From an uncultured Prolixibacteraceae bacterium (GTDB taxonomy: Bacteria; Bacteroidota; Bacteroidia; Bacteroidales; Prolixibacteraceae), in the NCBI GenBank assembly GCA_903834475.1, contig CAILJH010000035.1, forward strand, positions 1 to 64,000: a stretch of DNA of 64,000 nt, written 5' to 3'. The first letter of the stretch is position 1. The number at the start of each line of letters is the position of its first letter. The notes below the pieces were generated by a model that was given only the letters and a program-made list of their open reading frames with translations, was not told where the DNA came from and did not search any database. Both the position numbers and the translations under genes were made by a program. Below, piece after piece: positions 1 to 64,000 of this stretch.

Positions 1-621
1 GGGGAGTTTAGAGAAAATAAAATTTTAGTTTCGTTTTGTTCTGTGGTAGCAATTTCAATCGTATTGTATTTTCTTTTTAAACTATTTCTGCTTTTTTATA
101 AGAGATTCCATGATTATAATCAACCTGGATATTATTTCTTTCTTGGACTTCTTCCCATTGTATGCTGGTTTATAGGCGTAAGAATTTATAAATCAGGTCA
201 AAAACTACTTGGAGTGCTTGTTTTTTTGAATTCTTTATTTTCAATCTTTTATATTGTTTTTGGAATTGGGAACGATTATTCAAACTATTTTGGAATGAAT
301 CCAGAATTGAAAAATGATTACGATAAAGAAAAACGCACCATATTAAAGAATAAATTTTTATCATATGAGGAGAAGCAAAAATTAATCATTGCACTGAAAC
401 AAAAATATTCAGAATTTGAGTCAAAAGAATTGTCAGAGTTTAGGACTTTAGAAATAGAATGGAGGCTCAAAAATGAAATGAAGAAATTTAATTTTGTTTC
501 AAAAGATGCCATTTTAACCCAAGAGATGCAAAATGAACATCAACAAAGGATTATTGATTTTCATTCAGAAATAGTTGATCAAAATATTGAGCGATACTAT
601 CGATATACAGATTGGAATTAG
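1..621 (+). CDS. DUF805-like membrane protein, 5' end outside window
   Basis: The frame is open from the first base, so the true start lies upstream; the GTG at 43 is merely the first possible start inside the window. Counted from base 43, hydrophobic segments cover residues 1-19, 31-48 and 56-76. Between the first two is an Arg-Phe-His-Asp turn followed by Gly-Tyr-Tyr, resembling the conserved loop of DUF805 membrane proteins. Residues 80-192 are charged, probably cytoplasmic and helical, which is a longer tail than plain DUF805 proteins have. No function is known for the family. The gene is followed by more than 600 bases without a gene. The family match is by eye and moderate. Confidence 0.6.
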   Translation, partial: GEFRENKILVSFCSVVAISIVLYFLFKLFLLFYKRFHDYNQPGYYFFLGLLPIVCWFIGVRIYKSGQKLLGVLVFLNSLFSIFYIVFGIGNDYSNYFGMNPELKNDYDKEKRTILKNKFLSYEEKQKLIIALKQKYSEFESKELSEFRTLEIEWRLKNEMKKFNFVSKDAILTQEMQNEHQQRIIDFHSEIVDQNIERYYRYTDWN

Positions 622-698
622 CTTTTTTAGTTACATACTACTTATGAATATCTTGTACAAATTGATTCATTGTAGTTTATAAAGTTTTCTCCGGGCCA

Positions 699-1062
699 CT
701 CAGGCAGCGGTTTCTGTTGCAAATGTTCGCAAAAGCGGCGCTCCCTAAGCAGCGCAGCGTGTCGAAGGGAGCATCTTCAAAATCTCATGTCTGTTGCCAA
801 ACGTCGTTTTCATCCCCCTTTTGCTTTCGACTGCTTCGCGCTCAGGCAGCGGCTCGAATAGTGAATGTTCATCAATGCGGCGCTCCCTGAGCAGCGCAGC
901 GTGTCGAAGGGAGCATCTTCAAAATCTCATGTCTGTTGCCAAACGTCGTTTTCATCCCCCTTTAGCCTTCGACTGCTTCGCGCTCAGGCAGCGGCTCGGA
1001 TAGTGAATGTTCATCAATGCGGCGCTCCCTAAGCCGCCGATAGGCGTGTCGAAGGGAGCATC
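699..1062. repeat. 142-bp tandem repeat array, about 2.6 copies
   Basis: The units begin at 699, 841 and 983, exactly 142 bases apart. The first 35 or so bases of copy 1 are diverged, copy 2 is complete and copy 3 is cut short at about 1062. Each unit holds a hairpin with arms GCTCCCT and AGGGAGC around a GC-rich centre, and a segment reading GACTGCTTCGCGCTCAGGCA. The short open frame across the array has no protein character. The array fills most of the gap between 621 and 1285. Confidence 0.85.
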
Positions 1063-1073
1063 CTCCCCGATGA

Positions 1074-1142
1074 GATGCCCAAACAAGTTCGGCATGACGT
1101 TTCGAATTTTCGGATTACCAAGATCGGAGCGTCATCCTGAAC
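1074..1142. repeat. dispersed composite palindrome, degenerate copy
   Basis: GTTCGGCATGACG at 1087-1099 faces CGTCATCCTGAAC at 1130-1142, an imperfect inverted pair. The left part (GATGCCC-AAACAAG-TTCGGCATGACG) recurs at 18272-18323, where a further palindrome sits in its middle, so this is one copy of a dispersed family. The rest of the gap up to 1285 is AT-rich and shows nothing else. Confidence 0.6.
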
Positions 1143-1284
1143 CCATAAAGACTCACAGAGCATAGTTATTCAGCACATTAATCCTACTGTAGCATAGATC
1201 CTTCATGACTTTGTGCAAAAAAAATATTTCTCTCAGTGAACTCACTGTTTAATAGAAACATTATCATTGTATAAAATTTGAACT

Positions 1285-2658
1285 ATGAATCCAGAGCCCG
1301 TTATTGATATTCAGAGCGCAAGAAAACTGATTGAAGAAAAGCAGATTCAAAATGTGAAAGTTGCCGTTTCGGATTGTGATGGTGTCATGCGTGGAAAGTA
1401 CATTCAAAAGAAGAAATTCGATTCAGCGCTCGAAAATGGACTCGGATTTTGTGATGTCATTTTTGGCTGGGATACCAATGATGTGCTTTATGACAAGGAC
1501 TCATTTACCGGCTGGAACACCGCATTCCCGGATGCCTGGGCACGCATTGATCCAGCCAGTTGCCGTATGCTCCCAACCGAAAATAATCAATCGGTTTTAT
1601 TTTTGGCCGACTTTTCAGGAGATACTGCCGCGGCAGTTTGTCCCCGGTCAATCCTGAAAAAAGTATTGACTCGGTTGAAAAAAATCGGTCTGTCTGCCAC
1701 GGCTTCTGCCGAGTTTGAATTTTTCCTTTTTGACGAAACTCCGGATAGTATCCGGGAGAAAAAATACAAAAATTTAAAACCCATTACACCGGGAAATTTT
1801 GGCTATTCCATTTTACGGAATTCGGCTCATGCAGATTTGTATCACCAGATATTGCAAATGGCTAAGGAAATGGATATGCCCATTGAAGGTCTGCATACCG
1901 AAACTGGCCCGGGAGTGATTGAAGCTGCGCTGGAATATTCGGATGCACTCAAAGCTGCCGACAATGCCATACTTTTCAAAACATTCATGAAAGTGTTGGC
2001 TCAGAAAAATAACCTGATGGCTACGTTTATGGCCAAATGGTCAGGAGATTACCCGGGACAGTCGGGACACCTTCATATTTCACTTAAAAATGACGATGGT
2101 ACTTCTGCTTTTTATGATGATAAAAAGGAGCACAATATGTCTGACATCATGCGCTGGTTTATCGGAGGTCAGCAAAAACTGATGCCCGAATTTTTAGCCA
2201 TGGTGGCCTCATCATGCAACAGTTATACCCGCCTCATTCCGGGATTTTGGGCACCAACGGCTGCTTCATGGGGCCTTGACAACCGGACCTGCGCCATTCG
2301 GGCCATTCCGGGAACTCCCAAATCGCAACGGGTGGAATACCGGGTGGCCGCTGCCGATATCAATCCTTACCTGGCGTTGGCCGCAGCAATTGGTTCAGGA
2401 CTTTGGGGAATCGAAAATCGGATTGAACCCAATCAGCCGATTGCCGGAAATGCCTATGCTGTTAACTATGACGATGCTCTTTTACTTCCATCCACGTTAA
2501 CAAATGCAGCCGCTCGTCTAAAAGTTTCTGATCCGGCCCGCGATTTGTTTGGCGATCAGTTTGTCAACCATTACGCCTATACGCGTGAGTGGGAAGATCA
2601 GCAGCAGCGCAGAGCTATTACGGACTGGCAGCTCAACCGATATTTTGAAATTATTTAA
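1285..2658 (+). CDS. glutamine-synthetase-family gamma-glutamyl-amine ligase (PuuA-like)
   Basis: Predicted ATP-dependent ligase joining glutamate to an amine, as in the PuuA/GlnA4-type branch of the glutamine synthetase fold; cytoplasmic. At 457 residues it is near the usual length for this branch. Visible family motifs: a metal-site stretch SAEFEFFLFD at 141-150 (E143, E145), EGLHTETGPGVIEAAL at 201-216 (E206, E213), GQSGHLHISL at 258-267 (His262), and NSYTRLIPG at 312-320. The N-terminal beta-grasp region reads DCDGVMRGKYI rather than the canonical ammonia-site form. First of four tightly packed genes (next start 10 bases on) with aldehyde and alcohol dehydrogenases and an amidotransferase, which argues for amine catabolism rather than nitrogen assimilation. 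The substrate is inferred, not shown; a housekeeping glutamine synthetase is unlikely from sequence and context. Confidence 0.85.
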   Translation: MNPEPVIDIQSARKLIEEKQIQNVKVAVSDCDGVMRGKYIQKKKFDSALENGLGFCDVIFGWDTNDVLYDKDSFTGWNTAFPDAWARIDPASCRMLPTENNQSVLFLADFSGDTAAAVCPRSILKKVLTRLKKIGLSATASAEFEFFLFDETPDSIREKKYKNLKPITPGNFGYSILRNSAHADLYHQILQMAKEMDMPIEGLHTETGPGVIEAALEYSDALKAADNAILFKTFMKVLAQKNNLMATFMAKWSGDYPGQSGHLHISLKNDDGTSAFYDDKKEHNMSDIMRWFIGGQQKLMPEFLAMVASSCNSYTRLIPGFWAPTAASWGLDNRTCAIRAIPGTPKSQRVEYRVAAADINPYLALAAAIGSGLWGIENRIEPNQPIAGNAYAVNYDDALLLPSTLTNAAARLKVSDPARDLFGDQFVNHYAYTREWEDQQQRRAITDWQLNRYFEII

Positions 2659-2667
2659 ACCAACGAT

Positions 2668-4056
2668 ATGTCAAAAATACAAACCATCTCACCCATCGAC
2701 GGAACGCTTTATTACTCCGGCGAACAGCACAATCTGAATGATATCGAAAAAGCGCTGAAGTCAGCCCGCTCGGCTTTTCAGGATTGGGCCGGATTACCTT
2801 TAGCCGAAAGGAAAAAATTTGTTTCAGGATTGGTAGATGCCATTGAAAAAGATAAAAACGAAATTGCTCTGGAAATCACCTGGCAGATGGGAAGACCATT
2901 GGGTCAGTCTCCATGGGAAATCAACGGATTTGTTGATCGGGCCCGGTATATGATAGGCATTGCAGATGAGGCACTGAGTCCGTATAAACCCGCAGAGAAA
3001 GCTGGTTTCAACCGGTGGATCGAGCATGAGCCACTGGGTGTTGTAACCGTTTTAAGCCCATGGAATTATCCGTATTTAACTTCGGTCAATGCGATTGTAC
3101 CGGCTTTGGTTGCCGGAAATGCTGTCATTCTGAAACACTCCAACCAAACACCTTTGGTAGCCGAACGCTACCTCAAAGCAGCACGAACCGCTGGTTTACC
3201 GGAAGGCGTTTTCCAGATTCTGCACCTCAATCACGAAAATACAGCTGCATTAATCAGCAATCCGGGTATCGACGGCGTTTATTTCACCGGTTCAGTTGAG
3301 GCCGGAATTGCAGTTCAAAAATCATTGAACGAGAAATTCATTCCCTGTGGTTTGGAATTAGGAGGAAAAGATCCGGCCTATGTTCGCGCGGATGCCGATC
3401 TGGATTATGCAGTCAACAACCTGGTTGATGGTTCATTTTTCAACAGCGGTCAATCGTGCTGCGGCATTGAGCGGATTTACGTACACGAAAATCTTTACGA
3501 TCGTTTTGTCGATGGGTTTGTGAATCTGACCAACGAGTATGTTTTGGGTAATCCGTTGGACGCCTCGACCAATATTGGTCCGATGGTGAAGACAAGTGCT
3601 GCAGCTTTTGTGCGTCAGCAAACTGAAGATGCCATTGCACAGGGCGCCAAAGCCTTGATCAGCGAATCACATTTTAAAGCTTCAGAAAAAGGAACACCAT
3701 ACCTTGCGCCACAAGTTTTGATCAACGTGAACCACACGATGGATGTGATGACCGAAGAAAGTTTCGGACCAGTGGTTGGAATCATGAAAGTAAGCGATGA
3801 TCGGGAAGCCGTCCGGTTAATGAACGACTCGAAATACGGATTGACTGCTTCCATCTGGACAGAAGATGAACTCAAGGCTGCAGAACTTGGTCGTCAGGTT
3901 GAAACCGGAACTGTATTCATGAATCGCTGCGACTACCTCGATCCGGCGCTGGCATGGACCGGTGTGAAAAATACCGGAAGAGGAATTACGCTTTCAGGAT
4001 TAGGTTACCAGCATGTCACTCATGCAAAATCATATCATTTAAGAACTATAAAATAA
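2668..4056 (+). CDS. NAD(P)-dependent aldehyde dehydrogenase
   Basis: Aldehyde dehydrogenase superfamily enzyme of 462 residues, the short form typical of succinate-semialdehyde-type members, oxidising an aldehyde to an acid with NAD(P). Signature residues: PWNYP at 131-135, FTGS at 206-209, LELGGK at 229-234 with general-base Glu230, and the Gly-Gln-Ser-Cys motif with nucleophile Cys264 (an extra Cys265 follows). It starts 9 bases after the ligase stop and 9 bases before the alcohol dehydrogenase, so the genes are surely co-transcribed. In this setting it would oxidise a gamma-glutamyl-aminoaldehyde made by the neighbouring dehydrogenase; that substrate is inference. Family assignment is firm. 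Confidence 0.92.
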   Translation: MSKIQTISPIDGTLYYSGEQHNLNDIEKALKSARSAFQDWAGLPLAERKKFVSGLVDAIEKDKNEIALEITWQMGRPLGQSPWEINGFVDRARYMIGIADEALSPYKPAEKAGFNRWIEHEPLGVVTVLSPWNYPYLTSVNAIVPALVAGNAVILKHSNQTPLVAERYLKAARTAGLPEGVFQILHLNHENTAALISNPGIDGVYFTGSVEAGIAVQKSLNEKFIPCGLELGGKDPAYVRADADLDYAVNNLVDGSFFNSGQSCCGIERIYVHENLYDRFVDGFVNLTNEYVLGNPLDASTNIGPMVKTSAAAFVRQQTEDAIAQGAKALISESHFKASEKGTPYLAPQVLINVNHTMDVMTEESFGPVVGIMKVSDDREAVRLMNDSKYGLTASIWTEDELKAAELGRQVETGTVFMNRCDYLDPALAWTGVKNTGRGITLSGLGYQHVTHAKSYHLRTIK

Positions 4057-4065
4057 CAAGCACCC

Positions 4066-5238
4066 ATGATACCACAGAATACAAATTGGAATTTTCCCAC
4101 GGCCATCTGGTTTGGCAATGGACGCATCAAGGAAATAGTTGATGCCTGCAAGCAATTAAAAGTTCAAAATCCTTTGTTTGTGACCGACGAAGGGTTGGTT
4201 AATTTGAGTATCGTTCAGAATACAATCGATATTTTGAAAGCTGCCGGAATCAGTTTTAATGTGTACAGCAATGTGCAGGGCAATCCAACCGGCAAAAACG
4301 TGACCGAAGGAGTTGCCTTTTATAAAGCAAACGGACACGACAGTGTGATTGCATTTGGCGGTGGATCAGCAATGGATGCAGGTAAAACGATCGCTTTTAT
4401 GTCGGGACAAACCCTGCCTTTGTGGGATTTTGAAGACATTGGCCCAAACTGGAGACTGGCAGATCCCGCAGGAATTGCTCCAATTATCGCCATTCCGACT
4501 ACCGCCGGAACCGGTTCTGAAGTTGGGCGCGCGGCGGTAATTCTGGATGAAGATCAACATTCAAAGAAGATTATTTTTCATCCGGGAATGTTGCCCAATA
4601 TTATCATTTCTGACCCAGAACTGACGGTCGGATTACCTCCACACATTACGGCATGGACCGGTATTGATGCCATGGTTCATGCTGTGGAAGCATACCTCGC
4701 TCCCGGATATCACCCGATGGCCGAAGGTATCGCGATTGAAGCGATTCGTCTGATTGCAAAATATCTGCCAATTGCCGTGGCCGATGGTAAAAACCTGGAA
4801 GCCCGTGGAAATATGCTGACCGCCTCGTCGATGGGAGCTGTTTCATTTCAGAAAGGACTGGGTTCAATTCACTCCGTTGCGCACGTATTGGGCGCCTTCT
4901 ACAATATTCAGCATGGTTTGGCAAATTCAATCCTGCTGCCATACGGACTCAAACAAAACGCTTCGGTCGTAGGTGAAAAACTCAAACATCTTAGTATTGT
5001 GCTTGGTCTTGAAAATCCCGGAACTGATTCGTTCATCAATTATATCCTTGCCCTCCGGAAACAGCTGAATATTCCGAATACTCTGAGAGAAGTAAATATC
5101 GACGAAAAACGTGCAGTTGAAATCGGTCTGAAAGCATTTGACGATCCGTCGACTCCTTCGAATGCCAAACCTGTAAATGCTCAGGATTTACAGAACTTGT
5201 TTCTGGCAGCCCTTGACGGAAAACTGGAAAATTTATAG
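4066..5238 (+). CDS. iron-containing alcohol dehydrogenase
   Basis: Group III (iron-dependent) alcohol dehydrogenase, 390 residues, expected to interconvert an alcohol and an aldehyde with NAD. The nucleotide-binding loop GGGSAMDAGK is present in the N-terminal Rossmann-like domain. The C-terminal domain has the metal-ligand pattern: Asp and His in DAMVHAVEAYLA and two His in HSVAHVLGAFYNIQHG. It lies between the aldehyde dehydrogenase (9 bases) and the amidotransferase (5 bases). An alcohol plus an aldehyde dehydrogenase beside a gamma-glutamyl ligase suggests that the amine carries a hydroxyl group (an amino alcohol such as ethanolamine), because a diamine route would need an amine oxidase or aminotransferase, and none is here. 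That reading is inference. Confidence 0.92.
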   Translation: MIPQNTNWNFPTAIWFGNGRIKEIVDACKQLKVQNPLFVTDEGLVNLSIVQNTIDILKAAGISFNVYSNVQGNPTGKNVTEGVAFYKANGHDSVIAFGGGSAMDAGKTIAFMSGQTLPLWDFEDIGPNWRLADPAGIAPIIAIPTTAGTGSEVGRAAVILDEDQHSKKIIFHPGMLPNIIISDPELTVGLPPHITAWTGIDAMVHAVEAYLAPGYHPMAEGIAIEAIRLIAKYLPIAVADGKNLEARGNMLTASSMGAVSFQKGLGSIHSVAHVLGAFYNIQHGLANSILLPYGLKQNASVVGEKLKHLSIVLGLENPGTDSFINYILALRKQLNIPNTLREVNIDEKRAVEIGLKAFDDPSTPSNAKPVNAQDLQNLFLAALDGKLENL

Positions 5239-5243
5239 AAGGA

Positions 5244-6041
5244 ATGATGCGACTTCTGGTTGTTGAAGGGAACCGAAAAGAAACCTGGCAGGAACGCGAG
5301 GCTCGTGGTGGTGTGGCCTATCACAAGCGTTTCAGGTCTATGCTAAAGATTTTACAGCCTGAAGCAGAAGTGGAAGTCGTTTTCCCGGCTGATGAGGAAT
5401 CAACTCTGCCAACAATCGATCAGCTTAAAACCTTTGACGGAGTACTTTGGACCGGAAGTTCACTTTACATTCAGGATCAAACTGCGGCAGTCCTGCGGCA
5501 GCTGGCATTTGCAGATGATGTTTTCGAAAGTGGGGTTCCTTTCTACGGAAGTTGCTGGGGTTTGCAAATTGCAGCGGTGGTGGCCGGTGGTAAAGTTGGA
5601 CCAAATCCAAAAGGGCGCGAAATCGGAATAACACAACCCATCGAATTAACCGCCGAAGGTCGGAAACATCCCTGTTTTCAGGGAAGAAAAGAAAAATTCA
5701 ATGCACTATGTGTTCATCTGGATGAAGTAGTGAAGCTTCCGGAGAATTCGGTTGTTCTGGCCGGGAATGAACACTCGGCGGTTCAGGCATTATCGTTCAG
5801 GTATAAAAATTCGGAGTTTTTCGGGGTTCAGTACCACCCGGAATTTCTGGTGTCGGATATGGTATTTATTATCCGGTTTCTATCTGAATTGTTAATTTCT
5901 GAAGGTTTGTTTCAATCGGAAGAATTGGTTGAAGCATTGGCATTGAAGCTTGAAGACCAAAGCAGCTTGCCGGAATGTGTTACCAATTATTTGCTTCATA
6001 CCCAGGACGTCAAATACTGGCTGGATGGTTTGAAAAGATGA
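5244..6041 (+). CDS. class I glutamine amidotransferase-like gamma-glutamyl hydrolase
   Basis: Stand-alone class I amidotransferase domain, 265 residues. The nucleophile elbow YGSCWG gives Cys104 and GVQYHPEF gives His198 and Glu200, so the triad is complete. Two ATGs in tandem (5244, 5247) follow a purine-rich AGAAGGA; either could be used. No synthetase domain is attached, as in PuuD-type gamma-glutamyl hydrolases, so it may release glutamate from the oxidised gamma-glutamyl product and close the pathway begun by the ligase. It is the last gene of the rightward operon, and its stop is separated by a single base from the stop of the oppositely oriented permease. A general GMP-synthase-like amidotransferase of unknown target is the alternative. 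Confidence 0.85.
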   Translation: MMRLLVVEGNRKETWQEREARGGVAYHKRFRSMLKILQPEAEVEVVFPADEESTLPTIDQLKTFDGVLWTGSSLYIQDQTAAVLRQLAFADDVFESGVPFYGSCWGLQIAAVVAGGKVGPNPKGREIGITQPIELTAEGRKHPCFQGRKEKFNALCVHLDEVVKLPENSVVLAGNEHSAVQALSFRYKNSEFFGVQYHPEFLVSDMVFIIRFLSELLISEGLFQSEELVEALALKLEDQSSLPECVTNYLLHTQDVKYWLDGLKR

Positions 6042-6042
6042 T

Positions 6043-7317
6043 TTAAGCTACCGCTTTTTCCCGGTCAAAGAAGTACAGGATTAGTCCTGTCAAAATAGTC
6101 GAAAGTCCCAGTAAGCTTTCAATTGGATGCTGAATGAAGGTGAAAACGCAGATGTAAACGCCAAAAACGATATAAATAACAGGGAAAATGTAAAAGTAAT
6201 TTCCCTTGAAAAGCAGGCGCTTTTTTGCCGGAATCCGAAAAACAGCCGCAATGGCAATCACGCTTATAAATTGCAAAACAAAAGAAGCGTAAATGAAAAT
6301 TTGCGCAAATCCACCCGATGCGATAATTAGAATGGCAATTAAAGCCTGAACCCAAACGGCAATATATGGCGTTTCGTTTCGCGACTTATTCATAAAACTC
6401 CAGAGTTTATGCTCTTTTGATGTAGCAAAGCAGATTCGCGAACCAATCCACAAATATCCGCTAATTGTCGCAATGAGTTGCGCTGAAATAAAGAAGCATA
6501 CCCATTTGGCCCCGGTCGATCCTAAAAAATTTTGAGCGGCAATCGAAGCCACATCTTCCTGGTTCGATAAGACAGCAATCGATGCGTGTTTCAGAAATAC
6601 AAAGTTCAGGAGAATATACACCGTAGAAACAAACAGCGTTCCCAGAATTAGTGCTTTGGAAAGGTTTTTCTTCGGGTTTTTTATTTCGGAAACAATGTAC
6701 GAAGCAGAGTTCCATCCGGTGTAGGCAAATGAAACAAACACTAATGAAAACGCGAAGGACGGGTGCTGAATTTCGGAAATCCAGGAACCATCCCATCGCA
6801 AAGAACTTGTTCCATGTGAGGCCATCGTGAGTCCAAGAATAATTAGTACCAGGACAAACAATACCTTAATTACGGTAAAAATATTCTGAAAATTACTGCT
6901 CGATTTCAGGCTTATTGATTGGGTAACAGCCACCAAAACGATGACCCAAATGGCAAATCCACTTCCCAGATCCCAGCCAAAAATCTGAAGATATTTACTC
7001 ATGGCCAAAGCTGCGAGCGAAACAGGCGCAGAGAAGCCTACAACCAAAGAAATCCAGCTGGTCAGATAACCTAAAATGGGATGAAAAGCCCGGGAGAGAA
7101 AGATATAATCTCCACCGGACTCTTTATAGTAATTTCCCAGTTCGGCATAGCAAAAAGTACCGAGGAGTGCCAGTAAGCCGCCAAGTGCCCACAGCAACAG
7201 GATGGTAATCGTGTTATTCAGAAAGGCAACCTGGTAGCCCAACGAAGTGAAAACCCCGGTGCCAATCATATTCGAAACCACCAAAGCGGCTGCAGTAAAC
7301 CATGAAATTTTCTTCAA
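6043..7317 (-). CDS. APC-family amino acid/amine permease
   Basis: Inner-membrane transporter of the amino acid-polyamine-organocation superfamily, 424 residues, with about 11-12 hydrophobic helices throughout. The first helix holds the GTGVF loop (unwound substrate-binding helix of the LeuT fold), and helix 3 is preceded by YYKESGGDYIFL, a typical APC feature. It lies 68 bases downstream of a TonB receptor on the same strand, so both may serve uptake of one small nitrogenous compound. Its 3' end meets the gamma-glutamyl operon tail to tail, so the imported substrate may feed that pathway. The exact substrate cannot be read from sequence. Confidence 0.9.
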   Translation of the reverse strand: MKKISWFTAAALVVSNMIGTGVFTSLGYQVAFLNNTITILLLWALGGLLALLGTFCYAELGNYYKESGGDYIFLSRAFHPILGYLTSWISLVVGFSAPVSLAALAMSKYLQIFGWDLGSGFAIWVIVLVAVTQSISLKSSSNFQNIFTVIKVLFVLVLIILGLTMASHGTSSLRWDGSWISEIQHPSFAFSLVFVSFAYTGWNSASYIVSEIKNPKKNLSKALILGTLFVSTVYILLNFVFLKHASIAVLSNQEDVASIAAQNFLGSTGAKWVCFFISAQLIATISGYLWIGSRICFATSKEHKLWSFMNKSRNETPYIAVWVQALIAILIIASGGFAQIFIYASFVLQFISVIAIAAVFRIPAKKRLLFKGNYFYIFPVIYIVFGVYICVFTFIQHPIESLLGLSTILTGLILYFFDREKAVA

Positions 7318-7385
7318 TGCAATTTAATTAAGCCTCAATTGTATTCATTTTCTGGCGGTGGAACAAATATTTGCGCTTCGAATTC

Positions 7386-9860
7386 TCAGATCGTAAAATT
7401 TAAGCGGGCAAAATAGAACGCACCGGTTGTTCCCATTTGTACAGGTGCATATTTAAATACTCCAAAATAGGAGTTTTCATATTTCTGTAAATCAGGATAT
7501 ACATCCAGAAGATTGTTTGCTCCAACAGTTAACCTCAGATTCGAAAGGAGATTATATCCTACAGACAGATCGGTAACCACTTTTGGTGAATGTTTCTGCT
7601 CAGTTCCGAAAGGAAATCCGTTGCGGGTAACTTCACCAAAATAGGTATTGGCCAGCAATAGATTCCATTTCTTAGTGGAGTAGTTTAAGCGCAGAGCTCC
7701 TTTCTGAACCGGATTGTTTGTCTCGATCAGGCTCTGTTCCTGTGGTCCAAAGAATACATCTTTCTGATCTGGAAATTTGGTCAGAAACGCCGGGAAAGAG
7801 TTGTATTTGATTGTTCCGTCGGCATTTCGTTCAATTTTTGTTTTGCTGTAATTGTATGCAAGTGAAATGTCAATAACTCCAACTTTTAGCCTCCATTTGT
7901 AATTCGATACGGCATCAATTCCATTCGTACCGGTGTTGATTGCATTGGTAAAGAACCTACCGGTTTGTGTACCAAAAGGCTTGAAAAAAGCCCTGATTTC
8001 GTCTACAGGATTGCCAAAAGAATCATTACCAAGGTTTCCTGTCAGGATAACCCGGTTGTCGATTTGAATCTGGTAAGCATCTACCGAAAAGCTGAGGTCG
8101 TTGAGTGGACTCCACGTGACCCCGGCACTGATATTTTTTGAAGTTTCCTGCTTTAGTTTCTGAATTCCGATGGCTTTGGCTACCTCACTGTTGTTCCTGA
8201 AAATTCCGGAGTTGAGCAGCACGCCATCAACCACATCGGTGGCAATATTATTGAAATAACTTTGCTGAAGTGACGGTGCCCTGAAACCGGTACTGTAGGC
8301 TGCCCGAATTGCCACATGGTCGATCACTTCCCATCTTGCGGCTAATTTATAGTTGAAGGTACTTCCAAAATCGGAGTAATTTTCAGTTCGGACAGCAGCA
8401 CCAACATATAGCTTTTTGGTAATGTCCAAATCTCCCTGTAGGTAAGCCGCAGTATTTGAACGGCTTTCATTCACATTGTTGCTTAAGCCAAAACCAGGGA
8501 AAGATTCTGAACCAGTGCCGTAAAATGCCGATCCATCACCGTTACCAATCCGATACTTTTCTGAGCGAATCTCAGCACCCAGCGCAACATTCAGGCCAGC
8601 AAGCAAATCGAATTTGCGGTTGGCGTTGGCATCAAGAGTATTTTGTGAAAAGCTGTGGTATCCGGCATTGAAACTTGTCGGACTGCGATCGCCCAAAGCG
8701 TAATTAAATGATTTCTCCACGCGATAGTCGAACTGATTAAACCCAAAGGTATTGCTCAAATCAACATTCCATTTGCTGAGGGCAAATTTTAGCCCGGCCG
8801 AAATGGAATGATCAACAATATTCGATTGCAATTCGGGTTGAAATCCATTGGGATAAACAGCGAGTGCTTCTGAAGTCAGTTCGCTTGGCAACCTGCGGAA
8901 GCCATATCCAGCTCCATTTCTGAAACTTGATCCACCAAAAATATAGGCCTGAACTTTTGAACCCAGACTGAATTCGCTATTCAGGAAAAGCTGGACATTC
9001 CGGATTTTTGCATCACCAATCTGGAAATTAAAATCATTTCTATTCAAGCCTTTTGCTGCAATCTGGGCATCATCGAATGCCCGCGAAGCTTCAGGATTAT
9101 CAGTAAAATCGTATGAAAAATAGTTGTTCAATGCTGATTGATCGAAAATAATCAAATTGTGGTTTTGGCTCCGGTTCGTTTTTTCGCGGTTGTTAAACAA
9201 TCCGGTGAGGTTAATGAAGCCATTGCTTCCCAGTTTAGCGCCATAATTGAGGTCAACGCCCACGGTCTGTCCGTCGTTTTTCGATGTCTGACCATAAGTA
9301 ACCGAAGAACTCAGTCCGAAATCTTTTTTCAGAATAATGTTAATGACTCCGGCTATTGCATCAGAACCATATTGGGCCGATGCACCATCACGAAGTACTT
9401 CAATCCGGTCGACGGCAGCAACAGGAATTGCACTCAAATCGGTACCAACCGAACCGTTTCCAACGGTATTCTGATAATTTACCAGTGAGGTGGTATGACG
9501 TCTTTTCCCATTCACCAACACCAACACCTGATCGGGACCAAGTCCACGAAGCGACGCAGGGTCAATGTGCTCTGTCCCGTCTGACGCCGACTGACGGTTG
9601 CTGTTAAATGAAGGAACAAGGTAGTTCAGCAAATCATTCAGATTGTTGAGCGGCGTTGCCGACTGAATTTTTTTGATGTCAATAACATCCACCGGAACCG
9701 GCGAATTTACTTTGGTCCGGATACTTCCGCGGTTTCCTAAAATAATGACATCCTGAAGGTCTACTTGTTTGATTTCTTGATTCTCTTGTTTGATGTCTTG
9801 GGCAAAAAGCGACGTAAACGTAAAACCCCCCACAAATAATAGTGTAAATAGTAATTTCAT
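7386..9860 (-). CDS. TonB-dependent outer membrane receptor
   Basis: 824-residue precursor: signal peptide at 1-20, a short TonB-box-like linker, a plug domain from about residue 45 to 190 (landmarks VNGKRRHTTSLVN, VDRIEVLRDGASAQYGSDA and AGVINIILKK), then a beta-barrel ending in the aromatic-rich FARLNFTI. It lacks the N-terminal carboxypeptidase-like domain seen in SusC-type receptors, and no SusD gene is adjacent. The permease follows 68 bases downstream on the same strand, so outer and inner membrane transport may be paired. The long leader (9861-10178) is AT-rich. The ligand is unknown; siderophore or vitamin uptake remain possible alternatives to amine uptake. Confidence 0.93.
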   Translation of the reverse strand: MKLLFTLLFVGGFTFTSLFAQDIKQENQEIKQVDLQDVIILGNRGSIRTKVNSPVPVDVIDIKKIQSATPLNNLNDLLNYLVPSFNSNRQSASDGTEHIDPASLRGLGPDQVLVLVNGKRRHTTSLVNYQNTVGNGSVGTDLSAIPVAAVDRIEVLRDGASAQYGSDAIAGVINIILKKDFGLSSSVTYGQTSKNDGQTVGVDLNYGAKLGSNGFINLTGLFNNREKTNRSQNHNLIIFDQSALNNYFSYDFTDNPEASRAFDDAQIAAKGLNRNDFNFQIGDAKIRNVQLFLNSEFSLGSKVQAYIFGGSSFRNGAGYGFRRLPSELTSEALAVYPNGFQPELQSNIVDHSISAGLKFALSKWNVDLSNTFGFNQFDYRVEKSFNYALGDRSPTSFNAGYHSFSQNTLDANANRKFDLLAGLNVALGAEIRSEKYRIGNGDGSAFYGTGSESFPGFGLSNNVNESRSNTAAYLQGDLDITKKLYVGAAVRTENYSDFGSTFNYKLAARWEVIDHVAIRAAYSTGFRAPSLQQSYFNNIATDVVDGVLLNSGIFRNNSEVAKAIGIQKLKQETSKNISAGVTWSPLNDLSFSVDAYQIQIDNRVILTGNLGNDSFGNPVDEIRAFFKPFGTQTGRFFTNAINTGTNGIDAVSNYKWRLKVGVIDISLAYNYSKTKIERNADGTIKYNSFPAFLTKFPDQKDVFFGPQEQSLIETNNPVQKGALRLNYSTKKWNLLLANTYFGEVTRNGFPFGTEQKHSPKVVTDLSVGYNLLSNLRLTVGANNLLDVYPDLQKYENSYFGVFKYAPVQMGTTGAFYFARLNFTI

Positions 9861-10178
9861 ATGAGTTATTTTTAAATTGTTTGTTTTAATAGGACAAATT
9901 GAAAACTATTCTCTATCTATTTAAAATATTTTCATGCAAGGGTACGCATTTTATTTTTTTTACGGAATACCATCATCGTGGTATTTTGTTGTTTAGCAGT
10001 AAGATATTAAAATAAACAGCAATTTTTTGAATTTGAATCAAGCTCAGCTGAATTATAAGTACCATTAAAAAGGAATTGTTTTACATATATAAATTCAAAT
10101 TCAAACTTTGAAGTTTTTGCTCTTTTCATGGTGACAGAAAGACTCGATTCTGCTGTATCCTGAAATTCTAAATCAAAA
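9861..10178. other. intergenic region without recognised gene
   Basis: 318 AT-rich bases between two leftward genes. It must hold the promoter for the receptor gene, but no exact TAnnTTTG box was found on the minus strand. No RNA gene, repeat or strong hairpin was seen. Confidence 0.5.
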
Positions 10179-12947
10179 TTACTCAATCCGGTAATTGACC
10201 AAAGTATTGCCTTCGGAACCTACAATCAGATTGTACCAACCTGTTGCGTCATTAAATTTACCCAGCGTGAAACTGCTGTTTCCATCCATCGGGAAGCCCT
10301 GTACGACGGAGCCATCCTTGTTCAGCAAATAAACTTTGTTTTCTCCGCTTGTAACGATACCAATTTTAATGGTTCCAGCGCCAAATGAACAAACCAAAGG
10401 AGTTTCACTTATATTCTCCGGAAACGACCGTTCGAAAAGTTTTTTACCATCCCTGGCAAACACCGTAAATTTTTTTCCTTCAGCGAAAAGATATTCAGGT
10501 GAACCATTTCCATCCAGATCAGCAGCCAAAAAGCGATGTCCTGCTCCAAATTTGCCAACTTCCTTAACTTCAGCCTGCCCGGTGAAATCCAGAATATGAA
10601 TTTTACCTGACGGATCAGTCGAAATCAGGCTCGGATTGTCCTTATTTAAGAAATATACAGGATTGCCGGAGCGTTCGAATGAGGCAGGATTGAGATCCCG
10701 GCTTTTACCCTGACGGTCGAGCAAGTAGGTGCGCTGTTTGTCGCTAAAGGCGAGGTAATCTTTGTCAGCTACTTCGAAACGTTCACCCTGTTCGGTTATC
10801 GGGTCTGTTGAACCGGCAAAATTCCAGTTGGAAACGATTTTACCCCAGCGGTCAAATGCATAAATCTTATGGTCTTCTCCAGCTATAAAGAAGCGAAATT
10901 CCTTGTTTTTGCCATAATCAACAACCGATACTCCATTGGATGCCATTGATTTAAGTGTTACCGGGAATTTTCCGACTTTGTTTCCCATGCGATCAATCAC
11001 ATAAAGTTGGGTCTTGGTATTGAAAACATACTGGAACTTGTTGTTCTGGAAAAGATCGATCTGGTGGATTTCAGAAATAATCTCTCCGGGAATATTCATG
11101 GTCCATAAAATCAATCCGTCTTTATTGATCAGGTAAACATTGTTCGCTTTGTCGCAAACGATCACTTCCCGGTTCGGAAGGTCCTTATGGTTTAGTACCA
11201 TTTTTGGCTTTTGAGCCAATGGAGCTTCCAATTTGAGCTGCCAGACAGCCTGAGGTTCTTCTTTTAAATTGGGATCGTATTTTATCCGGATCTGATTTTT
11301 AATCATATGATCAGAAACTGAAAATTGCCAGGAAAAGGTGCTGAATTTTCGAATAATATCTTCGTTCTCAGAGAGCATCGCACTCACTTCAGGTTTAAGC
11401 ATCGCATCCTTTAGCCGGAATATTTTTGGAACTTTACCATAAATGGATAAGTTTGGATTCGTCTGGCCGTTAGCCGAATATGCCTTATATATCGAATCGT
11501 TGGCCAATGTTTTTTCTGTGGCCAAACTTTTCAGATAATTTTTCAGGCCGGGTAAATTGTCACCCCAAATCAGATATTTTTTGTATAATACAAAGTATTG
11601 TCCGTCAATTCCTGAAAAGATTCTTCCGAACAGCGATTCGGCCATGTTACTGATTGGCAGACGATAGATGTCGAACTTATTTTTACTGTCAGCAATGAAT
11701 ACGGTACTCGCCTGAGCCGATGCTGCCTTGTTAAATTCAGCAACTGCCTTCAGGAGTTTTTCCTTGACGTCCGAAGTATTAACCAGTTCGGTTACAAAAA
11801 AACGATCTTGAGTAGGATTCGACTTATTGATGGTGGTATAAACTCCGGCAAACTGATTTCCGCCCAACTCTTTGATCAACTTGACCGGATTGGTATTTGT
11901 TTTCTTCTGAAATTCAAGCAGGCTCATTTCGCGGGGATAGAAATTGCCATTGGACTTGATGTATGTTTCGTAATGATCCAGAAAAGTGCTTGTATTTTTC
12001 AGATTCAAGGCTACAAAATAAGAGGCATTGGCCGGGATTGCCTTTTCAATAGTTGATTTTGGTGCTTCCTGATTTCTGAAGATATTCAGGTAATTATCGC
12101 TTGAATCGCGGGTTACGCTGTATCCATTCAATTCCAGAATGGATGAACTGGCAGAAAGATCAAGATCTGACCAGTTGGAAAAGGAAGCAATCTGACTGAT
12201 GTTTTTCTTGATCTCGGGCGAAACAAAACGGGATAGAAGTTGATGAATGGTCAGGTGATTGATGAAAATATTGGCCAGCGAACTCTCTTCAATGGTTTTA
12301 TAAACTTCTGTAAATTCCTGATTTGTCAGCAGATTTTCTGAGATCGAGTGACGGATTGCCGTCTCGATCAGAATAAAATCTTCGCTGACCATGAAAACAT
12401 CGTCGTTACATGCGAAAAAGAAACTTAAATCAGCTGACCTGGCACCGAAAATCGTGGTGTTCTCGTAGTTTTTTCTGGTAATTGTATAGGCTGAACCCAA
12501 TTCCCGCGAAACAATTTCCGGAGCTGAGCCAGACTCGCTTTTGTCGTTCAAAGCGATTAGAAAAAGATTGGTAAACTGGTTTTTCCCGGTTGGATTTACC
12601 GAAACAATGATGGATTTACCTTTCAGCAGATTGCCAATTCCTGACCGGCTGCTGACAAAATTCTTGAATTTGCTGATCGCTGAAAAACTATTTTCAAATT
12701 CCTTAATCCCTTTCAATTGGGCAAATACCTGATTATCGCCCTTTAATGCATTATAAAATCCTTCCTGATTTTTCACTTCAATGACCAGAGGACTTTTTTG
12801 CGGAACGGCCTTAAATGCCGGATTCTGTTTGGTCGAGAAAGTTTGAACTACAGGCTTTTCTTTATGAAACGGGTAATACTTTATGCCCAGAAAGGCAGCG
12901 GCAGCAAGCAAAATTACAATACCGGAAATAAGAATAGCTTTTCGCAT
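10179..12947 (-). CDS. DUF3352-like anchored protein with C-terminal beta-propeller
   Basis: 922 residues from the ATG at 12947 (MRKAILISG). A start 39 bases further upstream is open, but it would lie in front of a TATTTTTG promoter box, so it is rejected. Residues 5-23 form one transmembrane anchor; the rest is predicted to face the periplasm. Residues 40 to about 560 resemble DUF3352-type proteins of Bacteroidota (repeated alpha/beta units, TPVxFV-like strands). From about 600 to the end there are repeated blade-like segments (for example VYLINKDGLILW, IYAFDRWGKIVS and VYLLNKDGSVVQGF), typical of PQQ/WD-like propellers. No catalytic residues are apparent. Probable role in envelope recognition or scaffolding; function unknown. 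Followed by the receptor gene on the same strand. Confidence 0.75.
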   Translation of the reverse strand: MRKAILISGIVILLAAAAFLGIKYYPFHKEKPVVQTFSTKQNPAFKAVPQKSPLVIEVKNQEGFYNALKGDNQVFAQLKGIKEFENSFSAISKFKNFVSSRSGIGNLLKGKSIIVSVNPTGKNQFTNLFLIALNDKSESGSAPEIVSRELGSAYTITRKNYENTTIFGARSADLSFFFACNDDVFMVSEDFILIETAIRHSISENLLTNQEFTEVYKTIEESSLANIFINHLTIHQLLSRFVSPEIKKNISQIASFSNWSDLDLSASSSILELNGYSVTRDSSDNYLNIFRNQEAPKSTIEKAIPANASYFVALNLKNTSTFLDHYETYIKSNGNFYPREMSLLEFQKKTNTNPVKLIKELGGNQFAGVYTTINKSNPTQDRFFVTELVNTSDVKEKLLKAVAEFNKAASAQASTVFIADSKNKFDIYRLPISNMAESLFGRIFSGIDGQYFVLYKKYLIWGDNLPGLKNYLKSLATEKTLANDSIYKAYSANGQTNPNLSIYGKVPKIFRLKDAMLKPEVSAMLSENEDIIRKFSTFSWQFSVSDHMIKNQIRIKYDPNLKEEPQAVWQLKLEAPLAQKPKMVLNHKDLPNREVIVCDKANNVYLINKDGLILWTMNIPGEIISEIHQIDLFQNNKFQYVFNTKTQLYVIDRMGNKVGKFPVTLKSMASNGVSVVDYGKNKEFRFFIAGEDHKIYAFDRWGKIVSNWNFAGSTDPITEQGERFEVADKDYLAFSDKQRTYLLDRQGKSRDLNPASFERSGNPVYFLNKDNPSLISTDPSGKIHILDFTGQAEVKEVGKFGAGHRFLAADLDGNGSPEYLFAEGKKFTVFARDGKKLFERSFPENISETPLVCSFGAGTIKIGIVTSGENKVYLLNKDGSVVQGFPMDGNSSFTLGKFNDATGWYNLIVGSEGNTLVNYRIE

Positions 12948-12965
12948 AAAGAGTAAATTTTGTCT

Positions 12966-12973
12966 CAAAAATA
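12966..12973 (-). promoter_or_regulatory. minus-seven box TATTTTTG
   Basis: Exact TAnnTTTG box, the Bacteroidota housekeeping minus-seven consensus, ending 19 bases before the ATG at 12947. It sits inside the longest open frame and so decides for the shorter start. A TTG lies about 22 bases further upstream. Confidence 0.5.
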
Positions 12974-13301
12974 GGAAGATTGTCAATTATATCGGCAATT
13001 GGCAGTCATTTGTGTATAAGAATTATCTTGACGAGCGGTCGCACCTGTTTTTCGTTTACAATATCTCTCCAAAACTCGTTCTAAAGTCACTTCAATTCAG
13101 TTTTGTCCGAAGCGAAATCAACGATTTATTCATCGTTATTTCGCGGACAATTGCTCGTCGTAATTATTCTTTCTACAAATATTTCGCACCTCTGGTGCCA
13201 AACTACATTTATTACTGGAAAAATGACGCGAAGCGAATGACGACCAATGTCGCAAAGCAAATGACAAATTAACCAATTGACTCTTTCCTTTTTCCTGAAT
13301 T
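12974..13301. repeat. intergenic region with dispersed hairpin repeat
   Basis: Gap of about 330 bases between two leftward genes. At 13173-13199 it holds CTACAAATATTTCGC followed by a small hairpin (GCACC-TCT-GGTGC). The same core with a different hairpin recurs at 54296-54322. Near 13230-13265 a 14-base direct near-repeat ends in AATGAC. No gene is supported; the 129-residue open frame on the plus strand has no protein character. Confidence 0.6.
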
Positions 13302-14558
13302 TTATTGCTGTTTAACTTCCGAAGCCTCAACAATCTTATACAGTTTATCCGATTTCCGGATTTTCACATCAACAGGAATAGAAATATACGAACCTTTCGG
13401 TGCTTCTTCAACCGATTGTTTATCAAGCTGAATCTCCTTTACGATGCTTTTCACCACTCCGGTTGTTGGCCCGGTGATGTAAATTTCGTCGCCAACTTTT
13501 AAAGCTCCGGTTTCCAGTTTAAATTCTGCAACTTTCAGACTTGAAAAATAGTTTATTCCCTTGCCTACATAGACTTTCCGGTGCGAAGCCAGAGAACCGT
13601 AATTTTTGCTCCATTCGCCCAGACGCTGCCCCAGATAATAACCATCCCAGAAACCGCGGTTAAATACTGAACCCAGGCGGAGATCCCAATCCGTAATTTT
13701 TTCATCCGTAAAACTATCATCGAAATACGCTTCAACGGCTTCTCGGTAACATTCTACTACCGTGTAAACATATTCGGGGGAACGTGCCCGTCCTTCAATT
13801 TTCAGAACCGAAACGCCGGAATCGAGCAATTTATTCAGGAAATGAATGGTTTTCAGGTCTTTGGGCGACATGATGTATTCGTTGTCAACTTCCAGTTCTG
13901 CACCGGTTTCCTTATCGGTTACAATGTATGCACGTCGACACGATTGCATGCAACTTCCACGGTTAGCCGACGAATTCATCTCATTCAGGCTCAGAAAACA
14001 TTTTCCGGAGACAGCCATACACAGCGCGCCGTGCACAAACATTTCGAGTTTCACCAGTTCTCCGGAAGGACCACAAATATTCTGTTCCCTGATTTGTTTG
14101 GAGATTTCCCAGACCCGGCCAATATTCATTTCGCGGGCAAGCACCACCACGTCTGCAAATTGGGAATAAAACCGGACGGCTTCGATGTTGGTAATATTAA
14201 CCTGAGTTGAAATATGAACTTCAACGCCAACCTGTCGGGCATACATAATGGCTGAAATATCGGAAGCGATGATAGCTGAAACTCCAGCTTCCTTAGCAGC
14301 ATTGATAATGCTGTGAAGTTGCTCAAGTTCGGTGTCGAAAACTACCACATTCACTGTCAGATAAGTTTTTACTCCTTTCGAATGCGCAATCCCGGTAATT
14401 TTCTTTAAATCTTCGATGCTAAAATTATTTGACGAACGGGCACGCATGTTTAACTGCTCGACACCAAAATATACCGATCCGGCTCCTGCCTGAATGGCTG
14501 CCATCAAAGATTCATACGATCCAACCGGTGCCATTATCTCAACTTCATTTCTTTTCAT
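13302..14558 (-). CDS. U32-family peptidase-like tRNA hydroxylation protein
   Basis: Collagenase-like U32 family, 418 residues from the ATG at 14558; an open frame to 14582 runs into a TAAATTTG promoter box and is rejected. The N-terminal barrel has EIMAPVGSYESLMAAIQAG and the VYFGVEQLNMRA stretch. The U32 signature appears as EMFVHGALCMAVSG, followed by the Cys cluster GSCMQSCRRAY, a likely iron-sulfur ligand set. A C-terminal beta domain covers about the last 80 residues. Family members related to TrhP/YegQ act in 5-hydroxyuridine formation on tRNA, the best current assignment; true protease activity is doubtful for this branch. Monocistronic by appearance. Confidence 0.88.
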   Translation of the reverse strand: MKRNEVEIMAPVGSYESLMAAIQAGAGSVYFGVEQLNMRARSSNNFSIEDLKKITGIAHSKGVKTYLTVNVVVFDTELEQLHSIINAAKEAGVSAIIASDISAIMYARQVGVEVHISTQVNITNIEAVRFYSQFADVVVLAREMNIGRVWEISKQIREQNICGPSGELVKLEMFVHGALCMAVSGKCFLSLNEMNSSANRGSCMQSCRRAYIVTDKETGAELEVDNEYIMSPKDLKTIHFLNKLLDSGVSVLKIEGRARSPEYVYTVVECYREAVEAYFDDSFTDEKITDWDLRLGSVFNRGFWDGYYLGQRLGEWSKNYGSLASHRKVYVGKGINYFSSLKVAEFKLETGALKVGDEIYITGPTTGVVKSIVKEIQLDKQSVEEAPKGSYISIPVDVKIRKSDKLYKIVEASEVKQQ

Positions 14559-14579
14559 TAAACCGAAATATTTGAGCTG

Positions 14580-14587
14580 CAAATTTA
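14580..14587 (-). promoter_or_regulatory. minus-seven box TAAATTTG
   Basis: Exact TAnnTTTG box 22 bases upstream of the U32 gene ATG at 14558; it overlaps the alternative longer start, supporting the shorter protein. No clear minus-33 element. Confidence 0.45.
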
Positions 14588-14621
14588 ATCTTTATTTTGG
14601 CTTTGATTTATCGGAGAAGGC

Positions 14622-14915
14622 TCATGAAGCATTTCTTCGGTTTCGAATTTCAATGAGCTCTTTATTTAACTCGTAATTTTTCTGAAGGCGAATCCAGAAT
14701 TCAGCGGGAATAGTAAAAACTTTCTCAAGTACAAGAGCTACAGAACTTGTGATATTCCGTTCTCCTTTTAATAAAAGGCTGATGAACCCTTTGTTGTAGC
14801 CTGATAGATTGATCAAATCGACCTGGCGCATTCCCCTTGCTTCCATTTCATCCTTAATTGTTTCAGAAGGGTGAAATAGATCTCCCGGAACTAATTCATT
14901 GGCAATTGTTTTCAT
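14622..14915 (-). CDS. higA: HigA-type antitoxin, XRE family
   Basis: 97-residue DNA-binding antitoxin with one helix-turn-helix at about 25-75: MRQVDLINLSGYNKGFISLL gives the turn, then the AEFWIRLQKNYEL segment typical of HigA proteins that end in VapI-like helices. It should neutralise the HigB-like RNase encoded just upstream and repress their shared promoter. The ATG overlaps by one base (TAATG) the stop that the full-length toxin frame would use, classic translational coupling in higBA operons. The residues look intact, so the antitoxin remains functional even though the toxin is shortened. Confidence 0.9.
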   Translation of the reverse strand: MKTIANELVPGDLFHPSETIKDEMEARGMRQVDLINLSGYNKGFISLLLKGERNITSSVALVLEKVFTIPAEFWIRLQKNYELNKELIEIRNRRNAS

Positions 14916-14953
14916 TATTCGTAATGTTTTGAAATTTCTTGAATAACCAATAC

Positions 14954-15232
14954 TTAAATTACAAGGATATCTTCTTTTTCAAGGGAAAATATCAGTCGGT
15001 ATTGCAGATTAAGCCGGATTGAATATTCTCCTTTGCGTTCTCCTTTAAGCGATTCAAAATGCAGACTTCTGAAAAAAGAAAGTTCTTCAACTGATTCGAT
15101 ACTCATAAGAATCAGGACTTTCTTTTTAAACTGCATTATAATTTCCTTCGGAACTGGCAATTTACCTTTGATTTCAGACAAAGGAGTAGTAAAATAATTT
15201 TCCAGTTCGTCAGATTTGAATCTTATTTTCAT
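14954..15232 (-). CDS. higB: HigB-like toxin, cut short by an in-frame stop
   Basis: RelE/HigB-superfamily mRNA interferase; the 92 visible residues include LHFESLKGERKGEYSIRLN and QYRLIF, the conserved core. The usual C-terminal strand and His-Tyr tail are missing because of a TAA at 14954-14956. Reading on in the same frame gives VLVIQEISKHYE and a stop at 14915-14917, exactly overlapping the higA ATG. The ancestral gene therefore almost certainly ran 14915-15232 (about 105 residues), and one stop codon now removes the last 12-13 residues, including the His-Tyr that family members keep. Either the toxin is inactivated or the stop is bypassed. Sequencing error is the other explanation. Confidence 0.85.
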   Translation of the reverse strand: MKIRFKSDELENYFTTPLSEIKGKLPVPKEIIMQFKKKVLILMSIESVEELSFFRSLHFESLKGERKGEYSIRLNLQYRLIFSLEKEDILVI

Positions 15233-15273
15233 TCTTTGATTTTAAGCGCAAACTCCATCTTCAATTTAAGAAT

Positions 15274-15281
15274 CAAAATTA
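15274..15281 (-). promoter_or_regulatory. minus-seven box of higBA
   Basis: Exact TAATTTTG on the minus strand, 42 bases before the higB start; only a poor minus-33 match is visible. Likely promoter of the toxin-antitoxin pair. Confidence 0.35.
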
Positions 15282-15382
15282 GCGATTAGTTTTCGGAATT
15301 GAAAACTAATTTTTGATCAGGAACTTTCATCCTGTCTATAACCACCAATACCTATTGAATTTCAGGCTATAAGAGAATTTTG

Positions 15383-15423
15383 CTCAAAAAAAAAGGTGCG
15401 ATCTCATTTTGAGACCGCACCTT
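15383..15423 (-). terminator. rho-independent terminator
   Basis: Stem of about 14 base pairs with one mismatch (AAGGTGCGGTCTCA pairing with TGAGATCGCACCTT, loop AAA) followed on the minus strand by a run of T. It ends the transcript of the secreted 199-residue protein just upstream. Confidence 0.85.
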
Positions 15424-15446
15424 AAACAGATGGACTTGCGAATTGA

Positions 15447-16046
15447 TTATTCAACATTGACATTGTAGTTGTATGTTTTGTCGTCTGCTGAAAGTACTAC
15501 CGAATAATTTCCTTTATCAAGTTTTGAAAGATCAAATCCTTTATTGACAGCAAATTGGTTGTCAATTTTGTGAGAATAAACCAGTTCGTTGCCGCTGTAG
15601 AAATCCAGATTCATGTTCTTTTCCGAGAAATTCAGGTAAGAGAGTTTCAGGATACCATCTTTATAAGCAAAGAAAGGTTTCACGGAATTCTTCTCTTTTC
15701 CAACAACAATGTTTTTGTTTTTAATTTCGAAAAGACGTTCTGTTGTTTGGTTATCAACAGTTACCGACAATTTGTATTTGCCATTATCAAGATCCGAAAA
15801 ATCAAATACTTTCTGGTAATTGCTTCTTTCTTCATCGGTTTTCTTGTAATAAACAACTTCGCCGCTGTTGTCGGAAATGCTGATCTCGAAATTGCTGGCA
15901 TCTGCGCTTGAAATCTCTACCACGGCTTTTTCGGCTGTCATTGGAACGATGTTAACTTTTAAGTTTCCCGTGGCCATTAATGTGTTTGCAAATGCTACAA
16001 ATGCAAACAACATTGTTACTTTTGAAATTGCATTCATTGTTTTCAT
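15447..16046 (-). CDS. secreted protein with two related beta domains
   Basis: 199 residues with a Sec signal peptide at 1-25 (cleavage near MATG). The mature part has two halves of about 85 residues that look related: each has an opening strand, a Ser/Asp-rich turn, then FDFSDLDNGKYKLSV or FDLSKLDKGNYSVVLS, as in FlgD/sorting-domain-like immunoglobulin folds. No catalytic residue, lipobox or cysteine is seen. Probable periplasmic or surface protein of unknown role. It has its own promoter (TACGTTTG box 25 bases upstream) and a strong terminator, so it is a single-gene transcript, and the compact control suggests good expression. Confidence 0.7.
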   Translation of the reverse strand: MKTMNAISKVTMLFAFVAFANTLMATGNLKVNIVPMTAEKAVVEISSADASNFEISISDNSGEVVYYKKTDEERSNYQKVFDFSDLDNGKYKLSVTVDNQTTERLFEIKNKNIVVGKEKNSVKPFFAYKDGILKLSYLNFSEKNMNLDFYSGNELVYSHKIDNQFAVNKGFDLSKLDKGNYSVVLSADDKTYNYNVNVE

Positions 16047-16070
16047 GTTTTCTTTGTTTTAAATTCATCA

Positions 16071-16078
16071 CAAACGTA
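16071..16078 (-). promoter_or_regulatory. minus-seven box TACGTTTG
   Basis: Exact TAnnTTTG box ending 25 bases before the ATG at 16046. It lies within CGTATG...CATACG inverted sequence (16075-16110) that also holds CAGCAT-AC-ATGCTG, possible operator symmetry. Confidence 0.45.
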
Positions 16079-16230
16079 TGGGTTTTGCAGCATACATGCT
16101 GAATAACATACGTTACTGTTGCATTACGATTTTGTTAACCGGACAGAACAACATTAAACCAATGTAAATATTTCATGTTAACGTTCTGTTTCGCTGCAAG
16201 ATACCGTATGTTAAATTTTAGTGAATCGTT

Positions 16231-16923
16231 ATGGAAATCAGTATTCTGCAATTGCTTGAAGGTGCTCAAAAGGCTCAGGGATTAACCGTTATCATTGATG
16301 TATTCCGCGCTTTTTCTACCGCGTGTTATGCATTTGGCAATGGTATTCAGCGAATTTATCCGGTTGGCAATCTCGAAAGGGCTTATCAGTTAAAGGTCCA
16401 GAATCCGGAATACATCCTGGTTGGTGAACGGAATGAGCAAAAGCCTGAAGGTTTCGATTTTGGAAATTCACCTTCCCAACTCCTGGAAAGTGATTTGAGA
16501 GGGAAAACGATGGTTCATACTACCAGTTCAGGAACCCAGGGAATAGCCAATGCCAAAGGGGCTGATGAAATAATCACCGGAAGCTTTGTGAACGCTTCGG
16601 CAATAATCAGGTATATCCGGAAACAGAATCCTGAGAAAGTTTCGTTGGTTTGCATGGGATACAGTTGCGAGTATCCGACTGATGAAGACACGCTTTTAGC
16701 AGTTTATATAAAGAACGAACTCGAAGGAATACCCAATGATTTCGAAGCGATGGTTGAAGTAATTAGAAATGGCGATGGTGCCCGTTTCTTTGCTCCGGAA
16801 AAGCAGGAGTGGGCTCCGTCAGCAGACTTCGACCTGTGCCTCTCGCTCAACCGTTTCGATTTTGTGCTGAAAGTTGAGCAGGTAAACGGAATCAATTATT
16901 TGCAGCAGATAAGCCTCCCCTAA
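16231..16923 (+). CDS. comB: 2-phosphosulfolactate phosphatase family protein (ComB)
   Basis: 230 residues matching the ComB phosphatase family, whose founding member dephosphorylates 2-phosphosulfolactate in coenzyme M synthesis. Family landmarks: VIIDVFRAFSTACYAFGNG near the N terminus, GERNEQKPEGFDFGNSP, then the HTTSSGTQGI loop and the CMGYSCEYPTDED acidic site. ComB homologues are widespread in bacteria that lack coenzyme M, so the bacterial substrate is uncertain. The last codons and stop (Leu-Pro-stop) lie inside a dispersed CCCCT-type repeat that continues to about 16944. Divergent from the secreted-protein gene, with an inverted repeat in the shared upstream region. Confidence 0.85.
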   Translation: MEISILQLLEGAQKAQGLTVIIDVFRAFSTACYAFGNGIQRIYPVGNLERAYQLKVQNPEYILVGERNEQKPEGFDFGNSPSQLLESDLRGKTMVHTTSSGTQGIANAKGADEIITGSFVNASAIIRYIRKQNPEKVSLVCMGYSCEYPTDEDTLLAVYIKNELEGIPNDFEAMVEVIRNGDGARFFAPEKQEWAPSADFDLCLSLNRFDFVLKVEQVNGINYLQQISLP

Positions 16924-16944
16924 ATCCCCTCCAAAGGAGAGGAC
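16915..16944. repeat. CCCCT-type dispersed repeat overlapping the comB stop
   Basis: CCTCCCCTAAATCCCCT faces AGGAGAGGACTTT, forming a small hairpin. The same type of element recurs at 40256, 40405, 59843, 60166 and 60864. Here it supplies the comB stop codon. Confidence 0.7.
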
Positions 16945-16993
16945 TTTAAAAGTACATTTTATAATGTAAATGACTCAACAGTAAATACATGAT

Positions 16994-18166
16994 ATGAAAA
17001 TATACAATTTTGATGAACTGATTGACCGGTCAGGAACCAATACGGTCAAATACGATGGCCGGAAATCATTCTTCGGAAATCCTGATGTATTGCCGCTTTG
17101 GGTTGCCGATATGGATTTCAGAACGCCTGATTTTATCATGGAAGCAATCCGGAATCGAGCCGAACACGATCTGTTTGGATACACTTTCCGACCGGAGTCC
17201 TATTCTCAATCGATCGTTAGTTGGTTAAAGCGCCGTCACAACTGGGATATCAAACCCGAATGGATTTCGTTTAGCCCGGGAGTTGTTGCCGGTCTGACCA
17301 TGGCCATCGAAGCCTTATCGAAACCCGGCGATGGAGTGATCATCCAGCCACCGGTTTATTTTCCGTTTTTTGATTCTGTAAAAGGTACTGGCCGCGAGAT
17401 GATTGAAAATCCACTTCGGTTAGAAAATGGCCGGTATTATTTTGATCTGGAAGATTTAAAAAACAAAATCACTCCAAATACCCGGCTGTTGCTGCTCAGT
17501 AATCCACAGAATCCGGGAGGAATGGCCTGGAGCGAACAGGAGTTGACCGACCTGGCTCAGATTTGTCTGGAAAATAAAGTGGTGATTATTTCCGATGAAA
17601 TTCACTCTGACTTGATTTTTGACGGACACAAGTTCACGCCATTGGCAGGAATTTCTGAGGAAATTGCCCAAAACTGCATTACATGCATGGCGCCCAGCAA
17701 AACCTTTAACACTGCCGGACTGACCACTTCGTATCTGATAATTCCGAATAAAAGGCACTTCGTGGCTTACGAGCGGGTCATGCGGCTTCCGCATTTGCAC
17801 ATGGGCAATATTTTCGGAACCGTTGCCCTCGAAGCGGCCTATACTCATGGTGATGAATGGCTTGCCCAATTACTGAAATACCTTCAGGAAAACTATGCAT
17901 TTCTGGAACGGTTTTTTCAGGAGAACTTACCTGAAGTGAAAGTCATGCGGCCTGAGGCTACCTACCTGATCTGGCTCGATTTTTCAGCATTTGGCCTGAC
18001 TGATGAGGCTTTGAGCCAGAAACTGATTGACGGCGGTGTCGGATTGAATCGTGGGGTACAGTTTGGAAAGCAGGGCAGCGGTTATATGCGGATGAATATT
18101 GGCTGTCCCCGTTCAGTTCTGCAGGAAGCATTCGATCGCATTGCAAAAGCGTTTAGAAATTCATAA
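16994..18166 (+). CDS. PatB/MalY-type PLP-dependent C-S lyase
   Basis: Fold type I aminotransferase-superfamily protein, 390 residues, matching the MalY/PatB cystathionine beta-lyase family. Landmarks: ADMDF at the N terminus, NPGG and SDEIHSDL (PLP Asp and Tyr-pocket region), and the Schiff-base lysine in APSKTFNTAG. Expected to split cystathionine or cysteine conjugates to a thiol, pyruvate and ammonia. Some family members act instead as aminotransferases, so the exact reaction is open. It starts 70 bases after comB on the same strand, across a repeat, and may be separately transcribed. Confidence 0.92.
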   Translation: MKIYNFDELIDRSGTNTVKYDGRKSFFGNPDVLPLWVADMDFRTPDFIMEAIRNRAEHDLFGYTFRPESYSQSIVSWLKRRHNWDIKPEWISFSPGVVAGLTMAIEALSKPGDGVIIQPPVYFPFFDSVKGTGREMIENPLRLENGRYYFDLEDLKNKITPNTRLLLLSNPQNPGGMAWSEQELTDLAQICLENKVVIISDEIHSDLIFDGHKFTPLAGISEEIAQNCITCMAPSKTFNTAGLTTSYLIIPNKRHFVAYERVMRLPHLHMGNIFGTVALEAAYTHGDEWLAQLLKYLQENYAFLERFFQENLPEVKVMRPEATYLIWLDFSAFGLTDEALSQKLIDGGVGLNRGVQFGKQGSGYMRMNIGCPRSVLQEAFDRIAKAFRNS

Positions 18167-18233
18167 TCGAAGCCGCAAGACAAACCGGTTGAAAAACACT
18201 ACTGTTGTGTTGACTGGATCCTGACAAGCCCCT

Positions 18234-18323
18234 GTCACCCCGAATTTATTTCGGGGTCTCATTCTATTCTGGGATGCCGAAACAAGCCTTCGATGTGAGC
18301 TCAGTCGAACGTTCGGCATGACG
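18234..18323. repeat. dispersed composite palindrome
   Basis: CCCCGAATTTATTTCGGGG forms a hairpin at the left, and GGGATGCCGAA...TTCGGCATGACG closes the element. Inside lies CTTCGATGTGAGCTCAGTCGAA, a palindrome found again in the opposite orientation at 54265-54287. The outer ends (GTCA...TGAC) are inverted, as in the 40313-40380 copy. It occupies most of the gap between the lyase and the acyltransferase. Confidence 0.75.
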
Positions 18324-18425
18324 CAACATCAAAAGTTTGTAAACAGGACACGATTTAGATGAAGCGTTAAAAACTTAAAATATTTTGAATTACTTTGCTG
18401 AAGGAAAAATGAATTCTCTGCTATA

Positions 18426-19160
18426 ATGAAAAAATTACTTTCCTATCTCCTGACTCCCATTTACTGGTTAATCTTTGGAATTCTGTTGCTTGTTTTTCAT
18501 CCCATCCAAATCGTTACCCGATGGATTTGGGGCTATCCGGTACGAAAACGAATGGTTGACGGACTGAATTTTGGCTTGCTTTACGGGTTGCAGGTTTTGG
18601 GTACCCGAATTACCTATCGCGGGATGGAAAAGATTCCGCTAAATCGCCCGCTGATTATTGTAGCCAATCACTCAAGCACCATAGACATCCCAGCGGTAAT
18701 TGTTGGCTTCCGGAAAAACCATCCGAAATTTATCTCGAAAATTGAATTGGCAAAAGGAATTCCGAGCATTTCATATAACCTGCGACATGGCGGATCGGTG
18801 CTGATCGACCGCAAAAATCCGAGAAAGGCTGTCAAGGATATTTTAACCCTGGGGAAACACATCGAAGCCAACAATTATGCAGCCTGTATTTTTCCGGAAG
18901 GAACACGCAGCCGTGACGGGAAAATCAAACATTTTATGCCGGCCGGAATTGCCTCGCTTATCAAATCCTCTCCTTCCGCATTGGTTGTTCCTTTTGCCAT
19001 CGACGGCATGTATGAACTGATGAAAAACGGTTCATACCCGATGACTTTTGGCGTTCATCTGAAAATGACCGCATTTGATCCGATCGATCCGAAAGGAATG
19101 GACCACACCGAACTGGCCCAGAAGATAGAGGACATGATCCGAAAGGAATTGGGAAGGTAG
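18426..19160 (+). CDS. 1-acyl-glycerol-3-phosphate acyltransferase (PlsC-like)
   Basis: 244-residue membrane-bound acyltransferase of the PlsC family, transferring an acyl chain to a lysophospholipid at the inner membrane. A hydrophobic segment at 5-30 anchors it. Catalytic HX4D is NHSSTID with His82 and Asp87; the phosphate-binding FPEGTR is at 156-161. KFISKIELAK and GGSVLIDRK are typical blocks III and IV. It is probably the cell's phospholipid PlsC, distinct from the shorter acyltransferase in the carotenoid cluster. A dispersed repeat precedes it. Confidence 0.92.
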   Translation: MKKLLSYLLTPIYWLIFGILLLVFHPIQIVTRWIWGYPVRKRMVDGLNFGLLYGLQVLGTRITYRGMEKIPLNRPLIIVANHSSTIDIPAVIVGFRKNHPKFISKIELAKGIPSISYNLRHGGSVLIDRKNPRKAVKDILTLGKHIEANNYAACIFPEGTRSRDGKIKHFMPAGIASLIKSSPSALVVPFAIDGMYELMKNGSYPMTFGVHLKMTAFDPIDPKGMDHTELAQKIEDMIRKELGR

Positions 19161-19236
19161 AAAGTCGCAACTGGCAGTTGCTGTGATTAGTGATTAGTTA
19201 TGACGGATTATTGCTTCAACTGATCATAAATTTTCC

Positions 19237-19244
19237 TAAATTTG
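19237..19244 (+). promoter_or_regulatory. minus-seven box TAAATTTG
   Basis: Exact TAnnTTTG box 60 bases before the ATG at 19304 and inside the longer open frame that begins at 19190; it favours the 19304 start. Confidence 0.45.
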
Positions 19245-19303
19245 TAGAGAGAAATAATTTAAGGTATTCCGGCAATGCATTTCCACCCAAAAAAACAAAA
19301 CCG

Positions 19304-20596
19304 ATGAAGTTTTTCACCTTGCTTTTAGTCCTTAGCTTTTTCTCTGTCTTTCTGCTTAAGCAGGCCTATTCACAGGATATGAAGGAAAGCCACTCCTTCA
19401 AAATTACCGGCAAAACAAAACTGCCTATCTTCCCAAACTCTCCGCAATTAAAAGCGGTAGAGTATGATCCCGATAGCCCTGACCACCTTTTTATCTCCTA
19501 TTTCAACAAGGAAGGGATTGTTACAGCAAAAAGACAGTTTCAGTTTAAAGGGAATAAATTCAATCTTGCCAATCTTCCTGATTATTTGATTAACAATACT
19601 TTAATTACCGATGGAGCTCAAATTGGCTATAGTGAAGATGGATCTATAATAGACCAGGAAATAATTAAGAATGGAATTTTACAGCAAAAAATCACTTTTT
19701 ACCCCAACGGGAAAAAGAAGCTTTTATCATCAGGTGATGAAAAAATCCGGAACGGAGAATGCAAAATGTGGTATTCCAATGGCCAATTGAGTTTTTCCGG
19801 AAATTATATAAACGACCTCAAGGATGGTGAATTTCAACTGTTTGATGAATATGGGTCTTCAATCAGAAAAGGTGTTTATCAGGATGGGAAGCTCGTTTCG
19901 GGAGAGACCGTGGTTCAGGATAAAATTTATACAAATACCAATAAACCAGCAGAATACATTAATGGCGAAGAAGCGTTTAATCAATATCTGAAAACAAAAT
20001 CAGGAGAAATTGAAAGTTTAAAAAACATTACCGGTGAGAAGAAAATAACAGTAAAACTTTTGGTTGATAAAATGGGGAAAGGTGTAAAACTGGAAGAAGT
20101 ATCGGAAACAAACCCTCAAGAACTCGAATTTATAATTGCTTTTTTTAAAGAAATGCCTGAATTTTCCCCGGCATTAGTTGAAGATATGCCGGTTGACAGC
20201 GAATTGAAACTTTATCTGGTGCTTTCGGGAGAAGGCTTAAAACTGTTTTCAGCAAAACCATCAGACGTCTATTTTAGCGCCGATCAAATGCCGGAATTCC
20301 CCGGTGGACTTGCAGAGATGAGGAAGTTTCTGGCAACACGCCTAAGATACCCGATTGAAGCGTTAAAGGGAGGAATCAAGGGAAAAGTATTGGTCAATTT
20401 TGTGATCGATGAGTCGGGAGTTATCTCCGATATCAAAATATTTCAGGGAGTGCATCCTTCGCTAAACTATGAAGCGCTGAGAGTGGTCAATCTGATGCCT
20501 AAATGGGAACCCGGACGGATAAAAGGCAAGCCAGTGAAAATGTCGTTTACGGTTCCAATCATTTTCAATACTGTCGTTTACGAGAATAATGAATGA
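19304..20596 (+). CDS. secreted MORN-repeat protein with TonB C-terminal domain
   Basis: 430 residues from the ATG at 19304, chosen because a clear signal peptide (MKFFTLLLVLSFFSVFLL, cleavage near AYSQ) begins there and a promoter box lies within the longer frame. Middle part: MORN-type units such as NGECKMWYSNGQLSFSGNY and DGEFQLFDEYGS. C terminus: a TonB C-terminal domain of about 90 residues from MPEFPGGLAEMRKFLATRLR to the end, with YPIEAL, GKVLVNFVIDESGVI and VPIIF. There is no inner-membrane anchor after processing, so it is unlikely to act as an ordinary energy transducer. A role in envelope stress or cell-surface assembly is possible but not shown. Confidence 0.8.
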   Translation: MKFFTLLLVLSFFSVFLLKQAYSQDMKESHSFKITGKTKLPIFPNSPQLKAVEYDPDSPDHLFISYFNKEGIVTAKRQFQFKGNKFNLANLPDYLINNTLITDGAQIGYSEDGSIIDQEIIKNGILQQKITFYPNGKKKLLSSGDEKIRNGECKMWYSNGQLSFSGNYINDLKDGEFQLFDEYGSSIRKGVYQDGKLVSGETVVQDKIYTNTNKPAEYINGEEAFNQYLKTKSGEIESLKNITGEKKITVKLLVDKMGKGVKLEEVSETNPQELEFIIAFFKEMPEFSPALVEDMPVDSELKLYLVLSGEGLKLFSAKPSDVYFSADQMPEFPGGLAEMRKFLATRLRYPIEALKGGIKGKVLVNFVIDESGVISDIKIFQGVHPSLNYEALRVVNLMPKWEPGRIKGKPVKMSFTVPIIFNTVVYENNE

Positions 20597-20652
20597 ATTC
20601 CAAACAAGCCAAATACCTTCGATTCAATTTGACAGAATCGTCGCCTGCCTTT

Positions 20653-21399
20653 TTATTTCCCATTCATATAATCCGCTCCAACAAATTGTTTGATCCAATC
20701 CATCGAACCGTAATCTTTTTTCATTTCCTGTAGAAATGCATTCGCTTCGGCAGCCTGGTTTGTTTCGTAAAGAGCTTTTAGGATGAAAGCGTGAAGAAGC
20801 ATTTTTTGCCAGTCGCAAGGCGGCGAATTTTGCGCATCCATCAGCTTCAGCGCCTTGCGATAATAGCTAAGTGCTTCCTTTTTATCACCTCCAAAAACTG
20901 CCGGGCGATACATCAGCGAGTTGCCTTTTTCGATGTAACCCATCGGTTCAGCGGCGTCGAGTTCGATGGCTTTATCGACGTGATACATGCTTTTTGGTCC
21001 CAGAAAAGGAGCTTTGTAGGGAGCCAGCGAGATCTTGTAACCGTAAAGCGCACCCGAGATGCTGTGGATATGCGCATTGTTGGGGTATTTCTCCAAAAGT
21101 TTCTCTAAGTAAACGTCAGCCTTTTCAACGTAAACTCTGGCCTGGTCTTTATTTTTTGCGCCGATCTCGTATCCAACCATGCCGTACATGGCCTTCACCA
21201 TTTCGGTCTGCCAGGCCACATCAGCTGATTTTGCATTTTCCATTTCGGTAATCAGTCCGGGCCACGGAGCCATATTTCCGGCACGATAACTTTCAAAAAA
21301 AGCACACTGGTAATAGGTCAGGTCTTTTTTTTGAGCGGTTGCAGCAAGAATGGTGAAAGTAAACAGGACAAGAAATTGGATTTTTTTTGGAACTACCAT
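20653..21399 (-). CDS. secreted TPR-like protein of unknown function
   Basis: 248 residues with an N-terminal signal peptide (KIQFLVLFTFTILAATAQ, cut near residue 22). The mature part is all helical, with repeats such as DQARVYVEKADVYLEKLLEKYPNNAHI, then a membership in the tetratricopeptide type: PMGYIEKGNSLMYRPAVFGG and KEALSYYRKALKLMDAQ read as degenerate TPR helices. Such proteins in Bacteroidota are periplasmic and usually bind partner proteins. No enzyme motif is visible. It is convergent with the TonB-domain gene (about 56 bases between stops) and lies downstream of a short AT-rich gap next to the carotenoid operon, with no link to that pathway evident. Confidence 0.7.
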   Translation of the reverse strand: MVVPKKIQFLVLFTFTILAATAQKKDLTYYQCAFFESYRAGNMAPWPGLITEMENAKSADVAWQTEMVKAMYGMVGYEIGAKNKDQARVYVEKADVYLEKLLEKYPNNAHIHSISGALYGYKISLAPYKAPFLGPKSMYHVDKAIELDAAEPMGYIEKGNSLMYRPAVFGGDKKEALSYYRKALKLMDAQNSPPCDWQKMLLHAFILKALYETNQAAEANAFLQEMKKDYGSMDWIKQFVGADYMNGK

Positions 21400-21494
21400 T
21401 TTAGGTGTTTTATATATTTTCTACCACAGAGTTCGCAACGTTTACGCAGAGATTTGCATTTCTGTGATTTCAACTCTGTTTCAACTCTGTTTTC

Positions 21495-22595
21495 TCAGTG
21501 GTTAAATTGTATTCTTCTTCCTTTCCAGATTGTTTCTTTTTTCACTCTCCGGAAAATATTGTAAAAAGCAACGATTGTAAAACTAATCATCTGGAACGGA
21601 TGTGCAAACAGTGACAATCCAATATTTTGGTGGCTGGCTATAGCAACCAGAATTCGGTTGACAATGACAAGGCCTGCAAACAGGCATAAAAACGTCCATC
21701 CAAAAACTGCCCAAACGATTACCGGACCGATACAAATCAAAAGCCAGAAACCGATCATGATGATCCTCGAACTGCCGAAATACTCGTGAATATTGCGCGA
21801 GAAACCAAGAACTGCTTCATCGAAATGCCTGTACATCCGGCAGAAAATATCGCTGTTTCCCAATAAAACGGCAATTTTCATTCCTTTGGCTTTCATCAAT
21901 CGTGCCAGACGAATGTCTTCCACATTTTGATTCCGGACCTTCGAATGCCATTGATTCATGCGGTAATTTTCTGCTTCGAACATCATGAACTGCCCGTTAG
22001 CTGCCGAAAGCGATGAAAACCTGTTTTTCTGCACGAGAATCATGGGCAGTAAACTTTGAAGAATCCAGTTCATCAGCGGAACGGTAATCCATTCAGCCAG
22101 TGATTCCATGCGCTGCTGCGGAAAAACCGATAAAAGCGACAATTGCTTTTCCTGAAAAAAGGCCACTGATTTGGTAATAGCATCCGGACTCAATTCCACA
22201 TCAGCATCCAGAAAAACCAGGTATTTTCCGACTGCTTTTTGTGCTAATTGGTGGCAGGCAAAATTCTTACCCAGCCAATCTTCCGGAAGTTTTTCTCCTG
22301 AAAACCAATGCATCCGCACATCTTCACCGGCAAACCAATTCAGGATTTCCTCTGTGTTGTCCGACGAATGGTCGTTGCAAATCAGCACTTCAAAATCGGG
22401 ATAATCCAACTGCTGAAGGCTGGTTAATAAGCGGCCAATTACAGCTTCTTCGTTTCGTGCCGGAATCAGCAGTGAAATTTTTGGAAATGAAACCGGTTTC
22501 TTATCCGGAAGGTGAAGTCCCGGGAAGGAATTCAACAGCGAAATAAACGTCCGGACTGCCAGAAAAATCAGTACAAAACCAGCCAGGATTTCCAT
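21495..22595 (-). CDS. family 2 glycosyltransferase, carotenoid cluster (CruC-like)
   Basis: 366-residue GT-A-fold glycosyltransferase with a membrane-anchoring N terminus (residues 1-23) and three to four C-terminal hydrophobic helices. Donor-site features: SLLIPARNEE, CNDHSSDNT and the DXD-like LVFLDADVEL; the ED-x-LA acceptor region is VEDIRLARLMKAKG. It is the last gene of the overlapping carotenoid operon, its ATG sharing one base with the preceding stop (TAATG). The context suggests that it adds a sugar to a tertiary hydroxyl on a carotenoid, the role of CruC in green sulfur bacteria; that specific role is inference. CrtQ-type transferases are an alternative name for the same activity class. 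Confidence 0.82.
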   Translation of the reverse strand: MEILAGFVLIFLAVRTFISLLNSFPGLHLPDKKPVSFPKISLLIPARNEEAVIGRLLTSLQQLDYPDFEVLICNDHSSDNTEEILNWFAGEDVRMHWFSGEKLPEDWLGKNFACHQLAQKAVGKYLVFLDADVELSPDAITKSVAFFQEKQLSLLSVFPQQRMESLAEWITVPLMNWILQSLLPMILVQKNRFSSLSAANGQFMMFEAENYRMNQWHSKVRNQNVEDIRLARLMKAKGMKIAVLLGNSDIFCRMYRHFDEAVLGFSRNIHEYFGSSRIIMIGFWLLICIGPVIVWAVFGWTFLCLFAGLVIVNRILVAIASHQNIGLSLFAHPFQMISFTIVAFYNIFRRVKKETIWKGRRIQFNH

Positions 22596-23194
22596 CAGGG
22601 AGTTTGTTTTAAAATGCAGGATTGGTAAAAAGAATGGTAGGCCAATTCGATGGCTTCTGCCGTTCGTTCTCCGGAATAATTTTTCAGGTAAATGCGTATT
22701 TCAGGACGCGCCTGACTGAAATGATCGACGAGAACCACTGCCAGTGCAATCAGCGAATGTCCTGTAAGCCGGGCAAAGCCTTGCTGAAATTTAAAGTTCT
22801 GCTGATGGTGAGAAGTGATTTCGCCCGAAGGATAAATGGTAACCACATTTTGCGGATCATTTAAAAGTTCGCTGGCATACGTGAGTGATTCGATCAGATC
22901 CCGACTGCTTTTGCGAACTGAAAACACTCCGCAACGCGTCAGAAACATCCGTTTGGCCAATTCTTCTTCCAGCATCATCACATGAAATTTTCGCCGGAAG
23001 ATTTTATTGCACAAATACATCGACCAGTATCCGTCGTAATAACTGAAATGGTTTTGCAGCAGAAGAACCGATTGTCCTTCAGGAAAAACATCATCGCAAA
23101 TCACGCTGATTTTGCGGAAATGAATTTTTTGCAGCACCCTGAACCAGGAACTGTAAAACCATAGCCATGCCGGATGATATCGTGCTTTTATCAT
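22595..23194 (-). CDS. acyltransferase of the carotenoid cluster (CruD-like)
   Basis: 199-residue lysophospholipid-acyltransferase-fold protein. Catalytic HX4D is QNHFSYYD, and IYPSGEI replaces the FPEG block. It lacks a strong anchor but has amphipathic hydrophobic N-terminal segments. It overlaps the ketolase gene by 4 bases and the glycosyltransferase by 1, so it is translated with them. An acyltransferase beside a glycosyltransferase in a carotenoid locus suggests acylation of a carotenoid sugar, as CruD does. A general phospholipid acyltransferase is the alternative, but a separate PlsC gene exists at 18426. Confidence 0.8.
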   Translation of the reverse strand: MIKARYHPAWLWFYSSWFRVLQKIHFRKISVICDDVFPEGQSVLLLQNHFSYYDGYWSMYLCNKIFRRKFHVMMLEEELAKRMFLTRCGVFSVRKSSRDLIESLTYASELLNDPQNVVTIYPSGEITSHHQQNFKFQQGFARLTGHSLIALAVVLVDHFSQARPEIRIYLKNYSGERTAEAIELAYHSFYQSCILKQTP

Positions 23195-23871
23195 TGCGCC
23201 TGTTTTTTAGTCTGATACAATTTCCACCACGGAATATGAGGCCATTCGTGGTGTTCGTAATGATAGCCAAAAAAGTAACACGATAACATGGCCCACCAGT
23301 TCGGTCCTTTTTGTGACCGGGAATTGTGCGGCAACATGGTCTCGGTATGCGGCAAGCGGTGAGGCCGGTATGTTCCGAAGTAGAACAGCTGAAAAGTGGC
23401 CAGAATAGATGGCAGAATCCAGAAAAGAATCAGGTTCCATTGATCCACCCAAATATGCAGGATGTTAAACAACAATGCCATAATAATGATCTGCCACCAG
23501 CTGATGTAATTTTTCATGAACGAAAACCACCAAAGCCAGAAATTCTGAGAATGCACCGAATAATCCGGATCAGCCGCTTCACCAGGAAACTGATGGTGTA
23601 ATTGATGTTTTTCAAGAAGCCTGGAAAAAGAAAGGGCCGCAAAAAGTCGGGTTGCCAGTCGTCCAATCTTTTTGTTTATGGCTTTGTCCGGCGAAACCAA
23701 TCCATGCATGGCATCGTGTGCCGTGATAAAAAGTCCGGTGTACAAATAGGTTTGAATGGCCATGTGAACCAGAATTATCGGTGAAGCAGACGACAAATCA
23801 ACGAGGATCAGCAGGTAAAGGAGGTGAAAAGCCCAGAGTAAAATTACCGTCAATGCAATCACAAGTCCCAT
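23191..23871 (-). CDS. crtW: beta-carotene ketolase (CrtW-type)
   Basis: 226-residue integral membrane di-iron enzyme of the fatty acid hydroxylase/desaturase superfamily. The three histidine clusters are HDAMH, HQLHHQFPGE and YHYEHHEWPHIPWW, and FGTYRPHR is a CrtW hallmark. Expected to introduce a 4-keto group into a beta-ionone ring. Four predicted transmembrane helices. It overlaps the cruF frame by 13 bases upstream and the acyltransferase by 4 bases downstream. A lycopene cyclase, needed to make its ring substrate, is not in the window. Confident because of the FGTY and HHEWP motifs. Confidence 0.9.
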   Translation of the reverse strand: MGLVIALTVILLWAFHLLYLLILVDLSSASPIILVHMAIQTYLYTGLFITAHDAMHGLVSPDKAINKKIGRLATRLFAALSFSRLLEKHQLHHQFPGEAADPDYSVHSQNFWLWWFSFMKNYISWWQIIIMALLFNILHIWVDQWNLILFWILPSILATFQLFYFGTYRPHRLPHTETMLPHNSRSQKGPNWWAMLSCYFFGYHYEHHEWPHIPWWKLYQTKKQAQ

Positions 23872-24518
23872 AATGGAGTTCGTATTAAAAGGTTCAGGAC
23901 CAGAAAGAAAACGACCTGCATCAGGATAAGCACACCGGCAATCCGGTTGTTCAGTTCGATTTTCAGGATACGAATCATCAGAAAAATAAATCCGGAAATC
24001 AGAAACCAGTCGGTATAATTTTTTAGCGGAATCTGATCATTCGTCCAGCTCCACATTCCGGTTGCAATGGCCACTGGTTCCATGATCCAGTCGAAAGCAA
24101 CCATTGTTGCAGCGCCAATCACCGGAAAATACCAGTTATTCCGAATGTTTGTAGAAAGCGAAGCAATGCAATAGATGAGTACCAGCCAGTTGAGCCCGAT
24201 GATTAGCGGAGTATTCCAGAGTTTCAATCCGAGAGTATCTCCATAACTATAGGCTCCGAAAAGTCGTTGTGTGTTCACACCAATCAGTTCGGCAATAAAG
24301 CCGGTAAGGGCAATGGCAGCAAAAAAAATCCAGTTTTTCAGGCTTTTTGATTCCTGAAACCAGAGCAGCAAAACGGCAGCCATCACCATTCCAAAAGGAG
24401 TCAACTGCTGAAATAATGGTCGCAAAGGATGAATCAGGAACCCGGCAATTCCAACCAGGTACCAGACCACAACGATAATTTTCACCACCTTAACATCCAG
24501 AGTGACCTTCATTTTCAT
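23859..24518 (-). CDS. cruF: carotenoid 1',2'-hydratase (CruF-type)
   Basis: 219-residue membrane protein with about six to seven helices, matching the carotenoid-synthesis family (formerly DUF422) that includes CruF hydratases. Landmarks: FIAELIGVNTQRLFGAYSYG, LKLWNTPLIIGLNWLVLIYC, and VAFDWIMEPVAIATGMWSW followed by PLKNYTDWF. The enzyme adds water across the psi-end double bond, giving a tertiary 1'-hydroxyl. It overlaps crtD by 4 bases and crtW by 13, so the products are made in step. A bacterioruberin-type role is possible, but the ketolase beside it points to a mixed ring/acyclic carotenoid. Confidence 0.87.
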   Translation of the reverse strand: MKMKVTLDVKVVKIIVVVWYLVGIAGFLIHPLRPLFQQLTPFGMVMAAVLLLWFQESKSLKNWIFFAAIALTGFIAELIGVNTQRLFGAYSYGDTLGLKLWNTPLIIGLNWLVLIYCIASLSTNIRNNWYFPVIGAATMVAFDWIMEPVAIATGMWSWTNDQIPLKNYTDWFLISGFIFLMIRILKIELNNRIAGVLILMQVVFFLVLNLLIRTPLWDL

Positions 24519-25978
24519 TTCAATTTTAATTGTTCTTTCACCAATCCGTCAACAATCCGGGCTGACGACAAACACAGCGGAATTCCGCCTCCCGGATGCA
24601 CGCTTCCGCCCACAAAATACAAACCGTCAATATCGCTCCTGAAATTGGCATGCCGGTTAAATGAGGCATACCGGCTGTTTGAGCTGCTTCCGTAAATAGA
24701 ACCATTGACCGAACCCGTTTGTTTGAATATTTCAGGAGGGGAAAGAATTTGTTCGGCGGCAATGCAGTTTTTCAGTTGTTTACCAAGCATCCGTTCCAGC
24801 TTTTTCAGGATATTCAGTCGCGTGCGTTCGATGATTTCGTTCCAGTTCTGGCCCACATCGGCAGGAGCATTAATCATCACAAACCAGTTTTCGCAGCCGT
24901 CAGGCGCATCAGCCGGATTGTATTTGCTGCTAATGTAAATGTAAACAGTTGGATCGTTGCTGACTTCATTCAACTGAAACAAGTGCCTGAATTCTTCCTT
25001 GTAATCGCTGCTGAAAAAGATATTGTGAATATCCAGTTCCGGAAAATTCCCTTTCATTCCCCAATAGAAAATCAGAGCCGATGATGATCTTTCTTCCTTT
25101 TTGATTTTTGAAAGTCGTTTTTTATCGGGTAAAAGCGAAGAATAGAAGCTATGGATATCCACGTCGCTTACCACAATATCAGCAGGAACAAGTCCTGAAT
25201 CGATCCGGATTCCGGTTACTTTTCCATTTCTGATTTCAAGCTTCCGAACAGCCCGCCCGAAATGGAATTTTACTCCAAGGCGAAGCGCTTGCTGTACGAG
25301 TGATTCTGTGATCCGAAACATTCCACCTTCAGGCAGATAGGCGCCAAGTTTGTGTTCCAGATGAGAAATCACACTTAAAGTTGCAGGAGTTTGGTATGGA
25401 TTGCTGCCGTTGTAGGTGGCGTAGCGATCGAACAACTGAACCAGTCTTTTTTCGCCCAGTTCATTGGTATTAAAATCGTGCAGACTTTGGAATGCATAAA
25501 GTTTCCGGAATTGAAGCAAAGTTTTCAGGGATTTCAGGTTCAACAGGTTTTTCAAACGGTGAAACGAACCGAAAATAAAGAGATCGGAGGTCAGTTCAAA
25601 AACCTTTGCTGCTTTGGCAAGATAATTTGTTACCTGGATTGCTGGAACATTTAGCTTTTCTTCGATCTCGGTCGATAACTTTTCAACATCACTGTAGGCC
25701 AGAACCCGGGTTCCATCCGGATAGAAATATTTGGTAATGATTTGTGTCTTCTGAACCGGAAAACGCAGGTCGTCATCAAGCAGTTCGAACAACAATTCAG
25801 GTAAAGTGAGCAGCGAAGGACCGGCATCGAACCTGAACCCGTTGAAATTCCTTTCCGAAATTTTTCCACCGGCATTTTCTGCCGATTCATAAACATCTAC
25901 ACGAATCCCCCGACGTGCTAATCGTATAGATGAAGCAAGCCCGCCAATTCCGGAACCGATAATGATTGCCTGTGTCAT
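24515..25978 (-). CDS. crtD: carotenoid 3',4'-desaturase (CrtD-like)
   Basis: 487-residue FAD-dependent desaturase of the CrtI/CrtD family. N-terminal dinucleotide-binding motif AIIIGSGIGGLASSIRLA, and the C-terminal GGSVHPGGGIPLCLSSAR FAD contact. The sequence DRYATYNGSNPY, characteristic of CrtD-type enzymes, sets it apart from the phytoene desaturase encoded divergently at 26086. Expected to introduce a 3',4' double bond in a 1'-hydroxy carotenoid. First gene of the five-gene overlapping operon. The start fits the shared divergent promoter region (25979-26085); an intact ATG is used. Confidence 0.88.
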   Translation of the reverse strand: MTQAIIIGSGIGGLASSIRLARRGIRVDVYESAENAGGKISERNFNGFRFDAGPSLLTLPELLFELLDDDLRFPVQKTQIITKYFYPDGTRVLAYSDVEKLSTEIEEKLNVPAIQVTNYLAKAAKVFELTSDLFIFGSFHRLKNLLNLKSLKTLLQFRKLYAFQSLHDFNTNELGEKRLVQLFDRYATYNGSNPYQTPATLSVISHLEHKLGAYLPEGGMFRITESLVQQALRLGVKFHFGRAVRKLEIRNGKVTGIRIDSGLVPADIVVSDVDIHSFYSSLLPDKKRLSKIKKEERSSSALIFYWGMKGNFPELDIHNIFFSSDYKEEFRHLFQLNEVSNDPTVYIYISSKYNPADAPDGCENWFVMINAPADVGQNWNEIIERTRLNILKKLERMLGKQLKNCIAAEQILSPPEIFKQTGSVNGSIYGSSSNSRYASFNRHANFRSDIDGLYFVGGSVHPGGGIPLCLSSARIVDGLVKEQLKLK

Positions 25979-26085
25979 AATTCATTAAATTTATGCAAAA
26001 CAACAAGGTTTCCAAAATAAAATCGTAATTTACTGAAACATTTAACGATTACTTTGTTTAAGTAATAATTTAAATAATTAAACAG
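25979..26085. promoter_or_regulatory. divergent promoter region of the carotenoid locus
   Basis: 107 AT-rich bases separating crtD and crtI, which run apart. Near-consensus boxes occur, such as TTATTTTG toward crtD and TTACTTTG toward crtI, but none is exact. No clear operator was found, so regulation cannot be stated. Confidence 0.45.
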
Positions 26086-27570
26086 ATGCCCAAAAAGGTT
26101 ATCATTATAGGGACAGGACTTGGGGGATTAACCACTGCCTTGCGCTTGGCAAGCAGAGGATACGAGGTGGAGATGGTCGAAAAATACCATCGTGCCGGAG
26201 GCAGGCTCAACCTGCTCGAAAAGGATGGTTTTAAGTTCGATATGGCTCCTACCTTTTTCAGCATGAGCTATGAATTTCAGGAGTTGGTAAAGGATTGCAA
26301 CATCCAGATGCCTTTCGAATTTGTCGAACTTGATCCGCTTTATTCGGTTCATTTTGAGGGAGATGACAAGAGTTATTTGATTTACAAGGACTTAAAAAAG
26401 CTGGCTTTGGAATTTCAGGAAGTAGAGCCTGATTTCGAAAAAAAGCTAACAAAGTTTCTGAAGGCTGCGGGTCAAATGTTTCACGATACCGAAGGTATTG
26501 TAATCCATCGCAATTTCGATTCAATGGCTCACTACCTGCTTAAACTGACCACTGTACCGATCAAACATGCGCCTAAAATGTTCTATTCGATGTGGACCGA
26601 AATGGAGCGTAATTTTGAATCGTTCGAGGTGAAAGTGATTTTTTCGCTGGTTGGATTTTTCCTTGGTGCCACTCCATTCGACACACCGGCTGTTTATACC
26701 CTCCTGAACTATACTGAGTTGGTTCACGATGGATATTACAACGTCAAAGGCGGAATGTATAAAATAGTGGAAGGAATTCTGGCTGAGTTGGATAAGCTTG
26801 GAGTTCAGATTCATTACAATACCGAAATTACCGGATTCTCTGCTGAGAAAGATAGAATAACATCGTTTGCCGACAGTTCAGGAAAAGAATGGAAGGCCGA
26901 TCAGTATGTTGTGAATGCCGATGCAGCCTGGTTTCGCGGGGCGATTTTGAAACGGAAAGCTTTTTCGGAAAAGAAACTGGATGCAAAAAAATGGACACTG
27001 GCACCACTGACCATTTATCTGGGACTTGACACCAAAGTTCCGGATATGTATCATCACAATTATTTTTTGAGAAGGAATTTCAGGGAGTATGCCGGGAAGA
27101 TTTTCAAAAACAAGATCAAATTGGATAAACCCTATTATTACGTCAATATTCAGTCGATGCATAATCTCGATTATGCTCCTCCCGGAAAAGAATGTATCTT
27201 TATACTTTGTCCGGTACCCGATTTGCGTTACAAACCCGATTGGAGTGATGATGAGGATATTGCAGACAGTATTATTCAGGATTTGAGCGACCGGACAGGA
27301 TTTGATTTTCACAAGCATACTGAAGTGAAAGTCGTTTTAAATCCTGAACACTGGCAAAATATGTTTGGATTGTACCGTGGAAGCGGTCTTGGTTTGGCTC
27401 ATGATCTGAATCAGGTTGGCGGTTTCAGACCAAAAAACAAGGATGAAAAATTCAGCAATTTATATTACGTTGGTGCATCAACTGTTCCCGGAACAGGACT
27501 TCCGATGACCGTAATCAGTTCGCGATTGGTAACCGAAAGAATACAGAAAGACAATGGAATTGTATCGTAA
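26086..27570 (+). CDS. crtI: phytoene desaturase (CrtI)
   Basis: 494-residue FAD flavoprotein of the CrtI family, desaturating phytoene toward lycopene at the membrane. N-terminal VIIIGTGLGGLTTALRLASR binds FAD; the middle holds the GGMYKIVEG loop; C-terminal YVGASTVPGTGLPMTVISSR is the CrtI signature. Length fits the family. crtB begins 17 bases before the end of this gene, so they form a coupled pair, the usual entry module of carotenoid synthesis. Translation starts at ATG 26086; no Shine-Dalgarno is visible, common in this phylum. Confidence 0.95.
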   Translation: MPKKVIIIGTGLGGLTTALRLASRGYEVEMVEKYHRAGGRLNLLEKDGFKFDMAPTFFSMSYEFQELVKDCNIQMPFEFVELDPLYSVHFEGDDKSYLIYKDLKKLALEFQEVEPDFEKKLTKFLKAAGQMFHDTEGIVIHRNFDSMAHYLLKLTTVPIKHAPKMFYSMWTEMERNFESFEVKVIFSLVGFFLGATPFDTPAVYTLLNYTELVHDGYYNVKGGMYKIVEGILAELDKLGVQIHYNTEITGFSAEKDRITSFADSSGKEWKADQYVVNADAAWFRGAILKRKAFSEKKLDAKKWTLAPLTIYLGLDTKVPDMYHHNYFLRRNFREYAGKIFKNKIKLDKPYYYVNIQSMHNLDYAPPGKECIFILCPVPDLRYKPDWSDDEDIADSIIQDLSDRTGFDFHKHTEVKVVLNPEHWQNMFGLYRGSGLGLAHDLNQVGGFRPKNKDEKFSNLYYVGASTVPGTGLPMTVISSRLVTERIQKDNGIVS

Positions 27571-28387
27571 AAACAACCTCGATTGCAGTAAAATAACTAC
27601 GAAGAATTACAGCACTTCATTTTCGATGGGTGTTCGTATTCTGAATTCAAAATACCGTGAAGGAATTTACAGTATATATGGTTTTGTGCGCTATGCCGAT
27701 GAGATTGTGGATACATTCACTGATCAGGATCAGCGGGTCATTTTTGAAGAATTCAGACAGGAAACATACAAGGCCATTGAGCGAAAATTCAGCATAAATC
27801 CAATCATCGACAGCTTTCAGATGGCTGTCCGGAAATACAGCATCGACCATGAGCTGATTGAAGCATTTCTACTGAGTATGGAAATGGATCTGACGCACGA
27901 TATTTATTCACCTGAAACACTGAAAACCTATATCTATGGCTCGGCTGAAGTGGTTGGATTGATGTGTCTCCGGGTATTCTATTTCAATGAACCGGAAAAA
28001 TACAATCAATTGGTTATTCCGGCGCGCAAACTTGGAGAAGCTTTCCAGAAGGTGAATTTTTTGCGCGATGCCCACGACGATTTCAATGAAAAAGGACGCA
28101 TCTATTTCAAAGATATCGATTTCGATAATTTTACTGAAGAGACCAAGAAACAGCTCGAGGCCGAAATTGAAAAGGACTTTCAGGAATCGATGGAAGGAAT
28201 CCGCCAGTTGAAGAAACAAGTCAGGCTGGGCGTTTACCTTGCTTACACCTATTACATTCACCTCCTGAAAGAAATTAAAAAAGCCCGGCCGGAGGAAATT
28301 CTGAAAAAAAGATACCGGATTACCAACACCAAAAAGAGTTATCTGCTCGTAAATGCTTACCTGAAAAACGCACTGAATTTATTGTAA
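27554..28387 (+). CDS. crtB: phytoene synthase (CrtB)
   Basis: 277-residue squalene/phytoene synthase-family enzyme that condenses two geranylgeranyl diphosphates. The two Mg-binding Asp-rich motifs are YADEIVDTF and the NFLRDAHDDFNEKGRIYF segment; the latter carries the second DXXXD. Substrate loop residues such as TKNYSTSFSMG near the N terminus are typical. It overlaps crtI by 17 bases in a different frame. A polyprenyl synthase at 52344 could supply chain-length precursors for other products, not necessarily for this one. Confidence 0.95.
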   Translation: MELYRKNNLDCSKITTKNYSTSFSMGVRILNSKYREGIYSIYGFVRYADEIVDTFTDQDQRVIFEEFRQETYKAIERKFSINPIIDSFQMAVRKYSIDHELIEAFLLSMEMDLTHDIYSPETLKTYIYGSAEVVGLMCLRVFYFNEPEKYNQLVIPARKLGEAFQKVNFLRDAHDDFNEKGRIYFKDIDFDNFTEETKKQLEAEIEKDFQESMEGIRQLKKQVRLGVYLAYTYYIHLLKEIKKARPEEILKKRYRITNTKKSYLLVNAYLKNALNLL

Positions 28388-28489
28388 TACAAGGCTATGA
28401 AAGTATAATGAACTGTTGATTGCATGCGATAGTTCGGTTCGCACCTCAAATTTTTGTATTTTCGTGCCGAATTTCATTTGAAGACCATA

Positions 28490-29593
28490 ATGTTCAAGCT
28501 ATTCCTTTATCCCCTGTCTGCTGTTTACGGGTTGATTATTTCTATCCGGAATTTTCTGTACGATTACAAACTGTTTAAATCCACCGAATTCGAGATTCCA
28601 GTGATTTCGATTGGAAACATTACCGTTGGCGGAACCGGAAAAACGCCGCATACCGAATACCTGGTTAATCTCCTTAGGAAACAATTCATTGTAACAACCA
28701 TCAGTCGCGGATACAAGCGAAAAACCAAAGGTTATCAGGAAGTTGAAGTCAGTTCACTGGCCTCAGCCATCGGCGACGAGCCCTTGCAGATAAAAACAAA
28801 ATTCAGCGATATTCAGGTGATTGTGGATGAAAAGCGGGTTCATGCAATCAAAAAAATTCAGGTTCAGGATGCGGCTGAATTACCCGATGTGATTTTGCTT
28901 GATGATGGTTTTCAGCACCGCAGCGTCAGCCCCGGTATCAACATTTTGCTGATCGATTTTAACCGGCCGATCGATAAAGACCAGTTGCTGCCGGTTGGCA
29001 GGTTGCGCGAAGCCAGATGGCAGATGCGCCGCGCCAATGTGATTATTTACACCAAATGTCCGCAGGAAATTTCGCCCATTACCCGCCGGATCATCATGAA
29101 AGATGTGAACCTGAGACCCTATCAGAACCTCTTTTTTACCACCATGGTTTACCAACCGCTCACTCCGGTATTTTCTGATTCTGCTATCGATACTCCTAAA
29201 CTGGCATCCGATGCCGTGAGCGTTTTGCTGGTAACAGGAATTGCCAATCCGGAACATTTGCGCAAGTATCTGAGTAACTTTTCAGACGACATTTCCGATC
29301 TGAAATTTCCGGATCATCACAATTTCAACACTTCAAACATTCAGCAAATTGAACAAAAGTTTGCTGCCATGGGTTCTGAAAATAAAATTATTATTACCAC
29401 CGAGAAAGACTCCATGCGGTTAAAGGATATGGATTTATCTTCTGCATTAAAAGAACATTTGTTTTATATTCCGCTGAAAATCAAATTCCTTGACAGCGAA
29501 GGAAAGAACTTTGACGAAAAAATTGTGACCTATGTTAGAGAAAATAAAAGCAACCGCGACCTACATAAGCGAAATAGTAAAAAAGCCCATTGA
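28490..29593 (+). CDS. lpxK: tetraacyldisaccharide 4'-kinase (LpxK)
   Basis: 367 residues from the ATG at 28490; an open start 36 bases upstream is judged too early. Lipid A kinase at the inner membrane: an N-terminal hydrophobic helix (FLYPLSAVYGLIISI), Walker A VGGTGKTPHTEYL, and the DDGFQHR motif. It phosphorylates the disaccharide precursor to make lipid IVA. The gene has an unusual tail: its last 62 bases overlap the start of the downstream nucleoside phosphorylase in another frame, so its last 20 residues (from about VTYVREN) share DNA with it. A TATTTTCG near-consensus promoter box is visible near 28460. Confidence 0.93.
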   Translation: MFKLFLYPLSAVYGLIISIRNFLYDYKLFKSTEFEIPVISIGNITVGGTGKTPHTEYLVNLLRKQFIVTTISRGYKRKTKGYQEVEVSSLASAIGDEPLQIKTKFSDIQVIVDEKRVHAIKKIQVQDAAELPDVILLDDGFQHRSVSPGINILLIDFNRPIDKDQLLPVGRLREARWQMRRANVIIYTKCPQEISPITRRIIMKDVNLRPYQNLFFTTMVYQPLTPVFSDSAIDTPKLASDAVSVLLVTGIANPEHLRKYLSNFSDDISDLKFPDHHNFNTSNIQQIEQKFAAMGSENKIIITTEKDSMRLKDMDLSSALKEHLFYIPLKIKFLDSEGKNFDEKIVTYVRENKSNRDLHKRNSKKAH

Positions 29594-30344
29594 CGCAGGA
29601 ATCATCCTTGGTTCGGGTCTGGGCGGATTGGTCAATGAGATTGAAATTGAACTGACTATACCATATACAGAAATTCCTGACTTCCCGGTTTCTACGGTGG
29701 AAGGCCATTCGGGAAAATTAATTTTCGGAAAATTGGGAGGAAAAAACGTGCTGGCCATGCAGGGCCGGTTTCATTACTACGAAGGTTATTCCATGAAAGT
29801 AGTGACTTTTCCGGTCCGCGTAATGAAAATGATGGGAATCAACACCCTATTTGTTTCCAATGCTTCTGGCGGACTGAATCCTGATTACAAGGTTGGTGAT
29901 GTGATCATCATTTCCGACCACATTAATTTCTTTCCGGAACATCCGTTGCGCGGGAAGAACATGAACGAACTTGGTACTCGTTTCCCTGATATGAGTAAGG
30001 TTTATGATGCTCATTTGCGCAATAAAGCCAAAGCGATAGCAATGAAAAATGGCCTCTCAATCAAGGAAGGTGTATATGTTGGAGTTTCAGGGCCAACCTT
30101 CGAAACACCTGCAGAATACCTCATGTTCCGCCATATGGGTGCTGATATTGTCGGGATGTCAACTGTTCCTGAAGTCATTGTCGCCCGCCACATGGAAATG
30201 ACCGTTTTCGGCATTTCAATTGTGACCGACAGTGGTGTTCCCGGACAAATCGTCGAAATATCGCACGAAGAAGTTCAGGAAGTGGCCATGAAAGCCGAAC
30301 CAAACATGACGTTGATTCTTAAAGAATTAGTAGCCGGACTTTAG
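29532..30344 (+). CDS. punA: purine nucleoside phosphorylase
   Basis: 270-residue trimeric-type (PNP family 2) phosphorylase, cleaving purine nucleosides with phosphate to base and ribose-1-phosphate. Signatures: GIILGSGLGGL, GRFHYYEGY, FVSNASGGLNPDYKVGD and the VSGPTFETPAEY substrate loop. The first residues (MLEKIKATATYI) match the family's usual N terminus, so the ATG inside lpxK is the likely start despite the 62-base overlap. The facing gene at 30357 is an adenine/adenosine deaminase, a fitting salvage partner although on the opposite strand. Confidence 0.94.
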   Translation: MLEKIKATATYISEIVKKPIDAGIILGSGLGGLVNEIEIELTIPYTEIPDFPVSTVEGHSGKLIFGKLGGKNVLAMQGRFHYYEGYSMKVVTFPVRVMKMMGINTLFVSNASGGLNPDYKVGDVIIISDHINFFPEHPLRGKNMNELGTRFPDMSKVYDAHLRNKAKAIAMKNGLSIKEGVYVGVSGPTFETPAEYLMFRHMGADIVGMSTVPEVIVARHMEMTVFGISIVTDSGVPGQIVEISHEEVQEVAMKAEPNMTLILKELVAGL

Positions 30345-30356
30345 TTTTATCTGGAC

Positions 30357-32590
<2,234 letters not shown>

Positions 32591-32623
32591 GACAATTAAA
32601 TATTGAAAATAATCTGGTAAAAT

Positions 32624-32631
32624 CAAATATA
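32624..32631 (-). promoter_or_regulatory. minus-seven box TATATTTG
   Basis: Exact TAnnTTTG box 34 bases before the ATG at 32590; it decides for the shorter glycerate kinase start. No convincing minus-33 element. Confidence 0.45.
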
Positions 32632-32796
32632 TGATTTTTTACGAAAAAAACCGGTACAGTTAGGTTTATATCCCGATACCCGGCAGGAAGTATGGACCAA
32701 TTTTGGCAAGGGATCCACCCGATTTGTTCAGGAAAAGGTACTAACTTGATTTTTCTTCAGACCAATCTTTTTGTATCGGACTCGGGTTAAATCAGT

Positions 32797-32827
32797 CAGC
32801 CCAACAAATTTCAAATTTGTTGGGCTG
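32797..32827. repeat. perfect hairpin repeat in intergenic gap
   Basis: CAGCCCAACAAATTT, one base, then AAATTTGTTGGGCTG: 15-base perfect arms. It lies between the cytochrome c and glycerate kinase genes and could act as a terminator for the former, although no T tract follows. The rest of the 267-base gap shows nothing. Confidence 0.7.
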
Positions 32828-32857
32828 AACTTTAAAGGGAGTAATCAAAATCAACTT

Positions 32858-33283
32858 TTATTTAACCACAGATCTTAAATATTCAAGTACCGATTTCGCC
32901 TGAGCCTGATTTAGTCCGGGATCAGTCATAACGATGTTGTTATACTTAACGATCAGTGCTTTGATATAGGGGTCTGACTTCTGCATTCCCGAGGTGTTTA
33001 ACATCAGATTCAGGATGAATTCCGGGGCACGGTCTTTGGCAATATTCCGGAGTGGCGGACCTATCTTCAGTTGATCCAATTCGTGGCAAAGTGCACAAGT
33101 ATTGGTGAAAATAGTTTTCCCCTGGCTTACCAATTTAGCATCGATGGGGCCAAGTGTGATAGTTTTGATGGGACCGACCCCCAAATCTTTTATGTCATAT
33201 TTCGGTTGGGCAATGGTCGCACCAATGCAAAGAATGAATGTAACGGCCAAAGTAAAAATTGAAATGATAAGCTTGTTTTTCAT
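32858..33283 (-). CDS. periplasmic monohaem c-type cytochrome
   Basis: 141 residues; signal peptide 1-25 (cut near IAQ), then one CXXCH (Cys63, Cys66, His67) and a C-terminal helix region SVLEYLRSVVK typical of class I cytochromes c. A Met in the NTSGM or NIVMTD region may be the axial ligand. It starts 11 bases after the stop of the cytochrome-barrel gene at 33295 on the same strand, so the two are co-transcribed. It probably accepts electrons in the periplasm from that outer-membrane partner; this is inference from context. Soluble, not lipidated. Confidence 0.9.
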   Translation of the reverse strand: MKNKLIISIFTLAVTFILCIGATIAQPKYDIKDLGVGPIKTITLGPIDAKLVSQGKTIFTNTCALCHELDQLKIGPPLRNIAKDRAPEFILNLMLNTSGMQKSDPYIKALIVKYNNIVMTDPGLNQAQAKSVLEYLRSVVK

Positions 33284-33294
33284 GGTATATAATA

Positions 33295-34656
33295 TTAGAA
33301 ATTAAACCAGGCTAAGAGGTAAATAGTATTGTTATGAGCTGCATTTCTACCTGCTCCATCGTAATTAACAGAGTTACCATCAAATTTGTTGTACGCAACA
33401 TACTGAATTGAAAATTTGGTATTGTAAAAGGGCAGATATTCGATTTGATAAATTAAACCGCTGCTATTTGGTTTGTTGTTCAAACTTCCAATATTGGTAT
33501 CTTCTGAACCCGACCGATTAAAATAGCAGACGGTGGCTCCCAGACCATTTTTCAAATACAGGTTTCCATCGACTTTAAATGAATTAAAGTTGTATTTAGA
33601 TGAAGTTAAAGTTGAATCTTCCCGGTTTTCGGTTTCTTTAATCAGCGAAGAATGCAAAGTCAACGACCCGACATTCATTGTATGTGCGTACTGGAAATCG
33701 AAACCGAGATCGGTAAAATTATCCTTTGGCCCATTAATCCCAGTCTGGAAATGGTTGGAATGAATTCCAAAGGTTCCCAGTGCAGCATAGTTATTGCCCC
33801 ACGAATGTTGAAGAGCAACTCTCCAGTACGGAGCAACTCCGTCGATTGTCATTAGAGTTGTAGCATCAGCAGGGTTTGCAGCACCTTGCTGACAAGTTCT
33901 GTAAAGGGTTAATTCTGTAAATAAGAAGTTGTTATATAAAGAATAAGCTCCTAACCCGGCAACTTGCATGCCCATATTTTCTAAGATAGTCGATTTTGTG
34001 GGTGAGTTTGCTGCTGGTGAAGACGCGTATGGGAAACCCCAGGCGGAAGTAGTATTCCAGCCATCCTGTACTGTTGGATTGTTGTTTAAAGTAATTCCGT
34101 AACCCAGACTTTTTCCGCCAATATTAGTTTGATTAGCATATCTGAGATCTGCATTATCCATTCCAAAGCTTACTCCATCATAGGTTGTTTGTATAAAAGT
34201 ACCAATATGAGGTGCAATTTGCCCGGCATAAAACAAGCTAAACTGCTGTGGAAAGGCTACTGAATTGTTTTGAACACCCGCGTTATCTTTTGCAATATGC
34301 GTGAATGAAGTTTGTATCATGGCCGAAATAGGCAAGGCATCGAGTAATTTTAGTCTGGTTACTTTATCGCTGTCTTCTTTTACATCGATAGTTTTTGCCA
34401 TAGTCATGGTATAGCCATTCAATTTAAACTGACGACCAAAAGGTGTAAGTTCCGGAAACGAATAATGGCAGGCAGTACACGACATCCCGGTTTGCCTGGC
34501 AAAACTGGGCAGGGCTTCTGCCACACCAGCGCTTATAAGAGATACGAGCACAATGATTAACACTTTGTAAATGTTAATTCTGGCTTTTGAAGTTCCAATA
34601 CTTTTTATTGAACTAATTGATCCACTACATCTTTCCATTTGTAAAAATCTTTTCAT
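33295..34656 (-). CDS. fused monohaem cytochrome-outer membrane barrel, Cyc2-like
   Basis: 453-residue exported protein; the first ATG gives a long positively charged leader, and the hydrophobic segment IYKVLIIVLVSLISAGVAEA at 29-48 then acts as the signal, so the true start may be later. Just after it: LPSFARQTGMSCTACHYSFP with CXXCH at Cys60, Cys63, His64, then FGRQFKLNGYTM, the pattern seen in Cyc2-type cytochrome-porins. The remaining ~370 residues are rich in alternating aromatic beta-strands and end in Phe (LLAWFNF), as outer-membrane barrels do. Predicted role: moving electrons across the outer membrane. Cyc2 oxidises Fe(II), but whether this homologue does is unknown. A soluble cytochrome follows in the operon. 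Confidence 0.78.
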   Translation of the reverse strand: MKRFLQMERCSGSISSIKSIGTSKARINIYKVLIIVLVSLISAGVAEALPSFARQTGMSCTACHYSFPELTPFGRQFKLNGYTMTMAKTIDVKEDSDKVTRLKLLDALPISAMIQTSFTHIAKDNAGVQNNSVAFPQQFSLFYAGQIAPHIGTFIQTTYDGVSFGMDNADLRYANQTNIGGKSLGYGITLNNNPTVQDGWNTTSAWGFPYASSPAANSPTKSTILENMGMQVAGLGAYSLYNNFLFTELTLYRTCQQGAANPADATTLMTIDGVAPYWRVALQHSWGNNYAALGTFGIHSNHFQTGINGPKDNFTDLGFDFQYAHTMNVGSLTLHSSLIKETENREDSTLTSSKYNFNSFKVDGNLYLKNGLGATVCYFNRSGSEDTNIGSLNNKPNSSGLIYQIEYLPFYNTKFSIQYVAYNKFDGNSVNYDGAGRNAAHNNTIYLLAWFNF

Positions 34657-35098
34657 TTTAAATGTTTTAGCGTTATCAATAATAAATCGGGTTTAAGTTG
34701 CAAGAATACGCATATTTCAGGATTAAATAAATCAATAATGAGATTTATATCATTTTTTATTTACAAAATGAGTTTTTAGAATACGATACAGTGTCAAAAA
34801 GTTGAACTTATCTAAATGTCAATTTCAACTAAAGTTCAAATACTTATTCATTTGCCAATATTAAATTCAGGTACTCCCTGTGTTTTATATATGATGCTTT
34901 TTAGATCTGCTACTTTAAATCATGATAAGTATTAAATCAAAACAATCCATGTACACATTTAGTTTTCCGAAGATTTCAAGCGTTGTGTCTTTCCCTTTTT
35001 TTATCAACAATCTACTTTTATGGCATCGAAAATGATATTTTTACTTTCCTGAAATTGGGGGTTTAAGGAGAAATTTATTTTTGATACAACGCGCTGAT
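34657..35098. other. divergent AT-rich intergenic region
   Basis: About 440 bases between the cytochrome-barrel gene (leftward) and dnaE (rightward). AT-rich with no gene; AATGAGATTTATATCATT near 34738 has weak symmetry, and AGTTGAAC/TTCAACT near 34800-34830 is a poor inverted pair. Promoters for both sides must lie here, but no exact TAnnTTTG box was found. An AAGGAG stands at 35065-35070. Confidence 0.4.
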
Positions 35099-38000
35099 AT
35101 GATTCCATTTACACATTTACATGTTCACTCTCAATACTCTATTCTGGATGGAGCAGCCAGTGTTAAAGGCCTGATTGCAAAAGCCAAAGCAGATGGCATG
35201 ACAGCCCTGGCTTTGACTGATCATGGAAATATGTTTGGAGCAAAAGAATTTTACGATGTGTGTAAAAAAGAAGGGATCAAACCCATCATTGGATGTGAAA
35301 CCTACGTTGCCGAAACCTCGCGTCACAGCAAAAAAGACGCGAAAGTTGACCGCTCGGGTTACCATTTGATTTTGCTGGCCAAAAACCTGGTTGGTTACCG
35401 GAATCTACTCAAGCTGGTGTCAGCTGCCTATACCGAAGGGTTTTACTACAAACCCCGGATCGACAAGGAACTGCTCGAAAAATATCACGAAGGACTGATT
35501 ATTTCTTCGGCCTGTCTGGGTGGCGAAGTTCCACAACACATCATGGCCGGACATCTTAACGATGCCGATGAGACGATTCAATGGTTTAAATCGGTTTTCG
35601 GCGAAGATTTTTACCTGGAACTGCAAAGGCATCCGTCAACTTTACCCGAAATGAGGCGGAATGTATATGAAAGCCAGGTTCTGGTAAATACTCAAATGCT
35701 CGAACTGGCCAAAAAACATCAGGTAAAACTCATTTGCACCAACGACATTCATTTCATCAACGAGGAAGATGCCGACGCGCACGATTTGCTCATTTGCCTC
35801 AATACCGGTAAGGATCTGGACGATCCGGCCCGGATGCGTTACACCAAACAGGAGTGGTTTAAAACCACTGCCGAAATGAATGCATTGTTTGCAGATGTTC
35901 CTGAAGCATTGATCAATACACAGGAAATCACAGATAAGATCGAATCCTATGATTTAAACTCCTCGCCAATCATGCCTCTTTTTCCTATTCCTGAAGATTT
36001 CGGGAAACTGGATGATTACCGTGCCCGATTCAATGAAGAAATGTTGCGCGAAGAATTTGGTGAGGAAGCTTTCAAAGATCAGGGAGGATACGATAAAGTA
36101 GTGAGGGTAAAACTCGAATCCGATTACCTCGCTCTCCTGACTTGGAATGGGGCTAAAGTGAGGTATCCGCAACCATTTTCAGATGAGCTCCTCGAACGCA
36201 TTGAATTCGAATTGAATACAATCAAGACCATGGGTTTCCCGGGCTACTTCCTGATTACCCAGGATTTCATCAACGAGGCGCGGAAGATGGACGTGTTGGT
36301 TGGACCGGGCCGTGGTTCGGCTGCCGGGTCGGTGGTATCATATTGCGTGGGTATTACCAACATCGATCCGTTAAAGTACGATTTGCTGTTCGAGCGGTTT
36401 CTGAATCCCGACCGTGTTTCGATGCCTGACGTGGATATTGACTTCGATGATGATGGACGCCAGAAAGTGCTTGATTACGTGACCAATAAATACGGAAAAG
36501 ACAAAGTAGCTCACATTTGTACCTTCGGGACCATGGCCACCAAAATGGCAATCAAAGATGTTGCGCGGGTTCTGAAACTTCCGCTTTCGGAGGCCGACCG
36601 CCTGACTAAAATGGTTCCGGATACACCGAAAATGAATTTTTTTACTGCATATAAAGAAAGTCCGGAACTGAAAGCCGAGTTGAAATCATCCAACGAATTG
36701 ATCCGGACAACCTTGAAATTTGCGCAGACACTCGAAGGTTCGGTGCGTCAGACTGGCGTCCACGCCTGTGGAATCCTGATCAGCCGCGATCCGCTGACCG
36801 ACCATATTCCGGTGATGCTCTCCAAGGACGACGAAAACCTTCTGACGACCCAATTCGACGGGAAATATGTAGAAGACATTGGTTTGCTCAAGATGGATTT
36901 TCTTGGACTCAAAACACTTTCCGTTATCAAGGAAACGGTTGAAAATATCAAGCTTTCGCGCGGAATCACAGTCGATATGGACGATCTTCCCGAGAACGAT
37001 CCGCTCACGCTGGAACTTTTCAGCAATGGCGATACCACCGGTATTTTCCAGTTCGAGTCGCCCGGTATGAAAAAGCATTTGCGTAACCTGAAACCCAACC
37101 GTTTCGAGGATCTCGTCGCCATGAACGCGCTTTACCGTCCGGGACCTATGGAGAATGTTCCATCGTACATCAAGCGAAAACATGGTCAGGAGAAAATTGA
37201 ATATGAAAGTCCATTGATGGAACCCTACCTGAACGACACCTACGGAATTACCGTTTATCAGGAACAGGTGATGCTTCAGTCGCGGGCGCTGGCTGGTTTT
37301 ACCCGTGGCGATTCCGATTCGCTCCGCAAAGCGATGGGTAAAAAGCAGATTTATCAGATGGATAAACTGAAAGAAAAGTTTCATGTGGGCTGCATGAATA
37401 ATCCAAAGTTTATTGAAGGTTGCCTTGTTGGAAACAAAGATCCGGATAAGCTGATCGATAAAATATGGAAAGACTGGGAAGCATTTGCCAGTTATGCCTT
37501 CAACAAATCGCATTCGGTTTGTTATGCCGCGGTAGCTTACCAGACCGGCTATTTAAAAGCACATTATCCGGCCGAATTTATGGCTGCCAACATGAGCCGG
37601 AACCTCAGCAACATTACTGAAATTTCGAAGCTGATGGAAGAATGCAAGCGGATGAAGATGAATGTTCTGGGACCTGATGTGAGCGAGAGTTATACCAAAT
37701 TTACTGTAAACAAATCGGGAAATATCCGCTTTGGAATGGCTGCAGTGAAAGGTGTGGGTGAAGGTGCCGTTCAGGATATCATCAAAGCGCGGAAAGGCGG
37801 CACGTTCAAGGATATTTATGATTTTGTGGAACGGGTGAACCTTCAGTCGGTCAACAAAAAAAACATCGAAGCACTGGCCATGGCCGGAGCATTCGATTCA
37901 TTTAAAAAACATACCCGAAGCCAGTTTTTTGCTCCGGATGACAACGACCTGACGTTTGTCGAAAAGCTGATCAGGTACGGCAACAAGATGCAATACGAGA

Positions 38001-38740
38001 GCAACAACATGCAGCCGTCGCTTTTTGGTGAAATCATGGCAGGACAGTCGGTTCAGAAGCCCGAACCTCAGCCGGTTCCGGAATGGCCGGATTTGATTCT
38101 GCTCGAAAAAGAGAAAAATCTGGTCGGTGTTTACCTCACTTCGCATCCGCTCGACCGGTATAAAGTCGAAATTGAAACCCTGGCGACCAAAGATATTACG
38201 TTTAAAGATCTGAACAGCAACATTGATGCGCTGAAAGGCAGGGAAATGACGTTTGTCGGGATGGTGACCGAAGCGCGAGAAAGTTTTGGCAAAACCGGAA
38301 AACCATACAGCCAGATTGTTCTGACCGATTATACCGATTCGTATAAATTCTTTTTCTTTGCCAAAGACTATGTCGAGTTTGGCAAGTATTGCAAACCCGG
38401 ACTCTACCTGATGGTTAAAGGTTTGGTTCAAAACCGTTATGGAGGCGATCAGCTCGAATTTAAGGTGAGCCGGATCGAACTGATGGAAGAAATCCGTGAG
38501 AAATACTTTAAAAGCATTACGGTGAAAATCCCACTTACTGCTCTTACAGGCGAAGTTATTTCCGATCTTGAACGGCTGACCTTGAATAGCAAGGGAAAGT
38601 CGTTGCTACGATTTGATATCATTGATCTCGAAACAAAAATGGTGGTTAATCTGTTTTCAAGAAATACAAGGATTGAAATCACAGACGAATTGCTTTCGTA
38701 TTTTGAGAAACATGATGATCTTGTTTTTAAAATTAATTAG
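35099..38740 (+). CDS. dnaE: DNA polymerase III alpha subunit
   Basis: Replicative polymerase, 1213 residues from ATG 35099. A TTG at 35081 lies 10 bases after AAGGAG and is a possible alternative start, but the ATG begins at the conserved MIPFTHLHVHSQYSILDG. The PHP domain covers the first ~290 residues (HVHSQYS, DHGNM); the polymerase core holds GPGRGSAAGSVVSY and the catalytic Asp-rich PDVDIDFDDDGR; then the tandem HhH and an OB-fold (ALKGREMTFVGMV). It extends the chromosome with the sliding clamp. Single-gene unit followed 58 bases later by trxA. Confidence 0.97.
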   Translation: MIPFTHLHVHSQYSILDGAASVKGLIAKAKADGMTALALTDHGNMFGAKEFYDVCKKEGIKPIIGCETYVAETSRHSKKDAKVDRSGYHLILLAKNLVGYRNLLKLVSAAYTEGFYYKPRIDKELLEKYHEGLIISSACLGGEVPQHIMAGHLNDADETIQWFKSVFGEDFYLELQRHPSTLPEMRRNVYESQVLVNTQMLELAKKHQVKLICTNDIHFINEEDADAHDLLICLNTGKDLDDPARMRYTKQEWFKTTAEMNALFADVPEALINTQEITDKIESYDLNSSPIMPLFPIPEDFGKLDDYRARFNEEMLREEFGEEAFKDQGGYDKVVRVKLESDYLALLTWNGAKVRYPQPFSDELLERIEFELNTIKTMGFPGYFLITQDFINEARKMDVLVGPGRGSAAGSVVSYCVGITNIDPLKYDLLFERFLNPDRVSMPDVDIDFDDDGRQKVLDYVTNKYGKDKVAHICTFGTMATKMAIKDVARVLKLPLSEADRLTKMVPDTPKMNFFTAYKESPELKAELKSSNELIRTTLKFAQTLEGSVRQTGVHACGILISRDPLTDHIPVMLSKDDENLLTTQFDGKYVEDIGLLKMDFLGLKTLSVIKETVENIKLSRGITVDMDDLPENDPLTLELFSNGDTTGIFQFESPGMKKHLRNLKPNRFEDLVAMNALYRPGPMENVPSYIKRKHGQEKIEYESPLMEPYLNDTYGITVYQEQVMLQSRALAGFTRGDSDSLRKAMGKKQIYQMDKLKEKFHVGCMNNPKFIEGCLVGNKDPDKLIDKIWKDWEAFASYAFNKSHSVCYAAVAYQTGYLKAHYPAEFMAANMSRNLSNITEISKLMEECKRMKMNVLGPDVSESYTKFTVNKSGNIRFGMAAVKGVGEGAVQDIIKARKGGTFKDIYDFVERVNLQSVNKKNIEALAMAGAFDSFKKHTRSQFFAPDDNDLTFVEKLIRYGNKMQYESNNMQPSLFGEIMAGQSVQKPEPQPVPEWPDLILLEKEKNLVGVYLTSHPLDRYKVEIETLATKDITFKDLNSNIDALKGREMTFVGMVTEARESFGKTGKPYSQIVLTDYTDSYKFFFFAKDYVEFGKYCKPGLYLMVKGLVQNRYGGDQLEFKVSRIELMEEIREKYFKSITVKIPLTALTGEVISDLERLTLNSKGKSLLRFDIIDLETKMVVNLFSRNTRIEITDELLSYFEKHDDLVFKIN

Positions 38741-38750
38741 GCTAATTTTG
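38720..38750 (+). promoter_or_regulatory. promoter of trxA
   Basis: CTTG at 38720-38723, then 19 bases, then exact TAATTTTG at 38743-38750: the full Bacteroidota minus-33/minus-7 pattern. It begins within the end of dnaE, 49 bases before the trxA ATG. Confidence 0.55.
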
Positions 38751-38798
38751 CGACTGAAATTAATTTTCCTGAAATTTTAACACATAAAAAATATACAG

Positions 38799-39116
38799 AT
38801 GGCTTTAGAAATTAATGATGCAAATTTTGAAGAATTGGTTCTTCAGGCCGACAAGCCGGTTTTGGTTGATTTTTGGGCCGAATGGTGTGGTCCTTGCCGC
38901 ATGGTTGGTCCTATCGTGAATGAACTTGCCGACGATTACGCCGGAAGATTGATCGTTGGAAAAGTGGATGTGGACAGCAATCCGGGAATCGCTTCCCAAT
39001 TCGGAATTCGCAACATTCCTACCATTTTATTCTTTAAAGGTGGCGTGGTTGTTGACAAACACGTTGGCGCTGCCCCAAAGACAACACTTTCTTCAAAAGT
39101 CGACAGCATTCTGTAA
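38799..39116 (+). CDS. trxA: thioredoxin
   Basis: 105 residues, the standard length, with the active site WAEWCGPCRM (Cys30, Cys33), the KVDVDSNPG and the cis-Pro region NIPTILFFKGG. Reduces protein disulfides in the cytoplasm using thioredoxin reductase. No signal peptide, so not a periplasmic family member. It has its own promoter within the dnaE tail and a strong terminator, and its ATG at 38799 needs no adjustment. Confidence 0.97.
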   Translation: MALEINDANFEELVLQADKPVLVDFWAEWCGPCRMVGPIVNELADDYAGRLIVGKVDVDSNPGIASQFGIRNIPTILFFKGGVVVDKHVGAAPKTTLSSKVDSIL

Positions 39117-39130
39117 TCCTTAGTTTCATG

Positions 39131-39170
39131 AAAAAAAGGCATAGGAAACATGGTTTCTTATGCCTTTTTT
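39131..39170 (+). terminator. rho-independent terminator after trxA
   Basis: AAAAAAGGCATAGGAAAC pairs with GTTTCTTATGCCTTTTTT around an ATG loop with one mismatch; the T run on the plus strand gives termination, and symmetry may allow both directions. Confidence 0.88.
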
Positions 39171-39276
39171 AGTTGTAGATTTGGAATGTATTCAAAATGT
39201 CCGTTGCCTGAAGGCCAACGACAAATGATATAATTCTGATAAAATTGGGTTCATTTATAAAAAGCAATATCCTTTG

Positions 39277-39296
39277 CCGTCTGCTGAAGCAGACGG
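39277..39296. repeat. short palindromic repeat upstream of the DUF58 gene
   Basis: CCGTCTGC-TGAA-GCAGACGG, 8-base perfect arms around TGAA, sitting 24 bases before the apparent start of the next gene. Elements like this are scattered in Bacteroidota genomes (general knowledge); no second copy is in the window. Confidence 0.65.
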
Positions 39297-39320
39297 GTAG
39301 GTGAGATAAATTACAGATTC

Positions 39321-40250
39321 TTGAACAATCTTCTCGACATACAGCAGTTACAGCAGTTTGATAACCTCGAATTCATCTCGAAAGAGGTGGTTGAAGGTTT
39401 TATTACCGGATTGCACCGTAGCCCCTTTCATGGGTTTTCGGTTGAATTTGCTGAGCATCGACTCTACAACACCGGCGAATCGACCAAACACCTCGACTGG
39501 AAACTGTTTGCACGGACTGACCGTTTGTTTGTGAAACAGTACGAAGAAGAAACCAACCTTCGCTGCCAGCTGGTCATCGATACTTCTTCATCCATGCTTT
39601 TTCCTTACGAAAAGGGAAAGCCATCAAAAATCAACAAGCTGGCATTCTCGGTGTATTCGGCTGCTGCAATCATCTATTTGCTCCGGCGTCAACGCGATGC
39701 GGTTGGCCTGTCACTTTTTTCTGATGAAGTTGATTTTCACTCTCAGGCGCGTCTGTCATCGGTGCATATCGATATGCTTTACAGTCAGCTGGCTAATTTG
39801 CTGAATCAGGAACAGGCCTTGCTGCAGAAGAAAACAAAAACTGTTGATGCGTTGCACATGATTGCCGAGAACATCCACAAACGATCGCTGGTCATTCTTT
39901 TCAGCGACCTGATTGAACAGGAAAGTACCGACGAATTATTCGAAGCCCTTCAGCACCTGAAATACAACAAGCACGAAGTCTTGCTTTTCCATGTGACCGA
40001 CCACCGACAGGAACGGGCATTCGATTTCAGGAACCAACCCTACCGTTTTGTGGATCTGGAATCGGGCGACCACATCAAGTTTTCCCCTCAAGACCTGAAA
40101 AATAATTACGAGAAAGCTGTTTCAGAATATTTCGAGGAATTGCGCGTCCGTTGCGGGCAGTATCACATCGATCTGGCCGAAGCAGATATCAACGAAGACT
40201 TCAAACACGTGCTTTATACTTACCTGCTGAAACGGAAAAGATTGTTTTAG
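39321..40250 (+). CDS. DUF58 domain protein (von Willebrand A-like)
   Basis: 309 residues. There is no ATG at the expected place; the frame opens after a TGA at 39285-39287, and the best start is TTG at 39321, directly followed by residues that fit the family N terminus (LDNLEF-like, VVEGFITGLHRSPFHGF). The DUF58 core reads EHRLYNTGESTKHLDWKLFARTDRLFVKQYEEETN; CQLVIDTSSSM is the MIDAS-like start of a VWA domain that covers the C-terminal two thirds. Such proteins usually partner MoxR AAA+ ATPases, but none is adjacent here. A dispersed hairpin lies just upstream and may have affected the 5' end. Confidence 0.85.
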   Translation: MNNLLDIQQLQQFDNLEFISKEVVEGFITGLHRSPFHGFSVEFAEHRLYNTGESTKHLDWKLFARTDRLFVKQYEEETNLRCQLVIDTSSSMLFPYEKGKPSKINKLAFSVYSAAAIIYLLRRQRDAVGLSLFSDEVDFHSQARLSSVHIDMLYSQLANLLNQEQALLQKKTKTVDALHMIAENIHKRSLVILFSDLIEQESTDELFEALQHLKYNKHEVLLFHVTDHRQERAFDFRNQPYRFVDLESGDHIKFSPQDLKNNYEKAVSEYFEELRVRCGQYHIDLAEADINEDFKHVLYTYLLKRKRLF

Positions 40251-40255
40251 AGAGA

Positions 40256-40292
40256 AGCCCCTCTACAACCTCTCCCCAAAAGGGAAGGGGGC
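40256..40292. repeat. CCCCT-type dispersed repeat
   Basis: GCCCCTCTACAACCTCTCCCC followed by AAAAGGGAAGGGGGC, a hairpin just after the DUF58 stop. Same class as 16915 and 59843; it may serve as a terminator. Confidence 0.65.
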
Positions 40293-40312
40293 ACGTTCCC
40301 GAAATCTGGTTG

Positions 40313-40380
40313 CGTCATGCTGAATTTATTTCAGCATACAACCGACAAACAATAGATCCCGAAATAAATTCGGGATGACG
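40313..40380. repeat. dispersed composite palindrome, 68 bp
   Basis: The outer arms CGTCATGCTGAATTTATTTC (40313-40332) and GAAATAAATTCGGGATGACG (40361-40380) are inverted with two mismatches in twenty. Each arm also forms its own hairpin (ATGCTGAATTTATTTCAGCAT and ATCCCGAAATAAATTCGGGAT). Related to 18234-18323 and 1074-1142. Confidence 0.8.
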
Positions 40381-40404
40381 GATTGCATGGATCGAAGCAC
40401 TTTT

Positions 40405-40440
40405 AAGCCCCCTCTTGGGTAGGGGGTTTTGGGGGAGGCT
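40405..40440. repeat. CCCCT-type dispersed repeat
   Basis: GCCCCCTCTTGGGTAGGGGG then TTTTGGGGGAGGCT, between the DUF58 gene and the stop of the convergent phosphatase gene. Related to the other CCCCT elements. Confidence 0.6.
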
Positions 40441-40441
40441 T

Positions 40442-41503
40442 CTATTTTTTTTCAAACAAATCGCAACTAATCGGATAGTGATCGGAATGGTTAAGGCTGG
40501 AAACCTCAAAATTATAACTGGTAAATCTGGGGCTGTATAAAATATAGTCGATTCGGAACGATGGCAATTTCCCATTGTAGGTATTGGCTGTTCCTTTTCC
40601 GGATTCCGTAAAAGAATCTTTCAAATCACCACGAACCGTTCGGTAGGCAAACGATACCGGCGTATCGTTGAAATCACCGCAAACAATTACCGGGTAACGA
40701 CATTGATTGAGATGCTCACGGAGGGTTGCAGCCTGCTCGGCCCTTTTAATCAAAGCCTTTCTGAATTTCAGGCTGATCTCCAGAAATTTGTTTTTTGTTT
40801 CAACCTGATTATCAAAATCGATGGAGTCTATGGTATTGATCTCTTTGGGCTGGAGTTGATACGATTGCAAATGGCAGTTATATATCCTTACCGTATCCGA
40901 ATTCATTAGGATATCTGTAAAAATGATCATGTTCCCTGAGTTTACAAATCGGATTTCACCCATATTCACGATTGGGAAACGGGTCAGGGTAAGCTGTCCT
41001 CCGGCATTGCTGCTATGCGCCAGCTGCATGTGACTGATATCCCCAAGCTTGGTGTTATTGATGTCGAAAATCTGACGTTTATTGAGCCGGACTTCCTGAA
41101 GGCAAATGATATCGGCATCTTCCTGCCTTAGGAAATCAAGGATATGATCGGCATTTTCCTTATTTGGGAATTCTGTGGCACCCATAAAATACCGGACATT
41201 GTAACTGGTAATCCTGATTCCTTTTTCAGTGGTTGTTTTGCCTGAAAATTGAAGGTAATTGCCAATGTGCTGGTATCCGGCAAGGATGGTAAAGATTGAA
41301 AAGAGAGTGAACCAGGGTTTTATGATCACCCAAAGGACAATGAAAACCAGGTTGACAACCAGCAGATATGGATAGGCAATTCCGAACAGTGCTGCAAACC
41401 AAAGCTTCTCGGGACTGAGAAAAACCGAAACTGAAGCGATTCCCAGCGAGAAAACAGCGACCAGATTAAAGAACAGCAGCGTATATATCAGAAATTGCTT
41501 CAA
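40442..41503 (-). CDS. membrane-linked endonuclease/exonuclease/phosphatase family protein
   Basis: 353 residues. Residues 1-95 hold two to three transmembrane helices (FLIYTLLFFNLVAVFSL and others), so the catalytic domain is probably tethered. The domain has the EEP signature residues: ITSYNVRYF, DADIICLQEVRL (metal Glu), VICGDFNDTP and NHSDHYPI (catalytic His). The family cleaves phosphodiesters, ranging from DNA repair to phospholipids or inositol phosphates; with a membrane anchor in Bacteroidota the substrate is unclear. prmC follows upstream on the same strand, separated by 81 bases. A TATATTTG box lies 52 bases upstream. Confidence 0.85.
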   Translation of the reverse strand: MKQFLIYTLLFFNLVAVFSLGIASVSVFLSPEKLWFAALFGIAYPYLLVVNLVFIVLWVIIKPWFTLFSIFTILAGYQHIGNYLQFSGKTTTEKGIRITSYNVRYFMGATEFPNKENADHILDFLRQEDADIICLQEVRLNKRQIFDINNTKLGDISHMQLAHSSNAGGQLTLTRFPIVNMGEIRFVNSGNMIIFTDILMNSDTVRIYNCHLQSYQLQPKEINTIDSIDFDNQVETKNKFLEISLKFRKALIKRAEQAATLREHLNQCRYPVIVCGDFNDTPVSFAYRTVRGDLKDSFTESGKGTANTYNGKLPSFRIDYILYSPRFTSYNFEVSSLNHSDHYPISCDLFEKK

Positions 41504-41554
41504 CCGAATTTTTGTTTTGTGCCAACATCACCTTTCGACAAGCGACGCCTATGA

Positions 41555-41562
41555 CAAATATA
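41555..41562 (-). promoter_or_regulatory. minus-seven box TATATTTG
   Basis: Exact TAnnTTTG box 52 bases upstream of the phosphatase-family gene, leaving a leader of about 45 bases; no good minus-33 match. Confidence 0.4.
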
Positions 41563-41584
41563 GGAAATATTGAACAGCAACAGG

Positions 41585-42445
41585 TCAGTATTTCAAGGGC
41601 TTTTCGAGTGCTGCCCGAATCATCCGGTCTTTTCCGTTGATATCTTTTTTTAGTAAAACTTCCGAAAATCCTTTTTCCTGAAGCATCCGGGAACATTCTT
41701 TTCCAAAGGCTTCGTTGAGTTCGAAATACAAACGGCCACCGTCATTCAGTTGGACCCTTGCAAAATCAGCGATCCGTTCATAAAATATCAGTGGATTCTC
41801 ATCGGAAACAAACAGCGCAAGTTCCGGCTCGAATTCCAATACATTTTTCTCCATCAGCAATTTTTCCGTTTCCCTGACATACGGCGGATTGCTGACAATG
41901 ATATCCAGTTCCGGAATCTTAATTTCAGGTGATAATTTCAAAATATCGTATTCAAACAGGGCAACATCCGTTGAGTTTAGTTCCGAATTCAGGCGTGCAG
42001 TTTCGAGGCAAACGGGCGAAATGTCGCATGCCAGAACGGTTGACAGCGGAATGGTTTTCCGGAGTGAAATGGCAATGCAGCCGGTTCCGGTACCGATATC
42101 CAGGATAGTTGGTCTGGCCAGTTTATTTTCCTGAATGATCCATTGAACCAGTTCTTCTGTTTCGGGGCGCGGAATCAGCACTTCAGGAGCAGTCCTGAAA
42201 GGCAGACCATAAAATTCGGTTTCACCCAGAATGTACTGGATGGGTTCATGGTTTTTCAGGCGACCAAGGATTTGACTCATGCTTAGCAATTCTTCCGCAG
42301 TCAGTTTTTCATCTTTAGAGAGTAAAAATTGAGTACGCGAATATCCTTTCAGCTTTTCGAAAATCAGGAAGATCAGGCTTTCTGTTTCCTCGGGTGAATA
42401 AATTTCTGCCAATTCTTTTCGGATGGATGCAATACCTGCCTTCAT
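41585..42445 (-). CDS. prmC: release factor glutamine methyltransferase (PrmC)
   Basis: 286 residues. N-terminal helical substrate domain, then a class I SAM-methyltransferase with ILDIGTGTGCIAI and the NPPY motif (VSNPPYVRE) that selects the glutamine side chain of peptide-release factors. It modifies RF1 and RF2 at the GGQ loop. The first residue follows a TAATTTTG promoter box at 42453-42460 by only 7 bases, suggesting a nearly leaderless transcript or a slightly later start. It lies back to back with ribD. Confidence 0.95.
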   Translation of the reverse strand: MKAGIASIRKELAEIYSPEETESLIFLIFEKLKGYSRTQFLLSKDEKLTAEELLSMSQILGRLKNHEPIQYILGETEFYGLPFRTAPEVLIPRPETEELVQWIIQENKLARPTILDIGTGTGCIAISLRKTIPLSTVLACDISPVCLETARLNSELNSTDVALFEYDILKLSPEIKIPELDIIVSNPPYVRETEKLLMEKNVLEFEPELALFVSDENPLIFYERIADFARVQLNDGGRLYFELNEAFGKECSRMLQEKGFSEVLLKKDINGKDRMIRAALEKPLKY

Positions 42446-42572
42446 TTTATACCAAAATTAATTTTAATTCGATCCAGAGCTGTATCTGGTGTATTGCCGG
42501 TGGATTGAAATGTTTAGGACAAACGAGTGTGCGAAGATTGTCTTATTGCAGTTCTCCAATCGGTATTATTGT

Positions 42573-42580
42573 TATTTTTG
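42573..42580 (+). promoter_or_regulatory. minus-seven box of ribD
   Basis: Exact TATTTTTG 21 bases before the ribD ATG at 42602. It excludes the longer open frame that starts at 42527. Confidence 0.45.
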
Positions 42581-42601
42581 GCAAAGTTAATTTTTTCGCT
42601 G

Positions 42602-43660
42602 ATGAGTACTCCGCAAATCTTTATGCAACGCTGTCTCGAACTGGCACTTCTTGGAATGGGCGATGTGGCTCCCAATCCGATGGTCGGTTGCGTCATCGTG
42701 TGCGATGGAATCATCATTGGCGAAGGTTATCACGAAAAAATTGGCGGGCCGCATGCCGAAGTGAATGCCATCCGTTCGGTAAAAAATCCTGAACTGCTGG
42801 AGAAGTCAACACTGTATGTTTCGCTCGAACCATGCGCACATCACGGCAGAACGCCTCCCTGTGCTGATTTGATTATTGAAAGCCGGATTCCGCAGGTGGT
42901 CGTTGGTACAGTTGACCCGTTTGCAACGGTTGCCGGAAAAGGAATAGAACGAATGGTGACTGCTGGAATAGATGTTGAGGTAGGCTTGCTCGAAGCTGAA
43001 TGCCGCAATCTGAACCGCCGGTTTTTTACCTTTCACGAGAAAAAGCGCCCGTATATTCTTCTGAAATGGGCGCAAACACTCGATGGATTTATTGATACCG
43101 ACCGGACCGAAACCCAGCATCCGACCTGGATTACCAATGCATTGTCAAAAAGGTTAGTTCACAAACAGCGTTCCGAAGAATCGGCTATTTTAATTGGAAC
43201 CAATACTGCCGAATTCGACAATCCGGCACTGACTGTGCGCGAATGGACCGGAAATCAACCTATCCGTTTAGTGATTGATCGCACCGGAAGACTCGATCCT
43301 GCTTTGCATATTTTCGACGATAAAGCGCCAACATGGGTTTTTACTGAAATGAGTACACGGGGAACAGGAAACAGAAAATACATCACGCTGGACTTTGACC
43401 GGGACATCCTACCGCAAATGCTTTCGGAATTGTATCAGAGGAATATTCTCTCGGTGGTGGTGGAAGGCGGAGGCATCTTACTCAACAGTTTTCTTGAGAA
43501 TGGTTTGTGGGACGAGGCCTTTGTATATACCGGCAACCAGTTCTTCGGAAAAGGTGTTGCTGCGCCCCAGATTTCAGGAGAAACGATTGGGTTTGAAATA
43601 CTGGACGATTGCAGATTGCATGTGCGGAGAAATAAGTCAGAACACGATTTTAAGGATTAA
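42602..43660 (+). CDS. ribD: bifunctional pyrimidine deaminase/reductase (RibD)
   Basis: 352 residues from the ATG at 42602. Riboflavin pathway: the zinc-dependent deaminase half has GGPHAEVNAI and LEPCAHHGRTPPC (zinc His/Cys set), and the C-terminal reductase half has WITNALSKRLVHKQR, VGTNTA-like ILIGTNTA and VVEGGGILLNSF. It converts the GTP-derived diamino-pyrimidine to the ribitylamino form. The last codons (from QNTIL-like to DFKD) fall inside a GxxExxY-associated inverted repeat starting at 43638, so the C terminus may have been altered. Divergent from prmC. Confidence 0.95.
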   Translation: MSTPQIFMQRCLELALLGMGDVAPNPMVGCVIVCDGIIIGEGYHEKIGGPHAEVNAIRSVKNPELLEKSTLYVSLEPCAHHGRTPPCADLIIESRIPQVVVGTVDPFATVAGKGIERMVTAGIDVEVGLLEAECRNLNRRFFTFHEKKRPYILLKWAQTLDGFIDTDRTETQHPTWITNALSKRLVHKQRSEESAILIGTNTAEFDNPALTVREWTGNQPIRLVIDRTGRLDPALHIFDDKAPTWVFTEMSTRGTGNRKYITLDFDRDILPQMLSELYQRNILSVVVEGGGILLNSFLENGLWDEAFVYTGNQFFGKGVAAPQISGETIGFEILDDCRLHVRRNKSEHDFKD

Positions 43661-43677
43661 AGGATAGACAGGATTAT
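43638..43677 (+). repeat. left inverted repeat of a GxxExxY cassette
   Basis: A 40-base sequence starting CAGAACACGATT and containing ATTAAAGGAT aligns, inverted, with 44179-44218 at 33 of 40 positions. It overlaps the 3' end of ribD. The pair encloses the GxxExxY gene. Confidence 0.75.
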
Positions 43678-44087
43678 TCAGATTTCCTGAATTTGAAATC
43701 TTCTTTGCTTACCAGTTTTTTGTTGTAAACTCTCTTGAATTCCAGACTCAAGTTTCCAAAATTGATCAAAAGTCCATCGGCCATATTATAGGCTTCAAGG
43801 TAATTAATGGCCTGTGCTTTATGCACCCCTTCTAACTTTTCTACTGCTTTTAACTCAACCATTACACATTCTTCCACAAAAAAATCCACTCTACGTGTTC
43901 CAATTTGCTCGTCCCGGTAAAAAATGGGCATTTCTTTTTCACGTTCAAAGGCCAAATTCTGCCAAGCCAACTCAATGGCCAGTGCCCGTTGGTAAATCAC
44001 TTCCTGAAACCCATTACCAAGTGTGCTTTGAACCTGCATAGCGCAGCCAATAATTTTGTGAGTCAATTGATCGATTTCATTTTCCAT
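43674..44087 (-). CDS. GxxExxY protein, PD-(D/E)XK-like
   Basis: 137 residues with the eponymous GFQEVIY motif in GNGFQEVIYQRAL, and a later DFFVEE...VELKAV that looks like the Asp and Glu-x-Lys of a PD-(D/E)XK nuclease core. GxxExxY proteins are common, of unknown function, often in repeats or near mobile DNA. Here the gene sits between two inverted 40-base repeats with a further inverted 13-base pair inside its upstream region, so it looks like a small mobile cassette. Its stop falls in the left repeat. No mobilisation enzyme is seen. Confidence 0.88.
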   Translation of the reverse strand: MENEIDQLTHKIIGCAMQVQSTLGNGFQEVIYQRALAIELAWQNLAFEREKEMPIFYRDEQIGTRRVDFFVEECVMVELKAVEKLEGVHKAQAINYLEAYNMADGLLINFGNLSLEFKRVYNKKLVSKEDFKFRKSE

Positions 44088-44113
44088 ATGACTTTCTCTT
44101 TTAAATTAATTGT

Positions 44114-44218
44114 CTGAACACGATTAAATTAATCACAGAATTTTCAAAGATAATATGCTTCAACTTAATTCTTATTCTAAAATCATGTCAATCCTTTAAT
44201 TCTCATAATCGTGTTCAG
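44114..44218. repeat. right inverted repeat and inner 13-bp inverted pair
   Basis: CTGAACACGATTA at 44114-44126 and TAATCGTGTTCAG at 44206-44218 are a perfect 13-base inverted pair; the outer copy is also the tip of the right 40-base repeat (44179-44218) that mirrors 43638-43677. The intervening DNA is AT-rich with no gene. Confidence 0.75.
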
Positions 44219-44284
44219 AATTAATTTGTTTATCCGCGTATTTTTAGTGAAATTTAGTCACACCAAATCCATCGATAAAAGCAC

Positions 44285-45748
44285 ATGGCTATTTTGCCCG
44301 AAATATGGAAAGCATTGCCCAGTCTGGCTACCACCTTGTACATTTTAACAGTGGTTTTTATTGCCATTCTGATCATTCTGGAGAACCGCAATCCGGTAAA
44401 AACGATCAGTTGGATCCTTGTATTGGTGTTGCTTCCAATTGCCGGAATTGTGGCTTACCTGTTTTTTGGTCAGGAATATCGTAAAACGAAGATGTATTCG
44501 CGTAAAGGTTTAAAGCACCTTGAACGGCTGAGAAATCTGACTCTTGAACAATTAGATACCCTTCCAGACAACCATTTTCAAATCAGCGACCGACTCTATT
44601 CCAAGAAAAGATTAATTAATCTATTGCTTGCCAATTCGAATGCCGTTTTAACAAGCGACAATGAAATTCAGATTTTACGAAATGGCGCCGAAACTTTTCC
44701 GGAGATTTTCAAAACCATTGAGGGGGCCAAACATCATATTCATTTGGAGTTTTACATTGTGGAAGACGATTCGATCGGAAATCATCTGCGCGAACTTCTG
44801 ATTCAGAAAGCCCTTGAAGGGGTTGAAGTTCGTTTTATCTACGACGATGTGGGCAGTTGGGAATTGAAAAGAAAATTTATCCGTTCGTTGGTGGATGCCG
44901 GGGTGAAGGTGGATTGTTTTATGCGGGTGAGGTTCCCAAATCTGACTTCAAAAGTAAATTACCGAAACCATCGTAAAATACTTGTGGTAGATGGCACCAC
45001 TGCCTTTGTCGGAGGCTTGAATTTTGCTGATCGCTATCAGGATGGAGTGCCCGGAATCGGTCCCTGGCGCGATACACATCTGAAACTAACCGGAGGTGCT
45101 GCTACTGCCTTGCAGATTATTTTCATGGCCGACTGGTATTTTGTTTCCAAGGAAATATTGAAAGGTGACAAGTATTTCAAATCCTTTGAAGCTGGGAATG
45201 GAAAACTGGTTCAAATGGTTGCCAGCGGACCGGATTCTGACTGGGAAAGTATAGGTCAGGCCTATTTTGCAGCCATTGCTTCAGCCACGGAGTACGTATA
45301 TATTTCGACACCTTACCTGATGCCACCTGCTGATATTGTGACTTCGCTAAAGACTTCAGCGTTGGGCGGAATTGATGTTCGAATCATCGTTCCCGGATTG
45401 TCGGATGCAGTTACATCCAAATGGGGAACCAATTCCTATATCGAGGAATTGCTCGAAGCCGGGGTGAAAATATATTTCTATAAAGCAGGTTTTATCCATA
45501 GCAAAGTCATCGTAGTTGATGGATTGTTTTCATCCGTCGGTACTGCCAATTTGGACTTCCGAAGCCTGGAAACAAATTTTGAAGTCAATGCGATGATTTA
45601 TAATGAAGAAATAGCGGGAATTCTGACGCAGCAATTTTTTGATGACCAGGAAAAAAGTCAGGAAGTAATTCTGGAACAATGGATTAAACGACCTCGGATG
45701 AACAAGATTAAAGAGTCGTTTGCACGGATTCTGAGCCCGATGCTTTAA
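44285..45748 (+). CDS. cls: cardiolipin synthase
   Basis: 487-residue phospholipase D-superfamily enzyme at the inner membrane, making cardiolipin from two phosphatidylglycerols. Two N-terminal transmembrane helices (roughly 13-33 and 40-62), then two HKD motifs: HRKILVVDG (followed by GGLNFADRY) and HSKVIVVDG (with GTANLDFRSLETNFE). The length and order match bacterial ClsA-type enzymes. A hairpin directly after the stop ends the transcript. It stands alone; upstream is the GxxExxY cassette. Confidence 0.95.
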   Translation: MAILPEIWKALPSLATTLYILTVVFIAILIILENRNPVKTISWILVLVLLPIAGIVAYLFFGQEYRKTKMYSRKGLKHLERLRNLTLEQLDTLPDNHFQISDRLYSKKRLINLLLANSNAVLTSDNEIQILRNGAETFPEIFKTIEGAKHHIHLEFYIVEDDSIGNHLRELLIQKALEGVEVRFIYDDVGSWELKRKFIRSLVDAGVKVDCFMRVRFPNLTSKVNYRNHRKILVVDGTTAFVGGLNFADRYQDGVPGIGPWRDTHLKLTGGAATALQIIFMADWYFVSKEILKGDKYFKSFEAGNGKLVQMVASGPDSDWESIGQAYFAAIASATEYVYISTPYLMPPADIVTSLKTSALGGIDVRIIVPGLSDAVTSKWGTNSYIEELLEAGVKIYFYKAGFIHSKVIVVDGLFSSVGTANLDFRSLETNFEVNAMIYNEEIAGILTQQFFDDQEKSQEVILEQWIKRPRMNKIKESFARILSPML

Positions 45749-45749
45749 A

Positions 45750-45787
45750 AAAATGCCCTGCAAACAATTGGTCTGCAGGGCATTTTT
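45750..45787 (+). terminator. rho-independent terminator, possibly bidirectional
   Basis: AAAATGCCCTGCA and TGCAGGGCATTTT form a 13-base perfect stem with an A tract before and T tract after, 1-2 bases past the cls stop. Its symmetry would also end the convergent lyase gene (stop at 45823). Confidence 0.88.
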
Positions 45788-45822
45788 GTAATTAATGAAT
45801 ATGTTTTTTGATAATCGTCAGC

Positions 45823-47289
45823 TTAAAGGCTGTCTCCAAAATCCTGACGGAATTTAGCGACCAGTTTGTCAACCCAATCCCCGATAGGTTTTAATTTACC
45901 CACAAAGAAACGAAGTACCGGTGGTTCTTCGGTCCATTCCAATCCTCCAACAAGATGGCGGTTGTCGTATAACCACTGGATGCGGTCTTCGGCATATTTG
46001 ACTTGCGATAACGTGAATACCCTGCGAGGAAAGGCCAGACGAAGCAATTCCACATCAGCCAGTACATCGTCGCCGTTTTCGTCACGAACACTTGAAATGG
46101 TACCGCGCTCCATGCCGCGAATTCCTGAAGCAATGTATAAAGCTGCAGCCAAAGCACCTGCGGGATATTGCTGCTGTGGAACGTGTGACAGAAAATCTTT
46201 TGCATCGAGATGGCAGCCTAAACCTCCTGAAGGTGTGATAACCGGAATACCCTTTTTATCGAGTGCATCCACCAGATATTTGATGAAGGTAGGTGAATGG
46301 CTGATTACATTGAAATCCAGCGTTTCTATCAGACCCACAGCCATAGCTTCGATTTCGCGAACACTCATTCCGCCATAGGTAAGGAATCCCTCATAAAGTG
46401 GAACCCAGTCGCGCATTTGCATATAGATATCGTGGTTATTGGTACAAATTCCACCACCACGGGTACAGCTCACTTTACGACCTGAAAAGTATGAGAAGTC
46501 GGTGTAGCTCAACATTTCGTGCAAAATGGATTTGATTGACTTGTCCTGATAACCTTCCTCTTTGGTTTTGATAAAATAGAGGTTTTCGTTGATCAAACTG
46601 GTATCCATCAACAGCATGATTTTGTTTGCTTTGGCAATTGCCGAAACTTCGCGAAGATTTGCCATCGAAAACGGCTGGCCTCCGATAAGATTAGTCCCTG
46701 CTTCGAAACGAATATAGGCAACGTTTCCGGCACCCCACCGTTTAATTACATCATGCAGTTTACCGATATCCATGTTTCCTTTAAACGGGAAATCACTTTT
46801 TATTTTCAGAGCTTCGTCGGTATAAATTTCTTCAACTGCGCTGCCCATCATTTCGATGTGTGCTTTGGTTGTGGTGAAATGGTAGTTCATGGGAACAACG
46901 GTTCCAGCCTTGCAAAAAGATTTTGCAATGATGTGTTCTGCTGCACGGCCCTGATGTACCGGAAGAAAATATTTTTGGTTAAATACTTCCTGAATCGCAT
47001 TTTCAAGTTTGGTGTAGCTGGCCGATCCGGCATACGAATCGTCGGCCAGACTCATGGCAGCCACCTGATTATCGCTCATGGCATTGGTTCCTGAGTCGGT
47101 AAGCATATCGAGGAAAACATCCTTGTTTTGAAGCAGGAAGGTATTGAAGCCTGCTCCGAAGATTGACACTTTACGTTCTTCAATAGGTAAAAGGTTCAGC
47201 TTTTGAACTACACGGACTTTGTGCATTTCGAGTGGTGTGGTTTCACCACTGTAAAATTTGACGGTTTTTAATTTTTCAAGATTTTCCAT
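45823..47289 (-). CDS. tryptophanase/tyrosine phenol-lyase family beta-eliminating lyase
   Basis: 488 residues from the ATG at 47289 (MENLEKLKTVKFY); an open start 48 bases upstream adds unconserved residues. PLP enzyme of the beta-eliminating lyase family: DMLTDSGTNAMSD, YFLPVHQGRAAEH, GGQPFSM, then the Schiff-base region SYFSGRKVSCTRGGG where the Lys follows Arg. In tryptophanase and tyrosine phenol-lyase the PLP-binding stretch after the Asp reads DSAR or DATR, but here it is DTSL: the conserved Arg is Leu. So the fold is sure but tryptophan breakdown is not; it may act on another amino acid. Convergent with cls. Confidence 0.87.
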   Translation of the reverse strand: MENLEKLKTVKFYSGETTPLEMHKVRVVQKLNLLPIEERKVSIFGAGFNTFLLQNKDVFLDMLTDSGTNAMSDNQVAAMSLADDSYAGSASYTKLENAIQEVFNQKYFLPVHQGRAAEHIIAKSFCKAGTVVPMNYHFTTTKAHIEMMGSAVEEIYTDEALKIKSDFPFKGNMDIGKLHDVIKRWGAGNVAYIRFEAGTNLIGGQPFSMANLREVSAIAKANKIMLLMDTSLINENLYFIKTKEEGYQDKSIKSILHEMLSYTDFSYFSGRKVSCTRGGGICTNNHDIYMQMRDWVPLYEGFLTYGGMSVREIEAMAVGLIETLDFNVISHSPTFIKYLVDALDKKGIPVITPSGGLGCHLDAKDFLSHVPQQQYPAGALAAALYIASGIRGMERGTISSVRDENGDDVLADVELLRLAFPRRVFTLSQVKYAEDRIQWLYDNRHLVGGLEWTEEPPVLRFFVGKLKPIGDWVDKLVAKFRQDFGDSL

Positions 47290-47590
47290 TAGTTGATTGT
47301 AATTGGTTCGTAAAATCATACCTGATTCCAAAACCATATTAAGCCTGAAAACGAAAGTAAAATCGTGATCATTTTTAAATTTGATTTTTGGGAATGCGAG
47401 TTTACAAATAAAAATCTTTAATCAATTCAAGAGATTCAGTTTTGATTTGTAATATAAAACATACGATTTGATTGAATTTCGATGGAAAATAAGAAGAATT
47501 CCATCCAATCAAAGAAAGAGCTGAAGCGAAATACTTCCGGCAAAAAGTTTGTTCTGCCTGAAATCCAAAGATGTAGACTTTTTTATTCCT

Positions 47591-48538
47591 TTAAAACGGC
47601 AATTTCCCCAAATCCACATTTCCACCACTCAGTATTATCCCAACCCTTTTACCTTTTACATCCAGTTTATTTTCGAGTATAGCTGCCAGTGGAACTGCCG
47701 ATGAAGGCTCGATGATAATTTTCATTCTCTCCCAAATCATGCGCATGGCTGCTACAATACCTTCTTCTGAAACGGTTACAATCTGGTCAACTTCCTTCAG
47801 GATAATCAGGAAAGTCAAACTTCCAAGCGAAGTTAAAAGACCATCGGCAATGGTTTTAGGTGCTACTGAAGGTTGGAGATATTTGGAGTAGAAAGAGCGA
47901 AAAGCATCGTCGGCTCCCGCAGGTTCAGCTGCAATTACCCGGGCATTTGGCAACAAAGCCTTGGTTGAAATCGCTGTCCCGCTGAGTAATCCGCCGCCAC
48001 CAACAGGAGCCATCACCACGTCGAGATGACCAATTTCTTCAATCAGTTCCTTGGCAGCAGTTCCCTGTCCGCAAATCACGTTGAAATAATTGTATGGATG
48101 AATTTCGGTTGAGCTGGTTTTTTCAGCCACTTTTTTCAGGGTCGATTCTCTGGCTTCCAAAGTTGGAGTACAAAAAGTAATTTGAGCGCCATAACCGGCA
48201 ACTGCAATCTTTTTGATTTCAGGAGCATTTTCGGGCATCACAATGTAGGCAGGAATTCCCCGCATTCGGGCAGCTAAAGCCAATGCTGCGGCATGGTTTC
48301 CTGAAGAATGCGTGCAAACTCCGTTTTTGGCTTCTTCGTCAGTTAGTGCAAACACCGAATTGCATGCCCCACGAAACTTAAAAGCGCCAACTTTTTGAAG
48401 GTTTTCGCACTTGAAGAACAAGTCGGCCCCAACCATTTCGTTGATGCTTTTTGAACTTAATACCGGAGTATGATGAATATACGGACGAATTCGATGGTGC
48501 GCTTTTTCAATATCTGAAAAGCTTGGTAAACTGATCAT
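47591..48538 (-). CDS. threonine/serine dehydratase family PLP enzyme
   Basis: 315-residue fold type II enzyme like serine racemase and catabolic threonine dehydratase. PLP lysine in CENLQKVGAFKFRGA, the phosphate loop VAPVGGGGLLSG, SSGNHAAALA and the C-terminal SGGN motif. No C-terminal ACT domain, so it is not feedback-regulated biosynthetic IlvA. Serine or threonine deamination, serine racemisation or 3-hydroxyaspartate deamination all remain possible. The short gap to the lyase gene holds no operon link. Confidence 0.9.
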   Translation of the reverse strand: MISLPSFSDIEKAHHRIRPYIHHTPVLSSKSINEMVGADLFFKCENLQKVGAFKFRGACNSVFALTDEEAKNGVCTHSSGNHAAALALAARMRGIPAYIVMPENAPEIKKIAVAGYGAQITFCTPTLEARESTLKKVAEKTSSTEIHPYNYFNVICGQGTAAKELIEEIGHLDVVMAPVGGGGLLSGTAISTKALLPNARVIAAEPAGADDAFRSFYSKYLQPSVAPKTIADGLLTSLGSLTFLIILKEVDQIVTVSEEGIVAAMRMIWERMKIIIEPSSAVPLAAILENKLDVKGKRVGIILSGGNVDLGKLPF

Positions 48539-48676
48539 TGCGGTTTATTTTTGAAGTTCTGGCAAGTGTTAGTTCATGAAATATCAGGCAATCCACACAA
48601 AAGTATTAAAATTGGAAGAGAAGCAAAATTGATTTTGTACTTTGGACAGATTAAAATTCAAATTTTAACTGCCTTT

Positions 48677-49222
48677 ATGACTGAAATCAATCGTCGCATC
48701 TTTATAAAATCAGCTGGTCTGGCCTTCGGTAGCGTGTTGCTTTTCCCGGCATGCCTGAAACAAAGCAGCATTTATCATTTCTTTTCTAATGAGGAAGCAC
48801 TTTGCATGATAGCCCTTTGCGAGCAAATCATTCCTAAAGACAGTTCGCCCGGAGCCACCAATGCCGGAGTAATTTTCTACATCGACAAGCAGTTGTCCGG
48901 AATTTTTCAATACGATCAGGAAACTTACCGGACAGGTATTAAAAACCTTCAGGATTATTGTTCTAACAAATCAGGAAAATCGTTCGAAAAGCATTCTGCG
49001 GAGGACCAAATCCAGATTATGAAGTTGATGGAGTCGAACCAAATGAGCGAAACCGAATGGTCCGGGAAAAATCCGGCGAACTTCTTTAATCTGTTATTAT
49101 CTCATACCATGCAGGGTTTTTATGGCTCGCCAATCCATGGCGGAAATAAAGACAATATCAGTTTCAAGATGCTTCGAATCGACTATCCTTTGGTAGTCGA
49201 CCAAAACCAAATTAGATCCTGA
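48677..49222 (+). CDS. gluconate 2-dehydrogenase subunit 3-like, Tat-exported
   Basis: 181 residues from the ATG at 48677. The N terminus has a twin-arginine signal (NRRIFIKSAG) followed by a hydrophobic stretch with LLFPACL, perhaps a lipobox. The mature part has the helical hallmark of the subunit 3 family: EALCMIALCEQIIPKDSSPGA, DKQLSG, and the HTMQGFYGSPIHGGN stretch near the end. Subunit 3 proteins escort and activate FAD-containing GMC dehydrogenases exported by the Tat route. The GMC gene lies just downstream (49674), with a small lipoprotein gene between. Confidence 0.87.
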   Translation: MTEINRRIFIKSAGLAFGSVLLFPACLKQSSIYHFFSNEEALCMIALCEQIIPKDSSPGATNAGVIFYIDKQLSGIFQYDQETYRTGIKNLQDYCSNKSGKSFEKHSAEDQIQIMKLMESNQMSETEWSGKNPANFFNLLLSHTMQGFYGSPIHGGNKDNISFKMLRIDYPLVVDQNQIRS

Positions 49223-49259
49223 ACGATCCAATTTTATGAACTTGATAATTTCAAAACAG

Positions 49260-49547
49260 ATGAAAACAAAAAATCGTGTTCTGCTGAGCATTTTTGTGGT
49301 TGTGGCGTTGTTCTTTTTTTCTTCATGCGCTACGGTTCAACAAGTTGATGACTGTACAAGCGGACATACCTATGGATTTCTGGGTGGATTATGGCATGGA
49401 ATTATTGCCCCGGTTTCCTTTATCGGTAGCCTTGTCAGCGATCATATTGCCGTTTGGGCCGTCAATAACAATGGCGGCTGGTACACCTTTGGATTTCTGA
49501 TTGGTGTCGGTGGTCTGGGATTTGGTGGGAGCAAAGCTTCCAGATAA
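49260..49547 (+). CDS. small lipoprotein between dehydrogenase genes
   Basis: 95 residues from the ATG at 49260 (a start 24 bases upstream is also open). Signal II: KTKNRVLLSIFVVVALFFFSSC with Cys near residue 22 as lipidation site. The mature protein is small, Gly-rich and has two hydrophobic stretches (FLGGLWHGIIAPVSFIGSLV and GWYTFGFLIGVGGLGFGG). No known family. It is cotranscribed in order between the subunit 3 and GMC genes, so it may anchor or couple that complex, but this is speculation. Confidence 0.7.
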   Translation: MKTKNRVLLSIFVVVALFFFSSCATVQQVDDCTSGHTYGFLGGLWHGIIAPVSFIGSLVSDHIAVWAVNNNGGWYTFGFLIGVGGLGFGGSKASR

Positions 49548-49673
49548 TCCATGTCAGAAATGAGGAAAATGGAAAGAGGAAAAGCAATCGGTTTCACGGA
49601 TTCTATGAGTTCGGAATAGTTTCCTTTTCAGTTTAGACTCCAACAATATTTATCTAATTTACAAAATGTCTTC

Positions 49674-51329
49674 ATGGCAAATAAACATGTCAATGCAATT
49701 ATAGTCGGTGCTGGTGCTGGTGGAGGAATTGTCGCCAAAGAGCTTGCCACCAAAGGACTTTCGGTAGTTCTCTTCGAACGTGGTGAATGGCCTAACTATG
49801 ATGAGCATCCAAACGATGAACTGATTTCGCAGCGCACTGAGGTGCTCGGTTCTCCTTTTGGTCCCGATCACATCAAAAATCCCCGAACGTTAACTTATAA
49901 AGGTGGGAGCAAGCAGATTGTAACTCCAATCCACGGCAATTACAACAACGTTGCAGCTTGTGTCGGTTCCGGAACCGTGAGTTACGGTGCAATGGCCTGG
50001 CGCTTTATGCAGGAGGATTTCAAGCTTAAAACAGTTTACGGTTCGGTAGAAGGCTCAACTTTGGATGACTGGCCGATTACTTATGAAGAACTTGAACCTT
50101 ATTATGAAAAAGCTGAATGGGAAATCGGTGTTTCAGGTGACGATACGCAAAATCCCTTTGCACCTCCGCGAAAGAAAAAGCAACCCATGCCACCTTTCGA
50201 ATACAATGCAGAAGCCAAAGTTTTGTACGATGCCTCCAAGCGACTAGGACTGCACCCGTTTCCGATACCCATGCTCAGGAATTCAGTTCCAAACAATAAC
50301 CGCGAAGCATGCATCCGGAACCTCACCTGCTGCGGATTTGCCTGCCCGGTTGATGCCAAAAACGGAACCCAGAATACGGTGATACCGATTGCCATAAAAA
50401 CCGGAAACTGCGATTTAAGAACTGGCAGCAAAGTCGTTGAAATCATGATTGACGATCGCGGGAAAGCAACTGGTGTCAAATATTTTGATAAGGATGACAA
50501 GCCACAGATACAAACAGCTGATGTGGTCGTTGTGGCTGGTGCAGCCATCGAGACAGCCCGTTTGCTGCTTAATTCGAAATCCAGACTTTTCCCCAATGGT
50601 GCCGGGAATAATTCCGACTGGGTAGGGCGCAATCTGGCTGGTCATGCCTATACCGGGGCTTACGGATTGTTTGATTATGACATTCTTGATTTTGCCGGAC
50701 CAGGTGCCACCATTGCCTGGTGTGATTTCAACCATCACAATCCGGGTATTATTGGCGGTGGTTTACTTGCCAACGAATTTAACCGGCTGCCCTATTTGTA
50801 CACCGGAATCCGGCCTCCCGGCTCTGCCCGATGGGGAAAGGATCACAAGGAATTCCAGCGCAGCATGTATCACCGAACTGCCCAGATAGTTGGACCAATT
50901 CAGGAAATGCCCATGTACGAATCTCGGGTAACTGTTGATCCGGAAGTAAAAGATTTCTGGGGCATTCCTGTTGCTTCCCTTTCGGGCGACCGTCATCCGT
51001 TGGATTATGAGCATTGCAAGTTTTTATCGGCCAAAGCGGAAGCCATTTTAAAGGAAGCCGGAGCATACCAGACCTGGCAAAGTATTGGAGGACAAGGTGG
51101 GCCAAGTGGTGGTCAGCATCAAAACGGAACTGCCCGCATGGGAAACGATAAAAAAACTTCAGTAGTAAACAAAAACGGACAAATTCATGAGATTGACAAC
51201 CTGTTTGTTGCCGATGGCAGTGCGATGGTCAATGGCGGAGGATTCAATCCTGCCCTTACCATCATGGCTCTTGGATTCCGGGTTGGCGAATACATTGCCA
51301 AGAACTTTGCATCAATCCGGGTTACGTAA
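49674..51329 (+). CDS. GMC-family FAD oxidoreductase (gluconate dehydrogenase type)
   Basis: 551 residues. Flavoprotein of the glucose-methanol-choline family: FAD-binding AIIVGAGAGGGIVAKELA at the N terminus, GSGTVSYGAMAWRF, the CCGFACPVDAKNG cysteine-rich loop typical of sugar-acid dehydrogenases, and the C-terminal catalytic signature ending GTARMGND and VADGSAMVNGGGFNPALTIM. Oxidises a polyol or sugar acid and passes electrons through partner cytochromes. No signal peptide is seen, consistent with piggyback export with the Tat-bearing small subunit. Substrate not determinable. Confidence 0.93.
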   Translation: MANKHVNAIIVGAGAGGGIVAKELATKGLSVVLFERGEWPNYDEHPNDELISQRTEVLGSPFGPDHIKNPRTLTYKGGSKQIVTPIHGNYNNVAACVGSGTVSYGAMAWRFMQEDFKLKTVYGSVEGSTLDDWPITYEELEPYYEKAEWEIGVSGDDTQNPFAPPRKKKQPMPPFEYNAEAKVLYDASKRLGLHPFPIPMLRNSVPNNNREACIRNLTCCGFACPVDAKNGTQNTVIPIAIKTGNCDLRTGSKVVEIMIDDRGKATGVKYFDKDDKPQIQTADVVVVAGAAIETARLLLNSKSRLFPNGAGNNSDWVGRNLAGHAYTGAYGLFDYDILDFAGPGATIAWCDFNHHNPGIIGGGLLANEFNRLPYLYTGIRPPGSARWGKDHKEFQRSMYHRTAQIVGPIQEMPMYESRVTVDPEVKDFWGIPVASLSGDRHPLDYEHCKFLSAKAEAILKEAGAYQTWQSIGGQGGPSGGQHQNGTARMGNDKKTSVVNKNGQIHEIDNLFVADGSAMVNGGGFNPALTIMALGFRVGEYIAKNFASIRVT

Positions 51330-51347
51330 AAAATTGCATTCGGGGAA

Positions 51348-51794
51348 TTAATTATCAGAAGCATACCATTCGGCGAAGGAATTACTGGTTTCGTAAAGAC
51401 GAACGCTGAAAAGTTCCAGATGTTCGGGCAGCAGGAGTTTCACCTGACCGGCAATGTACTGCACCATATTTTCTGAGGTCGGCTGAAACGGAACAACCTG
51501 AAGTCTTTCATACATTTGCCCCATTGCACTGAGTTTGTCGATCGGGGCTTTTTCGTTGATCATCAGTGAATGATCCAGTTTGCTGATAATCTGCTCCTGA
51601 ATGAGTTTTTTCAAAATGCTGAAGTCAATCACCATTCCGTCTTTCGGACTTCCGGCGTCCTGCATGGGTTCACCAGCAATCGTAACCTGTAATTTGTAAG
51701 AATGTCCGTGGATATTGCGGCAAAGCCCGTCATAGTTGAGCAGTGCATGCGACATTTCGAAGCCGAATTGTTTGGTAACCCTGATTTTTGCCAT
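51348..51794 (-). CDS. queD: 6-carboxytetrahydropterin synthase (QueD)
   Basis: 148 residues of the 6-pyruvoyltetrahydropterin synthase fold. Zinc histidines in FEMSHALL and the motif LCRNIHGHSY, whose Cys is the catalytic residue in QueD; DHSLMIN and TSENMVQYI follow, and the C-terminal ETSNSFAEW binds the pterin. Converts dihydroneopterin triphosphate toward queuosine. The ArsR-family regulator lies 45 bases upstream on the same strand. Confidence 0.92.
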   Translation of the reverse strand: MAKIRVTKQFGFEMSHALLNYDGLCRNIHGHSYKLQVTIAGEPMQDAGSPKDGMVIDFSILKKLIQEQIISKLDHSLMINEKAPIDKLSAMGQMYERLQVVPFQPTSENMVQYIAGQVKLLLPEHLELFSVRLYETSNSFAEWYASDN

Positions 51795-51839
51795 TGATTG
51801 AATTTTCGGAGGTCGAAATAAAGATCTGATTTCTGAACT

Positions 51840-52142
51840 TTATTCGCAGGTACAGCGTTGCAGGCAGTCAACAATCTGACTGAGAATGTCATGTTTCAAA
51901 TAATAGGATGTATTTTTTCCTTCCCGTTTGGAGCATAAAACTCCTTTATCTTTCAGAATGCCTAAATGGTGCGAAGTAGTAGATTGTTCGATACCAAGTA
52001 GTTCGTGTATTTCTGTTACAGTAAGTTTTTTACCGCCTTCCAAATGTTTCAAAATAGCAATTCGCATGGGATGCGCGATGGCTTTGAGCATGCTGGCAGC
52101 CATTTCCAATTTATCGGATTCTATTTCCTGAATGTTCATCAT
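51840..52142 (-). CDS. ArsR-family transcriptional regulator
   Basis: 100-residue winged helix-turn-helix regulator: KAIAHPMRIAILKHL, TVTEIHELLGIEQSTTSHHLGILKDKGVL and the wing GKNTSYYL. C-terminal CLQRCTCE has three Cys that could bind a metal ion or sense redox, but the classic alpha-3 site is not evident. It begins with two ATGs in tandem. It could repress its own operon including queD, which follows at 45 bases. A TATATTTG promoter box is 19 bases upstream. Confidence 0.88.
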   Translation of the reverse strand: MMNIQEIESDKLEMAASMLKAIAHPMRIAILKHLEGGKKLTVTEIHELLGIEQSTTSHHLGILKDKGVLCSKREGKNTSYYLKHDILSQIVDCLQRCTCE

Positions 52143-52161
52143 GGTTCATTTTTTACAAATG

Positions 52162-52169
52162 CAAATATA
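52162..52169 (-). promoter_or_regulatory. minus-seven box of the ArsR gene
   Basis: Exact TATATTTG ending 19 bases before the ATG at 52142; a TTTCG about 19 bases further upstream is a near-match to the minus-33 TTTG. Confidence 0.5.
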
Positions 52170-52314
52170 TCAATAATTAGGTTTCCGAAAAACTTTCTTT
52201 TGGTCTGCCATTAGTTTAGAATGTATCCAAATAAGTGAAAATTAGCTTTTTACAAGCTCCGGAGTTAAAAATAATCAAACAGATCGGTTTTCCTAAAAAA
52301 GTAAATATATTTTA

Positions 52315-52322
52315 TAATTTTG
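52315..52322 (+). promoter_or_regulatory. minus-seven box of the polyprenyl synthase gene
   Basis: Exact TAATTTTG 22 bases before the ATG at 52344. The upstream DNA (52170-52314) is AT-rich and shared with the divergent ArsR gene; no operator was recognised. Confidence 0.4.
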
Positions 52323-52343
52323 AGACACTCAAAAAAAGCCTGA

Positions 52344-53318
52344 ATGACCTCTTTGGATATCATACAATCGCCGATAGTAGACGAACTTAAAAGTTTCGAG
52401 AGTTACTTTAAGGAATCTATTCAAAGCGATATTCCACTTCTTCGAATCATCATCCGATACATTCTCCGGAAAAAAGGCAAGCAAATGCGTCCAATGTTTG
52501 TTTTTCTTTCGGCAAAAATGTGTGGCGAATTCAATGAAACTACCCTTTTGGCAGCTTCTTCCATAGAGTTGCTGCATACAGCAACTTTATTGCACGATGA
52601 TGTTGTAGATGAATCGTACGAACGACGAGGAAGTTTTTCAATCAATGCACTTTGGAAAAATAAAATTGCCGTATTGGTCGGTGATTTCATCCTCGCACGC
52701 GGAATGCTGAACACTCTCGACCGTAAGGAATACCGATTTTTGCACCTGATTTCCCGGGCTGTAAAAGACATGAGCGAAGGCGAAATCCTTCAAATGCGCA
52801 AAAGTCGGAAACTCGATATCGACAATGAAACGTATTTCGAGATTATAAGAAAAAAAACGGCCTCACTCATCGCAACAAGTATGGCAATCGGCGCAGCGTC
52901 GGTAACCAAAGACGATGAAGTCGTAGAAAAAATGTTCAGGATTGGATTGGATGTTGGAATTGCCTTCCAGATCAAAGACGATATTTTTGATTACCAAAGC
53001 AAAGGTATTCTGGGAAAACCTACCGGTAACGACATCAAGGAAAAGAAAATTACATTGCCATTACTTTATGTTCTGAATAATTGTGAATCAAGGGAACGTA
53101 GCCGGATATTAAGTCTGATTAAACGCAAAAATAAGAATCAGGCCAAAGTTAAAGAGTTGGTCGATTTGGTGGTGAGCCGCGGTGGATTGGAATATGCAGC
53201 TCAGCAAATGAACCAGTTCCGTGAAAATGCCATTGCAGGGATTATGGAATTTCCGGAAAGCGAATCGCGGAATGCGTTAATTGAACTGGTAAATTACACG
53301 ACTACCCGGCAAAAATAA
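52344..53318 (+). CDS. polyprenyl diphosphate synthase
   Basis: 324 residues of the long-chain isoprenyl diphosphate synthase family. First aspartate-rich motif in LLHDDVVDES, second in FQIKDDIFDYQ; GKQMRP and GNDIKEKKITLPLLY frame them. Likely makes the octaprenyl or longer side chain of menaquinone (IspB type) rather than the C20 unit for carotenoids, but chain length cannot be read with confidence here. Divergent from the ArsR gene. Confidence 0.93.
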   Translation: MTSLDIIQSPIVDELKSFESYFKESIQSDIPLLRIIIRYILRKKGKQMRPMFVFLSAKMCGEFNETTLLAASSIELLHTATLLHDDVVDESYERRGSFSINALWKNKIAVLVGDFILARGMLNTLDRKEYRFLHLISRAVKDMSEGEILQMRKSRKLDIDNETYFEIIRKKTASLIATSMAIGAASVTKDDEVVEKMFRIGLDVGIAFQIKDDIFDYQSKGILGKPTGNDIKEKKITLPLLYVLNNCESRERSRILSLIKRKNKNQAKVKELVDLVVSRGGLEYAAQQMNQFRENAIAGIMEFPESESRNALIELVNYTTTRQK

Positions 53319-53389
53319 GAATGGAAAAGAGTCATTCGTCAATAGAAAATTGGCTTTTTTACAAATGACCAATGCCTTATTCCTGAATT

Positions 53390-54085
53390 TTATTTCACTT
53401 TCCTGAATATCTTCTGCGAAAAATAATTGGGCAATGTTTCGTCGGTATTAATGATAATTCCGCCCAGAATGTAAATTGGATACCGGTTCAAAAAGTCCGG
53501 ATGGTGCTTGATTAGTTCAATAATTTCCTTTTCAATCTCGTTGTAAACCAAATGCGTAGTTTTCAGGATAGGAACTTCGGCATTCCTTATTTCTTCAGCC
53601 ATCGGCAATAAGCGAAGTGCTAAAAATTCGGGCTGAAATTCGGAATAATCGGCAGGGTCGATCTGATGAATGGAAGTGGATAAAACATGGTCCTGAACCA
53701 TCATCAGTGCGCCGCAGGTATTGGTATGGCGATGTTGACCGACGCGCCTGATTTTGCCGACTTCTCCGGTTCGTGAAATGCCGATGTGCGAACCAAAAAT
53801 GAACAATGCCGCTCCACCATCGGGAATATGATCGGAAAAAGCGGTGAGGCCAATTTCTCCAACGAAAGGATATCCGGCCAATCCACCCATTATAAATGTT
53901 CCTGAAGGTGACGGAAGGTTCATCTTTACCGGATTGTGATTGAGTTCATCGAAGCAAAATGAGGTGGCAACAATGATGCTGTTCATCTCTATCCCTTCCT
54001 GCTCGGCAATTTGAAGCACCGCATTATGCGAAGCTTCCGACATGGTAGAGAATTCGTCGAAGTACTGGCTGATTATTTTCTGCAC
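53390..54085 (-). CDS. LCIB-like (theta-class) carbonic anhydrase homologue
   Basis: 231 residues. Matches by eye the LCIB/theta-carbonic-anhydrase family: zinc-site Cys44 in SFCFDELN (with Asp46), His100 in FGSHIGIS and Cys124 in TNTCGALM, set in SGTFIMGGLAGYPFVGEIGL, SDHIPDGGAALFIFGSH and GEVGKIRRVGQ. In algal and diatom members the Arg next to the first Cys is conserved; here it is Phe (CFDE not CRDE). Cytoplasmic. Downstream of PEP carboxylase on the same strand (about 310 bases away), a use for bicarbonate. Activity in bacteria of this type is not established. Confidence 0.72.
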   Translation of the reverse strand: MQKIISQYFDEFSTMSEASHNAVLQIAEQEGIEMNSIIVATSFCFDELNHNPVKMNLPSPSGTFIMGGLAGYPFVGEIGLTAFSDHIPDGGAALFIFGSHIGISRTGEVGKIRRVGQHRHTNTCGALMMVQDHVLSTSIHQIDPADYSEFQPEFLALRLLPMAEEIRNAEVPILKTTHLVYNEIEKEIIELIKHHPDFLNRYPIYILGGIIINTDETLPNYFSQKIFRKVK

Positions 54086-54397
54086 TGATTTTTATTTAGA
54101 TGTTGAATTGAATTCAGATGTTAAGGAATATCTTATATAAGTTCAATTTTGATTGTGAAATCCATTCCGTCCGAAAAATGGGATATACCTTGAAAATCTT
54201 ATTCTCGCAGACGGTTTTCTTTTGCAACTTCATACCTCAGGGCGCCACTCCTACGTCGTTTGCCGTTCGACTGAGCTCACGTCGAAGCCCTGGGCTACCA
54301 ATATTTCGCCCATACTGGGCTGAACCCCCAAACCCTTTTTACTCCACTTATTCATTTATGGTCTGCATAATTTTTATGTTGAGGGACTATTTCCGGA
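54086..54397. repeat. intergenic region with dispersed palindrome and hairpin core
   Basis: 312 bases. GTTCGACTGAGCTCACGTCGAAG at 54265-54287 is the inverted copy of the palindrome at 18288-18309. At 54296-54322 CTACCAATATTTCGC plus hairpin (GCCCA-TAC-TGGGC) recurs the core at 13173. The leader contains no gene; the 96-residue frame across it is not credible. Confidence 0.7.
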
Positions 54398-57166
54398 TTA
54401 CCCTGTAGATCCCAAAGCATTGGCTACCGCATTGATGGTTTTCAGCAAAATAATATTTTGCTGGTCGGCATCTTTCTGATCAGCTGAGTCCTTTTCGTTT
54501 CGCCATTTCCGGAGAACATTGACCTGAACCTGATGCATCAGATCGAGTGCTACTGCCCGAAGCCGGGTAGAATAATAATGGTTGACTCTCCGCTCTTCAA
54601 AAGGTTTTACAAGCAACTCGGCAAGCAGAGTTCGGGTGAGATGATATTCGGATAAAATGAGCGGCAAAATGTCATTTTTAATTTGTTCATCTTCAACCAG
54701 CGTTGCATACAATTCAATTACAGCAGGATCTGTAGCAGCAAGTCCTGAATCGACATTGGTCAGGATATACCGAACCAGCGGATTTGATTTTTGAAACTGA
54801 CGGAGCAATTCATATTTTTGAGGTTGCTGCTCTTTGATCATTTTCAGGGTGCTGCCTACTCCGTACCAGCTGGTCAGGTTGACACGACTTTGTGTCCAGC
54901 TGAAAACCCAGGGGATAGCACGCAAATCGGCCAATGTGCGCTGATTGGTGCGACGCGAAGGCCGGGAACCAATTTTGCTTGATTCAATCACATCAATTGG
55001 AGTAGCATTTTCGAAAAACCGGATAAAACTTGGATGCCGCGTCAGCGCATTGTAAGAATTAAAACTTTCGTGTGCCATATCCCCAATAAGTTCGAACAGT
55101 TCGTTACCGGGTGTTTCGGTGTTCAGAAGGGTATTGCGCAAAGTTCCTGAAGTCAGTAATTCGATGTTGTATGCTGCATTCACCTTGTTGGCATATTTTC
55201 GTTCGATGGTTTCACCTTGCTCAGTCAGCCGCAGCTTTCCTGATAATGAGGCTGGCGGAAGGCTTTTTAAAAACCAGTGAATCGGGCCGGCTCCGCGGCT
55301 TATACTTCCGCCTTTCCCATGAAAGAAGCGGATGTCAACACCATGTTTGCGGCCAACTTCAGCCAGTTGATGTTGTGCTTCATACAAGTGCCACAGGCTT
55401 GAAAGTATTCCGCCATCTTTGTTGCTGTCGCTATAGCCGATCATGACTTCGGCAACCGGATTAGTATATCCTTTATGTTTCATTTGTAACTTCAAGGTAT
55501 TCTGAGTGACCGGATGCGCTAAGAATTCGTCCAGAATTTGCGGAGCATTGTGCAGGTCTTCAATCGTTTCGAACAGGGGAACAACCGGTAACTTGCAGGC
55601 CGGTCCTTCGGTAGTTTTTTCATATAATCCGGCTTCGCGAGCTAAAAGGTAAAAGGTGAACAAATCCTCAACTTTTCGGGTCATGCTTATAATCAGCGGT
55701 CCAAGTGCATTTGAACCATAGTTTTGGATGTGGTCGGCCAAAACACCCAGATAGCCCAGTGCATTGCTTGTTTCGGCAACACTTCCGGAGTAAGTATGTG
55801 TAAAAGGCCTGTAAATGCTGAGCTCTTGAAGTAAAAACTCTTTCCCGACAGAACCATCAGTATTTAAGGAATAATTTGAAGGTTCTATATCTTCGAGCAA
55901 TCCTAAAAAGGCTTTTTGGTAAAATTCGCTGTTTTGTCGCACATCTAAATGTGCCAGATGAAACCCAAAATTCTGAACCTGTCGCAATGTCTTGTTGACT
56001 TCATTATTTGCCAGAGTTGGAGCGCCCCAGGAAGAAAGCGCCAGTCGCAGTATTTCCAAATCGCTTAATAACTGATTGGATTTTGTATAAGTCCAGGCCG
56101 CTTGTGTCAGGATATTGTTTCCTGAAATAGACTCGTGCGATACAGGCAGTCTTTCGATTAACAAGAGAACATACTGCTTGAATGGTTCACGCGAAGCAGC
56201 CGAAAATTGAATGTTGTTTTGAATGTCAGATATTTGCTGCTCCAGTTTTGATTTTGCCTGTTTAAAATTAGCTGGTAAAGTACTTTCAGGAGTGTAAATA
56301 CTCAGGCTATCGGCGAGCAACAGCAGGCGCTGACGAATCAAGCTCAAAGCTTCCGTCCGTAATTTTTTTAGCGTATATCTGGTGATTTCCGGTGTGACAA
56401 AAGGGTGTCCGTCGCGGTCGCCGCCAACCCAGGTTCCTAAACTTATTCCGGGCATGTTGATGTAATTATGCAAAGCCTCAGGCTGAAATCCGGCTTCTTC
56501 CCAGGCCTGTGTCAATTGTCGGTCGTGCAGTTCAAAAACCTCAGGAAACACATGGGTGAGGTAATGCAGAATATTATCGAGTTCGGTTTCCACCTTCGGT
56601 TTTTCGAGGTAAATATCATCAATAAACCAAAGTCTGGTCAGGATTTCTTTTATTGCGGAACGAATCTGTAAACGCTCCACTTTGGTGTATATGGGATTTT
56701 CGAGCATCACGAGCTGCAGGTACAGTTCGCGGTAATATTTCAACACTACGGTGCGCTTTGCTTCTGTCGGGTGGGCAGTCAAAACAGGTTCAACTTCGAT
56801 TTGCGAAAGTGAAGCGATTATTTCATCCTGCGAAAAACCCGAATTTTTCAAGTCCGAAAATGTCTGCGCCCAGCTTCCGTTTAAACTTTCTGTTCCGGAT
56901 TCCTGTTGCTTGCTGCGCCTGCTTTGTACACCCCAGTTGACTTCGCAAAGATTAAGCAGCTGAAAACTTATGGAATACAAATGCACGACTTTTTGTTCGT
57001 GTTCTGATTTTGGCAGCGGAACCTGTGCATTGATCCACGGAATGTAGGCGACATAGTCCTTTTCATTATTTCCTTCCAATACTTCAGCAAAGCATTCGAG
57101 TAAAAAATTCAGGTCGGCATATGGTTTTCCGAGATGTTGGATGTTGTCAAGAAGTACAGGGTGCAT
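54398..57166 (-). CDS. ppc: phosphoenolpyruvate carboxylase
   Basis: 922 residues, the usual bacterial length. Anaplerotic enzyme joining bicarbonate to PEP to give oxaloacetate. Catalytic His132 in VLTAHPTEAKRTVV, FHGKGGSISRGAGP (the glycine-rich loop near the active-site, with Lys for the more frequent Arg), and the C-terminal NALGSTG in place of the canonical QNTG end. The carbonic-anhydrase-like gene lies downstream on the same strand. No allosteric site was judged. Confidence 0.96.
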   Translation of the reverse strand: MHPVLLDNIQHLGKPYADLNFLLECFAEVLEGNNEKDYVAYIPWINAQVPLPKSEHEQKVVHLYSISFQLLNLCEVNWGVQSRRSKQQESGTESLNGSWAQTFSDLKNSGFSQDEIIASLSQIEVEPVLTAHPTEAKRTVVLKYYRELYLQLVMLENPIYTKVERLQIRSAIKEILTRLWFIDDIYLEKPKVETELDNILHYLTHVFPEVFELHDRQLTQAWEEAGFQPEALHNYINMPGISLGTWVGGDRDGHPFVTPEITRYTLKKLRTEALSLIRQRLLLLADSLSIYTPESTLPANFKQAKSKLEQQISDIQNNIQFSAASREPFKQYVLLLIERLPVSHESISGNNILTQAAWTYTKSNQLLSDLEILRLALSSWGAPTLANNEVNKTLRQVQNFGFHLAHLDVRQNSEFYQKAFLGLLEDIEPSNYSLNTDGSVGKEFLLQELSIYRPFTHTYSGSVAETSNALGYLGVLADHIQNYGSNALGPLIISMTRKVEDLFTFYLLAREAGLYEKTTEGPACKLPVVPLFETIEDLHNAPQILDEFLAHPVTQNTLKLQMKHKGYTNPVAEVMIGYSDSNKDGGILSSLWHLYEAQHQLAEVGRKHGVDIRFFHGKGGSISRGAGPIHWFLKSLPPASLSGKLRLTEQGETIERKYANKVNAAYNIELLTSGTLRNTLLNTETPGNELFELIGDMAHESFNSYNALTRHPSFIRFFENATPIDVIESSKIGSRPSRRTNQRTLADLRAIPWVFSWTQSRVNLTSWYGVGSTLKMIKEQQPQKYELLRQFQKSNPLVRYILTNVDSGLAATDPAVIELYATLVEDEQIKNDILPLILSEYHLTRTLLAELLVKPFEERRVNHYYSTRLRAVALDLMHQVQVNVLRKWRNEKDSADQKDADQQNIILLKTINAVANALGSTG

Positions 57167-57214
57167 CGTGTTTGGTTTTGTTTGTAAACATCTATGACTG
57201 AAAGAAAGTTGGCA

Positions 57215-58051
57215 TTATTCATCGTTATTTTCACGCAGTTCCGCTAAATGACTGGCATTCAATGGTGAAACAATGCTTTTTCCGATATTCGCTTCAATCT
57301 ATTTTCGTGTATTTCCAACAATGGAACCACCCCGGGCCGCAACACGTCTGTTTTCGGCTACAGTTTTTGGTTTATGCTGTTTTGAAATTTCTGTAGTGGT
57401 GGCTTCGGCAAGGGTATTAAGCGCTAATTCAAGGTTAGTCATATTGTCGCGAAGACTCTGTTTCTTCAGATTTTTATACTGCTTGTATTCTTTGGTGGTT
57501 AATCCGGACCAACCATGAGTTAGTATATCTGTTAAGTTGGCATATTCCTGTCCTTTTTTTACACCACGTTGTTCCCATTCATCGGTTAGTTCCTTGCGAA
57601 CTTCAATGCTTTTAAGTCGTTAATTAATCCAGTTGGTTGAATATCCTTTCCGGTGATAGTATTCCAGCATCCGGTCAATACCTTGCTCCGGATCTTCAAT
57701 CTCATCCTGGCGTTCAAGGGCTATCTGAGCCAGCCACATCTTGAATGGTTCAGCCGTTGGTGAAGGAATCGACTGTATCAGCCGAAAAAGCTGTTCAACA
57801 TCAGCCACATCGGTTTTGTAAAATTTTCCATCTGAGGATTGCAATTTCAGTTGACTACAATTTGTAGCCAACTGACTTCCCTCCTTTTTGAGACGTGTTT
57901 TAAGGACACTCCAATATTTACGAGGATTTGGACTATCCGTTAAAATTTCAACGACATCGATGATGGATAAATACCATTTTTCTTTTTCGTTATCCCAAAC
58001 TGTACGAACTCTCTTGTCTTCGAATAGTTTTAGGGTATTTTTCTGAGTCAT
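57215..58051 (-). pseudogene. BRO/phage antirepressor-type gene with two in-frame stops
   Basis: The intact N-terminal part (57620-58051, 143 residues) has a BRO-N-type domain: VRTVWDNEKEKWYLSIIDVVE, YWSVLKTRL and PFKMWLAQIALER. It ends at TAA 57620-57622, but the same frame reads on: RLKSIEVRKELTDEWEQRG, DNMTNLELALNTLAEATT and GNTRK, then a TAG at 57299-57301, then IEANIGKSIVSPLNASH to a final TAA at 57215-57217. In relatives both stops are Gln codons (INQRLK, RKQIE), so each looks like one C-to-T change. Full ancestral length about 278 residues. Probably a decayed phage or mobile-element regulator. Confidence 0.85.
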
Positions 58052-58147
58052 TTTGATTTCGGTTTAATTAAGAATTGGAACTACCGATTATATTCTAACT
58101 AAGCTGGTTGATTCAAATGTAGCTATTTTTCAGGAATTAAAGGGCAT

Positions 58148-58181
58148 AAAAAAAGCTGCCTGTCAACCGACAAACAGCTTT
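58148..58181 (-). terminator. rho-independent terminator after tpx
   Basis: On the minus strand AAAGCTGTTTGTC pairs with GACAGGCAGCTTT, a 13-base stem with two G-U pairs, followed by a T run. It lies about 21 bases past the tpx stop. Confidence 0.8.
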
Positions 58182-58201
58182 AAACTGTATTAATTTTTTT
58201 T

Positions 58202-58702
58202 CTATTTGAGCGAAGCCAAAGCCGCATCATAATCAGGTTCGTCAACAATTTCAGGAACCTGCTGCGAATAAATCACCTGGTGGTTTTCGTCCAATACTAC
58301 TACTGAACGTGAATGCAAGTTTGCCAAAGGTCCGGTTGTAATTTCAAGCTGATAATCCTTGCCGAATTTTCCGGCAGCAAAATCTGAAACGGTGATGGCA
58401 TTGGTAATACCTTCGGTTCCGCAGAAACGGGCCTGTGCAAATGGCAAATCGCGCGAAATACAAAGCACTTTGGTGTTTTCGAGACCGGCTGCCAATTTGT
58501 TGAACTGACGGACAGAAGCCGCGCAGGTGCCGGTGTCCAGACTTGGAAAAATATTGAGAACCAGCCTGCTACCTGCAAAATCTTTCAGTGAAACTTTGGA
58601 GAGATCGTTTTTAATCAATTCGAAATCAGGTGCATTTGTTCCTTTTGCAGGAAGTTCGCCTATCGTTTGAATTGCATTTCCTTTGAGCGTAATTTGTGCC
58701 AT
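58202..58702 (-). CDS. tpx: thiol peroxidase (Tpx)
   Basis: 166 residues, the typical size for atypical 2-Cys peroxiredoxins of the Tpx class. Peroxidatic Cys60 in FPSLDTGTCAASVRQFN and resolving Cys94 in ARFCGTEG. Cytoplasmic or periplasmic: no signal peptide. It reduces hydroperoxides using thioredoxin, and trxA at 38799 is a possible partner. A terminator follows it. Confidence 0.96.
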   Translation of the reverse strand: MAQITLKGNAIQTIGELPAKGTNAPDFELIKNDLSKVSLKDFAGSRLVLNIFPSLDTGTCAASVRQFNKLAAGLENTKVLCISRDLPFAQARFCGTEGITNAITVSDFAAGKFGKDYQLEITTGPLANLHSRSVVVLDENHQVIYSQQVPEIVDEPDYDAALASLK

Positions 58703-58756
58703 GATAAATGGGTTTTAATGAAATTTGGTGTTTTGCTAATTTAAACAGCTTAAGGA

Positions 58757-59611
58757 TTAGAAATGTTTTGCAGCTGTGCCGGTAATTTTTTCAAGCAGGT
58801 TATTGGCCAGACGGCTGGCTCCAATACGGAACAGTTCGGGTGATAACCAATCGTTGCCCAGTATTTCCTGAACAATAGTCAGATAGAGAATAGCATCTTC
58901 AGGAGTTACAATTCCTCCGGCTGCTTTGAATCCAATCTTTTTTCCGGTTTCTTCAAAATGCTGTTTGATGGCCAGACACATCACAAAAGCAGCTTCGGGC
59001 GATGCGGCCTGCGGCAATTTGCCTGTGGAGGTTTTGATGAAGTCGGCACCGGCTTCGATGGCAAGAATGGACGCCTGCCAGATCTGATCAACAGTCAGAA
59101 CTCCGGTTTCCAGAATAACTTTCAAATGTGCATTGCCAATCGCATTTTTTATCGCCGATATTTCATTCGAACAAGTTTCGAAATCGCCATACAGAAAGGC
59201 CCACAGCGGCATAACAATGTCAATTTCATCTGCTCCGGCTGCCACTGCCAGTTTTGCTTCTTCAACTTTTACTGAATTAAAGGTCATCGACGAAGGAAAT
59301 CCTCCGGCTACTGCAGCGATCTGCACATTCGGAACATTCAGCGTTTTTCTGACCGTTTCGGCCATGTTGGGATAAACGCAAATGGCGGCCACATTCCTGA
59401 TTTCGGGGAAAGCTGCCGGAAAACTATTGACTTTTTCGGTAAATTCCGTGACAGAACGGATAGTATCTGTTGAGTTCAAAGTGGTCAGATCGATGCACGA
59501 AAGTGCTGTTTCGAACATTTTTGCAGTACGGTTTTTGACTGCAATTTCGCGTATTTCTTCCAGTTCAGACATGATGTCTAAAATGGACAATGGGCAGGAT
59601 TCGTAGGTCAT
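58757..59611 (-). CDS. deoC: deoxyribose-phosphate aldolase
   Basis: 284 residues, class I aldolase. The Schiff-base lysine is in ADFIKTSTGK; LKVILETGVL carries another family Lys/Glu site, and GFKAAGGIVTPEDA is the phosphate-binding strand. It cleaves deoxyribose-5-phosphate into glyceraldehyde-3-phosphate and acetaldehyde, and may join the nucleoside phosphorylase route encoded at 29532. The N-terminal ~15 residues before MSELEEIREI may not be translated; ATG at 59611 is taken, an ATG at about 59572 is the alternative. Confidence 0.95.
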   Translation of the reverse strand: MTYESCPLSILDIMSELEEIREIAVKNRTAKMFETALSCIDLTTLNSTDTIRSVTEFTEKVNSFPAAFPEIRNVAAICVYPNMAETVRKTLNVPNVQIAAVAGGFPSSMTFNSVKVEEAKLAVAAGADEIDIVMPLWAFLYGDFETCSNEISAIKNAIGNAHLKVILETGVLTVDQIWQASILAIEAGADFIKTSTGKLPQAASPEAAFVMCLAIKQHFEETGKKIGFKAAGGIVTPEDAILYLTIVQEILGNDWLSPELFRIGASRLANNLLEKITGTAAKHF

Positions 59612-59650
59612 ATTTTTAATGTTTAATTGTTAATTATCAATGTTTTGTGG

Positions 59651-59678
59651 GTAGAGACGCACGGCCGTGCGTCTCTAC
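59651..59678. repeat. 28-bp perfect palindrome
   Basis: GTAGAGACGCACGG followed by its exact reverse complement, 14 plus 14 bases. It sits between deoC and the MazG-like gene. Such palindromes occur scattered in many bacterial genomes (general knowledge); no second copy is in the window. Confidence 0.85.
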
Positions 59679-59689
59679 AGATTTACGGA

Positions 59690-60055
59690 TTATTTCAGTT
59701 TTTCGTTGTTCTGGTGCCGGTCTTTGTCACGATTGGTCTTTTTCTCCATGTTTTTCAGGAAGGCTTCGTTCAGATCGACACCGGTTTGGTTGGCCAGGCA
59801 AATCAGAACCCACAGGACATCGGCCATTTCATCGGCCAAAAGCCCCCTCCCGGCCTCCCCCGAAAGGGGAGGAGACTCTGAGGAACGATAAGATTGATCG
59901 CCAAACTGCCGGGCAAAATGTCGCGCCAGTTCGCCCACTTCTTCTGTAAGTATGACCATGTTGGTCAATTCGCTGAAATAGCGCACACCAATGGTTTTAA
60001 TCCATTGGTCAACCAATTGCTGGGCTTGGGGAAGCGAGACTTCGTTTGGGTTCAT
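59690..60055 (-). CDS. MazG-like nucleotide pyrophosphohydrolase with repeat-encoded insertion
   Basis: 121 residues, helical MazG/dUTPase-like pyrophosphohydrolase of the small bacterial type that hydrolyses (d)NTPs. The metal-site helix has NMVILTEEVGELARH (EExxE), and the second has ADEMADVLWVLICLANQTGVDL (ExxD). Between them lie about 13 residues, SSESPPLSGEAGRGL, encoded by the CCCCT-type repeat at 59843-59877; relatives have only a short loop there. The insertion is in frame and in a loop, so the fold may survive. The C terminus KKTNRDKDRHQNN is typical. Confidence 0.85.
   Translation of the reverse strand: MNPNEVSLPQAQQLVDQWIKTIGVRYFSELTNMVILTEEVGELARHFARQFGDQSYRSSESPPLSGEAGRGLLADEMADVLWVLICLANQTGVDLNEAFLKNMEKKTNRDKDRHQNNEKLK
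59843..59877. repeat. CCCCT-type repeat inside a reading frame
   Basis: GCCCCCTCCCGGCCTCCCCC then GAAAGGGGAGGAGAC, a hairpin of the dispersed class, here entirely inside the MazG-like gene and translated as Ser-Glu-Ser-Pro-Pro-Leu-Ser-Gly-Glu-Ala-Gly-Arg-Gly. Confidence 0.85.
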
Positions 60056-60165
60056 CAGCTAATATTTGAAATAATAAATTTAATATCAGTCATTTATAGT
60101 CAGTTGTCGTCATTCAGTGGTTTGGCCTAATCAAGGCATGCTTTTTAAATTGCAACCGCTAAAAA

Positions 60166-60197
60166 CCTTCCCCCTTCGGGGGAATTGAAGGGGGCTT
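60166..60197. repeat. CCCCT-type dispersed repeat
   Basis: CCTTCCCCCTTCGGGGGAA then TTGAAGGGGGCTTT, just beyond the stop of the 202-residue protein gene (minus strand). It may act as its terminator. Confidence 0.65.
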
Positions 60198-60806
60198 TTA
60201 ATCTTGATTGGCCGATGCTTCAACACTTTTGATGTTTTGCCAAACCAGATAAATCACCCGGTTTATGTACCAAAGCAAAAGACTAATAACAATCAAAACA
60301 GGTACCTTGAAATAACCCCAATAAATATTAAATTTTTCATAATCATCGAGTGCCAGGAAAGACTGTATTAGTGCAACAATAGAAATTGTAAAAGCTGGAA
60401 TTTTAATCATATAGGGTTTAAACCGACGATTATTTAGACTATCAATCTGCAAATCCAACGAATCATTCCATCGATTGTCGAACGAAAAGTTTGAATTCAG
60501 CAATTTTTTGCGATGTCTGGAAAGTAAAAAATCGACTACAGAGAATGGGGCCTGAATAGACATTGAAATTATCAGAGAAACAGCGAGGCCAAATTTTGGC
60601 CACTTTTCTCCAAAATGGCCCATGTCAAGCAAGGAAAGAATGGTTATGAAAATTATAAAAATCAAAAAAATACTTGTGAAAGCGTAGTTAAATATTCCAG
60701 AAATTCGAGTCCATCGTATTCGTTTATCAAGCGATTGGTCAGCCTTTCCGGTTGTTGAGTTTAAAGATTTTATGATCTCAATCCGTTCTTCAATTTGAGG
60801 ATTCAT
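60198..60806 (-). CDS. membrane protein of unknown function
   Basis: 202 residues with four hydrophobic segments, about 36-62, 70-92, 128-150 and 163-190, and a charged N terminus and C tail. FDNRWNDSLDLQIDSLNNRR separates helices 2 and 3. No conserved motif or family was recognised. It lies alone on the minus strand between two repeats; nothing in the neighbourhood suggests a role. Confidence 0.6.
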   Translation of the reverse strand: MNPQIEERIEIIKSLNSTTGKADQSLDKRIRWTRISGIFNYAFTSIFLIFIIFITILSLLDMGHFGEKWPKFGLAVSLIISMSIQAPFSVVDFLLSRHRKKLLNSNFSFDNRWNDSLDLQIDSLNNRRFKPYMIKIPAFTISIVALIQSFLALDDYEKFNIYWGYFKVPVLIVISLLLWYINRVIYLVWQNIKSVEASANQD

Positions 60807-60863
60807 AAGGATTATTTTTTGTTCAATTTAAGCAATTTCCTTCACAATCCAACCGCCAAAAGT

Positions 60864-60896
60864 GTTCTCTCACCGGAGAAATTAGAAGGGGGCTGT
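60864..60896. repeat. degenerate CCCCT-type repeat
   Basis: TTCTCTCACCGGAGAA then TTAGAAGGGGGCTG, immediately beyond the dtd stop; a worn copy of the class seen at 60166. Confidence 0.45.
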
Positions 60897-61349
60897 TTAT
60901 TCTTTATTCTTCGAATCGATTATTATCGTTACCGGTCCGTCATTAACCAGTGAAACAACCATGTGTGCACCAAAAATGCCGGTTCCGATTGGTTTTCCAA
61001 GTGTTTTTGCGAATTCTGAAATCAGTTGTTCGTAAAGCGGAATGGCAGTTTCGGGTCGGGCGGCGCGAATGTACGATGGACGGTTTCCTTTTTTTGTGCT
61101 GGCATGCAAGGTGAACTGGCTAACCACAATCAGTTCACCGTCAATATCCTGAATCGATAGGTTCATCACACCATCAACATCGTTGAAAATCCGGAGCTGA
61201 CAAACCTTCTTCACCAACCAGTCAATATCTTCCTGCGAATCGGCTTCTTCGATTCCGGCCAAAATTAAAAGTCCGGAGTATATTTCAGAAACGATTGAAT
61301 CATTTACTTTTACCGAAGCGGAACTGACCCGTTGGATTACCAATCTCAT
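60897..61349 (-). CDS. dtd: D-aminoacyl-tRNA deacylase
   Basis: 150 residues, the standard DTD length. Removes D-amino acids from mischarged tRNA. Hallmarks: RLVIQRVSSASVKV at the N terminus, the active-site SQFTLHASTKKGNRPS and the C-terminal GP loop VNDGPVTII, which carry the conserved Ser-Gln-x-Thr and Gly-Pro motifs. The ATG at 61349 follows a TAAGTTTG promoter box by 17 bases. Single-gene transcript. Confidence 0.96.
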   Translation of the reverse strand: MRLVIQRVSSASVKVNDSIVSEIYSGLLILAGIEEADSQEDIDWLVKKVCQLRIFNDVDGVMNLSIQDIDGELIVVSQFTLHASTKKGNRPSYIRAARPETAIPLYEQLISEFAKTLGKPIGTGIFGAHMVVSLVNDGPVTIIIDSKNKE

Positions 61350-61365
61350 GGAATATAGTTTTTAG

Positions 61366-61373
61366 CAAACTTA
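61366..61373 (-). promoter_or_regulatory. minus-seven box TAAGTTTG
   Basis: Exact TAnnTTTG box 17 bases upstream of the dtd ATG. No minus-33 match was seen. Confidence 0.4.
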
Positions 61374-61447
61374 TAAAAAACAAATGGTCCGTTTAAACAT
61401 TACCGGACAATTTGCGTTTAGAAGTTTCGGAATATGATTAAACAAAA

Positions 61448-63853
61448 ATGAATAAAATCAGAATGAATATGAAGAGCTATATACTTTTAGGCATGATATT
61501 GATTGCAGCGAATTTTGGCATTCTGGCGCAGAATTCAGTGCTGAAAGGAAAAATTACTGATGCAGTGAATAATGAACCGCTGCCATTTGTCAATGTGATT
61601 GTTGCCGGAACAACAATTGGAGCAGTTACCGATGTGGATGGTAAGTTTCAGATAACTGGTCTTTCACCTGGATTTGTCCGGATTCAGGCATCATTTGTCG
61701 GATTTAAAACGGCCATGTCGGCCCAAATTGAAGTAAGTAATGTCAAATCCCCTTTCCTGGAAATTAAGATGGAAAGTCAGAGTACAGAAATTCAGGAAGC
61801 TACAGTAAGTGCTTCGCTCTACCGAAAAACGGAAGAAAGCCCGGTTTCGTTGAAAACCATAGGCATTGCCGAGATTGAAAAAAGTCCGGGTGCTAACCGC
61901 GATATTTCCAAAGTCATTCAGTCGTTTGCAGGTGTACTTTCCTCGCCTTCGTTCCGGAGCGACATTATTATTCGAGGCGGCGGACCGTCGGAAAGCCGGT
62001 TCTATCTGGATGGCGTTGAAGTTCCGAACATCAACCACTTTGCCACACAGGGAGCTTCAGGCGGACCGGTAGGTATTTTAAATGCCGACTTTCTGCGCGA
62101 TGTGAATTATTATTCCGGAGCATTTCCGTCCAACCGCGGAAATGCCCTGAGTGGTGTTTTTGAGTTTTCGCAGGTTGATGGAAATGCCGACAAACTCCGG
62201 TTTCGTGGTACATTGGGCGCTTCAGAAGTTTCGGCCACGGTCGATGGTCCGATGGGAGAAAAAACTTCCTATATCGTTTCAGTTCGCCGATCCTACCTGA
62301 AGTTTCTGTTTGGCATTCTAAAATTGCCCTTTCTGCCTACATTTAACGATACGCAGTTCAAAATCAGAACTCGCATAGATGCCAAAAACGAACTCACGTT
62401 TATCGGCCTGGGCGCCATCGATGTTTCGGATCTGAATACCAGCATCGAGAATCCGGATGATCAGCAAAAATACATTTTAAGTCAGATTCCCGTGTATAAA
62501 CAATGGAGTTACACGCTGGGCGGGGTTTATAAACACTTCAGGGAACATAGTTATCAGACCCTTGTGGTTAGTCGCAGCCATCTGAATAACAACATTGTGA
62601 AGTATTTTGAAAACGATATGAGTTCGCAGAATAATAAAATTCTGGATTATACTTCTCAGGAAATTGAAAATAAGATCCGTCTCGAAGATAACCTGCGGTT
62701 AAACGGGTTTAAGCTGAATTTGGGTATCAATATCGATTTTGCAAAGTATTTGAACACAACCATGCAAAAGCGTTTTTATCAGGATCAAATTCAGAATGTA
62801 AACTACGATGCGGGATTAAATTTGATGAAATATGGTCTTTTTGGTCAGCTAAGTCATGAGTTTCTGGCCGAACGTTTGACCCTTTCTGCGGGGTTTCGAA
62901 TGGATGCCAACAATTATTCTTCTTCAATGAATAATCCCCTGAAACAGTTTTCTCCGCGTTTTTCTGCAGCCTACCGGCTTACCGAAAAGTGGAGTGTGAA
63001 TATGAATACCGGCCGGTATTACCAGTTGCCATCGTACACCTCGCTGGGGTACAAGGAGAATGATGTGTTTGTGAATAAGACGAATAACCTGAAATACATT
63101 TCAGCGGATCATTACATTGCTGGCGTCGAATATAAGCCGGTCAATAACATTCAGCTTTCGACCGAAGGATTTCTAAAGAATTATCGTTATTATCCATTCT
63201 CGGTACTCGACCAGATTTCGCTGGCCAATAAGGGGACAGATTTTGGTACAGTTGGCGACGAAGAAGTGACTTCCACTTCTACCGGCAGAGCTTATGGTGC
63301 TGAATTTCAGGCAAGGATCAGCTCTACGAAAGGCTATACCATGAACTTATCGTACACACTGGTGCGCAGCGAATTTCAGGAATCGGGCAAACCTTTTCTT
63401 GTGTCATCATGGGACAGTAAAAGCATTTTAAGCGTCACCGGAAGTGCGGCTTTGAAGCATGGCTGGCAGGTTGGTTCGCGTTTCCGTTTTGTTGGCGGAT
63501 TGCCTTACACGCCCTACGACATGGATAGGTCTTCGCTGATTAAAGCATGGGATCTGCGAGGAGGACCGTATCTGGATTACTCAAAAATTAATTCGCTGCG
63601 GTTCAGTTCTTTTAACCAACTGGATGTGCGCGTGGATAAAGCCTATTACTTGAAAAAAATGACCCTGAAGTTTTACATCGACATACAGAACATGTTCAAT
63701 TTTCAATCGCAATCGCAGGACATTATTGTGCGTGAAGAAGATGCCAGCGGAAATTTTCTGAAAACCCCCGACGGAAACAGTTACATACTGAAACGTATCA
63801 AAAATACATCCGGAACAGTACTTCCAACGATTGGGATACAGGTGGAATTATAG
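61448..63853 (+). CDS. TonB-dependent receptor with CarboxypepD-like N-terminal domain
   Basis: 801 residues. Signal sequence through about residue 27 (YILLGMILIAANFGILAQ), then a carboxypeptidase regulatory-like beta-sandwich of about 80 residues (VLKGKITDAVNNEPLPFVNV), a plug domain (FRSDIIIRGGGPSESRFYLD is the hallmark) and a 22-strand-type barrel ending PTIGIQVEL. Such receptors import large or complex ligands, but no SusD is adjacent, so not a typical polysaccharide locus. The ATG at 61448 is followed by an ATG six codons later; the first is taken. Confidence 0.92.
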   Translation: MNKIRMNMKSYILLGMILIAANFGILAQNSVLKGKITDAVNNEPLPFVNVIVAGTTIGAVTDVDGKFQITGLSPGFVRIQASFVGFKTAMSAQIEVSNVKSPFLEIKMESQSTEIQEATVSASLYRKTEESPVSLKTIGIAEIEKSPGANRDISKVIQSFAGVLSSPSFRSDIIIRGGGPSESRFYLDGVEVPNINHFATQGASGGPVGILNADFLRDVNYYSGAFPSNRGNALSGVFEFSQVDGNADKLRFRGTLGASEVSATVDGPMGEKTSYIVSVRRSYLKFLFGILKLPFLPTFNDTQFKIRTRIDAKNELTFIGLGAIDVSDLNTSIENPDDQQKYILSQIPVYKQWSYTLGGVYKHFREHSYQTLVVSRSHLNNNIVKYFENDMSSQNNKILDYTSQEIENKIRLEDNLRLNGFKLNLGINIDFAKYLNTTMQKRFYQDQIQNVNYDAGLNLMKYGLFGQLSHEFLAERLTLSAGFRMDANNYSSSMNNPLKQFSPRFSAAYRLTEKWSVNMNTGRYYQLPSYTSLGYKENDVFVNKTNNLKYISADHYIAGVEYKPVNNIQLSTEGFLKNYRYYPFSVLDQISLANKGTDFGTVGDEEVTSTSTGRAYGAEFQARISSTKGYTMNLSYTLVRSEFQESGKPFLVSSWDSKSILSVTGSAALKHGWQVGSRFRFVGGLPYTPYDMDRSSLIKAWDLRGGPYLDYSKINSLRFSSFNQLDVRVDKAYYLKKMTLKFYIDIQNMFNFQSQSQDIIVREEDASGNFLKTPDGNSYILKRIKNTSGTVLPTIGIQVEL

Positions 63854-63920
63854 AAGAAGTTTCTAAATTATAATTGTATATATAGTATATAGTATATATA
63901 TTTGATCAAAATATTTGATC

Positions 63921-64000
63921 ATGGGTTTAGTCTCCGTTAAACGAAAATTAATTGATATTCCGGAAGAAACATTCCGGAAATTGTCGATCATGGCTGCAGC
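63921..64000 (+). CDS. start of a small ribbon-helix-helix antitoxin-like protein, 3' end outside window
   Basis: The first 26 codons are visible: VSVKRKLIDIPEETFRKLSI, a pattern typical of short antitoxins or regulators of the ribbon-helix-helix type (IDIPEETFRKL). The gene continues past the window end. Its upstream DNA is unusual: a TATATAGTATATAG tract and two TTTGATCA copies at 63901-63908 and 63914-63921 that run into the start codon, a plausible site for self-repression. Confidence 0.6.
   Translation, partial: MGLVSVKRKLIDIPEETFRKLSIMAA

Follow-up and report, generated by a model that had tools for sequence, protein, structure and literature searches.

Two adjacent genes of an uncultured Prolixibacteraceae bacterium probably encode an Fe(II) electron-uptake module, in which a Cyc2-type porin would hand electrons to a small carrier and this in turn to oxidases; we assign this whole chain a probability of about 0.65. 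The genes lie in the window, i.e., the complete 64,000-nt stretch of DNA analyzed here. That the larger product, a 453-aa protein, belongs to the Cyc2 family is close to certain. Cyc2-family haem-porins let iron-oxidising bacteria take electrons from dissolved iron; Cyc2 serves as a marker of microbial iron oxidation, and its role outside the classical iron oxidisers is debatable. The core of the sequence-only reading, a Cyc2-type fused cytochrome-porin with a putative periplasmic partner, is borne out by the motif, the predicted fold, full-length homology, an invariant haem site, and the conserved pairing and co-occurrence of the two genes.

The gene for the Cyc2-like fused cytochrome-porin occupies positions 33295..34656 (minus strand) and was delimited as a 453-aa ORF with full-length orthologues and a 16-strand AF2 barrel. 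Downstream on the same strand, after a gap of 11 nt, lies the partner gene (32858..33283, minus strand), which was recognized from Pfam, phmmer and its conserved position as neighbor, and encodes a putatively exported monohaem cytochrome c of 141 aa and of the Rhodothermus marinus cytochrome c type. These two ORFs coincide exactly with the span 32858-34656 for which the pair had been proposed.

Cyc2 proteins have been defined by the motif AXPXFAR[Q/K][T/Y], a single CXXCH followed by PXL, a minimum length of 365 aa and a porin part predicted to have 16 strands (Keffer et al., PMC8406198). The defining motif is complete in the 453-aa protein (ALPSFARQT-GMS-CTACH-YSF-PEL). An N-terminal extension and an apparent hydrophobic export signal were read from the sequence at residues 1-47 (VLIIVLVSLISAGVAEA; 34516..34656, minus strand), the hydrophobic stretch ending, as judged by eye, in AEA just before LPSF. 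Behind this leader stands ALPSFARQTGMSCTACHYSFPELTPFGRQFKLNGYT, and the last residue is Phe. Alignments against the consensus of PMC8406198 placed the cytochrome segment ALPSFARQTGMSCTACHYSFPELTPFGRQFKLNGY at residues 48-82 (34411..34515, minus strand). In it, A48-L-P50-S-F-A-R-Q-T56 lies upstream of CTACH, the predicted haem c attachment site (residues 60-64; 34465..34479, minus strand), and P68EL70 starts four residues after C60TACH64. The motifs FARQTGMSCTACH and FGRQFKLNGYT and the terminal Phe, on which the family call had first been based, are all present. The arrangement described as FARQTG-x2-CXXCH needs a small correction, in that three residues (GMS), not two, separate FARQT from the first Cys, as they do in the Chlorobiaceae sequences. 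Each of 60/60 homologues carries exactly one CXXCH, with C60, C63 and H64 invariant, and a degenerate haem site was therefore rejected. The pattern of our collection scan demanded only the first Cys of CXXCH, and relatives recovered by plain similarity also keep the entire haem site. The length (453 aa; orthologues mostly 430-490 aa) lies above the lower bound. An MtrAB-type porin-cytochrome complex was also considered and rejected, as here a single haem would be fused to the porin.

Searches of Pfam, NCBIfam and PDB sequences yielded no family for the 453-aa protein, weak matches to FkbH_N, LptF and insulin-degrading enzyme being ascribed to chance, and a PDB profile search with the homologue alignment gave no match. 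The AF2 (AlphaFold) model built with 60 homologues was confident (pLDDT 86, pTM 0.86; with only 12 homologues, pLDDT 50) and shows short helices around the haem site, then 16 long strands as counted. What had been called a barrel-like remainder is thus a predicted 16-stranded beta-barrel, placed by the model and VIA-align at residues 110-452 (33301..34329, minus strand). Ranks 1-3 in VIA-align were OprO 4rjw (Z 22.8), OprP 2o4v (Z 22.7) and OprO 4rjx (Z 22.4), with OmpC/OmpF-type porins within one Z unit of them, and Foldseek gave E about 1e-8 to OmpF-type porins. Since the OmpC/OmpF-type porins score nearly as high, the structure search supports a 16-strand porin and is consistent with an OprP kinship of the model. 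OprO 4RJW and OprP 2O4V were also the templates for the predicted porin of Mariprofundus Cyc2PV-1 (PMC8406198). Neither a missing pore nor a set of homologues that are all non-redox, the two outcomes named beforehand as fatal to the sequence-only reading, was found: a porin is predicted, and the haem site is present in all 60 homologues.

The partner protein matches Pfam Cytochrom_C (1.3e-9), and its best solved relative is the cytochrome c of R. marinus (3cp5; phmmer E 1.6e-26 over residues 34-140), which agrees with the original call of the next gene as a monohaem cytochrome c. Alignment with 3cp5 located its haem site CALCH at residues 63-67 (33083..33097, minus strand) and matched its M119 with Met100, which we take to be the axial haem ligand in the R. 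marinus protein. Similarity across the mature domain, the CXXCH site and the Met ligand position place it in the R. marinus type; it differs from the R. marinus cytochrome in being co-encoded with a Cyc2-like gene. A small co-oriented CXXCH gene adjoins the porin gene in 6/6 family relatives and at 36/43 loci of the wider clade, counts that overlap, as some genomes entered the set of loci twice; the background for small CXXCH genes is 85/1113 genes, a figure inflated by the partners themselves. Among the 36 wider-clade neighbors, 24 are of the R. marinus type and the rest are a different cytochrome, encoded upstream. A small cytochrome gene adjoins in 16/18 Chlorobiaceae, always upstream, and in 7/37 cases from Acidobacteriota and Pseudomonadota under the same narrow rule. 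Across 12 genomes, with relatedness ignored, the partner was found in 8/8 carriers, including one (G021) with only a porin fragment; three of the four non-carriers were without it and the fourth had only a 35% partial match.

The full porin gene was present in 4/23 genomes of the genus searched, the window's included, while a fifth (G021) has a 52-aa frame with a C-terminal match (35 residues, 54% identity). Being sporadic in the genus, the gene is therefore accessory. According to a genus-wide comparison of the region upstream of dnaE, the pair adjoins this gene in the window and G005 and lies elsewhere in G011, G012 and G019; no clean empty site could be defined, as the flanks vary. For dnaE itself (35081-38740), the listed TTG start is probably 18 bases early, the frame of relatives beginning with MIPFTHLH (window position 35099).

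Orthologues are 58-72% identical in the genus and family and 44-47% in other Bacteroidota, in each case over the full length. In the named scan, Prolixibacteraceae and Bacteroidia MAGs ranked ahead of other Bacteroidetes, and these ahead of Acidobacteria and Gammaproteobacteria; full-length homologues were found in MAGs of Bacteroidota, Acidobacteriota and Pseudomonadota. One homologue (L069, 47% identity) belongs to a cultured Bacteroidota strain, Yeosuana aromativorans JCM 12862, and plasmid homologues with 32% identity occur in Acidithiobacillus ferrooxidans, beside a c-type cytochrome gene, and in Acidiphilium. A quick tree placed the window protein, with full support, in a set of 16 rows of its own group and united the Bacteroidota and Chlorobiota rows in one set (support 92), with the Acidobacteriota and Pseudomonadota rows as neighbors; its branches are long, so the deep joins are unsure. 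The Chlorobiaceae-type sequences, whose source genomes carry the FMO protein family in 10/10 tested, are of the kind grouped with known neutrophilic iron oxidisers. In this long-branched tree they are set apart by a stem with a length of 5.4 changes per column, and these Cyc2-like proteins share only 20-22% identity with the window protein. By both measures the protein does not group with the Chlorobiaceae (cluster-1-type) Cyc2, and because of this distance evidence from cluster-1 iron oxidases is not directly transferable. The 80 loci kept included none named as Mariprofundus, Gallionella or Leptospirillum. The published Cyc2 tree has long branches as well, and the function of cluster 3 is the most uncertain according to its authors (PMC8406198).

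Several further loci came to light in these searches. A second family of about 400 aa with the motif IPAF(A/G)RKY-x3-CxxCH (L008:1477-2673, L009:748-1944, L010:1516-2715, also L027 and L038) occurs in the window's own bacterial family and branches very far away from the 453-aa protein; upstream of most of its members stands a gene encoding four or five CXXCH. The Bacteroidetes MAG SZUA-53 (L056) carries two tandem Cyc2-like genes, at 5372 and 7369. On the plasmid of A. ferrooxidans YQ-N3 (CP084173.1, L138:7890-10186), a Cyc2-like gene and a c-type cytochrome gene adjoin a transposase, and the match in Acidiphilium cryptum has the same extent, identity and score, which suggests a mobile module.

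Within the window, as the sequence-only reading had stated, no respiratory gene adjoins the pair, whereas in relatives it does stand beside such genes, namely Qrc/ACIII-like, bc or cbb3 genes. In three Bacteroidetes MAGs (L058:9359-14679, L066:9319-15989, L070:9439-17004) the Cyc2-like gene and the gene for an R. marinus-type cytochrome c are followed by genes for a pentahaem QrcA-like, a molybdopterin QrcB-like and an FeS QrcC-like protein and by an NrfD gene, components of the kind known from the Qrc menaquinone reductase and alternative complex III. L012, L060, L067 and L073 show part of the same arrangement behind the pair. The NCBIfam matches in L070 to QrcA, QrcB, QrcC and DsrP/QrcD are all below curated cut-offs. 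The layout of L058, L066 and L070 looks like a single outer-membrane-to-menaquinone operon. In L066 and L070 the Qrc-like genes are followed by a gene for a protein with four CXXCH, and L070 also encodes a possible cupredoxin-like protein. Genes for a cytochrome b-c fusion, a Rieske protein and cytochrome oxidase subunit II lie near the pair in L059, and a cbb3-type cluster lies beside it in L075. At the Acidobacteriota loci (L082-L111), the Cyc2-like gene is repeatedly followed by two more genes, the first uncharacterised (about 185 aa) and the second (about 860 aa) encoding four CXXCH. For iron oxidisers, a route from Cyc2 through a periplasmic cytochrome to ACIII or bc1 and cbb3 has been proposed (PMC4643136), which the layouts in the relatives (pair with Qrc-like, bc or cbb3 genes) echo.

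The window's pair differs from these relatives in having no Qrc-like neighbors. The MAG to which it belongs is 66% complete and carries on one contig (C30) a cbb3 cluster and an aa3/caa3-type cluster with a CXXCH-bearing CoxB-like subunit; therefore, acceptors for the carrier exist in the genome. In a search for QrcB in the carriers of the genus, all matches fell below the cut-off and were also seen in controls, so no Qrc is claimed for this genome.

On the preferred reading, the two genes would together make up a compact module for electron uptake. After export, the 453-aa protein would bind a single haem c covalently at CTACH, and its predicted 16-stranded porin of the Cyc2 family would sit in the outer membrane, its pore closed on the periplasmic side by the N-terminal haem segment. 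The donor, most likely Fe(II), would be small and dissolved; on entering the pore it would reduce this haem, which would pass the electrons on to the soluble periplasmic cytochrome c encoded by the second gene, and the latter may feed the caa3- and/or cbb3-type oxidases encoded in the genome. The putative module would probably supplement heterotrophic respiration rather than support autotrophy. Counting against this reading are the long stem to the Chlorobiaceae sequences with the low identity already given (20-22%), the near tie of generic porins in Z, the sporadic gene, and the want of an adjoining respiratory gene in the window.

The same architecture could run inward with another donor, such as Mn(II), reduced humics, Cu(I) or some other small reduced solute. 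The identity of the donor is unreadable from sequence, Cyc2-like genes occur in many organisms not known as iron oxidisers, and among the carriers are a Melioribacter MAG with the title MnB_16 (L072) and marine and hydrothermal-type MAGs. Against this, several record titles indicate iron-rich samples, e.g., Lac Pavin (L043). Lac Pavin is a ferruginous lake. In addition, the biochemically tested members of the family oxidise Fe(II) (PMC8406198), and we regard a donor other than Fe(II) as unlikely. Slightly less probable again is an outward flow, in which the periplasmic cytochrome would reduce the porin-cytochrome and, when oxygen is limiting, electrons would reach Fe(III) chelates or humics. 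Many of the Prolixibacteraceae-type carriers are apparently lake MAGs, and export through Cyc2 or a porin-cytochrome has been suggested for humic-lake methylotrophs (PMC6344600). Yet a single haem near the periplasmic mouth would suit only a small substrate diffusing through the pore, as argued in PMC8406198, and the potential of Cyc2PV-1, about 208 mV (PMC8406198), is high for an electron exporter; moreover, a carrier of the R. marinus type together with caa3/cbb3 oxidases fits delivery to oxygen.

The fold, which by structure search is that of an ordinary 16-strand porin, would also suit a non-respiratory outer-membrane porin whose haem is structural or sensing and whose neighboring cytochrome serves something else, and the gene is not always found beside respiratory genes. 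Strict invariance of CXXCH, retention of a partner cytochrome across the clade though its type and side change, and respiratory complexes adjoining in several relatives make this very improbable. As an extension of Fe(II) uptake by the pair, we tentatively consider that Bacteroidota possess a Cyc2 lineage of their own with a dedicated R. marinus-type carrier, in some members with a complete co-encoded path to menaquinone (Cyc2-like protein, cytochrome c, Qrc-like complex), and that otherwise heterotrophic organisms gain energy from Fe(II), the pair itself being an accessory module that spreads; this wider proposal is possible but doubtful.

The window protein resembles the Cyc2 of clusters 1-3 (McAllister 2020; Keffer 2021), including A. 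ferrooxidans Cyc2 and Mariprofundus Cyc2PV-1, in its apparent export signal, N-terminal motif, predicted OprO/OprP-like porin, length and partner cytochrome. It differs from them in forming a separate lineage within Bacteroidota, in its low identity to the Chlorobiaceae Cyc2-like proteins (20-22%) and in its R. marinus-type partner. Plasmid-encoded Cyc2-like proteins (A. ferrooxidans YQ-N3, Caballeronia SBC1, Methylocystis MJC1) share full-length similarity (32-38%) and an adjacent c-type cytochrome gene, but these systems are from Pseudomonadota, and Methylocystis MJC1 has three cytochrome genes and Caballeronia SBC1 a HiPIP gene upstream.

Extracellular electron uptake had been expected to be notable in this phylum; that expectation is weakened, as Trout Bog (PMC6344600) and a hydrothermal ridge (PMC9769843) have already yielded Bacteroidetes MAGs with Cyc2 homologues. 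Within the literature covered, which was partial, no paper was found that links cyc2 with Prolixibacteraceae or, in Bacteroidota, with a Qrc-like operon. The fixed two-gene unit is small enough for expression and has a counterpart in a cultured strain, which allows the question of iron oxidation in Bacteroidota to be put, and the fixed pairing together with the respiratory-complex links of the relatives makes iron-powered respiration in this phylum directly testable. Should the reading be true, a large heterotrophic phylum that is usually omitted would count among the iron oxidisers of lakes and mine waters, and Cyc2 matches in MAGs would become interpretable.

Elsewhere in the window (48551-51329), a gene for a small protein is followed by one for a GMC-type oxidoreductase; by eye, the two resemble a gluconate-dehydrogenase-like pair.
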